Position numbers and translations under genes: made by a program. A stretch of DNA of 64,000 nucleotides from Flavobacteriia bacterium 40-80 (GTDB lineage Bacteria; Bacteroidota; Bacteroidia; Flavobacteriales_D; Crocinitomicaceae). Below are positions 1 to 64,000 of the stretch, piece by piece (positions within the stretch are counted from its first letter, which is position 1; each line of letters opens with the position of its first letter). Below the pieces are notes generated by a model. The model was not told the origin of the DNA. It saw only the letters and a list, made by a program, of their open reading frames with translations, and searched no databases. The DNA is taken from contig MKVF01000006.1 of NCBI GenBank assembly GCA_001899145.1, positions 62,001-126,000 on the forward strand, read 5' to 3'.

Positions 1-1881
1 TTTCAGCTGTACGTTAAATTCAATATTGAAAAAACCGGTTGGATCAGTTCCGTCGTTCGGACGTCCTGTCTGTGTCAGAATAAAATCGATCTCATCGAAT
101 TTTGACAGCAGAATCTCCTTCATCTCTCTGGTCAGACGGGAAGATTCGTCCAGGCTGACGCTGTTAGGAAGCGTTGCTCTGATATAAATAGCTCCTTCGT
201 TGAGCTTCGGAAGGAATTCGGAACCATAGCTGCCAAAACGAACAATACATAGCAAAAGAATCACTATAAAGCTGATCAGCGTTATTTTCTTATTTCTGAA
301 TGAGATTTGAAACAACCCGGAGATCGTTCGGTTAAAGAAACGTGAAATCTTATTTTCTCTTTCAACAATGTTACTTGTAAATAACAGCTTGCACATGGCG
401 GGAACATAGGTGAGGCTGAGCAGTAAAGAACCGATGAGTGCGTAACCCAGTGTAAATGCCAGCGGAGAAAACATTTTTCCTTCCACTTTCTGAAAGGAAA
501 ATATAGGGAGCAAGGCTACGATCAAGATCAAGAGCGCAAAAAAGATATATCCCGCAACACTTCCTGCACTTTTTTTGATAATTCCCATTTTGCTGATCTT
601 TGAAAAGCGTTTGTTTCCTATCTCGTGATTCTTTTCCGCGAGCGCGACAAAGACTGTCTCCACAATGACCAGCGTACCTTCCAGCAGCAATCCGAAATCC
701 AGTGCTCCCATCGAAATCAGGTTGGCGGGAAGCCCCTGGATTTTCAACATGATAATGGCAAACAGAAAGGCAAGCGGAATAACAGAGGCCACGATCAGTG
801 TTGATTTCCAGTTGTACAGGAATATGAATACGATTACGGAAACGAGGATAATTCCTTCCATAAGATTTTTAGATACTGTCTTAACAGTGCTGTTGACAAG
901 CTTCGTACGATCAACGACAATTTCTATCTGTGTTCCTTTCGGAAGCTTTCGCTCGTTCAGCTCCTGGATCTTATCTTTCAGCCTTCCGATCACATCTGAA
1001 GGATTCTCACCGCGCAGCATGATAACAATGCCTTCCAGGATATCATCATTTTCATTGTAACCTGCAATGCCGAGCCGTGGTTTATGTGTCACTTTGACAT
1101 TTGCAACATTCTTAATGAGAATAGGAGTGGAACCGTTCAGCCGGATAGTAATATTTTCAATATCCTGTAATTTATCCAGTAAGCCCACACCCCGGACAAC
1201 ATATGCCTGATCTCCCTGCTGGATGATGTCTCCGCCGACATTGATATTTGATTTGGAAACAGCCTCATAAATATCCAGTGGTGATAAATTGTAATTTTTC
1301 AGCTCTGTAGGATTGATCTGTATTTCGTATATTTTCTCTTCACCTCCGAAGCTTACAATATCGGCAACACCGGCAACACTTAAAAGTTCGCCTTCAATTG
1401 TCCAGTTCTGTAAGGCGGTAACTTCTTTAATCGGCATATCACTTTTGATCACATAGCGTAATATCTCGCCGGTGGCCCCGGAAGGCGGTTCGATTGCTGC
1501 ATCAGCGCCCTCCGGCAGATGAACAGAGGCCAGTTTATTGGAAACATACTGCTGGGCATAAAAATCTTCCACTCCGTCTTCAAACTGGATGGTCACCACG
1601 GACAAGCCAAATAAAGAAGTGGAGCGGATAGAGCTCTTTTTCGGAATACTGTTCATGACTTTCGTCAGTGGTAATGTTACCATCTTTTCCAGTTCTTCGG
1701 CGCTTCGTCCCGGCCATTGGGTAATGATCCGTGTCCGTGTATTGGTCACATCCGGAAATGCTTCCACCGGTGTATGAATGTAAGTGTAAATACCGGCTAT
1801 CAGCAGAACAGCAGTGGAGAAAAGGACGAAAACAGCATTTTTCAATGAAAATGCGACAATATTTTGTACCAGCTTGTTCAT
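1..1881 (-). CDS. Heavy-metal RND efflux pump, CzcA/CusA family (3' part missing)
   Basis: Inner-membrane proton-driven pump of the HAE/HME-RND superfamily that would export metal ions or organic cations through the adaptor and channel encoded just upstream. The frame is open from the ATG at 1881 to the window edge, giving the first 627 residues of a protein usually near 1040. The first transmembrane helix lies at about residues 10-32, periplasmic porter domains follow, and helices resume near residue 335. The TM4 charge motif is DFGLLLEG...E with acidic residues D395, E401 and E408; CzcA/CusA proteins normally have Asp at the middle position. It starts 4 bases after the adaptor gene stop. 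Family is certain, substrate is not. Confidence 0.93.
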   Translation of the reverse strand, partial: MNKLVQNIVAFSLKNAVFVLFSTAVLLIAGIYTYIHTPVEAFPDVTNTRTRIITQWPGRSAEELEKMVTLPLTKVMNSIPKKSSIRSTSLFGLSVVTIQFEDGVEDFYAQQYVSNKLASVHLPEGADAAIEPPSGATGEILRYVIKSDMPIKEVTALQNWTIEGELLSVAGVADIVSFGGEEKIYEIQINPTELKNYNLSPLDIYEAVSKSNINVGGDIIQQGDQAYVVRGVGLLDKLQDIENITIRLNGSTPILIKNVANVKVTHKPRLGIAGYNENDDILEGIVIMLRGENPSDVIGRLKDKIQELNERKLPKGTQIEIVVDRTKLVNSTVKTVSKNLMEGIILVSVIVFIFLYNWKSTLIVASVIPLAFLFAIIMLKIQGLPANLISMGALDFGLLLEGTLVIVETVFVALAEKNHEIGNKRFSKISKMGIIKKSAGSVAGYIFFALLILIVALLPIFSFQKVEGKMFSPLAFTLGYALIGSLLLSLTYVPAMCKLLFTSNIVERENKISRFFNRTISGLFQISFRNKKITLISFIVILLLCIVRFGSYGSEFLPKLNEGAIYIRATLPNSVSLDESSRLTREMKEILLSKFDEIDFILTQTGRPNDGTDPTGFFNIEFNVQLK

Positions 1882-1885
1882 AATA

Positions 1886-2977
1886 TCAGTTGTTTGAAAC
1901 TCCTTCGTAAATCAGCAGGGCATTTTTCGTAATTATTTTTTCCCCTGCTTGAACACCTTCTTTCGTATAAATAAAAAGCTCATTTTCAGCAACAGGAGCT
2001 ATTTTTCGGATTTCCAGGTGATGATCATCTTTATAAGCGACGACATATTGCCGGTCGTTATTGAAAATAACAGCTTTGCGGGGAATAGCAACTGCTTTTG
2101 CAGCCTGGATATTTTTGTCGATGAATATATCCGCGCTGAGGCCGGGTAACAGCTTCAGATTTTGGTTCTGGAGAATTACGCGTGCTTTTAGAACGTGCTC
2201 GTTATCGTCGAATACATTGTATATCTTGTCTATTTTTCCATCGTAATAAACATCCGGGTAGGCGATGGTACGCACTTTAACTTTGCTTCCTTCCTGAATA
2301 TATTTCAGATTGCTTGCATAGATATTAACCATTACCCAGACTTCTTTAAGATTTGAAATGGAGAATAAAGGTTCGTCTTCCATGCTTACGGTTTGTCCCA
2401 CGCTTATTTCTTTCTGAACGATATAACCGTTTTTCGGAGAGATGATATTGTAAAGTCCGGCAGAAGTTCCCGCGCTGTACATTGACAGGGTTTCGTTTAT
2501 TTTCTGAATTTCCACACGAACCTGCATCAGGTCGGTTTCCAATTGATTCACCTCCGGAAGGGTAGCAAGACCGTCATTGAGCATTTCCTTCTTGGAAGAA
2601 ACCTGAGATTTCAGAAGCTTTTCCTGATTTTCAAAAATGCGCTTTTGCTGGCTCAGAACGATGATATCATTTGATTTGATAACGGCAAGCACCTGTCCTT
2701 TTTTGACAAAATCTCCCAGCTCAAATTTTACTTCCTGAACTACTCCGTTCAGTAAGCTTTTAAAGGCAACCAAATCGTTTTGATCATATTCGATCTTTCC
2801 TGTCAGCGTTAGCTGCTCTACAATGGGCTCTTCTGAAGCGACAGAAATTTCCGTATTTTTTTTCAGCGCTTCATTCAGGAAAAAATGGGGCTGATCGATA
2901 TCGGCTGCCGGTTCATTTTTTGTTTTGCAGGCAATAAGCAGAAGCATCAATTGCAGGTATATAAGCTTTTTTTTCAT
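1886..2977 (-). CDS. RND efflux periplasmic adaptor lipoprotein (HlyD/CusB type)
   Basis: Periplasmic membrane-fusion protein linking the RND pump to the outer-membrane channel. The N terminus is a lipoprotein signal with lipobox LIAC and Cys17 as the likely lipidated residue. The order is N-terminal barrel-sandwich half (about residues 60-100, with the lipoyl-like KKGQVLAVI motif), a short helical hairpin (about 100-165), the second lipoyl half (to about 200), a beta barrel (205-290) and a membrane-proximal domain. At 363 residues it is a typical length. It is the middle gene of a TolC-adaptor-pump operon on the minus strand. Lipid anchoring to the inner membrane is inferred from the signal. 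Confidence 0.92.
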   Translation of the reverse strand: MKKKLIYLQLMLLLIACKTKNEPAADIDQPHFFLNEALKKNTEISVASEEPIVEQLTLTGKIEYDQNDLVAFKSLLNGVVQEVKFELGDFVKKGQVLAVIKSNDIIVLSQQKRIFENQEKLLKSQVSSKKEMLNDGLATLPEVNQLETDLMQVRVEIQKINETLSMYSAGTSAGLYNIISPKNGYIVQKEISVGQTVSMEDEPLFSISNLKEVWVMVNIYASNLKYIQEGSKVKVRTIAYPDVYYDGKIDKIYNVFDDNEHVLKARVILQNQNLKLLPGLSADIFIDKNIQAAKAVAIPRKAVIFNNDRQYVVAYKDDHHLEIRKIAPVAENELFIYTKEGVQAGEKIITKNALLIYEGVSNN

Positions 2978-3007
2978 ATATGAAATTTGTTTTTCAATGG
3001 TTGTGAG

Positions 3008-4285
3008 TTATAAGTCTTTCCCGATTAAATATTGCAGCTGTTCAAATGTCCGGAGGTAATTTTTTTCAACGCTGAAATAATTCCCCTGCGCTTTTACGTA
3101 AGCATCCGTGAAATCGATAAATTCGAACAGTGAAACCTGCTTGTTCTTTAAATGCCGGATATAACTTTCGATAAGTGTCTGAAACTCTTCAAAAGAGGTT
3201 TTCGGGAACTGAGAAAGCAATTCTTCATACGACCTTAGCTGTTGTATCAGCTTAGTGATACTTGTTTCTAAATTTATTTCCAGGGATGTCAGCTGGTATT
3301 TCTGTTGTTCTAACTGTGCCTGTGCAGATTTGATATTTCCCTGGTTCCGGTCAAAAAAGGGAAGATCGATTCCGATTCCTATCCCGAAAAAATCGCGCAT
3401 CATACTTCCTCCGCGATCATAATTCATAAGGATTCTGACGTCAGGGCTGGCATTCGCCTTTTCTAATTTTAATTGTTGTTCGGCGAATAAAAGCTGCTGT
3501 TGAGCATGCTGTTTCAGAATACTTGAATCTTTTGCCGATTCGATGATGTCCTCAGGAATCTTCCGGCTTATATCAGGTTCTTGATATTCCCCGAATTCAA
3601 GCATTTCAGTTGTCAGGTTGGGAATCTGGGTCAGAATTTTTAATTGCTGCAATGCTTCCGCTTCTTCTGCATTCCAGCTGATCAGCTGCTGCTTTAAATC
3701 AATATAAGCTGTCTGAATGCGGTAGTATTCTGCTTTTGAAAAGTTCTGCTTTTCCATTTGCTTACGGAAATGCTCGGAAAGCTCGCCGTAGTAATCTAAT
3801 AATACGGAAAGCTGTTTTTTTTCCTGGGTAATTTGCTGCAAATCAATAAACGCAAGACGAAGGTTCATCTTCAGCTCACGTACCAGCTGCTCAAATTCCA
3901 AAAGGACGGTATTTTTTTCAGTGGTCTTTAAATCAACTCTTTTCCGTCTTTTTCCTGCCGTTTCGATTACCTGCTCCAGATCAAATGCGAATTGCTGGTG
4001 ATTGCCGTAATTCCCGAAAAGATAAGGCAGGTCATCCGCGGAAGTATTGGACCATAAGTTAACCTGGCTGATGCTGAGGCTTGGGTTTTTCCATAACTTG
4101 CTCTGCAGGATCTCTGCATCCGCTTTTTCAATGGAATACTTTGCTGCTAATAATTGGTAGTTCTTCTGAATGAACTGCTGTTCTAAATCCTTGATAGACA
4201 GCTTTTTTTGCTCCTGAGAATAAGCAGCTGAATAATGAAATCCATGGACTATGAAGATCAGGAGAAATAAAATAACTTTCTGCAT
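3008..4285 (-). CDS. TolC-family outer-membrane efflux channel
   Basis: Outer-membrane channel of the tripartite efflux system. A signal peptide spans roughly residues 1-24 (cleavage near AYSQ). The rest has the two-fold helical pattern of TolC proteins, with long Gln/Leu/Glu-rich coiled helices at about 120-220 and 330-420 and Gly/Pro-rich strands between (for example the FGIGIGIDLPFFDR segment, typical of CusC/CzcC). The 425-residue length fits CzcC-like proteins. It is the promoter-proximal gene; the adaptor starts 30 bases after its stop. A candidate promoter lies about 20 bases upstream. Confidence 0.92.
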   Translation of the reverse strand: MQKVILFLLIFIVHGFHYSAAYSQEQKKLSIKDLEQQFIQKNYQLLAAKYSIEKADAEILQSKLWKNPSLSISQVNLWSNTSADDLPYLFGNYGNHQQFAFDLEQVIETAGKRRKRVDLKTTEKNTVLLEFEQLVRELKMNLRLAFIDLQQITQEKKQLSVLLDYYGELSEHFRKQMEKQNFSKAEYYRIQTAYIDLKQQLISWNAEEAEALQQLKILTQIPNLTTEMLEFGEYQEPDISRKIPEDIIESAKDSSILKQHAQQQLLFAEQQLKLEKANASPDVRILMNYDRGGSMMRDFFGIGIGIDLPFFDRNQGNIKSAQAQLEQQKYQLTSLEINLETSITKLIQQLRSYEELLSQFPKTSFEEFQTLIESYIRHLKNKQVSLFEFIDFTDAYVKAQGNYFSVEKNYLRTFEQLQYLIGKDL

Positions 4286-4302
4286 ATCCTGTAAGTATTC
4301 TG

Positions 4303-4331
4303 CAAAAGTATCCTCAGAAGTTTAGAACAAC
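4303..4331 (-). promoter_or_regulatory. Candidate promoter of the RND efflux operon
   Basis: Read on the minus strand, TACTTTTG (4303-4310) matches the Bacteroidota -7 box TAnnTTTG. A GTTG (4328-4331) lies 17 bases further upstream as an imperfect -33 box. The TolC-like gene starts 18 bases downstream. Confidence 0.55.
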
Positions 4332-4374
4332 GTTTAAGATAGATTAGAAATAGATTAGAATACTGCTGCGAACA

Positions 4375-6858
4375 TCAGGAAGGATCTACATCAATGCTTA
4401 TCCGGACGGATTTGAAAGGAAGCTGCGCGTAAAACTGATCGATTATTTCATCAATTTTCAGCTTGATCTTTTTAGGAGATAACTCACGTTCTATTTTAAT
4501 GGTGATCTGTTTCAGGTACAGATTATTAATCCGCTTGATGATAGGATATTCAGGTCCTAAGACACGATTTCCCAGAAATTGTCTGAGCTCTTTTGCAAGG
4601 AAATTTGCGCCCTCGTTCAGATTTTTTTCTTCTTTGTGCTTTAAGGTAATGGTAATGAGCTTGAAAAAAGGAGGATACATGAAGTTTTTCCGTTCCACGA
4701 TCTCGTTTTTATAGAAACCGCTGTAATCATGTTCCATTACCTTCTGTATAATCCAGTGATCGGGCTGTCCTGTCTGGATAATAACTGTTCCTTTTTTATC
4801 TTTTCGTCCGGCGCGTCCCGCCACTTGCGACATCAGCTGAAAGCTGCGTTCAAATGCACGGAAATCCGGGCGGTTCAGCATCATGTCTGCATCCAGAATT
4901 CCCACTAATGAAACGTTTTCGAAATCCAGTCCTTTAGACAACATCTGCGTGCCGACCAGGATATCTGTCTTTTTATTTTCAAAATCTTCAATAATGTTCT
5001 GATACGCGTTTTTGGAACGAGTAGTGTCCAGATCCATCCGTTGAATAACCGCTTTCGGGAAAAATACAGCGAGCTCATCCTCGATTTTTTCAGTTCCGAA
5101 TCCGTACATATTCAGCCGGTTACTTCCGCAGTTTTTGCAGGAACCGACAGGAGCTGCCACATACCCGCAATAATGGCATTTCAGCTGGTTGGAAAATTTA
5201 TGATACGTTAAAGAAACATCGCAGTTGGTGCATTTCGGGGTCCAGTTACATACTTCGCACGTCCATGCCGGTGTGTATCCACGGCGGTTCTGAAATAAAA
5301 TAACCTGGCTTTTATCTTCCAGAGCTTTATGGATGTGATCAATCAGCATGGAAGTAAAATGAGATTTCATTGAACCGTTTTTTCGTTCCCGCTTGATATC
5401 TGCGCATAAGATTTCGGGAAGCCTGGCATTTCCGTAACGTTCTTTCAGCTCTACCAACGCAAATTTTCCTGTTTCTGCGTTGTGATATGTTTCCATAGAA
5501 GGAGTCGCTGAGCCCAATAGACAGTCCGCTTTGAAAAGTTGCCCCAGAACAACCGCCATATCCCGTGCATTGTAGCGCGGAGAAGGATCATATTGCTTGA
5601 AAGAGGATTCGTGCTCTTCATCAATAATGATCATCCCAAGATTTCTGAACGGTAAAAACAGGGAAGAACGTGCTCCGAGAATAATACGGAAACGCTGCGG
5701 ATGATTGTTCAGTACATGATTCCAGATGTCCACACGTTCATTCTGGTTGAATTTTGAATGATAAACACCTATCAGTTCTCCGAAATAGGCTTCAAGACGT
5801 TGAATTAACTGCGTTGTTAATGCTATTTCCGGCAATAGAAAAAGTACCTGTCGGCCTTTTTCTATTGTTTCTTTAATGAGCTGAATGTAAATTTCCGTTT
5901 TTCCGGAACCGGTGATTCCGTGAAGCAAGGTGATCTGCTGCTGATCAAACGCGCTTTTTATCTGCTGATATGCGAGATCCTGTGCTTCTGATAATCGCAG
6001 GTCTTTCAGCGAATGTTCTTTCTTGTTTTTATCGAAACGGTCAATTTTTAATTTTTCAATCCTGAAAACTCCATTTTTGACCAGTGTGTTAATAGTAGAT
6101 GCGGAAATCCCTTTTTCCTCCAGTGTTTTTTTCATTACCGGCATTCCCAGCATTTCGTGGTCGATCAAACCGATAAAATATGTGATCGCTTCTGCCTGCT
6201 TTTGTTTCGCTTTATTTTTATCCAATTGGTCGAGTAGGAGCGCCAGTTGTTCCAAATCCTGAAAATTCTGCTCTAAAAAGATAAAAGAAGCCGTTTTGTC
6301 AATGTACTTATAGGAAAGCTCTTCAACGGAAATAACGATCTTTTCATCGATCATTTTCTTTATCAGCGGCTGGATGGTTTTTATATTCAGCAAATCCGAG
6401 ATCTCTTTCAGGTCAAGAACTTCTTTTACTTCTAAAGCATCAATGACGGCGGTATATTTATCGTTGGAAAGCAATGTTGACAGGTCAAAATCGGGATGCA
6501 AAGTAATTTTTGATTCGGAGGCGAGTTTTAAATTAGATGGTAAAGCCGCATTCATTACATCTCCGATAGCTGCCATATAGTATTCTGCCATCCAGAACCA
6601 AAGTTTGAGCTGATGAGGAGTTACAATCGGGGTGTCGTCCAGAACGGTCTCAATATATTTTGCCTGATATTCCGTGGGAATTTCTTCGTGAACACGGGAA
6701 ACTATTCCAGAATAGAATTTGGATTTACCGAAGGGAACAACTACCCGGACACCGATTTGAATCAGATCATTTAATTCATGAGGGACGCGGTAAGTAAAAA
6801 CATTTTTTACGGATAAGGGTAAAATGATATCTGCAAAAAACGTTTTACGTTCATTCAT
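4375..6858 (-). CDS. priA: Primosomal protein N' (PriA replication-restart helicase)
   Basis: Superfamily 2 helicase that recognises stalled or collapsed forks and reloads the replicative helicase. An N-terminal 3'-DNA-binding domain (about residues 1-105) leads into a winged-helix region and then the helicase core. Walker A GSGKT has Lys at residue 320, and the Walker B box is DEEH. An inserted zinc-binding domain with paired cysteines (CEVC, CTNC, CHYC, CKNC) sits at about 530-580 inside the helicase lobes. Length 827 matches the Bacteroidota form. The gene starts 26 bases after the DUF4249 stop on the same strand and may be co-transcribed with it, although the functions are unrelated. Confidence 0.97.
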   Translation of the reverse strand: MNERKTFFADIILPLSVKNVFTYRVPHELNDLIQIGVRVVVPFGKSKFYSGIVSRVHEEIPTEYQAKYIETVLDDTPIVTPHQLKLWFWMAEYYMAAIGDVMNAALPSNLKLASESKITLHPDFDLSTLLSNDKYTAVIDALEVKEVLDLKEISDLLNIKTIQPLIKKMIDEKIVISVEELSYKYIDKTASFIFLEQNFQDLEQLALLLDQLDKNKAKQKQAEAITYFIGLIDHEMLGMPVMKKTLEEKGISASTINTLVKNGVFRIEKLKIDRFDKNKKEHSLKDLRLSEAQDLAYQQIKSAFDQQQITLLHGITGSGKTEIYIQLIKETIEKGRQVLFLLPEIALTTQLIQRLEAYFGELIGVYHSKFNQNERVDIWNHVLNNHPQRFRIILGARSSLFLPFRNLGMIIIDEEHESSFKQYDPSPRYNARDMAVVLGQLFKADCLLGSATPSMETYHNAETGKFALVELKERYGNARLPEILCADIKRERKNGSMKSHFTSMLIDHIHKALEDKSQVILFQNRRGYTPAWTCEVCNWTPKCTNCDVSLTYHKFSNQLKCHYCGYVAAPVGSCKNCGSNRLNMYGFGTEKIEDELAVFFPKAVIQRMDLDTTRSKNAYQNIIEDFENKKTDILVGTQMLSKGLDFENVSLVGILDADMMLNRPDFRAFERSFQLMSQVAGRAGRKDKKGTVIIQTGQPDHWIIQKVMEHDYSGFYKNEIVERKNFMYPPFFKLITITLKHKEEKNLNEGANFLAKELRQFLGNRVLGPEYPIIKRINNLYLKQITIKIERELSPKKIKLKIDEIIDQFYAQLPFKSVRISIDVDPS

Positions 6859-6884
6859 GATAAATAAAACATGGTTATTTAAAG

Positions 6885-7997
6885 TTAATTACAGAAAAAT
6901 TGCTGTGACTGGTACTGGACATCCGGTGTACAGAAGCTCAGCAGCCCGGTAATGCTTCCCAGGCAAAGCTCCCGCATGGAATTCAGGTCAATAGCTGTCA
7001 TTTGATAGCCGTTCACATTGACATTTTCTTTTTTAGAACGGATGATGGTTGTTCTTGAGGTAAAAATTCCCAATACATTTCTGTCATTGGTTGCCGTCAG
7101 ATTCGTGTAAGTGATTTTATTCTGAGCAATTGAAGAGCTTGGTTTTGTCAGTGAAATATAATTGTACAATACTTCAGATCCGGAAGTAAGCACGATATCA
7201 ATTCCCAGCAGATTACGTTTTATAACGTTCGGATCATTGGAAACATTGCTTTTCATCAGCTCGTAAAATGTTTGCCCGTTTGCGCTGGTATTGATCTTTT
7301 TGCTTGCAAGATCACTGAAATTTCCTGTTTTGATAATCCAGTCGAAAGATCTGATCACGGAATCGGAAGCACTTGTAAATTCAGCGAAGAAAACCCGTAA
7401 TCTCATATCAAACATAGATCCTGTTCCGTAATTTCCCGTTAGTGGCTGGCTTCTGTAACGTTCATTATTTGTTATAGGATTTGCAAAAGCAAATTTTGCC
7501 ACATTATTCGCCAAAGAGGTAATTTCCACGTCACGAACTAATTCAGTCGCTCCGTTCACATAAAATTCTCCGTTGTTAATGTTCAGCTCCAGGCGGTATT
7601 CATAGCCCGATTGTGCTTTCAGGGGATCTGCTTCCGTTGTTTTGAACATGTACACCTTTTGGTAAGGATAGTAGAAAACACCGCTTTCCTTGTTCTCAAT
7701 TAAAGTATCGATGAGATTGAAAGTTCTTTTTAAAACACCGTTCTGGTATTCTTTAACAGTTCCCACAACGGATTCAAAGTAATTGGAATCTGCAATTGCA
7801 GCCGTCGTAAGGTTGTTATCCGATGTAACAAATGCGCGGTTCACCTTTACAAAATGTGTCGATTCATTAGGATCAAGGACAGCGTAAACGACTGCGGAAG
7901 GTTTTGCGGAACCTGTGATTTTGATATCGTCATTACAAGCTGTCAATGTTAACACGATTGCAATTAGTGCTATAAAAGAAAATTTCATTTTTTTCAT
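6885..7997 (-). CDS. DUF4249 family lipoprotein
   Basis: Exported lipoprotein of a Bacteroidota-restricted family. The N terminus is a lipoprotein signal ending LTAC with Cys21. The body has the family pattern: an early VVYAVLDPNESTHFVKV segment near residue 40 where most members show a similar V(Y)ALL..D...Q.V.V strand, then a beta-rich sandwich, ending in Cys-containing residues. DUF4249 genes often sit beside TonB-dependent receptors, but none is visible here. Function is unknown; a surface or outer-membrane accessory role is only inferred from the lipid anchor. Two candidate -7 boxes lie upstream. Confidence 0.8.
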   Translation of the reverse strand: MKKMKFSFIALIAIVLTLTACNDDIKITGSAKPSAVVYAVLDPNESTHFVKVNRAFVTSDNNLTTAAIADSNYFESVVGTVKEYQNGVLKRTFNLIDTLIENKESGVFYYPYQKVYMFKTTEADPLKAQSGYEYRLELNINNGEFYVNGATELVRDVEITSLANNVAKFAFANPITNNERYRSQPLTGNYGTGSMFDMRLRVFFAEFTSASDSVIRSFDWIIKTGNFSDLASKKINTSANGQTFYELMKSNVSNDPNVIKRNLLGIDIVLTSGSEVLYNYISLTKPSSSIAQNKITYTNLTATNDRNVLGIFTSRTTIIRSKKENVNVNGYQMTAIDLNSMRELCLGSITGLLSFCTPDVQYQSQQFFCN

Positions 7998-8016
7998 TCG
8001 TCAATATTCGGAAGAC

Positions 8017-8057
8017 CAAATTTACAAAACTATCTGATTGCTGTACGTCGTTTCAAT
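8017..8057 (-). promoter_or_regulatory. Two abutting candidate -7 boxes upstream of the DUF4249 gene
   Basis: On the minus strand TAGTTTTG (8025-8032) and TAAATTTG (8017-8024) both match TAnnTTTG and touch each other. For the distal box an ATTG (8054-8057) lies 21 bases upstream as a weak -33. The start codon of the DUF4249 gene is 20-28 bases downstream. Confidence 0.45.
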
Positions 8058-8093
8058 CAAGGTTTTGGCTATTTTGCTCAATTTATATAAAAA

Positions 8094-9161
8094 TCAATCC
8101 TTAACACGGTTAAATTTCATTGCTTTCAGCATCCAGTTAGGGAGTGACTGCCCCGGCTTTTTACCATTCAGGTTGATATACCAGCCCAATTTTTTCATTA
8201 CCGGAACTTTATGAGTTTCTACAAATTCAATCCATGTCCCGTCCGGATCTTCAATATAAGAGAAACGTCCGCCGGCCTCGCCCATGTCAAATGTTTTTCC
8301 TGAATCTACCGTGAACGGGAATCCTGCTTTTTCACAAGCACTTTGTAAAGCGTCCATTCCCTGAATGTCAAAGCATAAGTGAATAAATCCCCAGTCGCCC
8401 CAAAAACGGTTCTCGAAGATATTCCGTACATCAGTGCGCTCTACTGCCTGGATCAGCTCAATTTCCGTAGGCCCCAGCAATTTGGCGAATGGCCCTTTCC
8501 GCTCCTTGCTGTGACGCAGCAAAACACGGCGTACAGCTTTGTTTCCGCCCGGAATATTTTTATAAGCGTTAAATACTTCTGTCACATCGTAAACAATCTG
8601 GTCATATTCCAGAACGTCCTGGTATAATTTAAGCGAATTCTCAATATTACTGACACCGATTATTGTGCCTGCAACACCACCGGTTTTTCCGGAGAACTTC
8701 GTGTCTGAGAAAAAACCAAGTCCTTCCACTATTTCAAATAAATTCCCGTTCGGATCTCTTACAAAGAAATGATCCTTTCCTTCCGGTGTTTTTTCTATCT
8801 CTGAAACAAGATCAAAATTCAGCTTTTTGTAATAATTGTAAGTTGCCTGTACATCACGGGATTTGATCTTGCAGGCATAAAGTCCGTAGTCACCTAATTG
8901 TACTTCAAAGGCAGGCTTTTCTGTATTGCGGGAAGTGTATTGCCAGATCTCGAAGCCTCCGCCTCCCTGCATGCTCAGCGCTAAAGTAGCTGTCCTGCTC
9001 TGAACTTTTCCTCCTGTATATTTTGTCATTAACGGTGCTTCGGCAGCTTCTTCAAAAACTTTTACATCTGTACCAAATGCTTTGCGGTACCATTTCCATA
9101 CTTCCTGAACGTTGGGAACACCTATTCCCATTTGCTGAATTCCACAGATAATCTTTTCCAT
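8094..9161 (-). CDS. VOC-superfamily protein with four beta-alpha-beta-beta-beta modules (HPPD-like size)
   Basis: Cytosolic protein of the vicinal-oxygen-chelate (glyoxalase/bleomycin resistance/dioxygenase) superfamily. Four modules are visible, starting near IQQMGIGV (residue 8), YGLYACKI (about 90), GTIIGVSN (about 160) and FIHLCFDI (about 255). Modules 2 and 4 end in the typical DP(N/D)G...FE(I/F)VE strand. Size and layout resemble 4-hydroxyphenylpyruvate dioxygenase. However, the third module lacks the His that supplies the first iron ligand in HPPD, while the His (FIHL) and Glu (IEFVE) of module 4 are present. I therefore do not call it HPPD. It is monocistronic with its own candidate promoter. 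Substrate is unknown. Confidence 0.8.
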   Translation of the reverse strand: MEKIICGIQQMGIGVPNVQEVWKWYRKAFGTDVKVFEEAAEAPLMTKYTGGKVQSRTATLALSMQGGGGFEIWQYTSRNTEKPAFEVQLGDYGLYACKIKSRDVQATYNYYKKLNFDLVSEIEKTPEGKDHFFVRDPNGNLFEIVEGLGFFSDTKFSGKTGGVAGTIIGVSNIENSLKLYQDVLEYDQIVYDVTEVFNAYKNIPGGNKAVRRVLLRHSKERKGPFAKLLGPTEIELIQAVERTDVRNIFENRFWGDWGFIHLCFDIQGMDALQSACEKAGFPFTVDSGKTFDMGEAGGRFSYIEDPDGTWIEFVETHKVPVMKKLGWYINLNGKKPGQSLPNWMLKAMKFNRVKD

Positions 9162-9181
9162 TTTCTAATGATGAATTTTTA

Positions 9182-9211
9182 CAAAGCTAATAGAAATTGA
9201 TTTACGGGCAA
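9182..9211 (-). promoter_or_regulatory. Candidate promoter of the VOC gene
   Basis: On the minus strand TAGCTTTG (9182-9189) is a full TAnnTTTG match, and TTG (9209-9211) lies 19 bases upstream, the usual spacing. The gene starts about 20 bases downstream. Confidence 0.6.
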
Positions 9212-9397
9212 GCCTCAAAAAAGGATATTAGACTTTCGATATTGTCATAAACAAAGATATGCAGATGCTGCCGAAGTTTCTATTGTCCGGAATCTGATTA
9301 TCTTAAAGTACGGATTGTGCAATAATTAACGATTTTATAGTGCTCCTGATTGATGAAAAATACTATTTTTAAAACTGATCAATAATTTACAGAGAAT

Positions 9398-10054
9398 ATG
9401 AAAAGGATAGTTTTAAGTTTAGCGGCACTAGGAATCATGTACAGTATTTCTTCCTGTAATAATTCTGCTCCTGCTTCCGGGAAAGCAATGGAAATAAAGG
9501 ATGTTTCTGAGGAATCGACTGAGTACAAAGTAGATCTGGACAATGCAAAAATCGAATGGTCAGGAAGCAAAATTATAAGTGGCGGCCACCATGGAACAAT
9601 TAAATTAGCGGATGGTTTGTTTTTTGTTACAGACAGGAAAATTGAAAAAGCTTCTTTTCTGTTTGACATGAATTCTATTGAGGTAAAGGACCTTGAAGGA
9701 GATATGAAATCTAATCTGGAAGCTCATCTGAAAGGTACGAAAGAAGAAATGACCGATGATTTTTTCAATGTAAATAAATATCCTGAAGCTAAATTTGAGT
9801 TCGGAGATGTGGAGCTCAAGGCCGGGGAGCAGCAGATAAAAGGGAATCTTACGCTGAAAGGGATCACTAAATCCATCTCTTTTCCGGCAACTGTGGTGAT
9901 TACAGATGAAGTAATCACTTTAAAAGCCCCGAAAATCACATTTAACAGAACAGAATGGAACGTGAATTTTGGATCAACAATGACAGGTGCTGCAAAGGAT
10001 AAGGCGATTTCCGATGAAATTGTTTTGAGTGTTGAGCTGACAGCCCGTAAGTAG
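9398..10054 (+). CDS. YceI-family lipoprotein
   Basis: Lipid-binding calycin-like protein of the YceI family, in which a closed beta barrel holds an isoprenoid or fatty chain. The N terminus is a lipoprotein signal with ISSC and Cys20, so the protein is probably membrane anchored rather than free in the periplasm. Family motifs are YKVDLDNAKIEWSGSK near residue 45, the central region LKGTKEEM..FFNVNKYPEAKFEF, and the closing strand pattern KITFNRTEWNVNFG. The 218-residue length is normal. It is monocistronic, and the 236 bases upstream hold only the divergent VOC promoter and no clear promoter of its own. The biological ligand is unknown. Confidence 0.9.
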   Translation: MKRIVLSLAALGIMYSISSCNNSAPASGKAMEIKDVSEESTEYKVDLDNAKIEWSGSKIISGGHHGTIKLADGLFFVTDRKIEKASFLFDMNSIEVKDLEGDMKSNLEAHLKGTKEEMTDDFFNVNKYPEAKFEFGDVELKAGEQQIKGNLTLKGITKSISFPATVVITDEVITLKAPKITFNRTEWNVNFGSTMTGAAKDKAISDEIVLSVELTARK

Positions 10055-10123
10055 ATTTGGCCATAGAGGCTCTAAAAATAATCTGCGCATCTGCAGTTGA
10101 GATTATCTTTAGGATAAAGCAAT

Positions 10124-10155
10124 AAAAAAACTCCGGAACTTCCGGAGTTTTTTTA
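10124..10155. terminator. Bidirectional intrinsic terminator between YceI and DUF5606 genes
   Basis: A-tract, stem ACTCCGG / CCGGAGT with a five-base loop, then a T-tract. It serves both convergent genes. Confidence 0.85.
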
Positions 10156-10173
10156 TTTATCAGATCGTTGTTA

Positions 10174-10776
10174 TTAATCTTCTTTTTTCTTTTTTGGAGC
10201 TGCTGGTTTTTTAGCAGCGGTTGGTTTACCTGCAGCCGGCTTTGCAGCTTTAGGCGCAGCTGGCGCTTTTTCCGCTTTTGGTTTTTCTTCTTTTGAAGTT
10301 TCTTTTTTAGCAGTTGCTTTTGTTGTTTTCTTAGGTTTTTCTTCGGTTTTGGATGCCTCTTCTTCAGTAGCAACAGCTTCCGTTTCTTCCTCTTCCATTT
10401 TGATAAATCCTTTTTCATTCAGCATATTATACCACTGAAATATCTTACGGATATCAGAAGGATAAACACGCTCTCTGTCATAATCAGGCAGAATTCCGGC
10501 AAGATAATCCTCCAGCTTTTTTACATCTTCTTTATGAGAAATTGTATTCTGTCCATTTTCTTTTGAATAAATGGAAGAAAAAACATCTTTTAACGGAACG
10601 TCATCTTCATAAGTGTAAATGCTGATATCTTCAATAGCAGATATCCGATCCGTGGCATACGCAGGCACTCTTTTATTATTGTCCAGTGACTCGACAATAA
10701 TGCTGTTCTTGCTTTGTGCGATTACTTTATAAAGTCCCGGTTTACCTGAAATCGAAATTATTCCTGTTAGATTCAT
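10174..10776 (-). CDS. DUF5606 family protein with Lys/Ala/Pro-rich tail
   Basis: Cytosolic protein of a family found in Bacteroidota. The conserved N-terminal part (about residues 1-125) begins MNLTGIISISGKPGLYKV, which looks like a small SH3-like barrel that reads onto a helical DY...VYPSDIRKIFQWYN segment. The last 75 residues are a low-complexity Glu-rich then Lys/Ala/Pro-rich tail (repeats of the kind KAEKAPAAPKAAKPAA) resembling histone H1-like tails. No enzyme motif is seen. It has a strong candidate promoter and a shared terminator, so it is monocistronic. Nucleic-acid binding by the tail is inference from composition. Confidence 0.8.
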   Translation of the reverse strand: MNLTGIISISGKPGLYKVIAQSKNSIIVESLDNNKRVPAYATDRISAIEDISIYTYEDDVPLKDVFSSIYSKENGQNTISHKEDVKKLEDYLAGILPDYDRERVYPSDIRKIFQWYNMLNEKGFIKMEEEETEAVATEEEASKTEEKPKKTTKATAKKETSKEEKPKAEKAPAAPKAAKPAAGKPTAAKKPAAPKKKKED

Positions 10777-10794
10777 AAATTTTCAAAATTTGCC

Positions 10795-10825
10795 CAAAAA
10801 TATAAAGTTTGTCCTACTATCCAAA
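10795..10825 (-). promoter_or_regulatory. Promoter of the DUF5606 gene
   Basis: On the minus strand TTTG (10822-10825), a 19-base spacer and TATTTTTG (10795-10802) match the Bacteroidota consensus exactly. The -33 box ends only one base from the stop codon of the upstream subtilase gene. Confidence 0.75.
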
Positions 10826-10826
10826 T

Positions 10827-13355
10827 TTAATTCTTCAATATTTTAAAGGTTTTAACGAAAAATGCATTTTCCACTTTTACAATATAGGTCCCGTTCGCTA
10901 ATTTTTTCATGGAGACAGGTGCTCCTTTAAAACGATCTGATTCTATTAAGACGCCGTCAATCGAATAAATACTGTAATTTTCAATTTCTGCATCTGAGCT
11001 TATAAACAGCAAATCCTCTGTGGGATTGGGATAAATCGTTATATGCTTACCGATTTCACTTACAGACAGCGTAGAATGATAATAGTCTGAATAATTGGAA
11101 CAGCCTGCGCTATCTGATACTTTTACCTGATAATTTCCTCCGGTAACAATGGTCAGCTGCTGGCCGGTTTCGTTTTCCAGCTTCTCTCCGTTCCGGTACC
11201 ACTGGTAGTTATGCGCAGAGGTGGATGTCAATACATTTCCGCTGGCGGAAATAAGCGGTTGAACAGGAGGAGAGCCGGCTTCAACTACTTTGGTAAGGGT
11301 AGAGTAGCAGTTCTCTCCATATTCGAAGCTCACAGAATAAGTTCCGGGAGACGATATGACGATCTGTTCGGTAGTATCTCCGGTGGACCACTGGAAATTA
11401 CGCATGGAATCCAGTGAAGTAATTCCCAGATTAAAATCTGCGCCGCAGTATCCTATATTATTTGAAAATGTCCCATTGTGTGCTACTAACTTGTACGCGT
11501 TAATACGCCCCGGCCCGTATGTATAGTTCGGAACGGTTCCGTAATGAATATAGACGTCCGTATTGTTCATTGCATCCCGGATAAAGTCGCTGTAAGAGCT
11601 GCCCGGGCATTTTTCCAGGTATAAAGCCGCGATTCCCGCAACGACAGGAGATGCCATTGATGTCCCGCCGTTCCTTGCGTGCCATCCTCCGAGATCCAGT
11701 GCTGTATTATAGCTGCTACTCGCTCTCATGAATGCAGGTGCTGCTCCCAGCATCATATCACCGTTGGAAGTGACATTCGGTTTCAGCACGCCTTTTCTGG
11801 AAGGGCCACGACTGGAATGATGCGCGATGTACCCAACCGGAGGATATGGATTGTATGGATTTTCAACACCATTATTATTAATATGCGTCAGTCTGTTTCT
11901 GATATTTCCGACCGTCATGATCTTTTCAGAGCAGGCCCACGATGATACAAGAGTTGAAAGCGAATCCGGACGCATGTATTTTGTTATTCCCGGAAAAGTT
12001 GAAACATCCGGCAGGTTAGTAATCATGTCATTCAGGTCTGCCCATTTTCCGCTCCACAAATCAAATTGGCCCAGTCCGCTGACAGCGAGCTGATAGAAAT
12101 ATCCCAGAGAATCATAATTTCGTATTAAGGCTTCAATATTATAGCTGTCACCTACAAGTGTTTTGTAGATTTCAACGACGGCTAATTTACTACCGTTGAC
12201 AGTGCGAAGCGTATCCTGAACGTAACTCGCCATTGTTTTAAGATTGTAGAAAGTTGAGTACGGAGTCTGAACAAATGTCAGTGAATCGTTCGCTGCAAAA
12301 GCAATGTTGAGCTGATTGGAAAGAGTAGTATCAGACCACCAGTCAAAGTAAACGGAATTTGCCAGGATCTGATTGGAAGGATTGTTTCTGAACCAGACAA
12401 AATTGGTATCATTATAAATTTTCCCTTTTAAGTGGTAATTTCCTTTATCACCGCTGTTTCCTGCAGCTCCCACAATGATACGCCCTTTTTTAGCATCGAT
12501 CATTTGCTCCATCAACTCAGAAGCGGGATCATTTCCGTCATGTGAGCCGAAATAAGAACCTACGCTTAAATTCATTACAGCAGGAATTCCCAGGCTGTCT
12601 GCGATTTTGAATAAATAATCACAGGCATCGGCAACGGTTAAGGTCCAGTTCGCTTTGCCAAAGTCTGTTTCAATTACGACAATTTTTGAATCGGGAGCCA
12701 TTCCCTTGTTTTTTCCGTTTGCCCTGCCGTTCCCTGTCGCAGCGCCTGTGACAGTTGATCCGTGATAGGTGCCGGATTCTGTTAGCGTACACGTTCCGTT
12801 GGCAATAGAAAGCGAGTCGCAGCTCTGTCCGTAATTATAAGGCTGCGGAGCCGTTGTGTTGGTCGGAGCACTCTGATCCCAGTAAGCAATCACCCGGCGG
12901 ACCCCGTTTTCATCAACGAAGTCGGGATGTGTCCAGTCCAGCCCCTGATCGACAAAACCTATAAGTACATTTTTTCCGGTATAACCGCGTATTAAGTCGC
13001 CATAACCGTCATGCACTTCCTTTACATGCTGAACGATCCTTGCCGTATCTGATAATGGCTGCCCGTTGTGAAACTCAAAATAGAACTGTTCGATTTCCTT
13101 ATTCTTTGATAAGCTGTTAATAATTGTCGGAGTTGTCTGGATAAACACCCAGTTTGGGGTAATGTGCTTAATGCTTATATTGTGCCTGCGCAACGTACTC
13201 AGCGTTTTTTCTCCTTTATATGCAACCGCAAAAGCAGTAAGTTCATTTGGCTTTTCCTGAAGATATTTTACAAACCGGAAATTATCAGATTGTGAGAAGC
13301 AGGCAGAAGAGAAAAGCGCGATCAGGAAAACGAGCAGAGATTTTTTTAATACCAT
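10827..13355 (-). CDS. Secreted subtilisin-like (S8) protease with T9SS sorting domain
   Basis: Predicted secreted serine protease. Signal peptide at about residues 1-21, an N-terminal propeptide-like part to about 105, then the S8 catalytic domain. The catalytic triad can be placed as Asp136 (VDQGLD), His198 (HGSTVTG, unusual because most subtilases have HGTH) and Ser566 (GGTSMASP). A long insert, probably a protease-associated or jelly-roll region, lies between His and Ser. After about residue 640 come Ig/PKD-like strands, and the final 75 residues are a type A T9SS sorting domain (YPNPTEDLLFI...NGTYIVKV...KTFKI), so it should cross the outer membrane by type IX secretion. It is divergent from the next subtilase. 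Confidence 0.93.
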   Translation of the reverse strand: MVLKKSLLVFLIALFSSACFSQSDNFRFVKYLQEKPNELTAFAVAYKGEKTLSTLRRHNISIKHITPNWVFIQTTPTIINSLSKNKEIEQFYFEFHNGQPLSDTARIVQHVKEVHDGYGDLIRGYTGKNVLIGFVDQGLDWTHPDFVDENGVRRVIAYWDQSAPTNTTAPQPYNYGQSCDSLSIANGTCTLTESGTYHGSTVTGAATGNGRANGKNKGMAPDSKIVVIETDFGKANWTLTVADACDYLFKIADSLGIPAVMNLSVGSYFGSHDGNDPASELMEQMIDAKKGRIIVGAAGNSGDKGNYHLKGKIYNDTNFVWFRNNPSNQILANSVYFDWWSDTTLSNQLNIAFAANDSLTFVQTPYSTFYNLKTMASYVQDTLRTVNGSKLAVVEIYKTLVGDSYNIEALIRNYDSLGYFYQLAVSGLGQFDLWSGKWADLNDMITNLPDVSTFPGITKYMRPDSLSTLVSSWACSEKIMTVGNIRNRLTHINNNGVENPYNPYPPVGYIAHHSSRGPSRKGVLKPNVTSNGDMMLGAAPAFMRASSSYNTALDLGGWHARNGGTSMASPVVAGIAALYLEKCPGSSYSDFIRDAMNNTDVYIHYGTVPNYTYGPGRINAYKLVAHNGTFSNNIGYCGADFNLGITSLDSMRNFQWSTGDTTEQIVISSPGTYSVSFEYGENCYSTLTKVVEAGSPPVQPLISASGNVLTSTSAHNYQWYRNGEKLENETGQQLTIVTGGNYQVKVSDSAGCSNYSDYYHSTLSVSEIGKHITIYPNPTEDLLFISSDAEIENYSIYSIDGVLIESDRFKGAPVSMKKLANGTYIVKVENAFFVKTFKILKN

Positions 13356-13450
13356 TTATCCTTATTTTAAGTTAGTTCAGAAAGAATTTAAGACGAAAGT
13401 CACTCTTTCGGCCAATAATTATACATAAAAATATACTTTTATAAAAAAAA

Positions 13451-15040
13451 ATGAACGAGAGCATGAAAAAAATTATTGTGAGATTAACGTTTTCATTCTT
13501 TGCACTGGGATTAACAAACGTAGTGTTTGGTCAGGTTGACAAGGATATTTTAAATTGGTACAATACACATAAGGCCGGATTACAGACTGAAAAAGCATAT
13601 AAAGCTTTGAAGGGAAAAACGTCTAAAACAGTTATTGTAGCGATCATTGACTCAGGAATTGATATTGAGCACGAAGATTTACAAGGTAAAATCTGGGTAA
13701 ATGAAAAGGAAATTCCCGGAAATGGAATAGACGATGATAACAATGGTTATGTAGATGATATTCACGGATGGAACTTCTTAGGTTCTCCGGACGGAAAAAA
13801 TCAAAAATATGCTCGTTTAGAGAAGACAAGAATTTATGCTAAATACAGAGCGGAATTTGAAAATGTAGAAGCTGCTCAAGTTCCTGCTAATAAAAAAGCG
13901 GAGTATGAGCTGTTTATTGCAGCTAAAAAATCCATGGAAGAAGATAAAGAAAAATATTCCATGTACAAAGAGCAAATGGCACAATTGCCAATGATCCTGG
14001 AAATGGTTCCCCAAATGGTTGGTCAAAAACTGGGAAAATCAGATTATACGCTGAAAGATCTTGAGAAATGGAAGCCAAAAGATGTACAGGACATACAGAT
14101 CCGCCAGCTGGCAATTGCGATTAAATCAGGTGAGTTAAATAAAGAAGTGATTGACAGCCAGATGGATCAGATCAACTCTATGCTGGATTACTACCTGAAT
14201 CCTGACTTTAACGACCGTGAATTTATCGGAGATGATCCGGATGATTTTAACGATGTTAAATATGGGAACAATGATGTTGAAGGTCCGGATGCACTTCACG
14301 GAACACATGTTGGAGGTATTGTAGGAGCGGTTCGTGGAAACGGAAAAGGAGGAGACGGTGTTGCTGAAAATATTAAGCTGATGTCTTTAAGAGCAGTTCC
14401 GGACGGAGATGAGTCAGATAAAGATATCGCTTTAGCTATTCGTTATGCAGTTGATAATGGTGCTTCAGTGATCAATATGTCCTTCGGAAAAGCGTTTTCA
14501 ATTCATCAGAAAGAAGTTTATGAAGCGTTGAAATATGCAGATGAAAAAGGAGTGCTTTGTGTGCATGCTGCAGGTAATGATGCTAAAAATCTGGATGTAG
14601 ACACAAATTATCCGACAGATAAATATTCTTTCCAGGATAAAAGTTTCACAAACTATCTGACAATCGGGGCATCTACGCGTTTTCCTAAAGGAAAATTAGC
14701 AGCTTCTTTTTCTAACTACGGTCAGACAAAAGTAGATGTTTTTGCTCCTGGTTTTGAGATTTATAATACTGTTCCTCAATCAGATTACAAAAAATTACAG
14801 GGAACTTCAATGGCAGCTCCGATGGTAACAGGTGTGGCAGCGTTGCTGAAATCTTATTTCCCTGAGCTGACTATGACACAGATCAAAGATGTGATTTTAT
14901 CAACTGCTAAGTCTTATAAAGGTACACAGCAAGAGTTGCCTGGTGCTGAAACGAAAGTAGATTTCGGTACTTTAAGCGTAACCGGTGCAGTGGTTGATGT
15001 AAATGCAGCCGTGAAAAAATGTATGGAGCTGACGAAATAA
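13451..15040 (+). CDS. S8 family serine peptidase with a long Asp-His insertion
   Basis: Exported subtilase without a T9SS domain. Signal peptide to about residue 27 (VFGQ). The triad is Asp67 (IIDSGID), His283 (HGTHVGG) and Ser453 (GTSMAAP). A calcium-loop-like DDDNNGYVDD segment follows the Asp. About 150 residues of mainly charged helix (about 115-265) separate Asp and His, far more than in subtilisin. The start could also be the ATG at 13463, which gives a more typical MKK signal start and has GAGAG just before it. It is likely periplasmic or outer-membrane associated. It is divergently transcribed from the T9SS subtilase, and the near-match -7 box TACTTTTA lies just upstream. Confidence 0.93.
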   Translation: MNESMKKIIVRLTFSFFALGLTNVVFGQVDKDILNWYNTHKAGLQTEKAYKALKGKTSKTVIVAIIDSGIDIEHEDLQGKIWVNEKEIPGNGIDDDNNGYVDDIHGWNFLGSPDGKNQKYARLEKTRIYAKYRAEFENVEAAQVPANKKAEYELFIAAKKSMEEDKEKYSMYKEQMAQLPMILEMVPQMVGQKLGKSDYTLKDLEKWKPKDVQDIQIRQLAIAIKSGELNKEVIDSQMDQINSMLDYYLNPDFNDREFIGDDPDDFNDVKYGNNDVEGPDALHGTHVGGIVGAVRGNGKGGDGVAENIKLMSLRAVPDGDESDKDIALAIRYAVDNGASVINMSFGKAFSIHQKEVYEALKYADEKGVLCVHAAGNDAKNLDVDTNYPTDKYSFQDKSFTNYLTIGASTRFPKGKLAASFSNYGQTKVDVFAPGFEIYNTVPQSDYKKLQGTSMAAPMVTGVAALLKSYFPELTMTQIKDVILSTAKSYKGTQQELPGAETKVDFGTLSVTGAVVDVNAAVKKCMELTK

Positions 15041-15058
15041 TCAGTTCTGAGAATAAAC

Positions 15059-15092
15059 AAAAAAAAGCGGAATTTCAGATTCCGCTTTTTTT
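15059..15092. terminator. Bidirectional terminator overlapping a stop codon
   Basis: Stem GCGGAAT / ATTCCGC with a five-base loop flanked by an A-tract and a T-tract. On the minus strand, the TGA of the next gene (15075-15077) lies in the loop and its last codons form one arm. Confidence 0.85.
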
Positions 15093-16127
15093 GTTTTGAT
15101 ACACAGGAAGCAGGTCGATGCCGTTTTTTCCTTTTCCTCTGAATTTCTTTTCAAATGAGCGGAACAGATAAAAGCTTCCTGTTCCGATACCGAATCCCAC
15201 AATTCCTGATCCTGCCGTAATTAAGTAATTTCTGGTTTTATTAGCATCGTTTGATACAAGACTCACGATCGGAGCAATTACAAGTGTGGTTACTGCAGAA
15301 GCAGCGGCAAAATAGAAGCTCGTTTTCATTCCGATTGTCGAAACCGGAGTATATACTTTCTGGATATTCTGCTTCATTATTTCAATCGTTGCCTTTTTCC
15401 CGCTGAACAGCTCTAATTGACGCTGCACGGAATTATTCTTGGTGAAGTTTTTTTCGTGGATCAGATGCGGCCGTATCCAGATGCTGGTGTCTGTAATTTT
15501 TAAAATTTTACCCTGACTGCTGTTTGTTCTCTGGATATATTTGTCAGAATAGCTGTCCGTTTGAGAAACGAGCGTAAAATATGCCGACCGGTATTTTTTT
15601 GTCAGGCTGTCACTGCCGGCGATCAGGTAATAATGCTGAGTATCAATGATCCTGTTTTTCCGCTCCTGTTCTGCAAGATATTCAGTATAATCATCATCAA
15701 ATGAACTAGTAACATTCTGCTTTTTGTAACGTTTCTGAAAGTCGCTTTTTTTGTACTGGTCGGTGAGAACCAGATAGTTTTTATTATTAAAAAAAATAGG
15801 AAATTCATTGTAAATCGTTTTGACGCTGATATCCTTCTGATAACGGTTCTGATCGTTGAACAGAATGATTTTAGAGCTGTCTTTGGAAACGATCCATTTA
15901 CCGGAAACTGTCTGGCTGATCAGCTGGTGATTGATATATGTATTAAATTGGTGCTCAAACGAATAATCTTCTGAAAGTGTCAGTTTTTCCTGATTCCAGT
16001 TGTTCGTATTATAAAATGTACCGAACATTTCCGCTCCTTCAAAAAGCCATTCCCCGAAAAGATTTTTTTGTTCTGGTTGCGAGAATCCACTGAAAGTGAT
16101 CAGCATACATAGAAATACGATGCGCAT
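15075..16127 (-). CDS. Hypothetical exported protein with lipocalin-like start and a C-terminal membrane region
   Basis: I do not recognise a named family. There is a signal peptide (about residues 1-17, GFSQ). Residues 20-110 look like a lipocalin-like strand pattern (LFGEWLFEG...SGKWIVSKDSSKIILFN), which Bacteroidota proteins often use for small beta-barrel domains. The middle is charged. Hydrophobic Gly/Ala-rich stretches near 265-285 and 295-315 may be membrane-spanning. It follows an outer-membrane-like protein by 7 bases, so the two form an operon. The reading frame ends inside the terminator hairpin shared with the subtilase. Function unknown. Confidence 0.75.
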   Translation of the reverse strand: MRIVFLCMLITFSGFSQPEQKNLFGEWLFEGAEMFGTFYNTNNWNQEKLTLSEDYSFEHQFNTYINHQLISQTVSGKWIVSKDSSKIILFNDQNRYQKDISVKTIYNEFPIFFNNKNYLVLTDQYKKSDFQKRYKKQNVTSSFDDDYTEYLAEQERKNRIIDTQHYYLIAGSDSLTKKYRSAYFTLVSQTDSYSDKYIQRTNSSQGKILKITDTSIWIRPHLIHEKNFTKNNSVQRQLELFSGKKATIEIMKQNIQKVYTPVSTIGMKTSFYFAAASAVTTLVIAPIVSLVSNDANKTRNYLITAGSGIVGFGIGTGSFYLFRSFEKKFRGKGKNGIDLLPVYQNKKSGI

Positions 16128-16134
16128 AAAGACA

Positions 16135-17196
16135 TTAATTTGAAAATTTTATTTTGTTTTTTGTCGTCCGGTGGTTTTTGGTTTTGAACCGGTAGCCTCC
16201 CGTCAGCTTAATGTTGAAAAGCGCGTTCCGATAGGTGAGATCATCAAAATTGATTTGTTTATAATCCAGCTCTCCTCCAAGCATAATAAACCAGTTTACA
16301 GGATTGTACCCCACATTGATTTTTGCGTCTATCCGTGGTGATACACCTAAAAAAGTCCGTGTATAATCATCTATCGAATAAAATTTATGCTGAATGGAAA
16401 TTCCCAGCCCGAAAACTCCGGAGAATTGCCAGTTTTTCTTACGGTTGACATAGGCGATGCCGGGCAGTGCCCCGAATTCCAATGCGCCGATCCGGTTGGA
16501 TTTATTACGATTTGTTTCCTGTGACGAGAGAAAAACTTCCGGAACAATAGGCTCTCCGTGATTTGAAACACCCGTATATCCAAAGTTCCCTTTCAGATAC
16601 CAGGAAGTAACCTTTTTTTTGTAATGCCCGGAACGACCTTTCATTGAATTTACTTCAAATTCGGGATTGAAAAAATAGTATGCGGCAATATTCAGGTTGA
16701 TTGTCGATGTCTCCGGGAAAAGCATGGTCTTAGATGTCACCTGCGGCACTTTTTTGCTGGCATTCAGCAAAGCGTAGCCGCTGAATCTGAAAAGATCGAA
16801 TTCAGTATAAACCCGCTTGATGGGAAGATCCAGCTGCAGACCGAAATATTTTGTTTGTCCGTAAACATCGCTGTTTTCAATATTGCTTAGAATCATGTAG
16901 CTGAGACGCACAGCGATCCATTTATATGAACCTCCTATACCGAGCATTATTCCGTGATTTACTCGGTAGGTAAGCTCGTGCATGACGCTGTTGGAATCTT
17001 TGAACGAGAGAAAGAAAGGAGAAGAAATAAACCCGATGTCTCCGTAAAGTACCAGGCGGTTTTTAAACAGAATGTATTTATCAATAGTGTCGGTGTCATT
17101 CTGATCTAAAAGGCTTACATCCGTCTCCTGTGCATGCGTATTGTGAGGTACACAGAGAGAAAAAAGCAATAAGATAAACAAAATGTTCCGCATCAA
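16135..17196 (-). CDS. Hypothetical outer-membrane barrel-like protein
   Basis: No family recognised with confidence. Signal peptide at residues 1-23 (THAQ). The body shows alternating hydrophobic/polar strands with aromatic ends throughout (for example VLYGDIGFI, WYLKGNFGYTG, WFIMLGGELDYKQI), a Tyr/Phe-rich C-terminal strand and a short basic tail. This is the pattern of an outer-membrane beta barrel of about 12 strands. First gene of a two-gene operon with the unknown exported protein. No clear -7 box is visible in the 145-base divergent gap on this strand. Confidence 0.75.
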   Translation of the reverse strand: MMRNILFILLLFSLCVPHNTHAQETDVSLLDQNDTDTIDKYILFKNRLVLYGDIGFISSPFFLSFKDSNSVMHELTYRVNHGIMLGIGGSYKWIAVRLSYMILSNIENSDVYGQTKYFGLQLDLPIKRVYTEFDLFRFSGYALLNASKKVPQVTSKTMLFPETSTINLNIAAYYFFNPEFEVNSMKGRSGHYKKKVTSWYLKGNFGYTGVSNHGEPIVPEVFLSSQETNRNKSNRIGALEFGALPGIAYVNRKKNWQFSGVFGLGISIQHKFYSIDDYTRTFLGVSPRIDAKINVGYNPVNWFIMLGGELDYKQINFDDLTYRNALFNIKLTGGYRFKTKNHRTTKNKIKFSN

Positions 17197-17305
17197 TATG
17201 AATAAAACTACAACTAATTATCAATCCTGATTTAAAACAGGCCGGCCGGTTATTACAGCAGTTAACCTGTATAACAAAACCTACGAAAATAGTGAATTAA
17301 AAGGT

Positions 17306-17313
17306 TATTTTTG
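17306..17313 (+). promoter_or_regulatory. Candidate -7 box for the cytochrome c peroxidase homologue
   Basis: TATTTTTG matches TAnnTTTG and lies 28 bases before the ATG at 17342. No convincing -33 box is present. Confidence 0.4.
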
Positions 17314-17341
17314 TAATCAGATTAAAGTTTTTACCTGATAA

Positions 17342-18340
17342 ATGTTTGAAGTAAGAAACTTATTTTTCAGAATGGTGATATTATTGCTTCTTACAGAAGC
17401 GTTTTCAGCCTGTACGAACGAATGGAACCAATACAGCATATTGCCGTTGAAGCCGGTTGAATATCTCCCCGAAGGGACGATTGAAAGTGAAGATGCGTTC
17501 GTATTTGGAAGAGCTTTATTCTTTGATAAGCGATTATCCCGGGATTCTTCCGTTTCCTGTGCTGTCTGCCATAAGCCGTTTCTGGCATTTTCAGACGGTT
17601 TGGATTTAAGCGACGGAGTTTTTGACCGGAAGTCGAAGAGAAATTCTCCGTCTATTATAAATATGCGTTACAGCCCTGTTTTTATGTTTGATGCCAATAT
17701 TCCCACCCTTGAAATGCAGGCACTCTCTCCTGTTCAGGATCACAATGAGATGGATATGACAATGAAAGAAATCATGGAGCGTATTCATAAGGACAGCTTG
17801 TATATCACATTGAGCCAAAAAGTATATGGAAAAAAAGTAGAGCCTTATACCATTACCAGGGCTTTGGCCGCCTATCAGCGAAAATTAGTTTCTTTAAATT
17901 CTCCGTTTGATCAGTATTATTACGGGAAAAATCCGAAAGCGATAAGCCTGGACGCAAAAAAAGGTTTTCTTTTGTTTAAGGATAAATTTAATTGTGTGAG
18001 CTGTCATCCGTTGCCGATGTTCACGAATTATAAGCCGGAGAATAACGGTCTTTCTGTTATAAACGGAGATTACGGACGGTACCGGTCAACGGGCGATTCG
18101 TCCGATTTCGGAAAGTTTAAGGTTCCCAGCCTGAGGAATATCGGCATTACTTCTCCTTATATGCACGACGGGAGATTTAAAACGCTGGAAGAGGTGATCC
18201 AACATTATAGGGAAGGAGGTGAGGCAACAAAATACAAAAGCGAACTGATAAAATCGTTGAAAATTTCCCCACAAGAAGAAAAGCAGCTCATAAAATTTCT
18301 GGAAAGTTTGCAGGATTTGGATTATTTCGTTAATTTTTGA
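17342..18340 (+). CDS. Di-haem cytochrome c peroxidase / MauG-like lipoprotein
   Basis: Periplasmic di-haem protein of the CcpA/MauG family. It has two c-type haem sites, CAVCH (about residue 78) and CVSCH (about 219), and the C-terminal FKVPSLRNI...PYMHDGRF...LEEVI block that carries the axial ligand and is strongly conserved in the family. The N terminus has FSAC (Cys24), a likely lipoprotein signal. The usual WDGR segment after the first haem is replaced by MFDANIPTLEMQ. Whether it reduces peroxide or oxidises another substrate cannot be told. Length 332 is normal. It is monocistronic. Confidence 0.9.
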   Translation: MFEVRNLFFRMVILLLLTEAFSACTNEWNQYSILPLKPVEYLPEGTIESEDAFVFGRALFFDKRLSRDSSVSCAVCHKPFLAFSDGLDLSDGVFDRKSKRNSPSIINMRYSPVFMFDANIPTLEMQALSPVQDHNEMDMTMKEIMERIHKDSLYITLSQKVYGKKVEPYTITRALAAYQRKLVSLNSPFDQYYYGKNPKAISLDAKKGFLLFKDKFNCVSCHPLPMFTNYKPENNGLSVINGDYGRYRSTGDSSDFGKFKVPSLRNIGITSPYMHDGRFKTLEEVIQHYREGGEATKYKSELIKSLKISPQEEKQLIKFLESLQDLDYFVNF

Positions 18341-18471
18341 GTCATAAATGTTAAATTTCATCTTTTTGGAACGTTTCTGGATGTGTGAATTGTAACTTTT
18401 GGAGATTTCAAGCTTATAATATAAAATGAAGTCTGCAAGCTTTGTTTTTTAAAACCAAAAACCAAGAAATT

Positions 18472-19035
18472 ATGAGAATGAACCCGTATTACCATCAGAC
18501 GGATTTTCAGCAGATCAAAGAGCTGGAAATTGTTGAGCTTGCTAAAAGCGATCCGACAAAGTTTGAAGCTTTGTACAAAAAGTATTATGAACAGATCTTC
18601 CGTTACATTTATCAGCGTGTGGAAGATAAAGAAACTGCTTTTGATCTGACTTCACAGGTATTTTTAAAAGCGATGAACAACATTTCCAAATACGAATACA
18701 GAGGAGTTCCGTTTTCCTCCTGGCTGTACCGTATTGCTAAAAGTGAGGTTTATCAGTCTTACCGGGATTTGAAGACGAACAGAGTGGTGAATGTTGATGT
18801 TTCAAATATTTCCAATTTGATGGAAGAAATGGAAGATGAATCCGGCCGGGAAGAACGTGTTTCAAAAGTGCTTCAAAACCTGAGAAACTTAAAGGAGCAG
18901 GATTTGTCGCTGATTGAGCTGCGTTTTTTTGAGAAACGTTCGTTCAAGGAAATCGCGGATATGTTGTATATCACCGAAAATAATGCAAAAGTTAAGTGTT
19001 TCAGAGTGATCGAAAAACTTAAAAAGATGATGTAA
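18472..19035 (+). CDS. RNA polymerase sigma-70 family factor (ECF type)
   Basis: Alternative sigma factor with region 2 at about residues 20-90 (FEALYKKYYEQIFRYIYQR...AFDLTSQVFLKAM) and region 4 at about 125-187 (L..LPE-like start replaced by LIELRFFEKRSFKEIADML, then ENNAKVKCFRVIEKLKK). The ATG at 18472 is chosen over an upstream TTG at 18442 because family members start about here and the extra residues show no conservation pattern. 187 residues is a normal ECF length. No anti-sigma gene is adjacent, which is unusual for ECF factors; a small unknown gene follows after a strong terminator. Confidence 0.9.
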   Translation: MRMNPYYHQTDFQQIKELEIVELAKSDPTKFEALYKKYYEQIFRYIYQRVEDKETAFDLTSQVFLKAMNNISKYEYRGVPFSSWLYRIAKSEVYQSYRDLKTNRVVNVDVSNISNLMEEMEDESGREERVSKVLQNLRNLKEQDLSLIELRFFEKRSFKEIADMLYITENNAKVKCFRVIEKLKKMM

Positions 19036-19041
19036 AAAAAC

Positions 19042-19078
19042 AAAAGCCTTGTATCTTCAGTCAGGATGCAGGGCTTTT
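19042..19078 (+). terminator. Intrinsic terminator after the sigma factor gene
   Basis: Fourteen-base stem with a few G-T pairs (AAAAGCCTTGTATC with GGATGCAGGGCTTTT), eight-base loop and trailing T-rich end. Confidence 0.8.
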
Positions 19079-19106
19079 AAATTATAAATATTAATAGTAA
19101 CTGCTT

Positions 19107-19340
19107 ATGAGCAAAATTTTATTCATTGAAAAAGAAAGGCTGACCTCTGAAGAAATTTCCAGATATATGGATTTTCAGCAGTTGTTTCAATTCAGGGAAG
19201 CAGCAGGAGTAGCAGAGGAAGAGTTGTTTGACATGGTTCCTGTAGAGAACTATGAACAAATTGAAGTTGAGTTAAATGTGATTAACAGTATTTCTGAATT
19301 AGAGAATAAAAAGAGATTTTTGAAATCATCCATTAATTAA
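19107..19340 (+). CDS. Small hypothetical protein (77 aa)
   Basis: Short acidic protein, 77 residues, with no signal peptide or membrane segment. It is predicted mainly helical (LTSEEISRYMDFQQLFQFREAAG...EVELNVINSISELENKK) and ends in a Leu/Glu/Lys helix. It has a clean ATG, a stop before an AT-rich intergenic region, and neighbour-like codon use, so I judge it real. It lies between the sigma factor terminator and the promoter of the outer-membrane protein. Function unknown; an anti-sigma or adaptor role is possible only by position. Confidence 0.55.
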   Translation: MSKILFIEKERLTSEEISRYMDFQQLFQFREAAGVAEEELFDMVPVENYEQIEVELNVINSISELENKKRFLKSSIN

Positions 19341-19425
19341 TATAACCATCTGAAAGGTTTGAGAATAATGTAAATTATTAACAATTATTTCTTTATATTT
19401 TTTCAATATTTAATACTATTATCAC

Positions 19426-19455
19426 TTTGATAAATAATTATTTATTATAACTTTG
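19426..19455 (+). promoter_or_regulatory. Strong Bacteroidota promoter before the outer-membrane protein gene
   Basis: TTTG (19426-19429), an 18-base spacer, then TAACTTTG (19448-19455), in an AT-rich gap, 30 bases before the ATG at 19485. Confidence 0.75.
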
Positions 19456-19484
19456 TCATTCAATTTGAATATAACTCAAATTAT

Positions 19485-20420
19485 ATGAAATTTTTAGCAA
19501 CTACATTCTGTTTAGTCTCCATGTTGTCGGTTTTTTCCCAGGCATCAAATTTTAACAGTCAGGGAGCATGGTCAAGAAATAAGAAAGAAATCGTAATGAG
19601 CTTAGGAGCTACTCAGTTTTTAGGTGATTTGGGAGGAAGAAACCGTATAGGGAAAGACTATACGATGGGAGATTTAAACTGGAAATCAACTAACTTTAAT
19701 ATCGGAGTAGGATTCAGATATCGTTTCCATAAGAATTTCGCCACAACTACCATGTTGAATATAGGTATGCTGAAAGGAGATGATGCGTTGACAGATGAGC
19801 CGATCCGTAACGCAAGAAATTTACACTTCAGATCACCATTGATTAACTTGAACCAACGTATTGAATGGATTATCTGGGCGAATGACAAAACAGGAAGCCG
19901 CTACGGAATGAAAGGAGGCGCTAAAAATCACAATTTTCAATTGTACGCTTTTACCGGGATCGGAATCGCATGGTTTAATCCTCAGGCTCGGTATCAGGGA
20001 AAATGGGTTAATTTAAGACCATTGAAAACAGAAGGACAGGGAATGGAAAATGGCCCTAAAAACTATCTTCCTATTACAGCTACGATCCCTGCAGGGCTTG
20101 GTGTGAAATTTGGTATCGCTAAAATGTGGACGCTGGGTATTGAAGCCATTTATTTAAAAACATTTTCTGATTATATAGATGACGTTTCAGGTTCCTATTA
20201 TGATCCTGCTATTCTGGCAGACAGAATCGGGCCGGCTTCAGCTTATCTGAGTAACCCTTCTTCGACACCGAGCTTGTTTAATCCGGGGTCTCAAAGAGGA
20301 GATAAAGACAAAGATGCTGTGTTCTACCTGAATATCATAGCAACTAAAAACATTACCTATAAAAATTATAGCTCTTCATTGAAAGTTAAGAGATATAAAT
20401 ACAAAAGATCTAAATTCTGA
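19485..20420 (+). CDS. Outer-membrane beta-barrel protein (DUF6089-like)
   Basis: Exported outer-membrane protein. Signal peptide about residues 1-21 (FSQA). Residues 30-130 follow the Bacteroidota DUF6089-like pattern: KKEIVMSLGATQFLGDLGG, then FNIGVGFRYRFHKNFATTTMLNIGMLKGDD. Repeated amphipathic strands continue to a basic C terminus (YKNYSSSLKVKRYKYKRSKF), unlike barrels that end in an aromatic residue. It has a near-consensus promoter and its own terminator, so it is monocistronic and probably well expressed. Porin, structural or gliding/secretion role cannot be chosen from sequence alone. Confidence 0.75.
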   Translation: MKFLATTFCLVSMLSVFSQASNFNSQGAWSRNKKEIVMSLGATQFLGDLGGRNRIGKDYTMGDLNWKSTNFNIGVGFRYRFHKNFATTTMLNIGMLKGDDALTDEPIRNARNLHFRSPLINLNQRIEWIIWANDKTGSRYGMKGGAKNHNFQLYAFTGIGIAWFNPQARYQGKWVNLRPLKTEGQGMENGPKNYLPITATIPAGLGVKFGIAKMWTLGIEAIYLKTFSDYIDDVSGSYYDPAILADRIGPASAYLSNPSSTPSLFNPGSQRGDKDKDAVFYLNIIATKNITYKNYSSSLKVKRYKYKRSKF

Positions 20421-20442
20421 TATTCAGAAATTAATTATATTC

Positions 20443-20473
20443 AAAGCGAGATTTACTTCTCGCTTTTTTTTTA
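20443..20473 (+). terminator. Intrinsic terminator after the outer-membrane protein gene
   Basis: Stem AAAGCGAGA / TCTCGCTTT with a six-base loop and a run of nine T. Confidence 0.85.
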
Positions 20474-20483
20474 CTTAAATGTC

Positions 20484-21518
20484 ATGTATAAAATAGTTCG
20501 TTTTTTCTTATTCTTTTTTGACCCTGAAGAAGTACATTATTTTACCGCAAAAGCATTGAATATTACTCTGAAAATTCCGGTTATAGGAAATATCTGGAAA
20601 AAGGTATTTGTTTTTGAAGATCCGCGGCTGGAAAGAGAAGTTTTTGGTTTGAAATTTAAAAATCCGGTGGGATTGGGAGCAGGCTTTGACAAAGATGCTA
20701 AAATGTACAAAGATCTTGTTCAGTGCGGGTTTGGATTTGTAGAAGTTGGAACGCTTACACCTGTAGGTCAGGAAGGAAATCCTAAAAAGCGCCTTTTCAG
20801 ATTAAAAAAGGATAAAGCAATTATAAACCGGATGGGATTTAATAATGAAGGAGCTATTGCTGCTGCTGAACGGCTGAAATTGCGGAAACGTCAGATCATA
20901 ATAGGTGGGAATATCGGAAAGAATAAGCTTACTCCAAATGAAGAAGCGACGTCTGATTACCTGAAATGTTTCAATGTGTTATACAAGCATGTGGACTATT
21001 TTGTAGTCAATGTTTCTTCTCCGAATACACCCAATCTTAGAGAACTACAGGAAAAAGAACCATTGAAACGGCTGCTGATAACACTTGTTGAAGAGCGAAA
21101 ACGTTTGAATATTACTAAACCGATCTTACTTAAGATCGCACCTGATTTGACAAACAGCCAGCTGGATGATATTGTTGAAATCGTTCTGGAGTCTGAAATT
21201 GACGGAATAATCGCGACAAATACGACTATTTCCAGAGATAATCTTAAAACCTCAAAGCAGGAGATTGATGCAATCGGAGCAGGAGGACTTTCGGGGAAAC
21301 CTTTGGCTCAAAGATCAACGGAAGTAATTCGTTACATTTCAGAAAAATCAAATAAAGCGTTTCCGATTATCGGGGTAGGCGGTATTTCCTCGCCTCAGGA
21401 TGCAATTGATAAATTAAAAGCAGGCGCTTCTTTGGTACAGATCTATACCGGATTCATTTATGAAGGTCCCGGTTTGGTAAAGCGGATCAATAAACGAATT
21501 TTGAAAGAAAAATTATAA
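20484..21518 (+). CDS. pyrD: Dihydroorotate dehydrogenase (quinone), class 2
   Basis: Oxidises dihydroorotate to orotate with electrons passed to the quinone pool; fourth step of pyrimidine synthesis. The N-terminal membrane-associating helix typical of class 2 enzymes is present (residues 1-40, [20 protein letters not shown]). The TIM barrel shows the family blocks [13 protein letters not shown] (about 58-70), [24 protein letters not shown] (with the catalytic Ser of class 2) and GIIATNTT...GGLSGKPL. Length 344 is normal. It leads an operon with HMG-CoA lyase (1-base gap) and a lipoprotein gene, and is 35 kb from pyrR-pyrB. A start immediately after the upstream terminator implies a very short leader. 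Confidence 0.96.
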
Positions 21519-21519
21519 T

Positions 21520-22383
21520 ATGGAGAAATTGAAGCTGATTGAATGCCCCAGAGATGCAATGCAGGGGCTTTCGGAATTCATTCCGACAGAAGTAAAGATA
21601 AAGTATCAGAACGTTTTGTTGAAATGCGGATTCGATACGCTGGATTTCGGAAGCTTCGTTTCTCCCAGGGCAATTCCTCAGATGCGTGATACGGCGGATC
21701 TTTTGAAAGGTTTGGAGCTGGACCGGACAACGACCAAGTTGCTGGCCATTATCGCCAACGAAAGGGGAGCAGAAGATGCGTTACAGTTTGAAGAAATAAG
21801 CTATTTGGGATACCCTTTCTCCATTTCAGAAACGTTTCAGATCAGAAATACGAATGCAACGATTGAAGAATCCTGGTCAAGAGTGGCAAATATTGCTGAA
21901 TTAACTTCTAAAAAAGGGAAGGAGCTGGTAGTTTATCTTTCCATGGGTTTCGGGAATCCTTATGGTGATCCGTGGAATGCTGAAGTGGTTTTTAAATGGG
22001 CAGAGCGTTTGAATAAAGAGCTGGGAATAAAAATATTAGCGTTGTCTGATACGATAGGAGCAGCTTCACCGGAATTAGTGTCGGATTTATTTACGAACAT
22101 CATTCCGGCTTTACCGGATGTGGAATTCGGAGCGCACCTTCATGTCAACCCTGTAAATGCTGAAAAAATTATTGCGGCAGCATATAACAGTGGCTGCAGG
22201 AGATTTGACAGTGCTGTAAAAGGTTTTGGGGGTTGTCCGATGGCAGAGGATAAGCTGACGGGAAATATGCCAACCGAAATATTGATTTACTGGCTGGAAA
22301 AAAATAAAATCGACACAGGAATTGATAACTTTTTCTTTGATGAAGCGTTACAATTGAGTACAACCGTTTTTCCAATACATTAA
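21520..22383 (+). CDS. Hydroxymethylglutaryl-CoA lyase
   Basis: Cleaves HMG-CoA into acetyl-CoA and acetoacetate, the last step of leucine breakdown. This is a DRE-TIM metallolyase: the start ECPRDAMQG carries the Arg-Asp pair, the metal-binding HLHVN motif is near residue 208, and the loop GGCPMA with the active-site Cys is near 238. The block SFVSPRAIPQM is diagnostic. The Glu that precedes SFVSP in well-studied enzymes is Asp here (LDFGSFVSP). Length 287 is normal. It is tightly coupled behind pyrD, a pairing with no obvious metabolic link. Confidence 0.92.
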   Translation: MEKLKLIECPRDAMQGLSEFIPTEVKIKYQNVLLKCGFDTLDFGSFVSPRAIPQMRDTADLLKGLELDRTTTKLLAIIANERGAEDALQFEEISYLGYPFSISETFQIRNTNATIEESWSRVANIAELTSKKGKELVVYLSMGFGNPYGDPWNAEVVFKWAERLNKELGIKILALSDTIGAASPELVSDLFTNIIPALPDVEFGAHLHVNPVNAEKIIAAAYNSGCRRFDSAVKGFGGCPMAEDKLTGNMPTEILIYWLEKNKIDTGIDNFFFDEALQLSTTVFPIH

Positions 22384-22386
22384 AAT

Positions 22387-23058
22387 ATGAAGAAAGCAGG
22401 AGATATTTTTTTTATTCTTTCTTTACTTGCACTGACAGTTTTAACAGCATGTAAAGAAAATTCAAATGAAGGAGAAGAAGGAGTGTCCGGAGATTCAGGT
22501 TCAAGCTCTGAGTCTGCCCCGATCAAGCCCAAAGAATATGAAGAAGAAATAGAAGTAATTTTTCAGGATAGTAAAGCAAATACGCCTTTGGAAGATTCAT
22601 TGCTGAAGGCTGTAAATCTTTGCAATCCGGACCAAAAAGATTTGAAGAACTATATGTCTCCGTCATGTAATTCTAAATTTTTTGAAGTATTTCCGTTAGT
22701 GAACAAAGCGACAATGCGTGATCGTTTTTTAGTGCTTTGCAGATCGGGCGTACATGGTTTTCCCGTGAGAAGAGTGATTGTCTTTGAAAAAGAAAATGGT
22801 ACTTATATGACGACTAATACTTTTGTAGCTGATTTGGTAGCCATGGAAAAATCAAAAAATTCAGAATATAAAGATTTAATTCTTCAGTTCATGGATACGG
22901 ACGAGAACCGTTTTGAGTGCCGTTATACCTGGAGAGAAGGAAGATACGCGTACGACAAGGTCATGAAAATTAATGGAAACCGAATTAAGACACAATACCT
23001 GGATTCCATGAAAGTGGAAATAGGAAGAGAGATTAGCAGATTGAGATTATCGTATTAA
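22387..23058 (+). CDS. Hypothetical lipoprotein
   Basis: Unrecognised lipoprotein. The signal ends LTAC with Cys22, followed by an acidic Glu/Ser/Gly linker of about 30 residues typical of surface or tethered lipoproteins in this phylum. The globular part (about residues 60-223) is mixed alpha/beta with a Lys/Arg-rich end and no motif I can name. It starts 3 bases after the HMG-CoA lyase stop, so it is the third gene of the pyrD operon. Function unknown. Confidence 0.75.
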   Translation: MKKAGDIFFILSLLALTVLTACKENSNEGEEGVSGDSGSSSESAPIKPKEYEEEIEVIFQDSKANTPLEDSLLKAVNLCNPDQKDLKNYMSPSCNSKFFEVFPLVNKATMRDRFLVLCRSGVHGFPVRRVIVFEKENGTYMTTNTFVADLVAMEKSKNSEYKDLILQFMDTDENRFECRYTWREGRYAYDKVMKINGNRIKTQYLDSMKVEIGREISRLRLSY

Positions 23059-23069
23059 GATATTTGCTC

Positions 23070-25295
23070 TTAATTCTTTAGCAGAGTAGCTTTTAGGCTT
23101 ACTTTCCCCACTAGAATTTTTGCCTGGCTGAATGTAGTATTTAAACGGTCAATGATAATTTTAGCTTTTTCACGGTCAAAATATTCTCCGGCCTTAACGT
23201 TCAGCTCTTCCTGCAGCCGGAACAAAATAGAAGCAGTTCTATAAGCGCTTAGTATTTGATTATAGGTCAGGTTATTCTTATTTTTCGCGTCCGCCACACT
23301 TTGATTTGTAATCTCAAATTTACTTCTCACCGGATCAGTGAAAGAATTGATTTCCATAATAATGGCGCGGTCAACAAAAATGTTTACTTCAGATGTTCGT
23401 AAACGCTTGAATGTGCTGTCTTCTTTTGAAGTAGGATAACTTTCCAGTTCTGTCTGAGAGGCATTGTAAACAGCTGCAAACCCGTTCCATTTCCCGATAC
23501 CGTTTCCTCTGGTGATCAACCTGAATTCCTTTTTCTTGTCCAGGAGCTGCTCTAAAAATACACGAACGCTCATGCTGTCTTCTTCCTGTAATACCGGACG
23601 GTCCAGCTTCCAGCTGTTAGAAGCAAACACATCATTAAACCGCAGTCGGACACGCGCATTATAATCCGGTTCCGTGGAGGTCACATTGATATGCATCATC
23701 ACTTCATCTGCCTGATTAGTGGTAGCTGTATTCGGGATAGCCAGCAGACGGATCTCAAATTGTTCTGCTTCCTGTTTTGCAGGAAATCTGAATTCCTGTG
23801 TTGTCATGTCGAAAGTAGTGGAATCTTCATAGATATATAATCCTTCGTTTACTGTAAAAGGAACCCAGTTTCTTCCAAATGCGTCCACTGCATGGTCCAG
23901 CTTGCTTTGTAAAATACTTCTTTTTTCCAGGGCAGCTTCTTTCTCTTTTTTCAGTGCCTGTATTTTTCGTTTGGTATCTTCCAGTTCACCGTTCTTCTGG
24001 ATATACAGCTGCTGCTTTTCCTTTCTGGTTTTCTTGTCATAATACGTTTTATCCAATTCTCCTGCGACCGCTTTTTTACTGTTTTTCTTCGTATGGATGG
24101 TATAGCTTGTAACGTTTGCAATATCGTGCTCAAGATTAAAAATCTGTGCCTTTAGGTCTTCTTTTTTATTTTCGTAAAAGCCAATCCAGTAGTCATATCC
24201 TTTCTTTCCATGTATTTTTTCGTCGATTACTGCAATCTGGTTTTTCAGCCCATTAATGATGTACTGATACGTAGTTCCTTTGGCAAAAGCGGAATCCGGT
24301 GAAAGAAAACGTGTCTCGCCTGACCCGAAAAGATGATAGGTCCTGCCGTTTTTTTCAATGACTACGGTTGTTTGTTTGTCGGTATTGTATCCCCAGATAT
24401 CCAGATGGATGTTGGTGATTTTATTATTCCCGAAGGTCTGAAAATCATTCCCTGCAACACGTCTGGGCTGGATAGGGGAAATGTCCTTTTCTTTTTGAGG
24501 AATAAACTGCAGCTGATAAGGGAACAGCCCGATGGCTTTAGGCAATCCTTTGTTCCAGCGCCCGTTTTCGTCTTTTTCCCGCTCTTCCAGCAATCCGGCA
24601 GTCAGGCTTCCGTCTCCCGCCGCGACAAGGACATTCTGAAACTGGTCGCTTCGTCCTCCTAAATGCTGGAAGATTTCCTGCGTACGCTGTTTAACATATT
24701 CATTGATGGATTTATTTATGGCGTTCAGTGTTGTCAACTGATCATTGTCATTTAGAAAATGAAAAGATTCTGCCATTTTGATCTTATCATTCAGATGCAG
24801 GCCGGGATTGAGCAGCTGCTCTGTTTTGGGATGAATGACTCTTCCTCCGTCTTCGTCTTTCAATGCTGCCGCTGGAAGGTGAAATAACAGCAGGTTTTCA
24901 AAACGTTCGTAACGGGACTGATAGATTTTAAAGGTTTCGTCATCCTTCATTCGTTTTGCCAGGAGTATTTTATTGAGTTCCCAGATAGCTACTTTGTTAG
25001 ATGCTTCTGCCAGAAGCCCTATCGGGGACTTTTGAATTTCGGAAGTATAGATTGTGAGAAATTCCGGGTTATTGATGATATGTGTTTCAATCGAGTCGTA
25101 ATTCAGCTTATTGTTACCGAACGTAATTTCAGGGCCTGTATAATTAAAGTAACGCCCGATATTATTTTCCAGAATCGGACTTTTCCTGACGATGTGGAAT
25201 AAATAAGCCCGCTCTTCTGTTGTTAAAGCATCTCCCTGAGCTGAAACATACAATGGTAGTATAAACAATAATGTAGTTAGTAATCGTATCATCAT
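23070..25295 (-). CDS. Large hypothetical exported protein (741 aa) with central coiled coil
   Basis: I do not recognise this family. It has a signal peptide (residues 1-19, YVSAQ). A helical N-terminal domain (about 25-235) is followed by a beta-rich part (about 285-355, including TVVIEKNGRTYHLFGSGETRF). A charged coiled coil spans about 360-475, and a beta-rich region with a GLYIYEDSTTFDMTTQEFRF segment precedes a helical C terminus. No catalytic motif, lipobox or T9SS domain is visible. It stands alone between convergent and same-strand neighbours. A candidate -7 box (TATTTTTG on the minus strand, 25371-25378) lies about 75 bases upstream. A periplasmic location is inferred from the signal. 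Confidence 0.8.
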   Translation of the reverse strand: MMIRLLTTLLFILPLYVSAQGDALTTEERAYLFHIVRKSPILENNIGRYFNYTGPEITFGNNKLNYDSIETHIINNPEFLTIYTSEIQKSPIGLLAEASNKVAIWELNKILLAKRMKDDETFKIYQSRYERFENLLLFHLPAAALKDEDGGRVIHPKTEQLLNPGLHLNDKIKMAESFHFLNDNDQLTTLNAINKSINEYVKQRTQEIFQHLGGRSDQFQNVLVAAGDGSLTAGLLEEREKDENGRWNKGLPKAIGLFPYQLQFIPQKEKDISPIQPRRVAGNDFQTFGNNKITNIHLDIWGYNTDKQTTVVIEKNGRTYHLFGSGETRFLSPDSAFAKGTTYQYIINGLKNQIAVIDEKIHGKKGYDYWIGFYENKKEDLKAQIFNLEHDIANVTSYTIHTKKNSKKAVAGELDKTYYDKKTRKEKQQLYIQKNGELEDTKRKIQALKKEKEAALEKRSILQSKLDHAVDAFGRNWVPFTVNEGLYIYEDSTTFDMTTQEFRFPAKQEAEQFEIRLLAIPNTATTNQADEVMMHINVTSTEPDYNARVRLRFNDVFASNSWKLDRPVLQEEDSMSVRVFLEQLLDKKKEFRLITRGNGIGKWNGFAAVYNASQTELESYPTSKEDSTFKRLRTSEVNIFVDRAIIMEINSFTDPVRSKFEITNQSVADAKNKNNLTYNQILSAYRTASILFRLQEELNVKAGEYFDREKAKIIIDRLNTTFSQAKILVGKVSLKATLLKN

Positions 25296-25391
25296 GAATG
25301 TAAAAATAGAAAGGATTTTGTTTTCAAAAGAATTCCGGTCTTAAAATAATGCACAATATTTCTTTCGTAACAAAAATAAAGCGGGAAATCG

Positions 25392-26141
25392 TTAATTCAG
25401 AGTGATCTTTTCTTCTCCCAGAAAACGGATGGCATCTCCTGCAGGCTTCAGCTTGATTCCTTTGTGCTTACCGGCATAATTTGTAATATGTTGCACCACT
25501 TCCTGAACATCATCTGAAAATAAGAATAACCTCAGGTCTTCCGGACTGATGGTTTTTTCCTGTTCCATCTGTTCAATATGTTCCTGGATATTGCGGTGAT
25601 ATTCAACGCCCATAATAACAATGGGAAATTTTTCAATTTTGCCTGTCTGGATAAGTGTAACTGTTTCGAAAAATTCATCCAGTGTTCCGAATCCGCCGGG
25701 AAGTACAATGAAGGCAAAAGAATATTTACGCAGCAGCTCCTTTCTGACAAAGAAATATTCAATCGTAACAAATTTATCCATGTAAGGATTTTCTTTTTGT
25801 TCATGAGGCAGCAGGATATTACATCCGACAGAAAGTCCGTCAACATCTTTTGCACCCCGGTTGGCTGCTTCCATGATTCCGGGGCCTCCGCCGGTCATAA
25901 TTGCAAAGCCTTTTTTCGCCAGCTCAGCCGCTACTTTACGGGCAAGGATATAATAATGATTGTTTTCTCCGAAGCGCGCGGAACCGAATATGGTAACTGT
26001 CGGTCCGAGAAAGTGCAGAGCGCGGAAGCCCTTTACAAATTGAGCAATAACTCCCAGTGTATATTTTAGTTCCTGCCAGCGGGTACGTGCTCCGCTCAAA
26101 AAACTTTTTTCTTCTCTTGAGAATGGATTTTGTCTGTTCAT
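25392..26141 (-). CDS. LOG-family Rossmann-fold protein (TIGR00730 type)
   Basis: Cytosolic lysine-decarboxylase-like fold protein; characterised relatives are nucleoside-5'-monophosphate phosphoribohydrolases (plant LOG, bacterial PpnN-like). Key motifs are present: GGGPGIMEAANRGA (about residue 90) and PGGFGTLDEFFE (about 150), which hold the phosphate-binding Gly and catalytic Glu. The true substrate may be a purine nucleotide rather than a cytokinin; this is unresolved in the family. It is slightly long (249 residues) with an N-terminal extension that includes FVKGFRALHFLGPTVTIFGSAR. It is separated from dnaA by a terminator. Confidence 0.88.
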   Translation of the reverse strand: MNRQNPFSREEKSFLSGARTRWQELKYTLGVIAQFVKGFRALHFLGPTVTIFGSARFGENNHYYILARKVAAELAKKGFAIMTGGGPGIMEAANRGAKDVDGLSVGCNILLPHEQKENPYMDKFVTIEYFFVRKELLRKYSFAFIVLPGGFGTLDEFFETVTLIQTGKIEKFPIVIMGVEYHRNIQEHIEQMEQEKTISPEDLRLFLFSDDVQEVVQHITNYAGKHKGIKLKPAGDAIRFLGEEKITLN

Positions 26142-26187
26142 TATCTGTTGTTCAGTTAAATAATCAGTGTGTTTATGTGAAAAATAA

Positions 26188-26213
26188 AAAATCCGACATT
26201 TCTGCCGGATTTT
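26188..26213 (-). terminator. Intrinsic terminator after dnaA
   Basis: Stem AAAATCCG / CGGATTTT with a ten-base loop; on the minus strand it is followed by a T-rich tract. Confidence 0.75.
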
Positions 26214-26217
26214 GTCT

Positions 26218-27648
26218 TTATTGTAATGTCAATTTTTTCTCTAAATCCTCTAAGTAGCCTTTGAACTGCTTATCCGTTTCCGCTAAATTAATGACAGTTC
26301 TGCATGCGTGAAGAACTGTGGCGTGATCTTTCCCGCCGCATTGTGCACCTATGCTGGCCAGAGAAGATTTTGTCATTTTTTTGCTGAAGAACATCGAAAT
26401 CTGGCGTGCCTGAACCACTTCACGTTTCCGTGTTTTTGATTTTAGCATGTCTATTGATAGATCGAAGTAATCACAAACGATTTTCTGGATATAATCAATG
26501 GAAACTTCCCTTGCAGTGTTTTTAACAAACTTATCGATCATCTGCTTTGCCAGATCCAACGTGATCGCTTTTTTATTCAGCGAAGCCTGTGCAAGAAGCG
26601 ATGTAAATGCGCCTTCCATTTCGCGGATATTCGTATTTACGCTATAAGCAAGGTATTCTACTACTTCATCCGGAAGTTCAATACCATTGCTATACATTTT
26701 CTTTTGAAGAATAGCGATCCGTGTTTCGAGGTCAGGAGTTGTTAAATCAGCTGATAATCCCCATTTGAAACGCGACAGAAGACGTTGTTCCATTCCCTGC
26801 ATCTCAACAGGCGGTTTATCTGAAGTCAGAATGATCTGCTTGTTGTTCTGATGTAAATGGTTGAAGATATGGAAGAAAACATCCTGTGTTTTTTCTTTTC
26901 CTGCAAAAAACTGAACGTCATCAATAATCAGCACGTCAATCATCTGATAGAAATGAATGAAATCATTGGTAGTCTGATTTTTGATCGCATCAATGAACTG
27001 GTGTGCGAATTTTTCCGATCCGACGTACAGAACGGTTTTGTTAGGATTCTGTTTTTTTATCTCAATACCGATGGCATGTGCCAGATGTGTTTTTCCAAGC
27101 CCTACGCCTCCATAGATTAACAAGGGATTAAATGCGGTTCCGCCGGGTTTATTTGCAACGGCAAAACCTGCGGATCTTGCCAACCGGTTACAATCTCCCT
27201 CTACAAAATTCTCAAATGAGTAGGACGGATTGAGGTTGGAATCAACATCTACCTTTTTCAGTCCGGGAATGATAAAAGGATTCCGGATTGGATTATCTCC
27301 TAGATTGATCGGCATATTCATCGGTTCATTTTTCAATGAATTCTTATCTGATGTAGGAAGCTTTACTGTATAAGGTTTCGTATTCCGGTCGCTATTTTCC
27401 ATAACGATGCTGTATTCAAGTCTTGCTTCGTGCCCGATTTCTTTTTTAATAACTTTCTTTAATAAAGTAATATAATGTTCTTCCAACCATTCGTAGAAAA
27501 AATGAGAAGGAACCTGGATCGTCAGGATATTGCTGTCAAGTCTTACAGGAATGATTGGTTCAAACCAAGTCTTGTAAGCTTGTAAAGCAATATTATCCTT
27601 GATGACTTTCAGGCATGCATCCCAAATTTCTGTATGGTTTTTGCTCAT
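26218..27648 (-). CDS. dnaA: Chromosomal replication initiator protein DnaA
   Basis: AAA+ initiator that binds oriC and opens the duplex. Start is set at the ATG at 27648 (MSKNHTEIWDACLKV), giving 476 residues; a longer open frame upstream has no family support. Domain I is at about 1-85, a variable linker to about 140, then AAA+ with Walker A GGVGLGKT (about 180) and Walker B LIIDDVQF. The arginine finger region GMEQRLLSRFKWG follows, then the DNA-binding domain IV with CGGKDHATVLHAC near the end. No consensus DnaA box was found in the 238 bases upstream, so oriC is probably elsewhere. Confidence 0.97.
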   Translation of the reverse strand: MSKNHTEIWDACLKVIKDNIALQAYKTWFEPIIPVRLDSNILTIQVPSHFFYEWLEEHYITLLKKVIKKEIGHEARLEYSIVMENSDRNTKPYTVKLPTSDKNSLKNEPMNMPINLGDNPIRNPFIIPGLKKVDVDSNLNPSYSFENFVEGDCNRLARSAGFAVANKPGGTAFNPLLIYGGVGLGKTHLAHAIGIEIKKQNPNKTVLYVGSEKFAHQFIDAIKNQTTNDFIHFYQMIDVLIIDDVQFFAGKEKTQDVFFHIFNHLHQNNKQIILTSDKPPVEMQGMEQRLLSRFKWGLSADLTTPDLETRIAILQKKMYSNGIELPDEVVEYLAYSVNTNIREMEGAFTSLLAQASLNKKAITLDLAKQMIDKFVKNTAREVSIDYIQKIVCDYFDLSIDMLKSKTRKREVVQARQISMFFSKKMTKSSLASIGAQCGGKDHATVLHACRTVINLAETDKQFKGYLEDLEKKLTLQ

Positions 27649-27799
27649 TATTTTGTGGTATTTATAAGTTATTTTATATTTTGGTTTTTTGTAATGGTTT
27701 CCTCTCAAAAGGGGAAGACAAATATTTGGATAAATTAGTTTAAAAAAAAATGATTTGCCTATTGATTTTTAAAAATATTTTACTTGTAACGAAAAGAGA

Positions 27800-27862
27800 G
27801 GGTTTCAGTAAAGCGATTTTCTGATATGTAAAATATTTCTGTAAATCAAGGGTTTTAGTAAA
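27800..27862. repeat. Two 13-base direct repeats 50 bases apart in the dnaA-thioesterase gap
   Basis: GGGTTTCAGTAAA at 27800-27812 and GGGTTTTAGTAAA at 27850-27862 differ at one base. They lie in the 238-base divergent gap between dnaA and the next gene. Either regulatory sites or chance in AT-rich DNA. Confidence 0.35.
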
Positions 27863-27886
27863 AAAAAGTTAAAAATAGCCAGGGAG

Positions 27887-28300
27887 ATGGACATCAATTT
27901 TATTAATCAGACGACGTTAAGAGTGAGATACGGGGAAACAGACCAGATGGGGTATGTTTACTACGGTAATTATGCGCAATATTTTGAAGTAGGTCGTGTC
28001 GAGGCGATGAGAGAAGCGGGGATGTCTTACCGTGAACTGGAAGAAACAGGATATATGCTTCCGGTGGTTAACTTGCAGGTTAATTATTTGCTTCCGGCTA
28101 AGTATGATGATCTGGTTACTGTAAAAACAGAAATTGTATCTTTAAAAGGAGCGCGTTTACTGTTCCAGTATGAAATCCTGAAAGAAAACAGTGTTTTATG
28201 TAACGGAGAAACTACTCTTGTTTTTGTGAATAAACTAACAATGAGGCCGACTCCGCCACCGAAAAATTTTATCGGATTAATAGAGAGTTTGAATAAATAA
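27887..28300 (+). CDS. Acyl-CoA thioesterase, YbgC/4-hydroxybenzoyl-CoA thioesterase type
   Basis: Hot-dog fold thioesterase, probably cytosolic. The family motif GETDQMGYVYYGNYAQYFE (about residues 16-34) includes the catalytic Asp of the YbgC/4HBT group. The rest follows the hot-dog layout with the central helix at about 32-46 and strands such as LQVNYLLPAKYDDLV and ARLLFQYEI. Length 137 is normal. It has an unusually clear ribosome binding site for this genome (AGGGAG just before the ATG). It is divergent from dnaA. Substrate chain length and physiological role cannot be told. Confidence 0.9.
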   Translation: MDINFINQTTLRVRYGETDQMGYVYYGNYAQYFEVGRVEAMREAGMSYRELEETGYMLPVVNLQVNYLLPAKYDDLVTVKTEIVSLKGARLLFQYEILKENSVLCNGETTLVFVNKLTMRPTPPPKNFIGLIESLNK

Positions 28301-28361
28301 TCCTGCTTGTTTGTATTTTCATTGATTTTAAATGTATATTTAAGAAAGTAAGCATAAAGTT

Positions 28362-29354
28362 ATGGACAGTCAAAATAAGCGATTTGAATTTGTACCGTTT
28401 ACTACACAGGTACTTCAAAGAAAAGTTTTCCCCAGAGAAGGAGAAATAAAGCTGGGAGAACGGTTAAAAGCTCTGGACAATCACGCAGGATCACGTTATT
28501 ACCTGATCGGTATAAATGAAGATATCGGTCCGCAGGCGAATCATGGAAAATCGGGTAGCCTCGGAGCTTTTGATTCTTTTCTGGATTATTTCCTGAACAT
28601 TCAGTCCAATGAGCATTTAGCAGGAGATAATATTTGCGTGCTGGGCCAGGTAAACCAGATGTACAGCCATGCTGATGTGGAAGCTTCCCGGTTAATGGTT
28701 GAGGAACTGGATAATTTTGTTTTACAGATACTAAATGAATATCTACCGGAGGACGCGGTTCCGATTGTGATCGGTGGCGGGCATAATAATGCGTATCCGC
28801 TTATAAAATGGTCTTTTCAGAAGCTATCACATCCGATAAATGTTATCAATATTGATCCACATGCGGATTTGCGCCCTCTGGAAGGAAGACACAGCGGTAA
28901 TCCGTTTTCATATGCAATAAGCGAGGGGATGCTGAACAAATACCATGTAATGGGATTGCATCAGTCTTATAATTCACAATATATTCTGGATGAGCTGAGA
29001 ACAAAGGAATGTGTTTATTCTTTTTTTGAAGATTATGTGAGAGGAGAGAGTTTTTCCAAAGATCTGGAACGTTTTTTTGAGTCAGTGAGCCAGAGAGAAT
29101 ACGGAATTGATCTGGATCTGGATGCTATTGAAAATATGCCGACAAGTGCGATTACGCCCAGCGGTATTTCCATTCAGCAGGCAAGAAAGTATATTTGTAA
29201 GATGGGGAACAGCCCAAAAGTTCAGTACTTCCATCTGCCGGAAGCAGCTCCCGTAGCTGTTGACAAATTGAAATACCTGGTAGGGAAGACGCTCAGTTAC
29301 TTTGTTTCTGACTTTATTAAAATGAATATGCAGGCGGTTAATCACAAGAAATGA
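28362..29354 (+). CDS. Arginase-family hydrolase, formimidoylglutamase-like
   Basis: Ureohydrolase-fold enzyme, likely cleaving formiminoglutamate in histidine breakdown; agmatinase or arginase activity is not excluded. The metal ligands of the family are visible: His in GGGHNNAYP (about residue 140), Asp-His-Asp in NIDPHADLR (about 165) and the Asp pair in GIDLDLDAIE (about 250). Length 330 is typical. The gene overlaps the following patatin gene by four bases (ATGA), so the two are translationally coupled. No other histidine-utilisation gene is in the window, so the pathway assignment is family knowledge only. Confidence 0.88.
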   Translation: MDSQNKRFEFVPFTTQVLQRKVFPREGEIKLGERLKALDNHAGSRYYLIGINEDIGPQANHGKSGSLGAFDSFLDYFLNIQSNEHLAGDNICVLGQVNQMYSHADVEASRLMVEELDNFVLQILNEYLPEDAVPIVIGGGHNNAYPLIKWSFQKLSHPINVINIDPHADLRPLEGRHSGNPFSYAISEGMLNKYHVMGLHQSYNSQYILDELRTKECVYSFFEDYVRGESFSKDLERFFESVSQREYGIDLDLDAIENMPTSAITPSGISIQQARKYICKMGNSPKVQYFHLPEAAPVAVDKLKYLVGKTLSYFVSDFIKMNMQAVNHKK

Positions 29355-31585
29355 TTATTTTAAGGAAGACGCGTAAATTTTTAGAATGTTTTTTCCCTTT
29401 GAGATTGCTGCTGGCACATCTCAAATACAATTTAATCACCTGTATTTACTGGGTGATCTTGTTTGGGATTGTAGCAGATAAATTTGCGACGGATTACGGA
29501 GTTCCTTATTTATTTCTTTCTCCGGAATATAACGGCGCGGTTAGCTGGCTGTCATTTTTATTCATTGGTTTTGCCGTAGGAGGCTTTTCCATTGCTTATA
29601 ACATTTACAGTTATATGATCATGGGAAAAGTATTTCCCTTTATATCAACTTTGTCAAAACCGTTTTATAAATTTTGTATCAATAATGCTGTTTTACCCGT
29701 TTCATTCTGCATTTTTTACCTGATCCGTGCTTCAAAATTCCAGCTGGAAGAAGAAATGGCATCGGGCATTGATGTATTTGTATTTAACCTGTCTTTTATC
29801 GCCGGCTTTCTTCTGTTTGTGCTATTATCATTTTTGTACTTTTTCCCTACCAGCAAGGATGTTTTCAAGCTTTCAGGAGATACTTACGCTGATCTGGAGG
29901 AAGAACCTGTAAGCTCGTTTTTTCACAAACAGGAAGATTGGACCAAGATCCGGAAGTACAAACAGAAAACCTACATTTATCTCCAGTCATTTTCCTCACT
30001 TAAATTAAGCCGGCCGATTCAGCATTATGACAAAATGTTGCTGGAGAAAGTTTTTTCACAGAATTATATCAATGCGACCTTATTCGAAATAGCTACGCTT
30101 ATCGCTTTCTTTGGGCTTGGCCTCTTTAAAGAAATTTCATTTTTACAGCTGCCCGCCGGGATGAGTATTATCATGCTGCTGACAGTTATTTTAATGTTGT
30201 TTTCCGTCTTCTCTTCCTGGTTCCGGAAATGGACTTATCCGTTCCTTATCATTCTGTTGGTCTGCTTAAACTTTTTATCTAAGAATACGGCATTATTTCG
30301 TTATAATACTTATGCTTACGGATTGAGTTACCAGGTTAAGAAACACAAAAATTATTCCTGGAAAACTATCCAGAAAACAGCGGATGACTCTTTGCTGAAT
30401 CTGAAAACCATAGAGAATGCAAAATTGATTTTATCTAACTGGAAACAATGTACTCAGGTTGAAAAGCCGAAGCTGATCATAGTAATGACTTCCGGCGGCG
30501 GATTGAGAAGCTCTTTGTGGACATTTGAAGTTTTGAATTACCTGGACAGCATTTCAGGACGTAAGTTTAATGATCATTTACACATGATTACCGGAGCTTC
30601 CGGAGGAATGATCGGAGCAGCATATTACCGGTCCCTGCTGCTGGAAGAAAGCCTGAAAACCAATTTTAAGTGGGATACACAAAAATTCAGAGAGAATATT
30701 TCGTCGGATTTACTGAACAATCTGTCATTATCAGCTTCTGTAAACGATTTATTTTTACGTCTGGCAAAATTTGAATATAAAGGAAAGCTATATTCAAAAG
30801 ACAGAGGTTATGCTTTTGAGCATCAATTACATAAAAATACGGGTAACATCTTGGAACATCCGCTTTCTTATTTTGCCCCGTATGAAAAAACAGCAACCAT
30901 ACCGTTGATGATCTTTTCTCCGACTATTGTAAATGATGGCAGAAGACTGATAATCAGTTCTCAGTCTTTGAATTTCATGAGCCATGCAACAGGTGAGGAC
31001 CGGCTGACAAGATCTTATGAGAATATTGATATCCATTCTTTTTTTAAAGGAAATAATGCCGGACAGCTGCGGTTCAGCAGCGTGTTGAGAATGAGCGCAA
31101 CCTTTCCGTATATCCTTCCGATGACAAGCTTACCGACTTATCCCGAGGTGGATGTGATGGATGCCGGGATCAGGGATAATTACGGAGGAAAAGTAACATT
31201 AGAGTACTTATATGAATTAAAAGACTGGATAAAGGAAAATACCAGTGGCGTCATCATTGTGCAGATCCGCGACAAAAAGAAATTGCTTGTTGATGAACGA
31301 ATGGCACAAATTTCCCTTTTTGATAAATTGACCGTTCCTGCGACAACGATGATGAGAAACTTTACCAAAACGCAGGATTATGATATTGATGAAATGATGA
31401 AGTTTGCGTTGGGAAGCTTTGCTTTTCCGACAGATATTGTTACCTACAATCTTAAAGAAGCTGAAAATATGCGGATTTCCCTTTCATGGCACCTCACTAA
31501 AAATGAAAAGAAAACCATCAGGGAAGCGATTTACAGCAAGGATAATCAGGAAGAGTTCAGTCATTTCCTGAACCTGTTTAAGTAA
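29351..31585 (+). CDS. Polytopic membrane protein with C-terminal patatin-like phospholipase domain
   Basis: Predicted membrane-bound lipid hydrolase. About seven hydrophobic helices fill residues 27-310 (for example near 28-46, 66-90, 108-126, 143-165, 240-258, 264-285, 292-308). The patatin domain follows: oxyanion-hole motif SGGGLRSS (about 378), nucleophile elbow GASGG with Ser417, and the Asp604 of DAG (in place of the usual DGG). Standard bacterial patatins are about 300 residues and soluble or secreted, so the membrane half is a large addition. Coupled by ATGA overlap to the ureohydrolase. Lipid substrate unknown. Confidence 0.88.
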   Translation: MIILRKTRKFLECFFPLRLLLAHLKYNLITCIYWVILFGIVADKFATDYGVPYLFLSPEYNGAVSWLSFLFIGFAVGGFSIAYNIYSYMIMGKVFPFISTLSKPFYKFCINNAVLPVSFCIFYLIRASKFQLEEEMASGIDVFVFNLSFIAGFLLFVLLSFLYFFPTSKDVFKLSGDTYADLEEEPVSSFFHKQEDWTKIRKYKQKTYIYLQSFSSLKLSRPIQHYDKMLLEKVFSQNYINATLFEIATLIAFFGLGLFKEISFLQLPAGMSIIMLLTVILMLFSVFSSWFRKWTYPFLIILLVCLNFLSKNTALFRYNTYAYGLSYQVKKHKNYSWKTIQKTADDSLLNLKTIENAKLILSNWKQCTQVEKPKLIIVMTSGGGLRSSLWTFEVLNYLDSISGRKFNDHLHMITGASGGMIGAAYYRSLLLEESLKTNFKWDTQKFRENISSDLLNNLSLSASVNDLFLRLAKFEYKGKLYSKDRGYAFEHQLHKNTGNILEHPLSYFAPYEKTATIPLMIFSPTIVNDGRRLIISSQSLNFMSHATGEDRLTRSYENIDIHSFFKGNNAGQLRFSSVLRMSATFPYILPMTSLPTYPEVDVMDAGIRDNYGGKVTLEYLYELKDWIKENTSGVIIVQIRDKKKLLVDERMAQISLFDKLTVPATTMMRNFTKTQDYDIDEMMKFALGSFAFPTDIVTYNLKEAENMRISLSWHLTKNEKKTIREAIYSKDNQEEFSHFLNLFK

Positions 31586-31586
31586 A

Positions 31587-32510
31587 TCATTTTTTTACAC
31601 GTACTCCGATCACATTCGGTAACGGCCAGAATTCCCCGTTTGCATCTGTAGGATAAGTATTGGAAACGTAGCTACCTAATTTTTCAATACGGTGCTCTCC
31701 TATGTTAACATACAGGCTGGTTTGTGGTCCTCCTTCCATATAAACGGCATTGCGCAATCCCATGCTGACCATGAAATTGATCATGTAGTTCTGGCTGTAA
31801 GGGGAACGTGTAAAAATAAAATAAACCATTCCGTCTTTATCTTCCGCAACGATCAGCTGACTGCAATACTGAGCCCGCTTGTTCCAGCTCATCGGTCTGC
31901 CTTCCGCATCAATCATGCGTAAGCCTTGTGAAAAGCTGCTGTATTTAGAGCGGATAGTGCTCCATGGATGAAAAGTTAAATCGACCACATTAAAATTAGA
32001 AAGCCCTTCTTTTTTCGGATTTGCGCAAATCATCATGTTGTAGTTGGGGTAGAGCTGAGGATTATTGGCATGTTCAGCGTTATTGATGAGCAAGCCTTTA
32101 CTTTTGTAATAGTTCCGCAGATCATACATGCCGGCATTGATGACAATATTGTAATCAAATTTTTCGGCGTAATCCACTACACAAAGCAGTTCCCTGTTAT
32201 TTTGAGTGGCAGACTTAAATTCGAATTCCGCTACGGCAGGATCAATTTTTAAAATGCTGATTTTAGAATTGTTGACGATCGCTGAATCCGGAGCAGTTCG
32301 TTCTATATAGGAAATTCCTTTGGAAAGCTCGATCCATTTATTGTCATATCTGGTGTAAGAAGAGTTCTTGAACGGAGAGATAAGGGCTGTATCCTGAGGA
32401 ATGGCCAAACTGTCTGCCTGCTGCACGATATTTTCTTCTTCCACCTGAGAACATGCAGTAAACGAAAATGTTAAGGTCAATGTTCCGAAGAAAATCAGTT
32501 TTTTTACCAT
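31587..32510 (-). CDS. Phosphodiester glycosidase family lipoprotein (NAGPA/DUF2233)
   Basis: Exported lipoprotein with a phosphodiester glycosidase domain, the family that in animals uncovers mannose-6-phosphate and in bacteria acts on phosphodiester-linked sugars. Lipobox FTAC gives Cys20. The domain covers about residues 70-305 with the family features INAGMYDLRN (about 120), a middle core with SQGLRMI and VYFIFTRSPYSQ, and YMEGGPQTSLYV (about 260), which stands where the LDGG(G)S motif is usual. It starts 15 bases after the stop of the preceding membrane protein, so the two probably form an operon. Substrate is unknown; wall polymer or capsule is inference. Confidence 0.85.
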   Translation of the reverse strand: MVKKLIFFGTLTLTFSFTACSQVEEENIVQQADSLAIPQDTALISPFKNSSYTRYDNKWIELSKGISYIERTAPDSAIVNNSKISILKIDPAVAEFEFKSATQNNRELLCVVDYAEKFDYNIVINAGMYDLRNYYKSKGLLINNAEHANNPQLYPNYNMMICANPKKEGLSNFNVVDLTFHPWSTIRSKYSSFSQGLRMIDAEGRPMSWNKRAQYCSQLIVAEDKDGMVYFIFTRSPYSQNYMINFMVSMGLRNAVYMEGGPQTSLYVNIGEHRIEKLGSYVSNTYPTDANGEFWPLPNVIGVRVKK

Positions 32511-32525
32511 CTCTTTAGTTTTTTG

Positions 32526-33713
32526 CTAATAAACAAATTTATTATCAAATTTCTTACCATGAATCGGAAAAACGTTGGATAATTCACCCGAATAATAAAA
32601 TTCATAGGTTATCATTCCGAAGGTGTAACGTTTTCCGTGGACATCAATTCCCGAACCTCCGACCTTGGGATCTTTTTTCGGGACACTCTGCGGATAACCG
32701 ACATTAAATAACGTTGTCAGAATTTCCGGACGGTCATCAATCGGGAAGCCTGCACGCTGCCACTGCATTTTTATCTGTTTCACAAATAAAGCAGCATACA
32801 GATAAGAATAATAATGATTCCTGTAATCAACCAGGCGGTTCATTCGTATAGCGTCTTTTCCGCTCAAAGTATCCAGCTTGTCTCTCACGGCCGAGTAATC
32901 ACTTCCCGAATAAGTGCTGTCATCCTCTCCGGGATAAGTGATCAGCCTTTCGTATTCTTCTCCCAGATAATAAGGTGATGAAGCATCTTTCAGATAATAT
33001 TCGATTTTCTTCGCAGTATTCTCTTTGATTCCTGTTACTCCGTAGGAATACATTGATTCCACGGAAAGGATCTTCAACGGTCCGATCACCTTTTTGTAGG
33101 TCTCACGGTTAGAATTGAACAAACGGATCTGCTCTCCGACAAGACAAGCGACAATTAACCGGGATTCCACACCTGTGACTTTCGAAACGGAATCGATCAG
33201 GTGCTTGTCTTTGATAACCGCCTGCTTAAAATCTTCCCACTCGATATAATTTACCCAGTCAAAAGCATTTTTTTTACTGATCTTTTTATTTCCGTAGTCG
33301 ATGGATTTGCTTTTGTTGTAATGCCGTACTGCCCGGATATACGGATCATTTCGATCTAAAGTCAGCTCAATAACATCCAGCATTTTGTATAATTCAGTAA
33401 CATCAGCCTTCTTGTGGTACTGCGCAAGAATCGTATCTGCATTGACAGGATAATAATTATTCAGCAGTGTGATCCGGCGTAAGAAATCCATTTCTTTTCC
33501 TTTGGAAAGTTCAAATTCACGTTCTTTTCCTTTGTATTTCTCATTGATTTGTGCCAGATGTCGATTGTTGATATCTACTTCTCCTTTCTGATTGGTAAAT
33601 CCCAGCATAATGGCAAAGTAAGAAGCGCATAGGAAAAATCCGATTAACGCAAACAAAATAGTAATAGTGGTGATGGTGACCCTAACCCATCTTCTAGAGA
33701 AAAATGCTTTCAC
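32526..33713 (-). CDS. Hypothetical single-pass membrane protein with lysozyme-like features
   Basis: Unnamed protein, 395 residues from the GTG at 33713. A longer open frame starts at a TTG at 33767, but that codon lies inside the candidate promoter, and GTG gives a compact K-A-F-F-S-R-R-W start before the membrane helix. One transmembrane helix (about residues 10-34) then an extracytoplasmic part. Residues 170-375 resemble a lysozyme/lytic transglycosylase-like helical fold by my reading: TGVESRLIVACLVGEQIR with a candidate acid Glu, YGVTGIKENTAKKIE, RLVDYRNHYYSYLYAALFVKQ, RPEILTTLFNVG. The match is by pattern only. Followed by a phosphodiester glycosidase lipoprotein in the same operon. 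Confidence 0.7.
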   Translation of the reverse strand: MKAFFSRRWVRVTITTITILFALIGFFLCASYFAIMLGFTNQKGEVDINNRHLAQINEKYKGKEREFELSKGKEMDFLRRITLLNNYYPVNADTILAQYHKKADVTELYKMLDVIELTLDRNDPYIRAVRHYNKSKSIDYGNKKISKKNAFDWVNYIEWEDFKQAVIKDKHLIDSVSKVTGVESRLIVACLVGEQIRLFNSNRETYKKVIGPLKILSVESMYSYGVTGIKENTAKKIEYYLKDASSPYYLGEEYERLITYPGEDDSTYSGSDYSAVRDKLDTLSGKDAIRMNRLVDYRNHYYSYLYAALFVKQIKMQWQRAGFPIDDRPEILTTLFNVGYPQSVPKKDPKVGGSGIDVHGKRYTFGMITYEFYYSGELSNVFPIHGKKFDNKFVY

Positions 33714-33734
33714 GTATGCTTTAAAATTTGAGGT

Positions 33735-33768
33735 CAAATTTATTGCAGTTTTCGATTGGGAATACAAA
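33735..33768 (-). promoter_or_regulatory. Candidate promoter of the lysozyme-like / phosphodiester glycosidase operon
   Basis: On the minus strand TTTG (33765-33768), a 22-base spacer, TAAATTTG (33735-33742). The GTG at 33713 is 21 bases downstream; the alternative TTG start would overlap the -33 box. Confidence 0.5.
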
Positions 33769-33881
33769 ATCTCAAAAAAATATTGCAGAATTCTGCTGAA
33801 GGGATTTAACGTGTTTTCCGGAATTGGAACCGTTCGTCATAATTTGCAAAAAAATAAGTTCATCAATGCAAATGGATTTGC

Positions 33882-33889
33882 TAAATTTG
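33882..33889 (+). promoter_or_regulatory. Candidate -7 box of the pepD operon
   Basis: TAAATTTG matches TAnnTTTG and ends 13 bases before the ATG at 33903, implying a leader of only a few bases. No good -33 box. Confidence 0.45.
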
Positions 33890-33902
33890 AACAAAAAAAA
33901 TT

Positions 33903-35357
33903 ATGGCGTTACAACATATCGAACCGGCTTCATTATGGAAACATTTTTCTGATTTGAATGCTGTTCCAAGACCTTCCAAAAAAGAGGAAAGAATCATTCA
34001 ATTTATAATGGATTTCGGTAAAAACCTTGGATTGACAACTATCAAAGATAAAATCGGGAATGTGATCATCAAGAAACCGGCAACACCGGGAATGGAAGAC
34101 CGTCAGACGGTTATCCTTCAGTCACATCTGGATATGGTACACCAAAAGAACAATGCTACTGTTTTTGATTTTGATAAGCAGGGAATTGATATGTTTATCG
34201 ACGGTGACTGGGTGAAAGCAAAAGGAACAACTTTGGGCGCAGATAACGGAATCGGCGTAGCTGCCATCATGGCTATTTTAGCATCTGACGAAATCGAGCA
34301 TCCGGCTATTGAAGCGATGTTTACCATTGATGAGGAAACAGGAATGACCGGGGCAATTCATCTGAATCCTGAAAATTTCAGCGGAACTATTTTACTGAAT
34401 CTGGATACGGAAGACGACGATGAGCTGTCGATAGGATGCGCAGGAGGAATTGATACAAATACTACTTATAACTATAAGACAGTTCCTTTACAGGGAGACA
34501 ACACATTGATCGCTATCGAGCTGAAAGGGCTTATCGGCGGGCATTCCGGGATGGATATTCACAGAGGAAGAGGAAATGCCAATAAGCTGGTGAACAGAAT
34601 ACTTTATCACCTGGTTTCTCTTTTCGATGTAAAGCTGGTGGAATTTGACGGAGGAAGTCTTAGAAATGCAATTCCCAGAGAGGCAATAGCGAAGATCGCA
34701 GTTCAGAAAAGTGACAGAAAAGATGTTATTGTGGAAATTGAGAAGATCGCGGGGATCATCAGGGGAGAATTTCTTACAATTGAAAAAGGATTGGAAGTCT
34801 TTGTAACAGCGGAAGGAATTGTTGAGGAGGCGTTATCTACAGACGATACGATCAAAATTATTAATACGCTTTACGCTGTCCATAACGGAGTTTTCAGGAT
34901 GAGCCCGGATATGGAAGATTTAGTAGAAGCATCTTCCAGTCTGGCAAGAGTAATTGTAAAAGACGGAAAATTTATTACACAATCGCTTCAGCGCTCAAGC
35001 GTGGAATCAACAAAAGCGGATGTTGCGAATACAATAAGAGCGGCATTTGAGATCATGGGGTGCGGAGTGGTTCAGAATGGTGATTACCCGGGATGGAAAC
35101 CAAATCCGAATTCACCGGTTTTAAAACTGATGGCTGATTTATACAGAGAACGATTCAAAGAGGAACCGAATATCAAAGCTTGTCATGCGGGATTGGAATG
35201 TGGTATTTTGGGAAAACATTTTCCCGATCTGGATATGATTTCTTTCGGCCCGAACATAAAAGGCGCACATTCTCCGGATGAAAAAGTTCAGATTTCATCT
35301 GTTCAGAAATTCTGGGGGTATTTACTGGAAACCTTAAAACGAATCCCCCAAAAATAA
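33903..35357 (+). CDS. pepD: Aminoacyl-histidine dipeptidase (PepD, M20 family)
   Basis: Cytosolic zinc dipeptidase that cleaves beta-alanyl-histidine and other dipeptides. M20 metal and catalytic residues are visible: HLDMVHQ (His and Asp, about residue 80), GADNGIGVA (bridging Asp, about 118), DEETGMTG (catalytic Glu pair, about 147) and CHAGLECG with Glu (about 425). The inserted dimerisation domain lies between about 205 and 385. Length 484 matches the family. It heads a four-gene plus-strand operon; the DUF3820 gene overlaps its stop by one base. Confidence 0.94.
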   Translation: MALQHIEPASLWKHFSDLNAVPRPSKKEERIIQFIMDFGKNLGLTTIKDKIGNVIIKKPATPGMEDRQTVILQSHLDMVHQKNNATVFDFDKQGIDMFIDGDWVKAKGTTLGADNGIGVAAIMAILASDEIEHPAIEAMFTIDEETGMTGAIHLNPENFSGTILLNLDTEDDDELSIGCAGGIDTNTTYNYKTVPLQGDNTLIAIELKGLIGGHSGMDIHRGRGNANKLVNRILYHLVSLFDVKLVEFDGGSLRNAIPREAIAKIAVQKSDRKDVIVEIEKIAGIIRGEFLTIEKGLEVFVTAEGIVEEALSTDDTIKIINTLYAVHNGVFRMSPDMEDLVEASSSLARVIVKDGKFITQSLQRSSVESTKADVANTIRAAFEIMGCGVVQNGDYPGWKPNPNSPVLKLMADLYRERFKEEPNIKACHAGLECGILGKHFPDLDMISFGPNIKGAHSPDEKVQISSVQKFWGYLLETLKRIPQK

Positions 35358-35584
35358 TGTTCGATTCCGCAAATGCAAGAGAACAGCTGGTGGAGCTGGC
35401 TAATACCAGGATTCATTTCGGGAAGTATCAGGGACGTTATCTCATTGAGCTTCCTGAGCCTTATCTGGTATGGTTCAAGCAGAAAGGCTTTCCGCCGGGA
35501 AAGTTGGGGGAACAACTACAACAAATTTTGGAAATTAAGATGAACGGGCTGGAGCAGTTAATTTATCCGTTAATCAAAAGATAA
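35357..35584 (+). CDS. DUF3820 family small protein
   Basis: A 75-residue protein of the DUF3820 family. The pattern is typical: RIHFGKYQGRYLIELPEPYL (about residues 18-37), in which the FGK..G..L..LP.PYL motif is the family signature, then WFKQKGFPPGKLG. Other members are annotated as quorum-sensing-regulated or nucleic-acid-related without firm function. Its ATG overlaps the pepD stop by one base (TAATG), so translation is coupled. Function unknown. Confidence 0.85.
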   Translation: MFDSANAREQLVELANTRIHFGKYQGRYLIELPEPYLVWFKQKGFPPGKLGEQLQQILEIKMNGLEQLIYPLIKR

Positions 35585-35589
35585 TATAA

Positions 35590-36027
35590 ATGGAAAACAG
35601 GATTTATAAAACAAAAGTACTTTGGTCACAAATGGATCCGAATCAGCATTTAAGACATTCAGCGTATGCGGATATTGCAGCATCAGCCCGTCTTGATCTC
35701 CTGGAAGCCGGAGGAATAGATATGACTGTTTTGGCGAGAATAAAATTCGGTCCAGTGCTGTTTAAGGAAGAACTGGTCTATCGGAAGGAAGTTCACGGAG
35801 TTCAGGAGATTACTGTGAGATCTTATCTGAAGCGTATCGAAAGAGCTTATTCAAGATGGGCGATTGTTTCTGAAATATACCGTCAGGATGGAGAATTAGC
35901 TTGCATTGTTTCGGTTGAAGGAGCTTGGATTGATTTGAAAATAAGAAAAGTAGCTTCTCTTCCTGAAGAATACAGAGCTGCGTTTCTGAATACCCCGAAA
36001 ACAGAAGACTTTCAAATTATTGACTGA
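35590..36027 (+). CDS. Acyl-CoA thioesterase-like protein (hot-dog fold)
   Basis: Second 4HBT-like hot-dog protein in the window, only distantly like the one at 27.9 kb. The region WSQMDPNQHLRHSAYADIA (about residues 11-29) matches the D-x-N-x-H variant of the active-site motif found in many thioesterases, followed by the long helix and strands (IKFGPVLFKEELVY, ITVRSYLKRIE). Length 145 is normal. It lies 5 bases after DUF3820 and 2 bases before the nuclease-like gene, so it is in the pepD operon. Substrate unknown. Confidence 0.85.
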   Translation: MENRIYKTKVLWSQMDPNQHLRHSAYADIAASARLDLLEAGGIDMTVLARIKFGPVLFKEELVYRKEVHGVQEITVRSYLKRIERAYSRWAIVSEIYRQDGELACIVSVEGAWIDLKIRKVASLPEEYRAAFLNTPKTEDFQIID

Positions 36028-36029
36028 TT

Positions 36030-36989
36030 ATGAGAAAAAGAATAATGTTCGCTGCAGTGATGCTGATTGTAACTTCAGCATGCGCACAAGTTAAAAAAAC
36101 AGGAATTATTGGCTTCTATAACGTGGAAAACCTTTATGATACCCTTAATGATCCGGATAAAGATGACGAGGAGTTTTTGCCGGAAGGAAAGAATCAGTGG
36201 ACACAGGAGCGCTACAACGACAAGCTGAAAAAAATGGCGCAGGTGATGAACGATATGGGAAATCTCCTGGTGTTGGGTGTTTGTGAAATTGAAAACGAAA
36301 GGGTTTTAAGAGATGTTCTGAAGCAGCGGACGGATAATAAGCTGGCAATTGTCCATTATGATTCAGATGATGCAAGAGGAGTGGATGTTGGCTTATTCTA
36401 TGATTCGACACAATTGAAGCTGGATAATTCAGGATATTTACGGTACCGTACTGTGGTGGAAGACAAGCCGACAAGAGATATTCTGTGGGCGAAATTCTCT
36501 GCCGGTAAACAAAATGTTTATTTCCTTGTTAACCATTGGCCAAGCAGAAGAGGAGGTGAAAAAGAATCAGAACCGAATCGTCTGAAAGCAGCAGACGTAT
36601 CAAGAAATTTTATTGATTCAGTAACATTAGTGGATAAAAAGGCTGCTTTTGTTTTTATGGGAGATTTGAATGATTACCCGACAAATACCGCTCCTTTGAA
36701 GATCGCTGAAAAGTTAACACCAATGATTACAAAAGCATCCGGAGAATTTGGGGGAAGCTATAACTATCGTGGCGAATGGGACGTTCTGGATCATATTATG
36801 GTCAGTTCTTCCTTGTTCAAAAATAAAGGATTTACAGTGATCAGTAATTCCGGAAAGATCCTGTCTTTTCCTTATCTAATGACTGTTTATAAGGGGAATA
36901 AGGTGCCTAATCGTTTGTACGCCGGAGATAAATATTTAGGAGGGTATTCAGATCACCTTCCAGTGAGTATTGAAGTGCAACTGAAATAG
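36030..36989 (+). CDS. Endonuclease/exonuclease/phosphatase family protein, exported
   Basis: EEP-fold hydrolase (DNase I-like; nuclease or phosphodiesterase/phosphatase). N-terminal signal with a Cys at residue 18 (TSACAQ), compatible with a lipoprotein signal or simple signal peptide. Family motifs: GFYNVENLYDT (Asn/Glu start, about 28), EIENERVL (metal Glu), LVNHWPSRRGG (about 167), FMGDLNDYP (about 210) and YSDHLPVSIE (C-terminal Asp-His). All catalytic residues appear intact, so an active extracytoplasmic enzyme is expected. Last gene of the pepD operon. Whether it degrades DNA or another phosphoester is open. Confidence 0.88.
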   Translation: MRKRIMFAAVMLIVTSACAQVKKTGIIGFYNVENLYDTLNDPDKDDEEFLPEGKNQWTQERYNDKLKKMAQVMNDMGNLLVLGVCEIENERVLRDVLKQRTDNKLAIVHYDSDDARGVDVGLFYDSTQLKLDNSGYLRYRTVVEDKPTRDILWAKFSAGKQNVYFLVNHWPSRRGGEKESEPNRLKAADVSRNFIDSVTLVDKKAAFVFMGDLNDYPTNTAPLKIAEKLTPMITKASGEFGGSYNYRGEWDVLDHIMVSSSLFKNKGFTVISNSGKILSFPYLMTVYKGNKVPNRLYAGDKYLGGYSDHLPVSIEVQLK

Positions 36990-37010
36990 AAGAAGATATT
37001 TTATCATGAG

Positions 37011-37044
37011 ATACTATTCGTAACTTCTGAATTGCGGATAGTAT
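37011..37044. repeat. Inverted repeat between convergent genes
   Basis: ATACTATTCG and CGGATAGTAT pair over ten bases (one G-T) with a 14-base loop in the 59-base gap between the nuclease-like gene and the biotin genes. It may serve as a weak bidirectional terminator, but no T-tract follows. Confidence 0.4.
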
Positions 37045-37048
37045 TCTG

Positions 37049-38131
37049 TCAAACTGTTATTTTCCTTATCAATTCAGCTAATTTCTCAATTTCTTCATCG
37101 CTGTTAAAGTTGTGAATACAGATTCTTAATCGTTCCTGACCTTCGGCAACAGTAGGGCTCATGATGGCTTTTACCGCAAATCCGTTTTCCTGTAAAAATG
37201 AGGCTGCTCTCTGCACATACTCATTTCCCGGAAGCAGGAGAATCTGAATAGGAGAATAGGGATCACTGATGAAGCTGAAACCTTTTAATTCTGCTCTGAA
37301 TAGTTTAATTTTTTCTTTAAGTGAATTTATTTTAATTTCTGATAAAGATTTATTTATACATTCTGTAATGTGATCGTATTGATAGGGTGGAAGCGCTGTA
37401 GTGTAAATAAAGGAGCGGGAAAAGTTCACCAGAAATGCTCTTACTTTTTCACTGCATAAAACGGTGGCACCGTGTGTTCCGAAAGCTTTCCCAAAAGTGA
37501 TCAGCCGGATAAAAATACGTTTACGGAGTGATGAGTCGAATGTCATCCCTTTCTGATTTTCGCCGTATATCCCTGCGCTGTGAGCTTCATCAACAATCAA
37601 CAGCGCATTGTATTGTTCACATAAATTGAGAATGGATTCGACCGGTGACAGATCTCCATCCATCGAATACAGCCCTTCAATTGCCACAAATACAGTTCCT
37701 TCAGCATTTTTCAGCCGTTTTTCAAGATCTTCTGTGTCGTTATGCCTAAACGAATAGCTTTTAGCAAAGCTCAGTCTTATTCCGTCACGGACAGAAGCAT
37801 GAATGTACTGATCGTAAAGAATAGTATCTCCTTTTTGCGGTAAAGAAGAAAAAATTCCCAGATTTGCATCATAACCGGAGTTATAAATCAGACAACTTTC
37901 TGACTGGAAGTGAGATTGTATGAATTTTTCACAATCAATGGCTTCTTTACTGTTTCCTGAAATGAGGCGTGAGCCGGTGCTGCCTGAAAGCCGGACTGTT
38001 TTTTCCGTGCTTTCTTTCGCTATCCCCAAATAATCGTTGGAATAAAAGTCCGTCAGCTCCGGAAATGAAAAAAGGGAGCGTAAACTCCCATTTTCTATTC
38101 TTTCATTTAATTTCTTTTCAAATGAATTCAT
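37049..38131 (-). CDS. bioF: 8-amino-7-oxononanoate synthase-like PLP enzyme
   Basis: PLP-dependent alpha-oxoamine synthase, assigned to biotin synthesis (pimeloyl thioester plus alanine to KAPA) chiefly because it follows bioB by 9 bases. Family blocks: TGSRLISGN (about residue 30), IVDEAHSAGIYG (about 180) and LITFGKAFGTHGA with the PLP Lys (about 210). At 360 residues it is slightly shorter than E. coli BioF, with a short N terminus (YSNDYLG near residue 30). Other members of this fold make serinolipids or sphingoid bases in Bacteroidota, but the operon favours BioF. Confidence 0.9.
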   Translation of the reverse strand: MNSFEKKLNERIENGSLRSLFSFPELTDFYSNDYLGIAKESTEKTVRLSGSTGSRLISGNSKEAIDCEKFIQSHFQSESCLIYNSGYDANLGIFSSLPQKGDTILYDQYIHASVRDGIRLSFAKSYSFRHNDTEDLEKRLKNAEGTVFVAIEGLYSMDGDLSPVESILNLCEQYNALLIVDEAHSAGIYGENQKGMTFDSSLRKRIFIRLITFGKAFGTHGATVLCSEKVRAFLVNFSRSFIYTTALPPYQYDHITECINKSLSEIKINSLKEKIKLFRAELKGFSFISDPYSPIQILLLPGNEYVQRAASFLQENGFAVKAIMSPTVAEGQERLRICIHNFNSDEEIEKLAELIRKITV

Positions 38132-38140
38132 ATTAAAATA

Positions 38141-39229
38141 TCATGAAACAGTTACTTTTCGCGGTGTAAAACCTCCTTTTCGTGCTTCTTCACGACGCAG
38201 TTCTTTCTCCGCTTCTTTACGTTTCTTCTCCTCAATGATCTGATCCGGCTGAGAAACCGGTTTTTCACCATCAGCAAATGGTTCTTTGGGAATTAACCCA
38301 AGAATATTAAACATTTCTTTATCCTCGTTGAACTCCGGGTTTGGAGTGGTCAGCAGCTTGTCTCCTGCGAAAACAGAGCTGGCTCCGGCCATGAAGCACA
38401 TTGCCTGTGCTTCCATGGACAATTTGGTTCGTCCTGCGGATAACCGTACAATTGACTGTGGAAACAAGATTCGTGTAGTGGCAATCATCCGGATCAGCTC
38501 CCATTGCTCGATCGGCTTTTGCTGCTCCATCGGTGTTCCTTCAACGGCAACCAGCGCATTGATAGGAATGGATTCCGGCGGCGTTTCCATGTTCATATAC
38601 GACATCAGCATGCCGATACGGTCTTCCACCGCTTCACCCATACCGATGATACCACCCGAACATACGGAAATACCTGCTTTCCGGGCATTATCAATTGTTT
38701 TTAAACGGTCTTCATATTCTCTTGTGGAAATAACATCACCGTAATATTCCGGAGACGTATCCAAATTATGGTTGTATGCGAATAAACCTGCATTTTTAAG
38801 ACGAACCGCCTGATCCTCATTCATCATTCCCAACGTACAACAGACTTCCATATCCATGTTGTTTACAGCTTGTACCATTTCAATAACGGTGTCGAAGTCG
38901 CGGTTATCTCTTACTTCCCTCCATGCCGCTCCCATACATAAACGGGAAGATCCGTTAGCTTTTGCATTCTTTGCCTGTTCAACAACATCTTCCACTGTCA
39001 TCAGCTTATGAGCATCCACATCAGTGTGATATCTTGCCGCCTGGGGGCAATAGCCGCAATCTTCAGGACACCCTCCGGTTTTGATGCTTATCAAAGATGA
39101 CATCTGAACTTCTCGTGGGTTATGGTATTGTCTGTGAATTGTAGCTGCCTGAAAAACAAGTTCTAATAATGGTTGATTATACAAATCAATCAGTTCCTGC
39201 TTTGTTTTATAATTGGGGTTTATCTTCAT
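38141..39229 (-). CDS. bioB: Biotin synthase
   Basis: Radical-SAM enzyme that inserts sulfur into dethiobiotin. The [4Fe-4S]/SAM motif CPEDCGYCPQ is at about residue 60. Later conserved blocks are CGGIIGMGE, INALVAVEGTP and RLSAGR, plus CFMAGA near the C-terminal cluster. The start is set at ATG 39229 (MKINPNYKTKQEL) because the only upstream start, a TTG at 39253, falls within the candidate -7 box. From that start the protein is 362 residues, longer than E. coli BioB because of a charged Lys/Glu/Arg tail. First gene of bioB-bioF; bioA and bioD are not in the window. Confidence 0.96.
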   Translation of the reverse strand: MKINPNYKTKQELIDLYNQPLLELVFQAATIHRQYHNPREVQMSSLISIKTGGCPEDCGYCPQAARYHTDVDAHKLMTVEDVVEQAKNAKANGSSRLCMGAAWREVRDNRDFDTVIEMVQAVNNMDMEVCCTLGMMNEDQAVRLKNAGLFAYNHNLDTSPEYYGDVISTREYEDRLKTIDNARKAGISVCSGGIIGMGEAVEDRIGMLMSYMNMETPPESIPINALVAVEGTPMEQQKPIEQWELIRMIATTRILFPQSIVRLSAGRTKLSMEAQAMCFMAGASSVFAGDKLLTTPNPEFNEDKEMFNILGLIPKEPFADGEKPVSQPDQIIEEKKRKEAEKELRREEARKGGFTPRKVTVS

Positions 39230-39250
39230 AAAAATGCCGTTTACGGGAAA

Positions 39251-39258
39251 CAAATATA
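39251..39258 (-). promoter_or_regulatory. Candidate -7 box of bioB-bioF
   Basis: On the minus strand TATATTTG matches TAnnTTTG, 22 bases upstream of the bioB ATG at 39229. No -33 box at usual spacing. No BirA-type palindrome recognised. Confidence 0.5.
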
Positions 39259-39403
39259 ATTAAATTGGTAAGAGCAGTACTATTTCACAAATGGAAATTA
39301 CCAACAGCACCTGTTTAAATATACTTCGAAGTATTCTGCGGAGATTTGGATTGTTTTGTGATAAATGTTTCTTGCCACTGCACATTTTTAGCACAGAACC
39401 GGG

Positions 39404-40927
39404 ATGAAATCGTTCGGAAAAATTAATTTTGGAAATCTGTTCTTAAGAAAAATGAGTATAGAAAAATACAGAAAGGAAATTCCTTTAACCGGATTATATC
39501 AAAGTAACCAATGGATTTTTCCATTGTTCTTTTTTATTTTGAATTTTATCCTGCGTTTTCTCCGTCTGACGGAAAATCCACTGAGCGGAGACGAGCCATT
39601 CTCTTTGTATCATGCACAAATGTCACCGGGAATGATTATTTCAGAGCTGACGAAGGGAAACAATCCACCTCTATTTGAGCTGATGCTTCATTACTGGATT
39701 TCATTGAAGGATGTCTCGATCGGCTGGATTCGGTTGTTTCCTTTGTTTTTCAGCGCATTGACCGCTCCATTTTTATTTTTGCTTGCGAAAGATGTTAAAC
39801 GCGGTTTTTTTCCGTTCCTGGTGGTGTTGATATATACATTCTCTTCCTACCATCTCCAATATGCACAAGAAGTAAGGGTTTACAGTCTTTTCGGATGCCT
39901 GGCAGTAATTTCTATGTGGCTGTTTTTGAAAATCTGGAGAGATCAGGAAAGTTTAAGCAGTTGGATTGCTTTTACAGCTGTCAACATTCTGATGATCTAT
40001 GCCCATTATTTTGGATTCATCCTGTTGTTGATCCAGACCATATTGGTTATTTCAACAGTAGAAAACCGTTTGAAGAATCTAAAAAAATATACCGTTTATG
40101 TCTTGATAATGCTCGTTTTGTATGCACCGCTGATTCCGGTTTTATTACGACAATTTATCTTTTCAGGTGGAAAATCAAAGACCTGGTTAGCCTCTCCCGA
40201 TTCTGCCGAAGCTTTGTATAATATGTTGTGGAAGTTTTCCAATAAACCTGTGGTAACTGTAATTGGAATAGCCATTTTACTGGCAGCAGTAATAAAATTC
40301 CTTATTTCAAGGAATAAAAAGCTATCCGTTGAAATAAAGCTCTTGCTGACTTGGTTTATCATCTCATTTTTCGGAATGTTTTTTATTTCGTTCAAAATTC
40401 CGATGTTCTTAGACCGGTATCTGATTTACGGCTCTTTTTCGTACATCCTTTTACTGGCATATTCACTTCAGTATTTATTTCCGAAGAAATTATTTTTCAT
40501 TACCTCCGGAAGCATCCTGGTTGCTTTATTTGGAATCACATTCTCTCTTATTGTTCTTGTCCGCAGAGATGCGCCTTTAATAGCGGAAACGGTTCGGAAG
40601 GCACAATTAAATGGTTATGCAATAGTGATTTGTCCCCAGGTATACGCTCCGAACTTTACTTATTACTACAATCAAGCCTATTTTAAATTAGTTAAAGAAA
40701 ATCCGCTTTATAGTGAAATGCTCCGCCGGTTACGAAAAGAAAACATATATTTGGTGTACAATCACATCGAAATTGAACAACTGAAACGTGATAAATGGCT
40801 GTACATTGACGTGGCAGCGTCACTGATCGTACCGGAAAATCAGATTCTGGAAAAGCTGCAGTCCAATCATACTTTGAAAATACAGGAAAATTTAGACGAG
40901 ATTACAAAAGCGTATTATTTTGAATAA
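39404..40927 (+). CDS. Polytopic glycosyltransferase (GT39/ArnT-like)
   Basis: Multi-pass inner-membrane glycosyltransferase of the GT-C fold that uses a polyprenyl-phosphate sugar donor. About ten hydrophobic helices cover residues 35-400. The first extracytoplasmic loop has the acidic motif SGDEPFSLYHA (about residues 60-70), in the place of the catalytic Asp/Glu of ArnT/PMT relatives, and a second loop region YHLQYAQEVRVYSLF is also typical. The start may be the ATG at 39452. It heads a three-gene set with a methyltransferase (3-base gap) and an Mpl-like ligase. The target glycan or lipid is unknown. Confidence 0.85.
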   Translation: MKSFGKINFGNLFLRKMSIEKYRKEIPLTGLYQSNQWIFPLFFFILNFILRFLRLTENPLSGDEPFSLYHAQMSPGMIISELTKGNNPPLFELMLHYWISLKDVSIGWIRLFPLFFSALTAPFLFLLAKDVKRGFFPFLVVLIYTFSSYHLQYAQEVRVYSLFGCLAVISMWLFLKIWRDQESLSSWIAFTAVNILMIYAHYFGFILLLIQTILVISTVENRLKNLKKYTVYVLIMLVLYAPLIPVLLRQFIFSGGKSKTWLASPDSAEALYNMLWKFSNKPVVTVIGIAILLAAVIKFLISRNKKLSVEIKLLLTWFIISFFGMFFISFKIPMFLDRYLIYGSFSYILLLAYSLQYLFPKKLFFITSGSILVALFGITFSLIVLVRRDAPLIAETVRKAQLNGYAIVICPQVYAPNFTYYYNQAYFKLVKENPLYSEMLRRLRKENIYLVYNHIEIEQLKRDKWLYIDVAASLIVPENQILEKLQSNHTLKIQENLDEITKAYYFE

Positions 40928-40930
40928 ATT

Positions 40931-41569
40931 ATGAATGTAGAGATAGAAAAGATAGGGCATCATCTGGCACATCCGAAAGGAGAGGACGGGATTAAAGTGG
41001 CGGAAATGATGGCAAATTCCAATTACGGAATGATTGAAAAAAGCTTCCGTCAATTAAGTGAAAAAGATAAATCTGTTCTTGAAATCGGATTCGGAAATGC
41101 CAGCCATCTGGAACCCTTATTGTCCGGGCATCCGGAAATTACTTATGTAGGAGTGGAGCAATCGGAAACAATGATCCGTTTTGCGAGAGAATTATGGAAA
41201 AATACACCTTATTATAAATTCATTCGCTCAGAAGATTTTGCTGTGGATCAGTGGCAGGAGGCTTTTGATGCTGTTGTAAGTGTAAATACACTTTATTTCC
41301 AGGAAAACCCCAAATCTTTTGTAGAGAATTTTTATCCTGTTATACAGGATAACGGATCCTTTATTCTGACCTTTGCAGATAAGGAATTCATGGCAAAAGT
41401 TCCCTTTGTCAATGAGCTTTTTACGCTCTATTCACTGGGAGACGTTAAAATCATTTTTGAAGATACCATTTTTGCTAAAACAGAATACCATACTTTTAAT
41501 GAAATTCTTACCAGTCCTGACGGAGAACAGTTTGGAAGGGATTTTCATGTGGTATGTTTTTATAAGTAA
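40931..41569 (+). CDS. Class I SAM-dependent methyltransferase
   Basis: Soluble Rossmann-like methyltransferase. Motif I is VLEIGFGNASHLE (about residues 48-60), the acidic end of strand 2 is VGVEQSETMI (about 75), and the post-I region is DAVVSVNTLYF (about 115). Length 212 is normal for methyltransferases of the UbiE/type 11 group. It is placed tightly between the membrane glycosyltransferase and the Mpl-like gene. The ATG at 40931 follows the preceding stop by 3 bases. A substrate linked to the neighbouring glycan or wall genes is plausible but not shown. Confidence 0.88.
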   Translation: MNVEIEKIGHHLAHPKGEDGIKVAEMMANSNYGMIEKSFRQLSEKDKSVLEIGFGNASHLEPLLSGHPEITYVGVEQSETMIRFARELWKNTPYYKFIRSEDFAVDQWQEAFDAVVSVNTLYFQENPKSFVENFYPVIQDNGSFILTFADKEFMAKVPFVNELFTLYSLGDVKIIFEDTIFAKTEYHTFNEILTSPDGEQFGRDFHVVCFYK

Positions 41570-41571
41570 AA

Positions 41572-42921
41572 ATGAAAGTACATTTTATAGCGATAGGAGG
41601 AAGTGCAATGCATAATCTTGCCATCGCATTGAGCAGAAAAGGAGTCGAAGTGAGTGGTTCCGACGATGAGATTTTTGAACCGTCACGCTCCAGATTAAAC
41701 AAGGAGGGAATTCTTCCGCATACGATTGGCTGGGATGAAACAAAAATTTACGGTGATCTGGATGCGGTTATCCTCGGGATGCATGCGCGTGAAGACAATC
41801 CGGAGCTGCTGAAAGCCAAAGAGCTGGGAATTCCGGTTTTTTCTTATCCCGAATACCTGTATGAGCAGTCAAAAGATAAGAAACGTCTTGTTATCGGTGG
41901 CAGCCACGGAAAGACAACCATTACTTCTATGGTTTTACACGCTGCTAAAGTGTTGAACGTTAATGTGGATTATATGGTAGGTGCGCAGCTGGAAGGTTAC
42001 GATTGTATGGTCAGACTTTCCTCGGAAGCTAAATTCATGATTTTGGAAGGAGATGAATACCTTAGCTCACCGATTGACAAAAGACCTAAATTCCATTTAT
42101 ACTACCCTGATATTGCGCTGATCAGCGGAATCGCCTGGGATCATATCAATGTATTTAAAACGTTTGAAGATTATAAAGATCAATTTGAAATTTTTGCTGA
42201 TCTGGTTTCTGATACGTTGATTTATAATGAAGAAGATGAAGCGGTGAAAAGTGTAGGCGAACGCGTAGCCAGACGGATCAATGCCATTCCTTATAGAACA
42301 CCGGCATACAGAGCAACTTCTTCCGGAACAGTTATAGAATGGGATGGAAATTCATACGAGTTACAAATCTTTGGGAAGCACAACCTGCAAAACTTGATAG
42401 GAGCTATGCATCTGGCTTCATTTCTGGGAATTGAGACCTCTGCCTTTTTCGAAGCAATGAAAACATTTACAGGAGCAGGAAAAAGGCTTCAGAAGGTAGC
42501 CGAAAGTGATTCATTTGTGATGTATAAAGATTTCGCGCATTCTCCTTCCAAGCTAAAAGCGACGACATCGGCTGTTAAAGAGCAATATCCTGAAAGAAAA
42601 GTGGTTGCTTGTATGGAGCTGCATACTTTTTCCTCTTTAAATAAAGACTTTTTACCGCTTTATGAAGGAGCGATGGAAAAAGCGGATGTGGCTATTGTCT
42701 ATTTTAATCCCAAAGTAGTAGAGCATAAAAAATTACCTGCATTGGAAATTGCGGAAGTACAAAAAATTTTCGGAGCTAATGTAAAGGTAGAAACAGAAAC
42801 GGAAAAAATTCGCTCCTGGCTGATGAATGAAAACTGGAATAACAGTGTTTTGTTAATGATGAGTTCCGGAAATTTTGACGGAATCGATTTTGACCAGCTG
42901 GGAGAACAGTTGATTAAATAG
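41572..42921 (+). CDS. mpl: Mur ligase of the Mpl type (UDP-MurNAc : tripeptide ligase)
   Basis: ATP-dependent cytosolic ligase, most like Mpl, which joins recycled L-Ala-gamma-D-Glu-mDAP to UDP-MurNAc. The order fits: N-terminal Rossmann domain with GGSAMHNLAIALSRKG (about residues 9-24), ATP loop GGSHGKTTIT (about 109), central EGDEYLSS and WDHINVF, and the third domain with FAHSPSKLKAT (about 315). MurC has a similar start, but the length (449) and the SPIDKRPKFHLY segment are Mpl-like. It follows the methyltransferase by 2 bases. Assignment as Mpl rather than MurC rests on motif layout. Confidence 0.86.
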   Translation: MKVHFIAIGGSAMHNLAIALSRKGVEVSGSDDEIFEPSRSRLNKEGILPHTIGWDETKIYGDLDAVILGMHAREDNPELLKAKELGIPVFSYPEYLYEQSKDKKRLVIGGSHGKTTITSMVLHAAKVLNVNVDYMVGAQLEGYDCMVRLSSEAKFMILEGDEYLSSPIDKRPKFHLYYPDIALISGIAWDHINVFKTFEDYKDQFEIFADLVSDTLIYNEEDEAVKSVGERVARRINAIPYRTPAYRATSSGTVIEWDGNSYELQIFGKHNLQNLIGAMHLASFLGIETSAFFEAMKTFTGAGKRLQKVAESDSFVMYKDFAHSPSKLKATTSAVKEQYPERKVVACMELHTFSSLNKDFLPLYEGAMEKADVAIVYFNPKVVEHKKLPALEIAEVQKIFGANVKVETETEKIRSWLMNENWNNSVLLMMSSGNFDGIDFDQLGEQLIK

Positions 42922-43076
42922 CAACATTTATAGATTTGTTCAATATTTCCCATGAAATAAACAATTTGAATACGGTATCCGGAAAATTGTTAATAAAATA
43001 TTACCAATAGCTGTAGTTGATTAACAATTAATTAATTAAATTTAGTCCATATAAACTACTTTTAAATTGTTTTTTT

Positions 43077-46000
43077 ATGAAGAAAAATTATTTTGTCTTG
43101 CTCCTTTTACTGTATGTATTCGGAGCGAATGCTCAACAGCAGCAGGTGAATACAATTCACAGCGGTCTGCAACAACTATCCAAGCCCAAGATTTCACAAA
43201 AAGCAGATCTGGCAGGGTTGAATCTTAATAATAAACTGAGTTCTTTCAAGAAGAAGAGTTTAGTTAGTGACGAGTTCATTTCTAAAGCTATGGGATGTAC
43301 TGATACATTAACTTATTCCGATTTGAAACAACAGATGGACGATCCAAATAATTATTATATTAATATTATTGATAATATTAATCTGACGAATCCGGTATAT
43401 GCTCAGGTATATAAGACGGGGTCAACACCTCTACAAATTAGTAAATTAGGAATTTTTTTGGGAAAAGATCAGGCAGATTTAAATAATGCAGTTAGTGTTA
43501 AACTATCTATTTATAATTTAACTGCCGGAGGCGCGCCAAATACAGAAATAGGGTCGGTAAATTATCTGATTCCTGACGTAAATCTTTCATTACGTTATGT
43601 TTCTTTTCCTTCTCCTATTACCGTAACTGGTGGGTTCGCAGTAGGCATCTCTATTATTACTGCAGGTAAAGAAATACAAACAATGATCAACGATGAGGCA
43701 GTTAATACAACTTATGATGAGGAATTGCTTTATCTTAAATTCGGTACAAATTCTTTTGCAACTCTTAAATCATTATTTGCAGGTATTGGCTATGATTATG
43801 ATTTCGATCTGATAATGTATCCTATTGTTTCTTATAATGTAGATACTCCTTCTTTGACAGCCACGCCAACAGCAGGATGTACGAATAGCCCGGTTAATCT
43901 TGTTGGGACTTATACTCCTACAGACCTGGCCAGTAATCGTTTTTTGAATTTGTATGAATTTTTTGAATATTTCAACTACTCAGGAATTACTAATGAAAGT
44001 TTATCAATTTATCCTTTAGGTGCAGCAAATCCGAGTATAGTTTACCCTTCGGCAAGCACTTCTTATACTTATACTACTCCTGGAAATTATACTCCTGTAT
44101 TTGAGTATGCTATATGGAGGTTTTCAATACCTACAACGATAGATTGTTATTCCAATGTAAGTACTAATATAACCATTAATAACCCGCCAAATGCTACTTT
44201 TTCTTACTCAGGGAATAGTTTCTGTCAGTCTTCTTCAAATGAAACACCAACAGCAACTACACCGGGAGGTACTTATTCTGCAACACCTGCCGGCTTGTCA
44301 ATAAATACAAGTACCGGTGTAATTAATTTCTCGACTTCAACAATAGGAAATTATGTTGTTACATACAATGTGACAAGTGGAGCATGTCAGGCTTCTTCTA
44401 CACAGAATGTAGCAGTCACAGCAGCTCCAAATGCTACATTTAGTTATGCGAACAGCTCTTACTGCTCAAATGGAACTAATCCGCAGGTAATTTTAGGTAC
44501 GGGAGCATCTGCAGGTACTTTTACAGCTTCACCTTCAGGATTATCAATTAATACTTCCACCGGAGAAATTAATCTGTCAACTTCAACAGCAGGCAGCTAT
44601 ACTGTAACCAACACCATTGCAGCAGCAGGTGGATGTGCAGCAGACGTGAAAACATTCAACGTATCAGTGACAGCTGCTCCGGTAGCTTCAATAAATCCGA
44701 TTGCGGCAGTTTGCCAGGATGCAGGTGCTGTAACGCTTTCCGCAACTCCGGCAGGAGGTACTTTTTCCGGTACAGGAGTTTCCGGTAATTCATTTGACCC
44801 GTCTGCTTTAAGTGCAGGAACTTATACGATCACTTATTCTGTGACACAATCCGGCTGTACGGCAAGTGATTCCAAATCAGTTACTGTAACTGCTCCGTTA
44901 AATGCCACATTTAGCTATGCAAATACTTCTTATTGCTCAAACGGGACTGATCCGCAGGTAGTTTTAAGTTCCGGAGCATCTGCAGGTACTTTCTCAGCTT
45001 CACCTTCAGGATTGTCAATTAATTCCGTAACAGGAACTATTAACCTGGCAGCTTCAACAGCTGGTAGCTATACTGTAACCAATACAGTTGCAGCAACCGG
45101 AGGATGCTCAGGAGATGTTAAAACGTTCAATGTATCCATAGTAGCTGTTCCGACAGTTGCAATAGATCCTATTTCTTCCGCAGTTTGCCAGGATGCAGCT
45201 GTAATAACACTTTCCGCGACTCCGGCAGGAGGTACTTTTTCCGGTAATGCAGGAGTTTCCGGTAATTCATTTGACCCGTCTGTTTTGAGTGCAGGAACTT
45301 ATACGATCACTTATTCCGTAACACAATCCGGCTGTACAGCAAGTGATTCAAAATCAGTTAATGTCACTGCACCTTTAGATGCAACTTTTAGCTATGTGAA
45401 TACTTCTTATTGTTCAAACGGAACTGATCCGCAGGTAGTTTTAAGTTCCGGAGCATCTGCAGGTACTTTCTCTGCTTCACCTTCAGGACTGTCACTTAAT
45501 CCTGTAACAGGAACTATTAACCTGGCAGCTTCAACAGCAGGCAGCTATACTGTAACCAATACAGTTGCAGCAGCAGGCGGATGTGCAGCAGATGTGAAAA
45601 CATTCAATGTAGATGTGGTGGCTGTTCCGACAGTTACAATAGATCCGATTTCGGCTGCAATTTGCCAGGATGCAGGTGCTGTAACGCTTTCTGCAACTCC
45701 GGCAGGAGGTACTTTTTCCGGCAATGCAGGAGTTTCCGGTAATTCATTTGATCCGTCTGTTTTAAGTGCAGGAACTTATACGATCACTTATTCCGTAACA
45801 CAATCCGGCTGTACGGCAAGTGATTCAAAATCGGTTACTGTCAGTACACCGTTAAAAGCGACATTTAGCTATGCAAACAACTCTTATTGTTTGGATGATC
45901 CTAATCCGCAGGTAGTTTTAGGTACAGGAGCGTCTGCAGGTGCTTTCACGGCTTCACCTTCAGGATTATCAATTAATGCTTCTACCGGAGCTATCAATCT

Positions 46001-46358
46001 GTCAGCTTCAACAGCTGGTAACTACACTGTGACTAATACAGTTGCAGCAGCAGGAGGTTGTCCGGGAGACGTTAAAACAGCTACAATCACAGTGGATGAA
46101 TGTTTGTCTGTTAATGAAATTGAAAGTATCAAAGTTCAATTATTCCCTGTTCCTGCAGGAAATGAGCTGAATATTTCCGTAAGTGAGGATGTTACTGCTG
46201 CAATATTGACAATTGAAGGTAAACTTGCCTTAGCACCGTTCAATATTTCCAAGCAATCGACATACACTTTAGATACACGACCTTTAGCGAAAGGAGTTTA
46301 TTTGTTGAAACTTACCACAAATACTTCTGAGCTGGTGAGAAGAATTATTCTTGAGTAA
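43077..46358 (+). CDS. Large T9SS-exported protein with alternating A/B repeats
   Basis: Predicted surface or secreted adhesin-like protein of 1093 residues. Signal peptide about residues 1-19 (GANAQ). Residues 80-360 are a non-repetitive part with a beta-sandwich pattern. From about residue 372 come eight Ig-like units of two kinds: an 84-residue A type (starting NATFSYAN.SYC) and a 73-75-residue B type (starting VA.I.PI.AVCQDAG and containing GGTFSG...GNSFDPS), arranged A0-A1-B1-A2-B2-A3-B3-A4. Each has Cys pairs likely to form disulfides. The end (about 1012-1093) is a type A T9SS sorting domain (LFPVPAGNELNISV...GVYLLKLTT). No enzyme is seen. Confidence 0.9.
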   Translation: MKKNYFVLLLLLYVFGANAQQQQVNTIHSGLQQLSKPKISQKADLAGLNLNNKLSSFKKKSLVSDEFISKAMGCTDTLTYSDLKQQMDDPNNYYINIIDNINLTNPVYAQVYKTGSTPLQISKLGIFLGKDQADLNNAVSVKLSIYNLTAGGAPNTEIGSVNYLIPDVNLSLRYVSFPSPITVTGGFAVGISIITAGKEIQTMINDEAVNTTYDEELLYLKFGTNSFATLKSLFAGIGYDYDFDLIMYPIVSYNVDTPSLTATPTAGCTNSPVNLVGTYTPTDLASNRFLNLYEFFEYFNYSGITNESLSIYPLGAANPSIVYPSASTSYTYTTPGNYTPVFEYAIWRFSIPTTIDCYSNVSTNITINNPPNATFSYSGNSFCQSSSNETPTATTPGGTYSATPAGLSINTSTGVINFSTSTIGNYVVTYNVTSGACQASSTQNVAVTAAPNATFSYANSSYCSNGTNPQVILGTGASAGTFTASPSGLSINTSTGEINLSTSTAGSYTVTNTIAAAGGCAADVKTFNVSVTAAPVASINPIAAVCQDAGAVTLSATPAGGTFSGTGVSGNSFDPSALSAGTYTITYSVTQSGCTASDSKSVTVTAPLNATFSYANTSYCSNGTDPQVVLSSGASAGTFSASPSGLSINSVTGTINLAASTAGSYTVTNTVAATGGCSGDVKTFNVSIVAVPTVAIDPISSAVCQDAAVITLSATPAGGTFSGNAGVSGNSFDPSVLSAGTYTITYSVTQSGCTASDSKSVNVTAPLDATFSYVNTSYCSNGTDPQVVLSSGASAGTFSASPSGLSLNPVTGTINLAASTAGSYTVTNTVAAAGGCAADVKTFNVDVVAVPTVTIDPISAAICQDAGAVTLSATPAGGTFSGNAGVSGNSFDPSVLSAGTYTITYSVTQSGCTASDSKSVTVSTPLKATFSYANNSYCLDDPNPQVVLGTGASAGAFTASPSGLSINASTGAINLSASTAGNYTVTNTVAAAGGCPGDVKTATITVDECLSVNEIESIKVQLFPVPAGNELNISVSEDVTAAILTIEGKLALAPFNISKQSTYTLDTRPLAKGVYLLKLTTNTSELVRRIILE
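44190..46102 (+). repeat. Tandem A-B repeat block coding for Ig-like units
   Basis: Unit starts: A0 44190 (240 bases, divergent), A1 44430 (252), B1 44682 (219), A2 44901 (252), B2 45153 (225), A3 45378 (252), B3 45630 (225), A4 45855 to about 46102. The A-B period is about 471-477 bases. Near-identical stretches between A2/A3 and B2/B3 at DNA level point to recent duplication. Confidence 0.9.
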
Positions 46359-46382
46359 GATATTTTTCTTACAATTAATACG

Positions 46383-46417
46383 AATCCCTGTTGATGAATT
46401 TCAGCAGGGATTTGTCT
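46383..46417 (+). terminator. Terminator after the repeat protein
   Basis: Eleven-base stem (ATCCCTGTTGA with TTCAGCAGGGAT) and a moderate T-rich tail, 25 bases after the stop. Confidence 0.6.
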
Positions 46418-46524
46418 TTCTGCCAATTCGTCTTTATTTTTGTATGGCATAAATATTGAAAATACCGTCACACAGGTTTTCTGATTTGCAGAAACGTGAA
46501 TACGCATAAAAATAACGGTATTAA

Positions 46525-46541
46525 TGACAGTTTGGCTGTCA
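46525..46541. promoter_or_regulatory. Perfect 6-5-6 palindrome upstream of lon
   Basis: TGACAG-TTTGG-CTGTCA lies 17 bases before the lon ATG. It could be an operator or a small leader hairpin. Too short to be certain. Confidence 0.35.
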
Positions 46542-46558
46542 GCTATTAAAGATTTGAA

Positions 46559-49012
46559 ATGGATAGAAATAAAGAAGAAGATATACTGAGCAACTTATCT
46601 GAAGCGCTTGTTCAGGGAGAAGCAGAGCTGATTCCCTTATTAACGTCGGAAGATGAAGAACATTCAGAGAATGGAAATTACCCGGAAGATTTATCGATAT
46701 TGGCCTTAAGGAATAATGTACTGTTTCCGGGAGTCGTGATACCAATTACTGTTGCGAGAGATAAATCATTGAAAATCATTAATGAACAAAATAAAAAAGA
46801 TAGACTGATAGGTGTTATTTCTCAGACAGATCCTGATATGGAAGACCCTGATTTTGAGCACTTATATGAAGTGGGGACATTGGCGAAAATCATGAAAGTG
46901 ATTAAAATGCCGGACGATTCCACGACGGTAATATTACAGGGAAAAAAGAAATTTAAAATCGTTCAGCCTTTACAGACAGACCCGGTTTTAAAATCACAAG
47001 TGGAGTATATTACAGACAAGAAATACGAAGTTATTTCCGAAGAGCTGGATATGTTGTACAAGACCATCAAAGAAAAAGCTTTGTACATTATCAAAGAAAA
47101 TCCTTCTATTCCCAACGAAGCATCTTTTGCAATAAGTAACATCGATTCCCCGGCATATTTATTGAATTTTATTGCTTCTCATATGGATACGGAAGTCGAT
47201 AAAAAACAGGAGGTGCTGGAAATTCAGGATCCTTTGCTGAAAGCCTACAAGATTTTGGAGCATCTCAGTGTTCAGGCACAGGTGCTGGAATTGAAAAACG
47301 ATATACATAATAAGGTTCGTAAAGATTTGGACCGCCAGCAACGTGATTATTATCTGAATCAGCAAATAAAAACAATCCAGGAAGAATTAGGAGACAATCC
47401 TGCTGAAATGGAGCTGGAGCGCCTGAAAAAAAAGGCTGCTGAAAAGAAATGGACGGAGAAAGAATCCAAAATTTTTGAAAAGGAGCTGATGAAGTTTCAG
47501 CGGCTAAATCCACAAGGAGCAGATTATTCCGTGCAGCTGAACTATCTGGACTTATTGCTGGATCTGCCTTGGTTTGAATATACTTCTGATAACTTGGATA
47601 TCAAACACGCGCAGGAGATTCTGGACAGGGATCATTACGGATTGGAAGATGTAAAGCGCCGGATATTGGAATATCTGGCTGTTCTGAAGTTGAAAGGAGA
47701 TATGAAATCCCCGATTTTATGTTTCTACGGTCCTCCGGGAGTTGGTAAAACATCTCTTGGAAAATCCATAGCGACTGCATTGGATCGTAAATATGTACGG
47801 ATGTCATTAGGAGGGCTGCATGATGAAAGCGAGATTCGCGGACATCGCAAGACATACATTGGAGCAATGCCCGGACGGGTGATTCAGAGTCTGAAAAAAT
47901 CCGGTTCGGCAAATCCGGTATTTATCCTGGATGAAATTGACAAGCTGGGACGAAGCAATCACGGTGATCCGTCTTCCGCTTTGCTGGAAGTGCTTGACCC
48001 GGAACAAAATGCTGAATTCTATGATAATTATGTGGAAACAGAATTTGACTTGTCCAAAGTAATGTTCATTGCGACAGCAAATTCACTCCAGACAGTTCAG
48101 GGGCCGTTAAGAGACAGAATGGAGATCATTGAAGTTTCCGGTTATACCATTGAGGAAAAAATTGAAATTGCCAAACGCCACCTGATTCCTAAGCAATTAG
48201 AAGCTCATGGTGTTGAAAAGAAGCAATTTAATTTAGAGAAAAAAATTATTGAGAAAGTTGTAGAAGAATACACACACGAATCGGGAGTTCGCGGCCTGGA
48301 AAAGATCATTGCGAAGCTGGTACGTAACCGTGCGAAGCAAATCGCGATGGAAGAGGAGTTTGATCCAAAGCTCACCTATGAAGAAGTGGTGAAAATCCTG
48401 GGGCCCGGCCATCCGAGAACAAAATCAATCTCCAATGATGTCGCAGGTGTGGTGACAGGATTGGCATGGACAAGCGTAGGCGGTGATATCCTCTTTATTG
48501 AGTCGTCCATTACCAAAGGAAAAGGAAAAGTAACACTGACAGGAAATCTGGGTGAAGTAATGAAAGAATCTGCGATTATTGCATTGGAATTTCTTAAAGC
48601 GCACAGTAACTGGATCGGTCTTGATCAGGAAGTTTTTGATAAATACAATGTACATATCCACGTTCCGGAAGGTGCAACGCCAAAAGATGGGCCGAGCGCA
48701 GGGATTACAATGCTGACTTCACTTGCTTCCTTGTTTTCACAGAGAAAAGTAAAGAAAAATCTTGCAATGACGGGAGAAATAACGTTACGTGGAGAAGTTT
48801 TACCGGTTGGAGGGATTAAAGAGAAAATATTGGCAGCAAAACGAGCTTCTATCAAAGAAATCATCTTGTGCGAAAAGAATAAAAAAGATGTGATGGAAAT
48901 CAATCCGGAATATATCAAAGGCTTGGTTTTTCATTATGTAACAACAATGAAAGAAGTAATTGATATTGCACTGACGAGTGAAAAAGTAAAGTATCCGATA
49001 ACAATTGAATGA
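46559..49012 (+). CDS. lon: ATP-dependent endopeptidase Lon
   Basis: Hexameric AAA+ protease degrading misfolded and regulatory proteins. N-terminal substrate-binding domain (about residues 45-245, LSILALRNNVLFPGVVIPI), a long coiled helix region, AAA+ domain with Walker A GPPGVGKTSLGK (about 390) and EIRGHRKTYIGAMPG, and C-terminal S16 protease domain with the Ser of PKDGPSAGITM (about 715) and Lys of GGIKEKILAAKRA (about 755). 817 residues is the normal bacterial length. First gene of an apparent lon-pcm-acyltransferase pair operon (gaps 3 and 9 bases, then overlap). Confidence 0.97.
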   Translation: MDRNKEEDILSNLSEALVQGEAELIPLLTSEDEEHSENGNYPEDLSILALRNNVLFPGVVIPITVARDKSLKIINEQNKKDRLIGVISQTDPDMEDPDFEHLYEVGTLAKIMKVIKMPDDSTTVILQGKKKFKIVQPLQTDPVLKSQVEYITDKKYEVISEELDMLYKTIKEKALYIIKENPSIPNEASFAISNIDSPAYLLNFIASHMDTEVDKKQEVLEIQDPLLKAYKILEHLSVQAQVLELKNDIHNKVRKDLDRQQRDYYLNQQIKTIQEELGDNPAEMELERLKKKAAEKKWTEKESKIFEKELMKFQRLNPQGADYSVQLNYLDLLLDLPWFEYTSDNLDIKHAQEILDRDHYGLEDVKRRILEYLAVLKLKGDMKSPILCFYGPPGVGKTSLGKSIATALDRKYVRMSLGGLHDESEIRGHRKTYIGAMPGRVIQSLKKSGSANPVFILDEIDKLGRSNHGDPSSALLEVLDPEQNAEFYDNYVETEFDLSKVMFIATANSLQTVQGPLRDRMEIIEVSGYTIEEKIEIAKRHLIPKQLEAHGVEKKQFNLEKKIIEKVVEEYTHESGVRGLEKIIAKLVRNRAKQIAMEEEFDPKLTYEEVVKILGPGHPRTKSISNDVAGVVTGLAWTSVGGDILFIESSITKGKGKVTLTGNLGEVMKESAIIALEFLKAHSNWIGLDQEVFDKYNVHIHVPEGATPKDGPSAGITMLTSLASLFSQRKVKKNLAMTGEITLRGEVLPVGGIKEKILAAKRASIKEIILCEKNKKDVMEINPEYIKGLVFHYVTTMKEVIDIALTSEKVKYPITIE

Positions 49013-49015
49013 TAA

Positions 49016-49669
49016 ATGATTGATTCATATAAACATAAAGGATTAAGAAAAAAGCTGATAGAGGAATTAAGGACCAGAGGCATTTCCAATGAACGGATCC
49101 TGGATGCCTTTGATAAAGTTCCCCGTCATTACTTTCTGGATCTGGCTTTTGAGATGCAGGCGTATTCCAATATGCCTTTTCAGATCGGTGCCGGCCAGAC
49201 AATTTCCCATCCTTTTACAGTTGCTTTTCAGACACAGCTTTTAGAGCTGAACAAAGGAGATAAAGTGCTTGAAATAGGTACCGGGTCCGGTTTTCAGACT
49301 TCGATCCTTTGTCAGATGGGAGCGAAGGTTTTTTCCATAGAAAGACAACGGGAATTATTTATAAAAGCCAAATCCATCATTGATCAGCTCGGATTTAATC
49401 CCAGGTTATTTTACGGTGATGGTTACAAAGGCCAAAAAGCGTATGCACCTTATGATCATATTCTGGTAACGTGCGGTGCACCTTTTGTCCCTGATGCGTT
49501 GCTGGGACAGCTTAAAATCGGCGGAAATCTGGTTATTCCGCTTGGGGCAGGGGCAAAACAACAGATGAAAAGGATTACCAGACTTTCCGAAACGGAATAT
49601 AATGAAGAAGATTTCGGAGAATTTAGCTTTGTACCCATGCTGGAAGACAGAGCAGATCTGAAACATTAA
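49016..49669 (+). CDS. pcm: Protein-L-isoaspartate O-methyltransferase
   Basis: Repairs isoaspartyl damage in ageing proteins by SAM-dependent methylation. The PIMT-specific N-terminal region (AYSNMPFQIGAGQTISHPF, about residues 43-61) precedes SAM motif I VLEIGTGSGFQT (about 84). Other family blocks are VFSIERQREL, FYGDGYKG and APYDHILVTCGAPFVPDAL, with LKIGGNLVIPLG at about 160. Length 217 is normal. It starts 3 bases after lon. The two protein-quality genes are logically paired, while the two genes that follow are lipid enzymes. Confidence 0.95.
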   Translation: MIDSYKHKGLRKKLIEELRTRGISNERILDAFDKVPRHYFLDLAFEMQAYSNMPFQIGAGQTISHPFTVAFQTQLLELNKGDKVLEIGTGSGFQTSILCQMGAKVFSIERQRELFIKAKSIIDQLGFNPRLFYGDGYKGQKAYAPYDHILVTCGAPFVPDALLGQLKIGGNLVIPLGAGAKQQMKRITRLSETEYNEEDFGEFSFVPMLEDRADLKH

Positions 49670-49678
49670 CCGGTAGAT

Positions 49679-50506
49679 ATGAGTAAAGAGAAACAACTTA
49701 AAATAGACGTCGAACAATTGATTTCCAGCAAGAATCCGAAATTGCTGAAATGGTTGCCGCGTTTTGTTGTTTCTTATCTGAAAAGAATCATTCATCAGGA
49801 TGAAATCAATGATTTTATCCAACGAAACGGAAATAAGAAAAATCAGGAATTCTGCGCAGCAGTTGCAGCTGAATTTGAGCTGGATATCACTATTACCGAT
49901 TTAGAGCGAATTCCCAAAACAGGACCGGCAACTGTTGTTATGAATCATCCGCTGGGAGGAATGGATGCTATTGCTTTTGTTCACGCTTTAGCAGATTACA
50001 GGACAGATATAAAGTTTGTGGTTAATGACCTGCTGCTGAACCTGGAAGGAATGAAAGAAATGTTTGTCGGAGTGAATAAATACGGGGCTAATTCTCTTGC
50101 ATCCAAGAAAAAAGTATCAGAGCTTTTTGATACGGATCAGCTGATCTGTATTTTTCCGGCGGGCCTTGTTTCCCGTAAAAAAGGAGGTAAAGTAGTTGAT
50201 CTGGAGTGGAAAAAGACATTTTTGACAATGTCCAGAAAATCCAAAAGACCGATTATCCCTGTCTATATTGACGGTAAGCTTTCCCGTTTTTTTTATAGAT
50301 TTTCCAATATCAGAACCTTTCTGGGCATCAAAATTAATTTGGAAATGTTATATTTAGTTGATGAATTGTTCAAACAACGAAAAAAGAAGATTGGTTTTAT
50401 TGTTGGAGAACCTGTTGAAATTGATTTTTTCGATAAATCAAAAAGCGATAAAAAATGGGCTGAATGGATGAAGCAGACGGTTTATCAGTTAGGAGAAAAT
50501 AGATGA
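49679..50506 (+). CDS. Lysophospholipid acyltransferase-like protein (PlsC/OlsA/GlsA type)
   Basis: Membrane-associated acyltransferase of the PlsC fold. The catalytic HX4D motif is NHPLGGMD (about residue 89) and the glycerol-phosphate-binding-like region is FPAGLVSRKKGG (about 158). Length 275 suits the OlsA/GlsA branch. The gene overlaps the next one by 4 bases (ATGA), and that gene is a long GNAT-like N-acyltransferase. In Bacteroides the GlsA and GlsB enzymes form glycine lipids by O- and N-acylation, and in other bacteria OlsA-OlsB form ornithine lipids. This pair fits that scheme; the amino acid used is unknown. Confidence 0.82.
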   Translation: MSKEKQLKIDVEQLISSKNPKLLKWLPRFVVSYLKRIIHQDEINDFIQRNGNKKNQEFCAAVAAEFELDITITDLERIPKTGPATVVMNHPLGGMDAIAFVHALADYRTDIKFVVNDLLLNLEGMKEMFVGVNKYGANSLASKKKVSELFDTDQLICIFPAGLVSRKKGGKVVDLEWKKTFLTMSRKSKRPIIPVYIDGKLSRFFYRFSNIRTFLGIKINLEMLYLVDELFKQRKKKIGFIVGEPVEIDFFDKSKSDKKWAEWMKQTVYQLGENR

Positions 50507-51420
50507 AGCAAGAAGAAATTATACCGGCAGTTGATGTCAGATTACTAAAAACGGAATTAAACTCATCCACTTTTTTGCGTAAAACACGTAAGGGAGATAA
50601 TGAAATTTATTGCGTTAACATTCATAATGCTCCGAATGTGGTGCGTGAAATCGGGCGTTTGCGGGAAATAACTTTTCGTGATGCCGGAGGCGGAACCGGA
50701 AAATCATTGGACCTGGATGAATTTGATACAAATGAAATCTGTTACGATCAGCTGGTGTTATGGTCACCTGAAGACGAGGAAATCATCGGCGGTTACAGGT
50801 ATATTTTGTGCCAGAAGGCGATTCAGCCGGATAGTATTCATCTATCCACCACTCATTATTTCCATTTTTCGGATGAATTTATAAACGAATATCTTCCGTT
50901 TACGATAGAGCTGGGCAGAAGCTGGATCCAGCCTAAATTCCAGCCGTCGAATAATCCAAAGAAAGGATTGTTTGCCCTGGATAATATTTTTGACGGTTTG
51001 GGAGGCTTGGTCAAGCAATATCCGGAGATCAGGTATTTTTTCGGAAAATTTACAATGTATCCGAGCTATGCTACGGAAGCACGAAATTATTTGCTGGAAT
51101 TTTTAAATTATTACTTTCCGGACGAGGAAAAACTTGTAACCCCTGTAAGGCCACTGAAAATAAAAGAAAATATATCTTTTGTGGAACGTGATTTAGAAGG
51201 CCTTGAATACAAGGAAGGATACAAAAAGTTAAATGCCTATGTCAAACAATACGGAGAATTTATTCCTCCTCTGGTAAGTGTTTATATGAGCCTTTCGCCA
51301 ACAATGAAAACTTTTGGGACTTGTATCAACGAAGATTTCGGAGGAGTGGAAGAAACGGGGATTCTGATTAAGATCGAAGATATCTACGAAGAAAAAAAAG
51401 AGCGGCACCTGCAGTATTGA
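50503..51420 (+). CDS. GNAT-fold N-acyltransferase (OlsB/GlsB, hemolysin-like)
   Basis: Protein of the Acetyltransf_5/OlsB-like group that N-acylates an amino acid with a 3-hydroxy fatty acid from acyl-ACP. The pattern is typical: VREIGRLREITFRDAGGGTG (about residues 47-66), DLDEFDTNEICYDQLVLW (about 69) and the helix with ELGRSWIQPKFQP (about 143). The C-terminal half (about 200-305) carries the extended region found in Bacteroidota members. 305 residues is longer than a simple GNAT protein. Translation is coupled to the PlsC-like gene by ATGA overlap, supporting joint synthesis of an aminolipid. Confidence 0.82.
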   Translation: MKQEEIIPAVDVRLLKTELNSSTFLRKTRKGDNEIYCVNIHNAPNVVREIGRLREITFRDAGGGTGKSLDLDEFDTNEICYDQLVLWSPEDEEIIGGYRYILCQKAIQPDSIHLSTTHYFHFSDEFINEYLPFTIELGRSWIQPKFQPSNNPKKGLFALDNIFDGLGGLVKQYPEIRYFFGKFTMYPSYATEARNYLLEFLNYYFPDEEKLVTPVRPLKIKENISFVERDLEGLEYKEGYKKLNAYVKQYGEFIPPLVSVYMSLSPTMKTFGTCINEDFGGVEETGILIKIEDIYEEKKERHLQY

Positions 51421-51430
51421 ACCATACAGT

Positions 51431-52237
51431 TCATTTGCTGAGCAGCGTCCTTAACGCCTTTTTCGTAATATATTTCGTTTCCTTTGTATCGCTTTCAGCT
51501 TCCCAGCGTTCGCAGAGCGTCCTTACGAATTCCGGTTGTGTTTTGCTTGCATCATTGAGCCAGTTCCCGACACTGTCCTGAACATATTTTGCTTTGTCAG
51601 ATTTCAGCATTTCCAGTATAGGTAAACCTATTTCAGGATTTTGCTTTAATTCTTCAATATGCTCGCACCAGACTCCTCGTGGCCTGGTTGCTTCTGTTGT
51701 AAATCTCCTGATATTTTCATCCGGATGGATTGTCCATCCGGAAAGGATCTCAATACTTTTTGTGAGATTCAGAGTGATTTTAGATCTGACCGCTAACCAC
51801 GAAATTTCCCGTACTCCGAAATGTTTGTCAGCAGAAAATGGAAGAATTTGTTCAAGTGTCCCGACAATATCCAGGTTTTTATTCTTCCCGATTGTATAAG
51901 TCGCCCAGCAACGGACCACATCGGCGGGATGAGCTGAAATCAGCTCCAGAAATTCTTTGTCATTATTTTTTTCTGTCTGTTCCAGAATACCCGTTCCGAT
52001 CGCTTCATTGATTGTATTAACGGTTTGTTTTTTCAACCGGTCGATTTTTTCCAGAACAGGCTTCAGATAATCTGTCCGTTTATTTTGCAGGAGCAGATTC
52101 TCCAGTAATAACTTCTGGTCAACAGCGAGCCATTCCACAAGATTCGCTGTTTCAATCTGCCCCGTGTTCAGCAGCTGTAAAATATCAGCCGGAATATCTT
52201 TTGTCGAACGTGCTCCTTTTCTTTTAGTCTCTGTCAT
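51431..52237 (-). CDS. DNA alkylation repair protein, AlkC/AlkD-like HEAT-repeat fold
   Basis: All-helical HEAT-like repeat protein of the AlkC/AlkD DNA glycosylase superfamily, which removes alkylated bases. Repeats run from about residue 85 to 255. The segment HFGVREISWLAVRSK (about 140) and GWTIHPDENIRRFTTEATRPRG (about 168), followed by YVQDSVGNWLNDASK (about 220), match the AlkC/AlkD signature with Arg/Trp residues likely to line the DNA cleft. The N-terminal 80 residues are a charged helical extension. It is monocistronic and convergent with the acyltransferase operon (10-base gap). Which alkylated base is removed is not predictable. Confidence 0.78.
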   Translation of the reverse strand: MTETKRKGARSTKDIPADILQLLNTGQIETANLVEWLAVDQKLLLENLLLQNKRTDYLKPVLEKIDRLKKQTVNTINEAIGTGILEQTEKNNDKEFLELISAHPADVVRCWATYTIGKNKNLDIVGTLEQILPFSADKHFGVREISWLAVRSKITLNLTKSIEILSGWTIHPDENIRRFTTEATRPRGVWCEHIEELKQNPEIGLPILEMLKSDKAKYVQDSVGNWLNDASKTQPEFVRTLCERWEAESDTKETKYITKKALRTLLSK

Positions 52238-52296
52238 CGTATTTTAATAATTTTCCGGTTCAGTTTTTAGATAGTGAGAACAGGAAATAACCAGGT

Positions 52297-53940
52297 TCAT
52301 ATCCGGGTTTTAGCTTCCAGTGTTTTCTTTCCGAAAAAATAGTGTGTCGTTTTTTCATCCGTAAAGTAAATATCTCTGAAGTAAAAGATCTGTTCTTCGT
52401 ATTCATCAGGTTTGTCTTTGTGCTTTTTGACGAGGACTGGCGTAATCGAAATGGAATTGTATTCGATGTAAACAGGGATGCTCTTTTTAAGACGGATCAG
52501 GTGTTGCTCTCCTTTTGAAAGCAATGTATCCAGAGAATCGGGAATGATTTTATTTTCATCAATTTCAAGGATTTTTTTCGCCAGCTCAATCGGATTCTGA
52601 CACCTTACACAACCGTGTGAATACATTCTGTTCGGTGTTTCTAAAAGTCCTTTTTGGGGTGTGTCGTGTATATAAACATCATATTTATTATAAAATTCAA
52701 ATTTAATGATGCCCAGTGAATTTTTATGTCCCGGAAGCTGGCGGACCTTATATGGAAAGTTGTTTTTATTTAATTTCTTCCAGTTGATCAGATGCGGGTT
52801 GACAACTTTATCACCCTTAAGAAGCTCCATCTGGTTGCGTTCGAGGTAGTCCGGATTATTTTTTATTGCGGGAAGTATTTCTTTTGTGGCAATCGAATAG
52901 GGTACGTTCCAGTACGGATACAATTGAATCCTGTTTAACTTGGATTCCAGCACCGGCGTATTGTTTTCCACTTTCCCCACTACAACATTGTGTATTGAAG
53001 CTATAGTGTCCTCATTGAAATAATAAAGCTTAAATGCCGGAATATTAACACGAATGAATTTTTTCGGATAGCTTTTTTCATAACGGGATTTCTCCATGTA
53101 CCAGGCAATGCGTTCCGCGAGATCTAAAGGGGATTCTTCCAGGATATGCTTGGTGGCCTGGCCGATAATTCCGTCTGCGCGAACATTGTTCTGCTTCTGG
53201 TAGCGTTTAATGATTTCTACCGGATCTTCATCTTCCGAAAAAGGGAATTCCTTTCTTTTGAGATTTTCCAGCGCATTTTTATAAGCTAAAGCTGAATCTT
53301 TTTGTGAAAGAGGAACTTCAAATAATTTCAGGGAAATATCAGCAGTATCCAGATGGTTCTTTAGTGCTTCCGCGAGCATCAGATAATGGTTGTTTTTGGG
53401 AAGAAATGAGTTAGCAACCGCATAAAAAACATTTCGGTTAGAGATAGTTCTGAATGTGCTGAGATGTTTGAAGTCAGCCAGATCGAAAGCTCTGCCTTTC
53501 AATTTTAAAGAATCGCTGAATCCGTTTTCCAGATCGCTGAGTAACCGTAAAGAGCCTATTGTAAGTTGTACATCGGATAAAACAAAACGTACATTATCAG
53601 GTATTTTACTATCGCTTTCAGCAGGAATATAAATCCGGTTTTGAGGCAATCCGAAATACAGTGTATTTGTCAGAAGACTATCTAAGATCCGTCCGCTGGC
53701 TGTTAAATTTCCTTTTTTATCGTGGAACAGACAGGTAAAATCATTCTGCTGGTAAAATTGAATAACTTGTTCTTTATCTGCAGCTGAGAGTGAATCATAA
53801 AGTGCAATATGACCAGCTCCTTCATGAAATAACTCTTCAGTTGTTTTGATTTTTCCGTTAGCTTCGGAGCTCTGTCCTTTTTGAGAGCAGGAAAAGCTTA
53901 AAAAAGTAAGTATGAAAGCAAAAAATAGGCGATAGGTCAT
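52297..53940 (-). CDS. L,D-transpeptidase (YcbB/LdtD-like) lipoprotein
   Basis: Periplasmic enzyme forming 3-3 peptidoglycan cross-links. Lipobox FSC with Cys18 at the end of the signal. Helical N-terminal region, a peptidoglycan-binding-like part near residues 240-270 (KRYQKQNNVRADGIIGQAT), then the YkuD catalytic domain from about 290, with the signature HDTPQ...SHGCVRCQNP carrying the catalytic Cys (about residue 442). Length 547 resembles E. coli LdtD/YcbB. The intact S-H-G-C-V-R motif suggests activity. It faces the rhomboid gene across a short shared promoter region. Confidence 0.93.
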   Translation of the reverse strand: MTYRLFFAFILTFLSFSCSQKGQSSEANGKIKTTEELFHEGAGHIALYDSLSAADKEQVIQFYQQNDFTCLFHDKKGNLTASGRILDSLLTNTLYFGLPQNRIYIPAESDSKIPDNVRFVLSDVQLTIGSLRLLSDLENGFSDSLKLKGRAFDLADFKHLSTFRTISNRNVFYAVANSFLPKNNHYLMLAEALKNHLDTADISLKLFEVPLSQKDSALAYKNALENLKRKEFPFSEDEDPVEIIKRYQKQNNVRADGIIGQATKHILEESPLDLAERIAWYMEKSRYEKSYPKKFIRVNIPAFKLYYFNEDTIASIHNVVVGKVENNTPVLESKLNRIQLYPYWNVPYSIATKEILPAIKNNPDYLERNQMELLKGDKVVNPHLINWKKLNKNNFPYKVRQLPGHKNSLGIIKFEFYNKYDVYIHDTPQKGLLETPNRMYSHGCVRCQNPIELAKKILEIDENKIIPDSLDTLLSKGEQHLIRLKKSIPVYIEYNSISITPVLVKKHKDKPDEYEEQIFYFRDIYFTDEKTTHYFFGKKTLEAKTRI

Positions 53941-53960
53941 GTTTTTAGAAGGGTTTTGTT

Positions 53961-53968
53961 TATGTTTG
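53961..53968 (+). promoter_or_regulatory. Candidate -7 box of the rhomboid gene
   Basis: TATGTTTG matches TAnnTTTG, 27 bases before the ATG at 53996, which supports that start over the ATG at 53939. Confidence 0.5.
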
Positions 53969-53978
53969 TTGTTCAGGA

Positions 53979-53986
53979 CAAATATA
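53979..53986 (-). promoter_or_regulatory. Candidate -7 box of the L,D-transpeptidase gene
   Basis: On the minus strand TATATTTG matches TAnnTTTG, 38 bases upstream of the ATG at 53940. It lies to the right of the rhomboid -7 box, so the two promoters overlap face to face. Confidence 0.5.
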
Positions 53987-53995
53987 AAAAAATAT

Positions 53996-54619
53996 ATGTT
54001 TATTGTTACCTATTTGCTCATTGGTTTAACGGCCTTGATCTCTTTTTACGGATTTAATAAACCTTCACTGATAGACCGTTTTTCCTTCAGTCCATACAGA
54101 ATAAAACATGACAGGCAGTATTACAGGATCATTACACATGCTTTTTTGCATGCTGATTCCATGCATTTGTTGTTTAATATGATGTCCTTGTATTTTGTCG
54201 GAAGATATATGGAAGCCGTTCTGGTTTACTCGTACGATATAACAGTAGGTGAATTTCATTTCCTGGCCATCTATCTGGGAGGCGCTATTGTCGGAACCAT
54301 TCGTTCATATATGAAAAATGCGGATAATTATAATTACCAGTCTATCGGAGCTTCGGGAGCCGTCAGCGCAACCATTTTTGCATTTATTCTCTGGATGCCC
54401 AATGTTGAATTCCTGTTTTTCTTTGCGATCCCGATGAAAGCATTCGTTTTCGGTTTCCTGTACCTGGCGATAGAATTTGTCGCAATGAAGCGCGCACAAG
54501 GACGGATTGCACATGATGTACACATTATTAGCGCTTTATATGGTGTTGCTTACGTTTTATGTATTAATTTTGACAAAGGAAAAGAATTTATTGACCTGAT
54601 ATTAAGAATCAATGGCTGA
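53996..54619 (+). CDS. Rhomboid family intramembrane serine protease
   Basis: Six-helix membrane protease that cuts substrates within the bilayer. Start at ATG 53996 (MFIVTYLLIGLTALISF), 207 residues; the longer frame from 53939 overlaps the divergent gene and its first residues are not family-like. Motifs: HADSMHLLFNMMSLYFVG (TM2 His/Asn region, about residues 45-62), GASGAVSATIFAF with the nucleophile Ser (about 120), and HDVHIISALYGVAY with the catalytic His (about 180). It is in the usual rhomboid length range. The next gene overlaps its end by 8 bases. Confidence 0.93.
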   Translation: MFIVTYLLIGLTALISFYGFNKPSLIDRFSFSPYRIKHDRQYYRIITHAFLHADSMHLLFNMMSLYFVGRYMEAVLVYSYDITVGEFHFLAIYLGGAIVGTIRSYMKNADNYNYQSIGASGAVSATIFAFILWMPNVEFLFFFAIPMKAFVFGFLYLAIEFVAMKRAQGRIAHDVHIISALYGVAYVLCINFDKGKEFIDLILRING

Positions 54620-55478
54620 ATTATTCATTAACAATAACGGAGCAATCCTTCCTGCTGACAAGCCCACTATTCAGACGGGCAGCCGTGCTTTTATGTATGG
54701 AGACGGTCTTTTTGAAAGTATCAGAATTATCGGAGGAATTCCCATCAATCTGGCAAATCATTTCAAGCGTCTTGAAGATGGTGCAAAAGCAATCCAGCTG
54801 CGTTTACCGGTATATTTTACACTGGATTTTTTGAAATCAAAAATTGAGGAGCTGATTCAGAAATCGGGAATTACAGAAGGAGGTAAGTGCCGTGTTTCCG
54901 TTGACCGTATGAACGGAGGAACTTATTTCCCGGAAACCAATGAGATCAATTACTTTATTGAAGTTGTCCCTTATACTTCTAATTTCTTTGAATTGAATAA
55001 TAAAGGCCTGGAAATTGATATTTACCAGCCATTAAAAAAGCAAAACAACTTTTTAGCGAACTACAAAACCAAAAACGGCCTGATGTATATCATGGCTGCA
55101 ATTATGGCTAAAGAAAAAGGACTGGATGATTATCTGATAACAAACGAAAAAAGTGTTATTCTTGAATCCAGTAATTCTAATTTGTTTATCGTCAGTAACG
55201 GTGTTCTTTATACGCCAAGCCTGGAAGATGGTTGTATAGCAGGGACGATGCGGATGCAGGTCATCAATCTGGCAATCAAGCACGGGATTCGAGTATATGA
55301 ATGTTCTATCTTACCTCAGAATTTACTTTCTGGCGATGAGATTTTCTTCACGAATGCTATCCGTGGAATTGTTTGGGTGGGTGGTTATCGCACCAAACGT
55401 TATCAAAATACTATTGCCAGAAAAATGCAGGCTTATCTGAATGATTTTTGGGAAAATGAATTGGGGATTCAGTACTGA
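54612..55478 (+). CDS. Class IV aminotransferase (aminodeoxychorismate lyase / branched-chain type)
   Basis: PLP enzyme of fold type IV. The PLP-binding Lys is in NYKTKNGLMY (about residue 156) and the Glu-containing strand is ILESSNSNLFIV (about 189), with GCIAGTMRMQ (about 212) binding the cofactor phosphate. Start: GLFESIRIIGG region near residue 33. Candidates are 4-amino-4-deoxychorismate lyase (PabC, folate synthesis), branched-chain or D-amino-acid transaminase; the sequence does not decide. Length 288 is normal. Coding overlap of 8 bases with the rhomboid gene suggests coupling. Confidence 0.88.
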   Translation: MAELFINNNGAILPADKPTIQTGSRAFMYGDGLFESIRIIGGIPINLANHFKRLEDGAKAIQLRLPVYFTLDFLKSKIEELIQKSGITEGGKCRVSVDRMNGGTYFPETNEINYFIEVVPYTSNFFELNNKGLEIDIYQPLKKQNNFLANYKTKNGLMYIMAAIMAKEKGLDDYLITNEKSVILESSNSNLFIVSNGVLYTPSLEDGCIAGTMRMQVINLAIKHGIRVYECSILPQNLLSGDEIFFTNAIRGIVWVGGYRTKRYQNTIARKMQAYLNDFWENELGIQY

Positions 55479-55489
55479 TCTGTCGCTTT

Positions 55490-55789
55490 CTATTTGATAG
55501 TTAAATTTTCAGGATTTCTTCTGCTATCCCATATTATAAGGATGATAATCTCAGTTTTCGAGATTTCATATAATAACAGGTAGTCCCGAATTATTCTTAG
55601 ACGAATATTCTCATAATTTGTTTTCTTTCCCGTGCTTGGATTTAAAGAAATGAGATTCAATTCTTTTAAAATCAATGTATTTAGTTTGATGCTAAATGAC
55701 TTGGACTGATTTCTTCTGATCCAATATTCCAGTATTTCTTTTCTTTCAAGGAAAGCTTTTTCCGTCCAGATTACTGTTCGTTTAGCCAT
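55490..55789 (-). CDS. Type II toxin, RelE/ParE superfamily
   Basis: Small basic protein of 99 residues with the RelE/ParE layout: two helices (about residues 8-47, WTEKAFLERKEILEYWIRRNQ) then strands containing RLRIIRDYLLLYEI and IIILIIWDSRRNPENL, where the DxRxxP-like end (DSRRNPENL) is a common family ending. It overlaps the antitoxin gene by 19 bases, and antitoxin comes first, the usual order. Whether it cleaves mRNA or blocks gyrase cannot be seen. Confidence 0.88.
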   Translation of the reverse strand: MAKRTVIWTEKAFLERKEILEYWIRRNQSKSFSIKLNTLILKELNLISLNPSTGKKTNYENIRLRIIRDYLLLYEISKTEIIILIIWDSRRNPENLTIK

Positions 55790-56007
55790 TTGTTAATTTC
55801 AGAATTTGCCTGTTTGTCAGATAAAATTTTTCCTTTCGAATATTCTTCTCTTGCTTCAAAAACACGTTGTTCCTGCTCTTCGGATAATTTATAGGTGTCT
55901 TCCTGAAGCTCAAAGTCGAGAAGTCTTTGAATTTGTTCAATAACAGCAATATTTTTCAGATTAGCTATCTGATTAATAATGTTCAATTTTAATTCAGCAG
56001 AAGACAT
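55771..56007 (-). CDS. Antitoxin partner of the RelE/ParE toxin
   Basis: Small acidic 78-residue protein (from ATG 56007, MSSAELKLNIINQ). A longer open frame to 56088 is rejected because the candidate -7 box lies between. The sequence is helical: SSAELKLNIINQIANLKNIAVIEQIQRLLDFELQ, then a Glu-rich RVFEAREEYSKGKILSDKQANSEINKWL that resembles toxin-wrapping C termini of addiction modules (Bacteroidota antitoxins of the DUF2281/prevent-host-death-like kind). The DNA-binding part is not obvious. Assignment is by position and 19-base overlap with the toxin. Confidence 0.75.
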   Translation of the reverse strand: MSSAELKLNIINQIANLKNIAVIEQIQRLLDFELQEDTYKLSEEQEQRVFEAREEYSKGKILSDKQANSEINKWLNEQ

Positions 56008-56025
56008 TTTGAATTTTATTTCTCT

Positions 56026-56033
56026 CAAATATA
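56026..56033 (-). promoter_or_regulatory. Candidate -7 box of the toxin-antitoxin genes
   Basis: On the minus strand TATATTTG matches TAnnTTTG, 18 bases upstream of ATG 56007. Confidence 0.45.
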
Positions 56034-56089
56034 CAATTTTGGAATGAATTTTAAAAATGATTTTTAGGAAAATGAATCCGGAATACATC

Positions 56090-56118
56090 TTTGATTTGTT
56101 GCTTTTTTCTTACATTTG
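56090..56118 (+). promoter_or_regulatory. Candidate promoter of pyrR-pyrB with almost no leader
   Basis: TTTG (56090-56093), 17-base spacer, TACATTTG (56111-56118). The -7 box ends 6 bases before the pyrR ATG at 56125, so the mRNA would be nearly leaderless. Confidence 0.5.
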
Positions 56119-56124
56119 TCGCTG

Positions 56125-56673
56125 ATGGAAAAGCAGGTCATTTTAAACTCAGAGCAATTTCAATTAACCCTGAAAAGGATTTGCTATCAATTAATTGAAA
56201 ATCATGATGATTTCTCGGATACTGTTTTAGTCGGCTTACAACCGAGAGGTATTTACGTTTTAAGCAGGATAACTTCCATTCTTGAAGAAATCACAGGACA
56301 TAAAATCGTATGCGGACAGCTGGATATTACCTTTTACCGTGACGATTTCCGCCGCCGAGAAAAACCGTTGGTTCCCAGTGTGACGAATATCGATTTTATC
56401 ATCGAGGGTAAAAAAGTAATTCTTATTGATGACGTCTTATTTACGGGAAGGACCATTCGTTCCGGGATAGACGCATTAATGGCATTCGGACGGCCTAAAT
56501 CAGTGGAACTGGCAGCATTTATTGACAGACGTTTTAAACGTGATTTGCCGATTCAGGCGGATTATGTCGGGAAATCCATTGACACGCTTATCTCAGAAAA
56601 AGTGTCGGTCGAATGGAAAGAAATTGAAGGAGAAGACAAGGTAATTTTATATACACCGGAAAGCAATGGATAA
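56125..56673 (+). CDS. pyrR: PyrR: pyrimidine operon attenuator / uracil phosphoribosyltransferase homologue
   Basis: Phosphoribosyltransferase-fold protein. In Firmicutes PyrR binds pyr mRNA leaders in response to UMP and also salvages uracil. The PRPP motif VILIDDVLFTGRTIRSG (about residues 92-108) is intact, and the flanking GLQPRGIYVLSRI and QLDITFYRDDFRR blocks match PyrR. ATG 56125 is chosen; a TTG at 56116 overlaps the candidate -7 box. 182 residues is normal. It is coupled to pyrB by an 8-base overlap. Because no leader is present here, attenuation by this PyrR on its own mRNA seems unlikely. Confidence 0.93.
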   Translation: MEKQVILNSEQFQLTLKRICYQLIENHDDFSDTVLVGLQPRGIYVLSRITSILEEITGHKIVCGQLDITFYRDDFRRREKPLVPSVTNIDFIIEGKKVILIDDVLFTGRTIRSGIDALMAFGRPKSVELAAFIDRRFKRDLPIQADYVGKSIDTLISEKVSVEWKEIEGEDKVILYTPESNG

Positions 56674-57595
56674 TTTAAGTGTAGATCATCTGACAGGAAT
56701 TAAAAATTTAACGGAAAATGACATTCAGTTAATTCTTCAGACGGCGGAAAGCTTCAAACAGGTTATTAACCGCCCGATTAAAAAAGTTCCTTCGCTCAGA
56801 GATATTACCATTGCCAACTTATTTTTTGAAAATTCAACACGTACAAGACTTTCTTTCGAATTGGCACAAAAACGCCTTTCTGCTGATGTCATCAACTTTG
56901 CAGCTGCAAACAGTTCCGTAAAAAAAGGAGAAACGTTAATTGATACGGTCAACAATATTCTTTCGATGAAAGTGGATATGGTGGTAATGCGCCATCCGAA
57001 TCCCGGAGCAGCCGTTTTCCTTTCCCAGAAAGTAAAAGCGAAAATTATCAATGCGGGTGACGGAACACACGAACATCCTACGCAAGCTCTGCTGGACGCA
57101 TTTTCCATTAAAGAGCGTCTTGGAGATGTAGCAGGAAAAAAAGTAGTGATCGTTGGTGATATCTTACACTCACGGGTAGCGCTTTCTAATATTCTGTGCC
57201 TTCAGAAATTAGGAGCAGAAGTAATGGTATGCGGCCCGGCAACACTGATTCCTAAATACATTGACCAGCTTGGAGTAAAGGTAGAACATAATTTACGTAA
57301 AGCATTGATGTGGTGTGACGTTGCTAATATGTTACGAATTCAGCTGGAGCGCCAGGATATCAAATATTTTCCTTCTCTCCGGGAGTATTCCATGCAATAT
57401 GGTCTGGATAAAGAGCTGCTGGATTCTTTAGATAAGGAAATTGTTATCATGCACCCCGGGCCGATTAACAGAGGTGTGGAAATTACCTCAGATGTAGCTG
57501 ATTCCGAACATTCCATCATTCTGGATCAGGTAGAGAACGGTGTGGCTGTGAGAATGGCATGTACTTATCTGTTGGCCGGAAAAATCAAAGTTTAA
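56666..57595 (+). CDS. pyrB: Aspartate carbamoyltransferase catalytic subunit
   Basis: Condenses carbamoyl phosphate and aspartate in the first committed pyrimidine step. Motifs for carbamoyl-phosphate binding FENSTRTRLSFE (about residues 53-64), HPTQALLDAF (about 133) and the aspartate loop HPGPINRGVEI (about 267) are all present. Length 309 is standard. Preceded by pyrR with 8-base overlap. No regulatory subunit pyrI is adjacent. The stop is 7 bases from the stop of the convergent flippase gene, with no obvious terminator between. Confidence 0.97.
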   Translation: MDNLSVDHLTGIKNLTENDIQLILQTAESFKQVINRPIKKVPSLRDITIANLFFENSTRTRLSFELAQKRLSADVINFAAANSSVKKGETLIDTVNNILSMKVDMVVMRHPNPGAAVFLSQKVKAKIINAGDGTHEHPTQALLDAFSIKERLGDVAGKKVVIVGDILHSRVALSNILCLQKLGAEVMVCGPATLIPKYIDQLGVKVEHNLRKALMWCDVANMLRIQLERQDIKYFPSLREYSMQYGLDKELLDSLDKEIVIMHPGPINRGVEITSDVADSEHSIILDQVENGVAVRMACTYLLAGKIKV

Positions 57596-57602
57596 GTTTA
57601 TT

Positions 57603-58868
57603 TCAGCTTTCAAAAACCCTTAAATCAAAAGCAGATCTTATTTCCTGTTTAGAGAAGCTGAACCAGGAAAAAGACAATCCGTACATTTTGTTGAATTGCC
57701 GGAATAAATAAAGGAACATCCCAAAATAAGCGGTACTGGTTGCTATTCCACCTGCGAGAATTCCGAAATATTGAATAGTTAAAAATCCCGTGATTACCGT
57801 AATAATATTCCCAAGTAAAGAAGCTTTTACATTGATCATGTTTTTTTCTACTCCGGAAAAGTGATGATTAAAAATAGTGAAGACAGCCAGAAATAAAACG
57901 CCTGGAGCCAATGATAAAAACAAAGGTTTGAAATCGCCAAAGCTCTTCCCAAGGATCCAGGAAAATAATTCGTTGGGTAGCAACAGGAGAATTAATAGCG
58001 AAGGAACAGTTAAAATAAGGCTCATTTTGGAAAGACGCTGTGTCAGCAGAATTTGCTTTTCTGCAGATTTCAAATTAACTGACTTGCTGTAATGTATTGC
58101 GCTAATACTCTTGCATATAATCCATATTATTTCAACTAAAGATGTCGCAACAGAGAAAATACCCAGAGCTGCCAGACCTAACGTTTTTTCAATCAGGTAA
58201 TAACAGAAACGGTAATTGATCATCTGTGAAATATTGTTCAGCTGCATCTGAAAACCGATTTTAAAAAACGCTGCCAAAAAAGAGCGATGTTCGCTTTCAG
58301 TTGGCTTTTTCCGGGCAATTTTAGGAAGCAGAAAAAGCACTGCTAAAGCAAGTGTTACGGAATAAGACCAGTAAAATGATTCAACAACTGCTCCGGTAAA
58401 ATGTTTTTTCTGCAATACGATCAAAAATACCATGGCGGTAACGGAGCTGAACGCTTTTGTAATTTCGATAAGATTTTGACGGTTAATCTCTTCTAATCCT
58501 AAAAGGGAGCTCTGAATTAATGAAATTGATCCCAGAATAAAGGATAATATTATTAAATCAAAGTGGTAATGCTCGGGGAATAAACCGGAATGCACTAAAA
58601 TAAAAGGCAAAATAAAAGCCATGAGCAGATTCCATAAGCTTGCGGTTGCCAGCAGTCTGATGAGCTGAAATCGTGGAGCAAGATAGGTGAGCACTGCTCC
58701 GGAAAATATGTTTTGGAAAATTCCGACAATTGTGATTCCCAGAACAATAACGGCCATTTCTCCACGGCCGTATGCCCCAAGATATTTGGCTGTAATGAGT
58801 AATATCAGCAAATTGCATACTGCCGTAAAACCTTTGCTGAAGATGGTTTCCAGGATCTTACGAAACAT
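57603..58868 (-). CDS. Polysaccharide biosynthesis flippase (MOP/Wzx-like)
   Basis: Polytopic inner-membrane protein of the multidrug/oligosaccharidyl-lipid/polysaccharide (MOP) superfamily. About 12 hydrophobic helices are visible from residue 4 to the C terminus. The start MFRKILETIFSKGFTAVCNLLILLITAKYLG is typical of Wzx-like proteins (from ATG 58868, 421 residues), chosen over a longer frame from 58922 because it begins at the first helix and leaves an 11-base overlap with the upstream gene. It would move lipid-linked glycans across the membrane. Last gene of the mtaB operon, after a glycosyltransferase. Confidence 0.88.
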   Translation of the reverse strand: MFRKILETIFSKGFTAVCNLLILLITAKYLGAYGRGEMAVIVLGITIVGIFQNIFSGAVLTYLAPRFQLIRLLATASLWNLLMAFILPFILVHSGLFPEHYHFDLIILSFILGSISLIQSSLLGLEEINRQNLIEITKAFSSVTAMVFLIVLQKKHFTGAVVESFYWSYSVTLALAVLFLLPKIARKKPTESEHRSFLAAFFKIGFQMQLNNISQMINYRFCYYLIEKTLGLAALGIFSVATSLVEIIWIICKSISAIHYSKSVNLKSAEKQILLTQRLSKMSLILTVPSLLILLLLPNELFSWILGKSFGDFKPLFLSLAPGVLFLAVFTIFNHHFSGVEKNMINVKASLLGNIITVITGFLTIQYFGILAGGIATSTAYFGMFLYLFRQFNKMYGLSFSWFSFSKQEIRSAFDLRVFES

Positions 58869-60030
58869 GATGAGCCAGTATTTCGTTGTAAACTTCGTCA
58901 AATTGCCTTCCGACAGCTTCATAGCTAAAATGCTTCAGCGCGTATTTCCGGATTTGGACTGCATCAAAAATATTTTGTTGCTGAATAACAGACAACATTG
59001 CTTCTGTTAGCTGCTCTTCATTCCGGACATCAATTAATATCCCGTTGTGTGAATTGACGTGTTCGGGAATGCCGTTGACAGCTGTCGAAATAACAGGTTT
59101 TCCGAGCATAAAAGCTTCCGGAATGACACATGGAAAATTTTCATAATTACTGAACAGCACTAAAGCGGTGCTTTCGCTGATTGCTTCTGCTATTTCCGTA
59201 GTGGTTTTTGTTCCTTCAAAAGACAAGAGTGAGGCTGGAATATTTAACTGATTGTAAGCTAAATCAATAAAGGGTTCTAAAATACCATCGCTGACAATTA
59301 AAAAATGAAAATCAGCTGTGCGTTGAGAGAGTTTTTTGATGCTCCGGATAATTCCCGAGACATTTTTATGTTCATCTATCGCTGTTGAAATATGAATGAA
59401 TTGTGATTTTACAGGTTGATTTACAGTGGTATTATGAAAAATATTTTCATTCACAACATTCGAAATAACACGCATCGGAACTGTCACTCCGTGTTTCATC
59501 AGCGATTTTTTCAGGTCTTCGCTGACAGGCAGTATTTTTGCGGCTTCGTTCATAGTACGTATTGCCATTTTTAACGGCAGAGCGGGCATTTTATTTTTTC
59601 CTTCATGGAAAGCCGTGGAATGCTCGGTGACTACGAACGGAATATTGAGCTTTCGTTTTAGTTGCGTTACGAAATATCCTGTCGGATAAACAACGTTCAG
59701 GTGAACCAGCTCCGGTTTTTGGCCGGATTTCAGGTAGAGTGAGAAAGCTTTGTCAAATGCTTTCCGGGTTCTGTAAAGCTGTAAAAATTGCTTTAAAAGC
59801 GGAACAGAAATCGTGACCTTCGGATAATAACAGGTAATGCTGCGGACATTATTCTCTGTTACATCTACAATTTCGTAAGCACCCGAGGTGTGGGAAAATA
59901 CAGCTATAACGGTGATTTCATTAAACAAGGCCGCTGCTTCTGCATGCTTCTGGACGAAATTCCCCAGAGTTGGCGCGTTTTTGTTCGGATACCAGGAAGC
60001 GAGAAACAGGATATGTTTTTTTTTCTGCAA
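58858..60030 (-). CDS. Glycosyltransferase family 4 protein
   Basis: Cytosolic GT-B-fold glycosyltransferase using a nucleotide sugar. The N-terminal acceptor domain starts HILFLASWYPNKNAPTLGNFVQKH. The C-terminal donor domain includes FIHISTAIDEHKNVSGIIRS and the family signature FSNYENFPCVIPEAFMLGKPVISTAVNGIPEHV (about residues 292-325) with the conserved Glu-x7-Glu. 390 residues is typical. It precedes a flippase with 11-base overlap, so both likely act on the same surface glycan. The stop of the cysteine desulfurase gene is 6 bases upstream. Confidence 0.9.
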   Translation of the reverse strand: MQKKKHILFLASWYPNKNAPTLGNFVQKHAEAAALFNEITVIAVFSHTSGAYEIVDVTENNVRSITCYYPKVTISVPLLKQFLQLYRTRKAFDKAFSLYLKSGQKPELVHLNVVYPTGYFVTQLKRKLNIPFVVTEHSTAFHEGKNKMPALPLKMAIRTMNEAAKILPVSEDLKKSLMKHGVTVPMRVISNVVNENIFHNTTVNQPVKSQFIHISTAIDEHKNVSGIIRSIKKLSQRTADFHFLIVSDGILEPFIDLAYNQLNIPASLLSFEGTKTTTEIAEAISESTALVLFSNYENFPCVIPEAFMLGKPVISTAVNGIPEHVNSHNGILIDVRNEEQLTEAMLSVIQQQNIFDAVQIRKYALKHFSYEAVGRQFDEVYNEILAHHVS

Positions 60031-60036
60031 AATTCG

Positions 60037-61182
60037 TTATATCAGTGTTTTTTCAAAGATAGCCACCAATTGTTCTACTGCAAATTCAATTTCTTCTTTT
60101 GTCGTGTAACGGGAGAATGAAAAGCGCACATTTGGCCGTGAACCGTCCGCATTTATTCCTTCCAGGACATGAGAACCTTTAACAGCCCCGGAAGAACAGG
60201 CACTTCCGCCGCTTGCACAGACACCTTTCAGGTCAAGTGTAAACAGTAACATTCCTGCTTTGCTCGTTTTTGGAAAACTGACATTCAAAACGGTATATAA
60301 GCTGCGTTCAGGGATTGTGTCACCGATGAAATAAACGCCATCTATCTTTTCTTCCAGCTCCCGCATCATGAAGCTTTTCAACTCCTGAACGTGTTGTTGA
60401 TGCCCTTCTACATCCTCGTAAGCCAGTTCCATTGCTTTTGCAAGGCCTGCGATTCCATACAGGTTCTCCGTTCCTCCACGGAAACCACGTTCCTGCGCAC
60501 CTCCGTGAATCATCGGCTCAATGGTATTTTTTCTGTTGGCATACAGAAAACCGATTCCTTTGGGTCCGTGAAATTTGTGTGCTGCACACGTGATGAAATC
60601 AATATCTAAATCCTGTAAATCAAAGGTATAATGTCCCATGGTCTGAACCGTGTCAGAGTGGAACAATGCATTGTATTGACGGGTTAATTCGCTTACTTTT
60701 TTTAACGGGAGCAGGGTTCCGATCTCGTTATTGGCGTGCATTAACGATACCAGTGTTTTTTCTGTGGAAGCCGCCAGAAGCTGTTCCAGGTGATTCAAAT
60801 TCACGTGACCTTTATCGTCCAGCCGAACGTAAGAAACAAGCACATCTGGATATAATTCTTTCATGAACTCCGCTGTATGACCAACGGCATGATGCTCAAT
60901 CGGGGAAGTAATAATATGGCGCACTCCTAATTTCCTGACAGCGGTATGAAATGTCATGTTGTCTGCTTCTGTTCCTCCGGAAGTGAAAATAATTTCGGAA
61001 GGAAGGCAATTCAGCTTCGAGCTGATGGTCCTTCTGGCATTTTCAATAATCGCTTTTGCCTGACGGCCGAGATAATGAGAAGAAGAAGGATTACCGAATT
61101 CATTTTGCAGCAGGGGAATCATACATGCTGCAACTTCAGGAGCAATTGGGGTAGTAGCGGCATTGTCCAGATATACTCGCAT
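60037..61182 (-). CDS. Cysteine desulfurase (NifS/IscS family)
   Basis: PLP enzyme that removes sulfur from cysteine for thio-modification and Fe-S cluster assembly. PLP Lys in CAAHKFHGPKG (about residue 203) and the active-site Cys in ASGGSACSSGA (about 325). The opening VYLDNAATTPIAPEV and the GTEADN block (about 73) are typical. Length 381 is normal for IscS/NifS rather than SufS. It lies 12 bases downstream of mtaB, so a likely role is sulfur supply for tRNA thiolation or Fe-S clusters. The gene is co-transcribed with two polysaccharide genes that follow. Confidence 0.93.
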   Translation of the reverse strand: MRVYLDNAATTPIAPEVAACMIPLLQNEFGNPSSSHYLGRQAKAIIENARRTISSKLNCLPSEIIFTSGGTEADNMTFHTAVRKLGVRHIITSPIEHHAVGHTAEFMKELYPDVLVSYVRLDDKGHVNLNHLEQLLAASTEKTLVSLMHANNEIGTLLPLKKVSELTRQYNALFHSDTVQTMGHYTFDLQDLDIDFITCAAHKFHGPKGIGFLYANRKNTIEPMIHGGAQERGFRGGTENLYGIAGLAKAMELAYEDVEGHQQHVQELKSFMMRELEEKIDGVYFIGDTIPERSLYTVLNVSFPKTSKAGMLLFTLDLKGVCASGGSACSSGAVKGSHVLEGINADGSRPNVRFSFSRYTTKEEIEFAVEQLVAIFEKTLI

Positions 61183-61194
61183 TTTGACTTGAAT

Positions 61195-62511
61195 TTAAAC
61201 AGTTACTGTTTCTAAAATTGACACTTTGAATATTCCGTCACGGTCAATTTCATCCAGTCTTACCTGAACAATCTGATTGACCAGTGTTTCATCGTAAGGA
61301 ATCTTCACTTTTATGTAGTTTTCTGTAAAACCATACATTACACCTCCGTCTTCTTCTGCTTCAAAAAGAACCGTTCTTACAGAATCAATATTCTGCTCAT
61401 AGAACTGACGTTTCTTTTTATCGGACAGGATATGGAGCATTTTGCTGCGTTCACGGCGCTTTTCCATCGGGACACGCTCGCCTAATTTCGGAGCGCTGGT
61501 ATTTGCTCTTTCGGAATAAGTAAACACATGTAAGTAGGAGATATCCAGCTCTTTGATAAAATTGTATGAATCCATAAAGTCCTCATCTGTTTCCCCCGGA
61601 AAACCGACAATTACATCCACACCGATACAGCAATCAGGCCGCAGCGCTTTAATGCGTGCTACACGGTCTGCATAAAGCGAGCGCTCGTATTTACGGCGCA
61701 TTTTTTGCAAAAGACGATCATTTCCAACCTGTAACGGAATATGAAAATGCGGAACGAAACGTTGCGAGCTTGTCAGGCAGAAATCAATGATTTCATTATT
61801 CAGCAGGTTCGGTTCGATAGAAGAGATGCGGAACCGTTCAATCCCCTCTACTTTATCAAATTCCTGGATCAGCCTAAAGAAATTCTCATCGCTGCCCTGG
61901 CCGAAATCGCCGATATTGACGCCTCCGATCACTATTTCTTTTACATCTGTCTGAGCTACTTTTCTGGCTTCACCAACAGTTGCTTCAATACTTGCATTGC
62001 GGCTTTTTCCTCTTGCCAGCGGAATAGTACAAAACGTACAGAAATAATCACAGCCATCCTGAATTTTCAGAAAGGTACGTGTGCGGTCACCGAGTGAAAA
62101 TGAAGGAATGAATTCTTTCGTTTCCTTAATATTCTTGAAAGCTACTTTCGCGGCTTCTTTTTTCTGAATGTCTTCGATGTATTGAAGAATATCAAATTTT
62201 TCATTTGCGCCCAATACCAGATCAACTCCCGGAATCCCGGCAATTTCTGTTGGTTTTAGTTGCGCATAACAACCAATGATGGCAACAAACGCATCCGGAT
62301 TAATTTTTAATGCCTTTCGAACCAGCTGCGCACATTTTTTGTCTGCAAATTCAGTTACAGAACAGGTATTGATGACATAAACATCCGGCTGATCTTCAAA
62401 ATCAACCCGTGCAAACCCGGCGTTCTCGAACAAACGAGCAATGGTTGAAGTTTCTGAAAAATTCAACTTACAGCCAAGTGTATGAAAAGCTACTTTTTTG
62501 TACTGGTTCAT
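61195..62511 (-). CDS. mtaB: tRNA t6A37 methylthiotransferase MtaB
   Basis: Radical-SAM methylthiotransferase that converts t6A37 to ms2t6A37 in ANN-decoding tRNAs. The N-terminal UPF0004 domain carries three Cys, in HTLGCKLNF, VINTCSVTEFADKKC and IIGCYAQ (about residues 14-85), that bind the second cluster. The radical-SAM motif is CDYFCTFCTIP (about 153). A C-terminal TRAM domain (about 375-438) ends the protein. Length 438 fits MtaB. It leads a four-gene operon with cysteine desulfurase and polysaccharide genes. Confidence 0.94.
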   Translation of the reverse strand: MNQYKKVAFHTLGCKLNFSETSTIARLFENAGFARVDFEDQPDVYVINTCSVTEFADKKCAQLVRKALKINPDAFVAIIGCYAQLKPTEIAGIPGVDLVLGANEKFDILQYIEDIQKKEAAKVAFKNIKETKEFIPSFSLGDRTRTFLKIQDGCDYFCTFCTIPLARGKSRNASIEATVGEARKVAQTDVKEIVIGGVNIGDFGQGSDENFFRLIQEFDKVEGIERFRISSIEPNLLNNEIIDFCLTSSQRFVPHFHIPLQVGNDRLLQKMRRKYERSLYADRVARIKALRPDCCIGVDVIVGFPGETDEDFMDSYNFIKELDISYLHVFTYSERANTSAPKLGERVPMEKRRERSKMLHILSDKKKRQFYEQNIDSVRTVLFEAEEDGGVMYGFTENYIKVKIPYDETLVNQIVQVRLDEIDRDGIFKVSILETVTV

Positions 62512-62519
62512 AGTCTGTA

Positions 62520-62527
62520 CAAAGATA
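62520..62527 (-). promoter_or_regulatory. Candidate -7 box of the mtaB operon
   Basis: On the minus strand TATCTTTG matches TAnnTTTG, 8 bases before the mtaB ATG at 62511. No clear -33 box. Confidence 0.45.
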
Positions 62528-62586
62528 CATCAATTGACGGAATTTTTGGACATAGTTTAAAAGTTAGAAACTTTTTAAAATCTTTA

Positions 62587-63669
62587 TTACTTCACTAAAG
62601 TCCATTTGTTGTTCTGGAAAGAATAGTGATTTTTACTTATATTCCATACTTCAATTGGAATATTGTTTTTAGTTTTCCCTCTAATTATTATATTTCCTTT
62701 GTTATCTCTCATAATTATTTCTTTTTCAGTAGATTTATCTGTAAAATTTAGATAATCTATATACATAGCCCCACAGTAATCCTCAGGAAAAGGTACTATA
62801 TCTTTAATACAAATAGAATCATAATACCATACATTGTTTTTCTGTCCGTTAAGATATTCTCCGGTGATAGTAATTTTGGAAAGAGTGTCAAAAGCAAAAA
62901 TTGTTTCACAAACAGAAGTAGGAAAAGTTCTTTTTTTATTTCGTATGATTTTCACACTATTCGAAGATCTAAAATCATCAGCAAAAAAGGTGTTATTACT
63001 AAAGAAAGAGTAAAGATTTTTTTTGAATGTAATTGAAGATTCAATATAATATTCATTCCCTTGATAAACAGACTCTAAGTCCAATAAATCTAAAATGTTA
63101 GTTCGTAAATTAGCTTTATCAGACAGACAGTCGGTAGAAATAAATTCTTTTCTTTTTGAAAAAGCAGATAAACTTCCTAATAATGTATCAAATTGATTAA
63201 AAGTGACAAATTGTTGGATCGCTTTGTTGAAAATAGTGTCTTCGCTGATTTTTTTATTGTTGGGAACAATCGTTTTTTTTGAAAAAATCAGATCATCATC
63301 GGGAGGAAAAAAATTATTATTAAAAAGTGCTTCATTTGTTTCGAAAAGTAACAGACAGATAAGCTGTTTTTTTAAATAATTATCTGCAGAAGTTATGGAG
63401 ATAATATCAATAGTTTTATTGTCTTTAAAATGTTCAATAGTAGTGAGATTTTGAGTGTTTTTAAAAGTGATCTTCTCTTTATTGGAATTAACTCCTTTGT
63501 GACACCATGTTCCCTGTGGAATATAATTGATAAATCTTCCTTTCTTTTTAAATTGATCTAAGTGAGTTTCTAATTTTATTGAAATACTGTCTGAAAAAAT
63601 GATTTGCAGGAATGCTTGGTTTCCTGATAATAGTGAAAAAAGCAGAAAAAGGAGTTTATTTTTCAACAT
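62587..63669 (-). CDS. Hypothetical exported protein (360 aa)
   Basis: No family recognised. Start set at ATG 63669 (MLKNKLLFLLFSLLSGNQ), since the longer frame uses a TTG at 63693 inside the adjacent terminator. A short signal peptide (about residues 1-21) is followed by a Phe/Asn/Lys-rich protein. Base composition is more AT-rich than its neighbours (many Asn/Lys/Ile codons). Residues 255-345 have repeated strand patterns (GEYLNGQKNNVWYY, YIDYLNFTDKSTEKEIIMRDNKGN), slightly like MORN/antitoxin-type toxin-repeat sheets. Function unknown; possible foreign origin is only inferred from composition. Confidence 0.65.
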   Translation of the reverse strand: MLKNKLLFLLFSLLSGNQAFLQIIFSDSISIKLETHLDQFKKKGRFINYIPQGTWCHKGVNSNKEKITFKNTQNLTTIEHFKDNKTIDIISITSADNYLKKQLICLLLFETNEALFNNNFFPPDDDLIFSKKTIVPNNKKISEDTIFNKAIQQFVTFNQFDTLLGSLSAFSKRKEFISTDCLSDKANLRTNILDLLDLESVYQGNEYYIESSITFKKNLYSFFSNNTFFADDFRSSNSVKIIRNKKRTFPTSVCETIFAFDTLSKITITGEYLNGQKNNVWYYDSICIKDIVPFPEDYCGAMYIDYLNFTDKSTEKEIIMRDNKGNIIIRGKTKNNIPIEVWNISKNHYSFQNNKWTLVK

Positions 63670-63691
63670 ATTGCAAGATACACATTTTAAC

Positions 63692-63720
63692 AAAAAATCG
63701 CCGGAGTTACCCGGCGATTT
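63692..63720 (-). terminator. Intrinsic terminator after the dipeptidyl-peptidase III gene
   Basis: Ten-base stem AAATCGCCGG / CCGGCGATTT, six-base loop; on the minus strand followed by T6. It separates the peptidase gene from the hypothetical gene. Confidence 0.85.
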
Positions 63721-63746
63721 GTATCATTATTTACTAAAAAGTTGAT

Positions 63747-64000
63747 TTATATCAACGTGGCATATTTTTTTCCGTAATACAGCATCTGTTCCACAAATCC
63801 CTGTTTGTTGATCAGCTTCACATCAGTGATTTTGCCATTCGCATCTTTTACCAGCTCGTAAGTTGGATTCACAAAACCGCTGTATGGTGCGATGTTCAAA
63901 GGTTTAACACGTTGTAATACCTGCTCGTGTGTTGCTTTGTCCACTTTTGTTCCGTAGTTTTCCACAAGAGCTTTTCCGGCAGCGTAATCGCCTTCGGATT
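63747..64000 (-). CDS. Dipeptidyl-peptidase III (M49 family), C-terminal fragment at window edge
   Basis: The open frame runs to the window end, giving the last 83 residues. The segment begins SEGDYAAGKALVENYGTKVD and continues through NIAPYSGFVNPTYELVKD to FVEQMLYYGKKY, which matches the C-terminal part of Bacteroidota M49 dipeptidyl-peptidase III proteins as I know them. The zinc-binding HELLGH region would lie further upstream, outside the window. Known members remove dipeptides from oligopeptides and are often lipoproteins or periplasmic in this phylum. A GTG at 63965 is an internal codon, not the start. Confidence 0.8.
   Translation of the reverse strand, partial: SEGDYAAGKALVENYGTKVDKATHEQVLQRVKPLNIAPYSGFVNPTYELVKDANGKITDVKLINKQGFVEQMLYYGKKYATLI

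Follow-up and report, generated by a model that had tools for sequence, protein, structure and literature searches.

Two minus-strand open reading frames sit exactly at positions 31587-33713 of the window, the 64,000-nucleotide stretch of Flavobacteriia bacterium 40-80 DNA analysed here, where the first-pass annotation had placed them. The question raised by this locus is what the two proteins are and whether they act on the same glycan. It appears somewhat probable that one protein of the pair is an enzyme of lytic-transglycosylase type anchored in the inner membrane and the other a phosphodiester glycosidase of the periplasm or outer membrane, both working on a common envelope glycan, a reading in which we infer the activity, substrate, order of action and location. 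It rests on computation: the predicted fold, an invariant Glu, a predicted membrane anchor, the NAGPA fold, co-inheritance and adjacency.

The arrangement of the genes was examined in the sequence (Table 1). The earlier suggestion of an operon with its own promoter held up, as the two genes lie 15 bp apart and an exact match to the Bacteroidota-type promoter TTG-N22-TAAATTTG, a pattern with only 19 occurrences in 128 kb of strand, is located 21 bp 5' of the GTG start at 33713. The match overlaps the TTG at 33767, a longer alternative start. The genes of relatives start with VKRFFKSKW or a similar sequence. The GTG start is therefore supported by the agreement of the N-termini of relatives and by the exact promoter match just 5' of it. 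A terminator was looked for 3' of the two-gene operon and none was found. The pair faces a divergent M20 peptidase gene, and the NAGPA gene ends 1 bp from a patatin-like gene in a tail-to-tail arrangement. The latter (29351-31585, plus strand) encodes a patatin-like phospholipase of 744 aa with a hydrophobic N-terminal part; it had no PADLOC match and was only weakly similar to the CBASS lipase model (E 2e-4). Adjoining bioF- and bioB-like genes, called from their appearance, occupy 37049-39253 on the minus strand.

Table 1. Features of the two-gene locus, in window coordinates.
Feature	Position	Strand	Description and basis
Transglycosylase-like membrane protein gene	32526..33713	-	395 aa, GTG start; ORF and N-termini of relatives
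NAGPA-type lipoprotein gene	31587..32510	-	307 aa; Pfam PF09992 E 1.9e-10; fold matches 3ohg Z 17.1, 6pku Z 15.9
Gap separating the two genes	32511..32525	-	15 bp
Bacteroidota-type promoter match	33735..33767	-	TTG-N22-TAAATTTG; exact pattern match
N-terminal membrane helix, residues 8-36	33606..33692	-	Predicted helix; hydropathy 2.48; net charge +4 before helix (N-in, C-out)
Helical linker region, residues 43-150	33264..33587	-	Predicted structure
Lysozyme/SLT-like domain, residues 151-383	32565..33263	-	VIA-align Z 11.0, 157 residues vs MltE; profile match to SLT-motif relatives
E194 codon, predicted catalytic Glu of GEQIR	33132..33134	-	Invariant 66/66; aligned with Glu of VERTLN
Motif II GVTGIK, residues 225-230 (SLT G-L-M-Q position)	33024..33041	-	Alignments, profile comparison
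Motif III FNVGY, residues 336-340 (SLT A-Y-N-A-G position)	32694..32708	-	Alignments, profile comparison
Lipobox Cys20 (FTAC) of NAGPA lipoprotein	32451..32453	-	Sequence

A single-pass membrane protein had been proposed for the first gene, and one membrane helix followed by a helical outer part was indeed predicted. Since the single hydrophobic segment is N-terminal and is preceded by positive charge, the remainder of the protein should be periplasmic. Its structure was predicted from an alignment of 33 relatives, giving a model with a pTM of 0.79. Foldseek returned no significant match to this model (best E 0.86); lytic transglycosylases and g-type lysozymes made up most of its top rows, all of them non-significant. 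VIA-align, which re-aligns only the structures ranked by Foldseek and is thus support for the fold and not an independent search, gave Z scores of 11.0 for MltE (157 residues), 10.8 for Tse3, 10.2 for Slt70, 10.1 for MltC and about 9 for goose-type lysozymes, with the first unrelated chain at 3.7. The best 45 rows were all of lysozyme-like fold, which places the predicted model in the lysozyme superfamily. As Foldseek alone was non-significant, the assignment rests on VIA-align and the motifs. The lysozyme-like pattern on which the first-pass annotation had staked its reading is therefore present in the predicted structure. A GH124 cellulase was found among the lower VIA-align rows, so the lysozyme-like fold can serve other glycans.

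The Glu of GEQIR, singled out earlier as a catalytic candidate, is conserved in all 66 distinct sequences, two short relatives among them, and H300, Y302, Y304 and N337 are further near-invariant polar residues. A phylum-wide profile search yielded secreted relatives of about 210 aa (E down to 1.9e-14) whose motifs are Glu, GFSQ and TLYSTG, the motif-II Gln being kept. When the family was compared with five of these relatives profile to profile (E 1e-19), GEQIRLFN paired with VERTLN, SYGVTGIKENTA with SSIGFSQVKMKTA and TLFNVGY with TLYSTGL, the same succession as that of the three motifs in SLT enzymes; E194 thereby pairs with the Glu of the secreted relatives. Profile comparison with the four SLT enzymes of this genome gave no match for the long family and, for the short relatives, only a weak one covering the stretch of motifs I and II (E 0.0025, probability 12%). 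The short secreted proteins (L127, L128, L129, L132 and L133) score above no Pfam cut-off, and as many as four matching places were seen in a single genome (G752).

The membrane protein resembles the SLT-type lytic transglycosylases MltE, Slt70, MltC and MltF in its predicted fold (Z 9.8-11 over about 150 residues), in the single Glu at the catalytic position and in the order of the three motifs. However, Pfam SLT (PF01464) does not recognise it, with no match in any of 33 members among rows listed to E 10, and in place of the SLT motifs E-S, G-L-M-Q and A-Y-N it has E-Q, G-V-T-G and F-N-V-G. Two of these departures, Gly228 at the position of the motif-II Gln and Gln instead of Ser after the Glu, are nearly constant in the family. 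Moreover, the N-terminal membrane helix is apparently uncleaved, and the stretch between motifs II and III is long. DUF1402 (PF07182) was matched by 4 of the 33 long relatives (best E 0.0016) and by 2 of the five short ones, T6SS_Tse3_cat (PF22115) by 4 of the five short relatives (best 0.0005) and SLT by one, all below the curated cut-offs. The window protein has no DUF1402 match, and it differs from these families in having a membrane anchor and a helical linker.

The transglycosylase-like protein is covered by no family in Pfam, NCBIfam, PHROGs or PADLOC, so these collections give no sign of a phage lysin or a defence protein; no match was found in phage or plasmid records. Matches to Pfam MATH, NCBIfam DeoR and NCBIfam PG1828 were dismissed as chance level. 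PDB sequence searches with single proteins and profiles returned nothing useful for either protein of the pair.

The second gene had been described as encoding a NAGPA-type lipoprotein, and the Pfam NAGPA match (41.6 bits against a gathering cut-off of 25) and the lipobox FTAC both agree. No other NAGPA gene was found in this genome. The model of the protein (pTM 0.72, mean pLDDT 70) matched 5h3k with a Z of 18.3, 3ohg (BACOVA_00430) with 17.1 and the vertebrate uncovering enzymes (6pku, 6pki) with about 15-16, while the next unrelated structure scored 4.9, giving the predicted model a DUF2233/uncovering-enzyme fold. Although the fold is shared, identity over the aligned structures is 12-14%, and the protein belongs to a separate subfamily that carries the signatures NAGMYDL and YMEGGPETSLY and is tied to the transglycosylase-like gene. 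Of 12 NAGPA proteins in an alignment, the window protein counted, 10 have a lipobox. To our knowledge, few natural substrates have been established for the widespread bacterial NAGPA proteins. The vertebrate uncovering enzyme is reported to split UDP-GlcNAc as well (PMC12024695), and a pyrophosphate-linked sugar therefore stays a possible substrate.

The association of the two genes was evaluated in 200 genomes of the host's family and in a second sample of 395 genomes of the class, with tests that account for shared ancestry to genus level only. The transglycosylase-like family is present in 114 and the NAGPA subfamily in 81 of the 200 genomes, and 80 of the 81 NAGPA-bearing genomes also have the transglycosylase-like family (Fisher 4e-27, on counts that are not phylogenetically independent). 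At genus level the overlap is 9/9 (p 4e-5). In the class sample, 16 genomes share both families, out of 18 and 19 carriers, and the core NAGPA subfamily gave 8/8 by genus (p 9e-13). Dependence runs one way: the transglycosylase-like protein is often present where NAGPA is absent, and the NAGPA subfamily almost never occurs alone. A side subfamily of NAGPA (L119, L120, L121 and L123) was also seen, three of its four members being in genomes of other families without a transglycosylase-like gene.

In the host's family, 45 of 81 NAGPA places are within 350 bp of a transglycosylase-like gene, and two further families within the class show the same two-gene order. The prediction that the pair would be neighbours in related genomes was thus confirmed, and extends to other families. 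In a tree, the transglycosylase-like sequences of both further families nest among those of the host's family, which suggests that the two-gene unit was transferred between families, although the joining fork is weakly supported (87/61). The genes around the pair vary from genome to genome; a screen of a selection of neighbouring genes revealed no third component common to most neighbourhoods.

In the proposed mechanism, one helix would hold the transglycosylase-like protein in the inner membrane, with its lytic-transglycosylase-type domain in the periplasm. E194 may be the acid/base residue for cleavage of a beta-1,4-linked amino-sugar glycan. The cell's own peptidoglycan is the most likely substrate, as this is what the structurally closest enzymes act on. 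The NAGPA protein, which most relatives are predicted to make as a lipoprotein and others as a plain secreted protein, would be a phosphodiester glycosidase. It would hydrolyse an alpha-linked sugar off a sugar-1-phosphate diester carried by that same glycan or by an attached polymer. The two would probably act in sequence, the transglycosylase-like protein being able to work alone and the NAGPA protein needing its partner. The lipoprotein and the membrane protein could nevertheless be separated by the outer membrane. The first-pass annotation had read the pair jointly as trimming a phosphodiester-linked wall polymer or capsule; its lysozyme/SLT-like fold and conserved pairing stand, whereas the polymer is something that we infer, and the neighbours are not polysaccharide genes. 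A more specific version, which we consider rather improbable, is the detachment of a phosphodiester- or pyrophosphate-linked glycan in a Gram-negative envelope. The NAGPA protein would free a secondary polymer from the muramic acid C6 phosphodiester, or nascent strands at their lipid-phosphate end, and the anchored transglycosylase-like protein would cut beside the inner membrane. If true, these Bacteroidota would have an undescribed phosphodiester-linked wall decoration or strand-release step.

One alternative is that the outer domain keeps a lysozyme fold but no longer catalyses, serving instead as a scaffold or a glycan-binding module by which the NAGPA protein is anchored or positioned on peptidoglycan. 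Motif II without its usual Gln (GVTG against GLMQ) and the Gln in place of Ser after the Glu would fit such a role. However, in a scaffold that has lost activity the catalytic residue normally disappears from some lineages, and here E194 is invariant and accompanied by the near-invariant His, Tyr and Asn residues, so this explanation is regarded as unlikely. It is also possible that the two proteins are merely co-inherited envelope proteins without a common substrate, given that 34 of the 114 carriers in the host's family sample have no NAGPA partner and that the pair is unlinked in some genomes. Against this, the gene order is held in unrelated contexts and in the two other families that nest in the tree, and the NAGPA subfamily is scarcely found without the transglycosylase-like family; simple co-inheritance is accordingly judged distinctly unlikely.

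Digestion of a foreign polymer, wall or capsule fragments from prey or dead cells, was considered as well. A surface NAGPA protein would strip GlcNAc-1-phosphate-linked wall polymers and the membrane protein would cut the imported fragments. Gram-positive wall polymers have a linkage unit similar to the bond that the uncovering enzyme splits, GlcNAc-alpha-1-P-6-sugar. Furthermore, NAGPA domains occur in predicted phage depolymerases (PMC9862828). However, the transglycosylase-like protein is predicted to be anchored in the inner membrane, two of the 12 NAGPA partners have no lipobox, and no polysaccharide-utilisation genes were present among the neighbours scanned, which makes foreign digestion rather unlikely.

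The action of both proteins on a common envelope glycan is thus the preferred reading. With the NAGPA subfamily almost confined to one transglycosylase-like family, the search for its substrate is narrowed to envelope glycan, and the pairing is a testable lead to what bacterial NAGPA enzymes act on. The lysozyme superfamily also gains a family without a Pfam name. The lysozyme-like fold and the NAGPA family are already known. Among the open-licence papers searched, none was found on DUF1402 or on a NAGPA-transglycosylase pair, and none that describes the unnamed anchored family with its altered motifs or how tightly it is paired with one NAGPA subfamily.

Paralogues that have no NAGPA gene beside them branch separately in the tree, and this genome has one of them (L013). 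This second, unpaired transglycosylase-like copy (G000:C30:24241-25365, 49% identity) is surrounded by purine synthesis, superoxide dismutase and ROK genes. In the relative G013, an unpaired copy (L081, 10321-11322) lies upstream of a type IX secretion gene (PorP/SprF), and the unpaired copy in L051 also has a homologue of that gene nearby.
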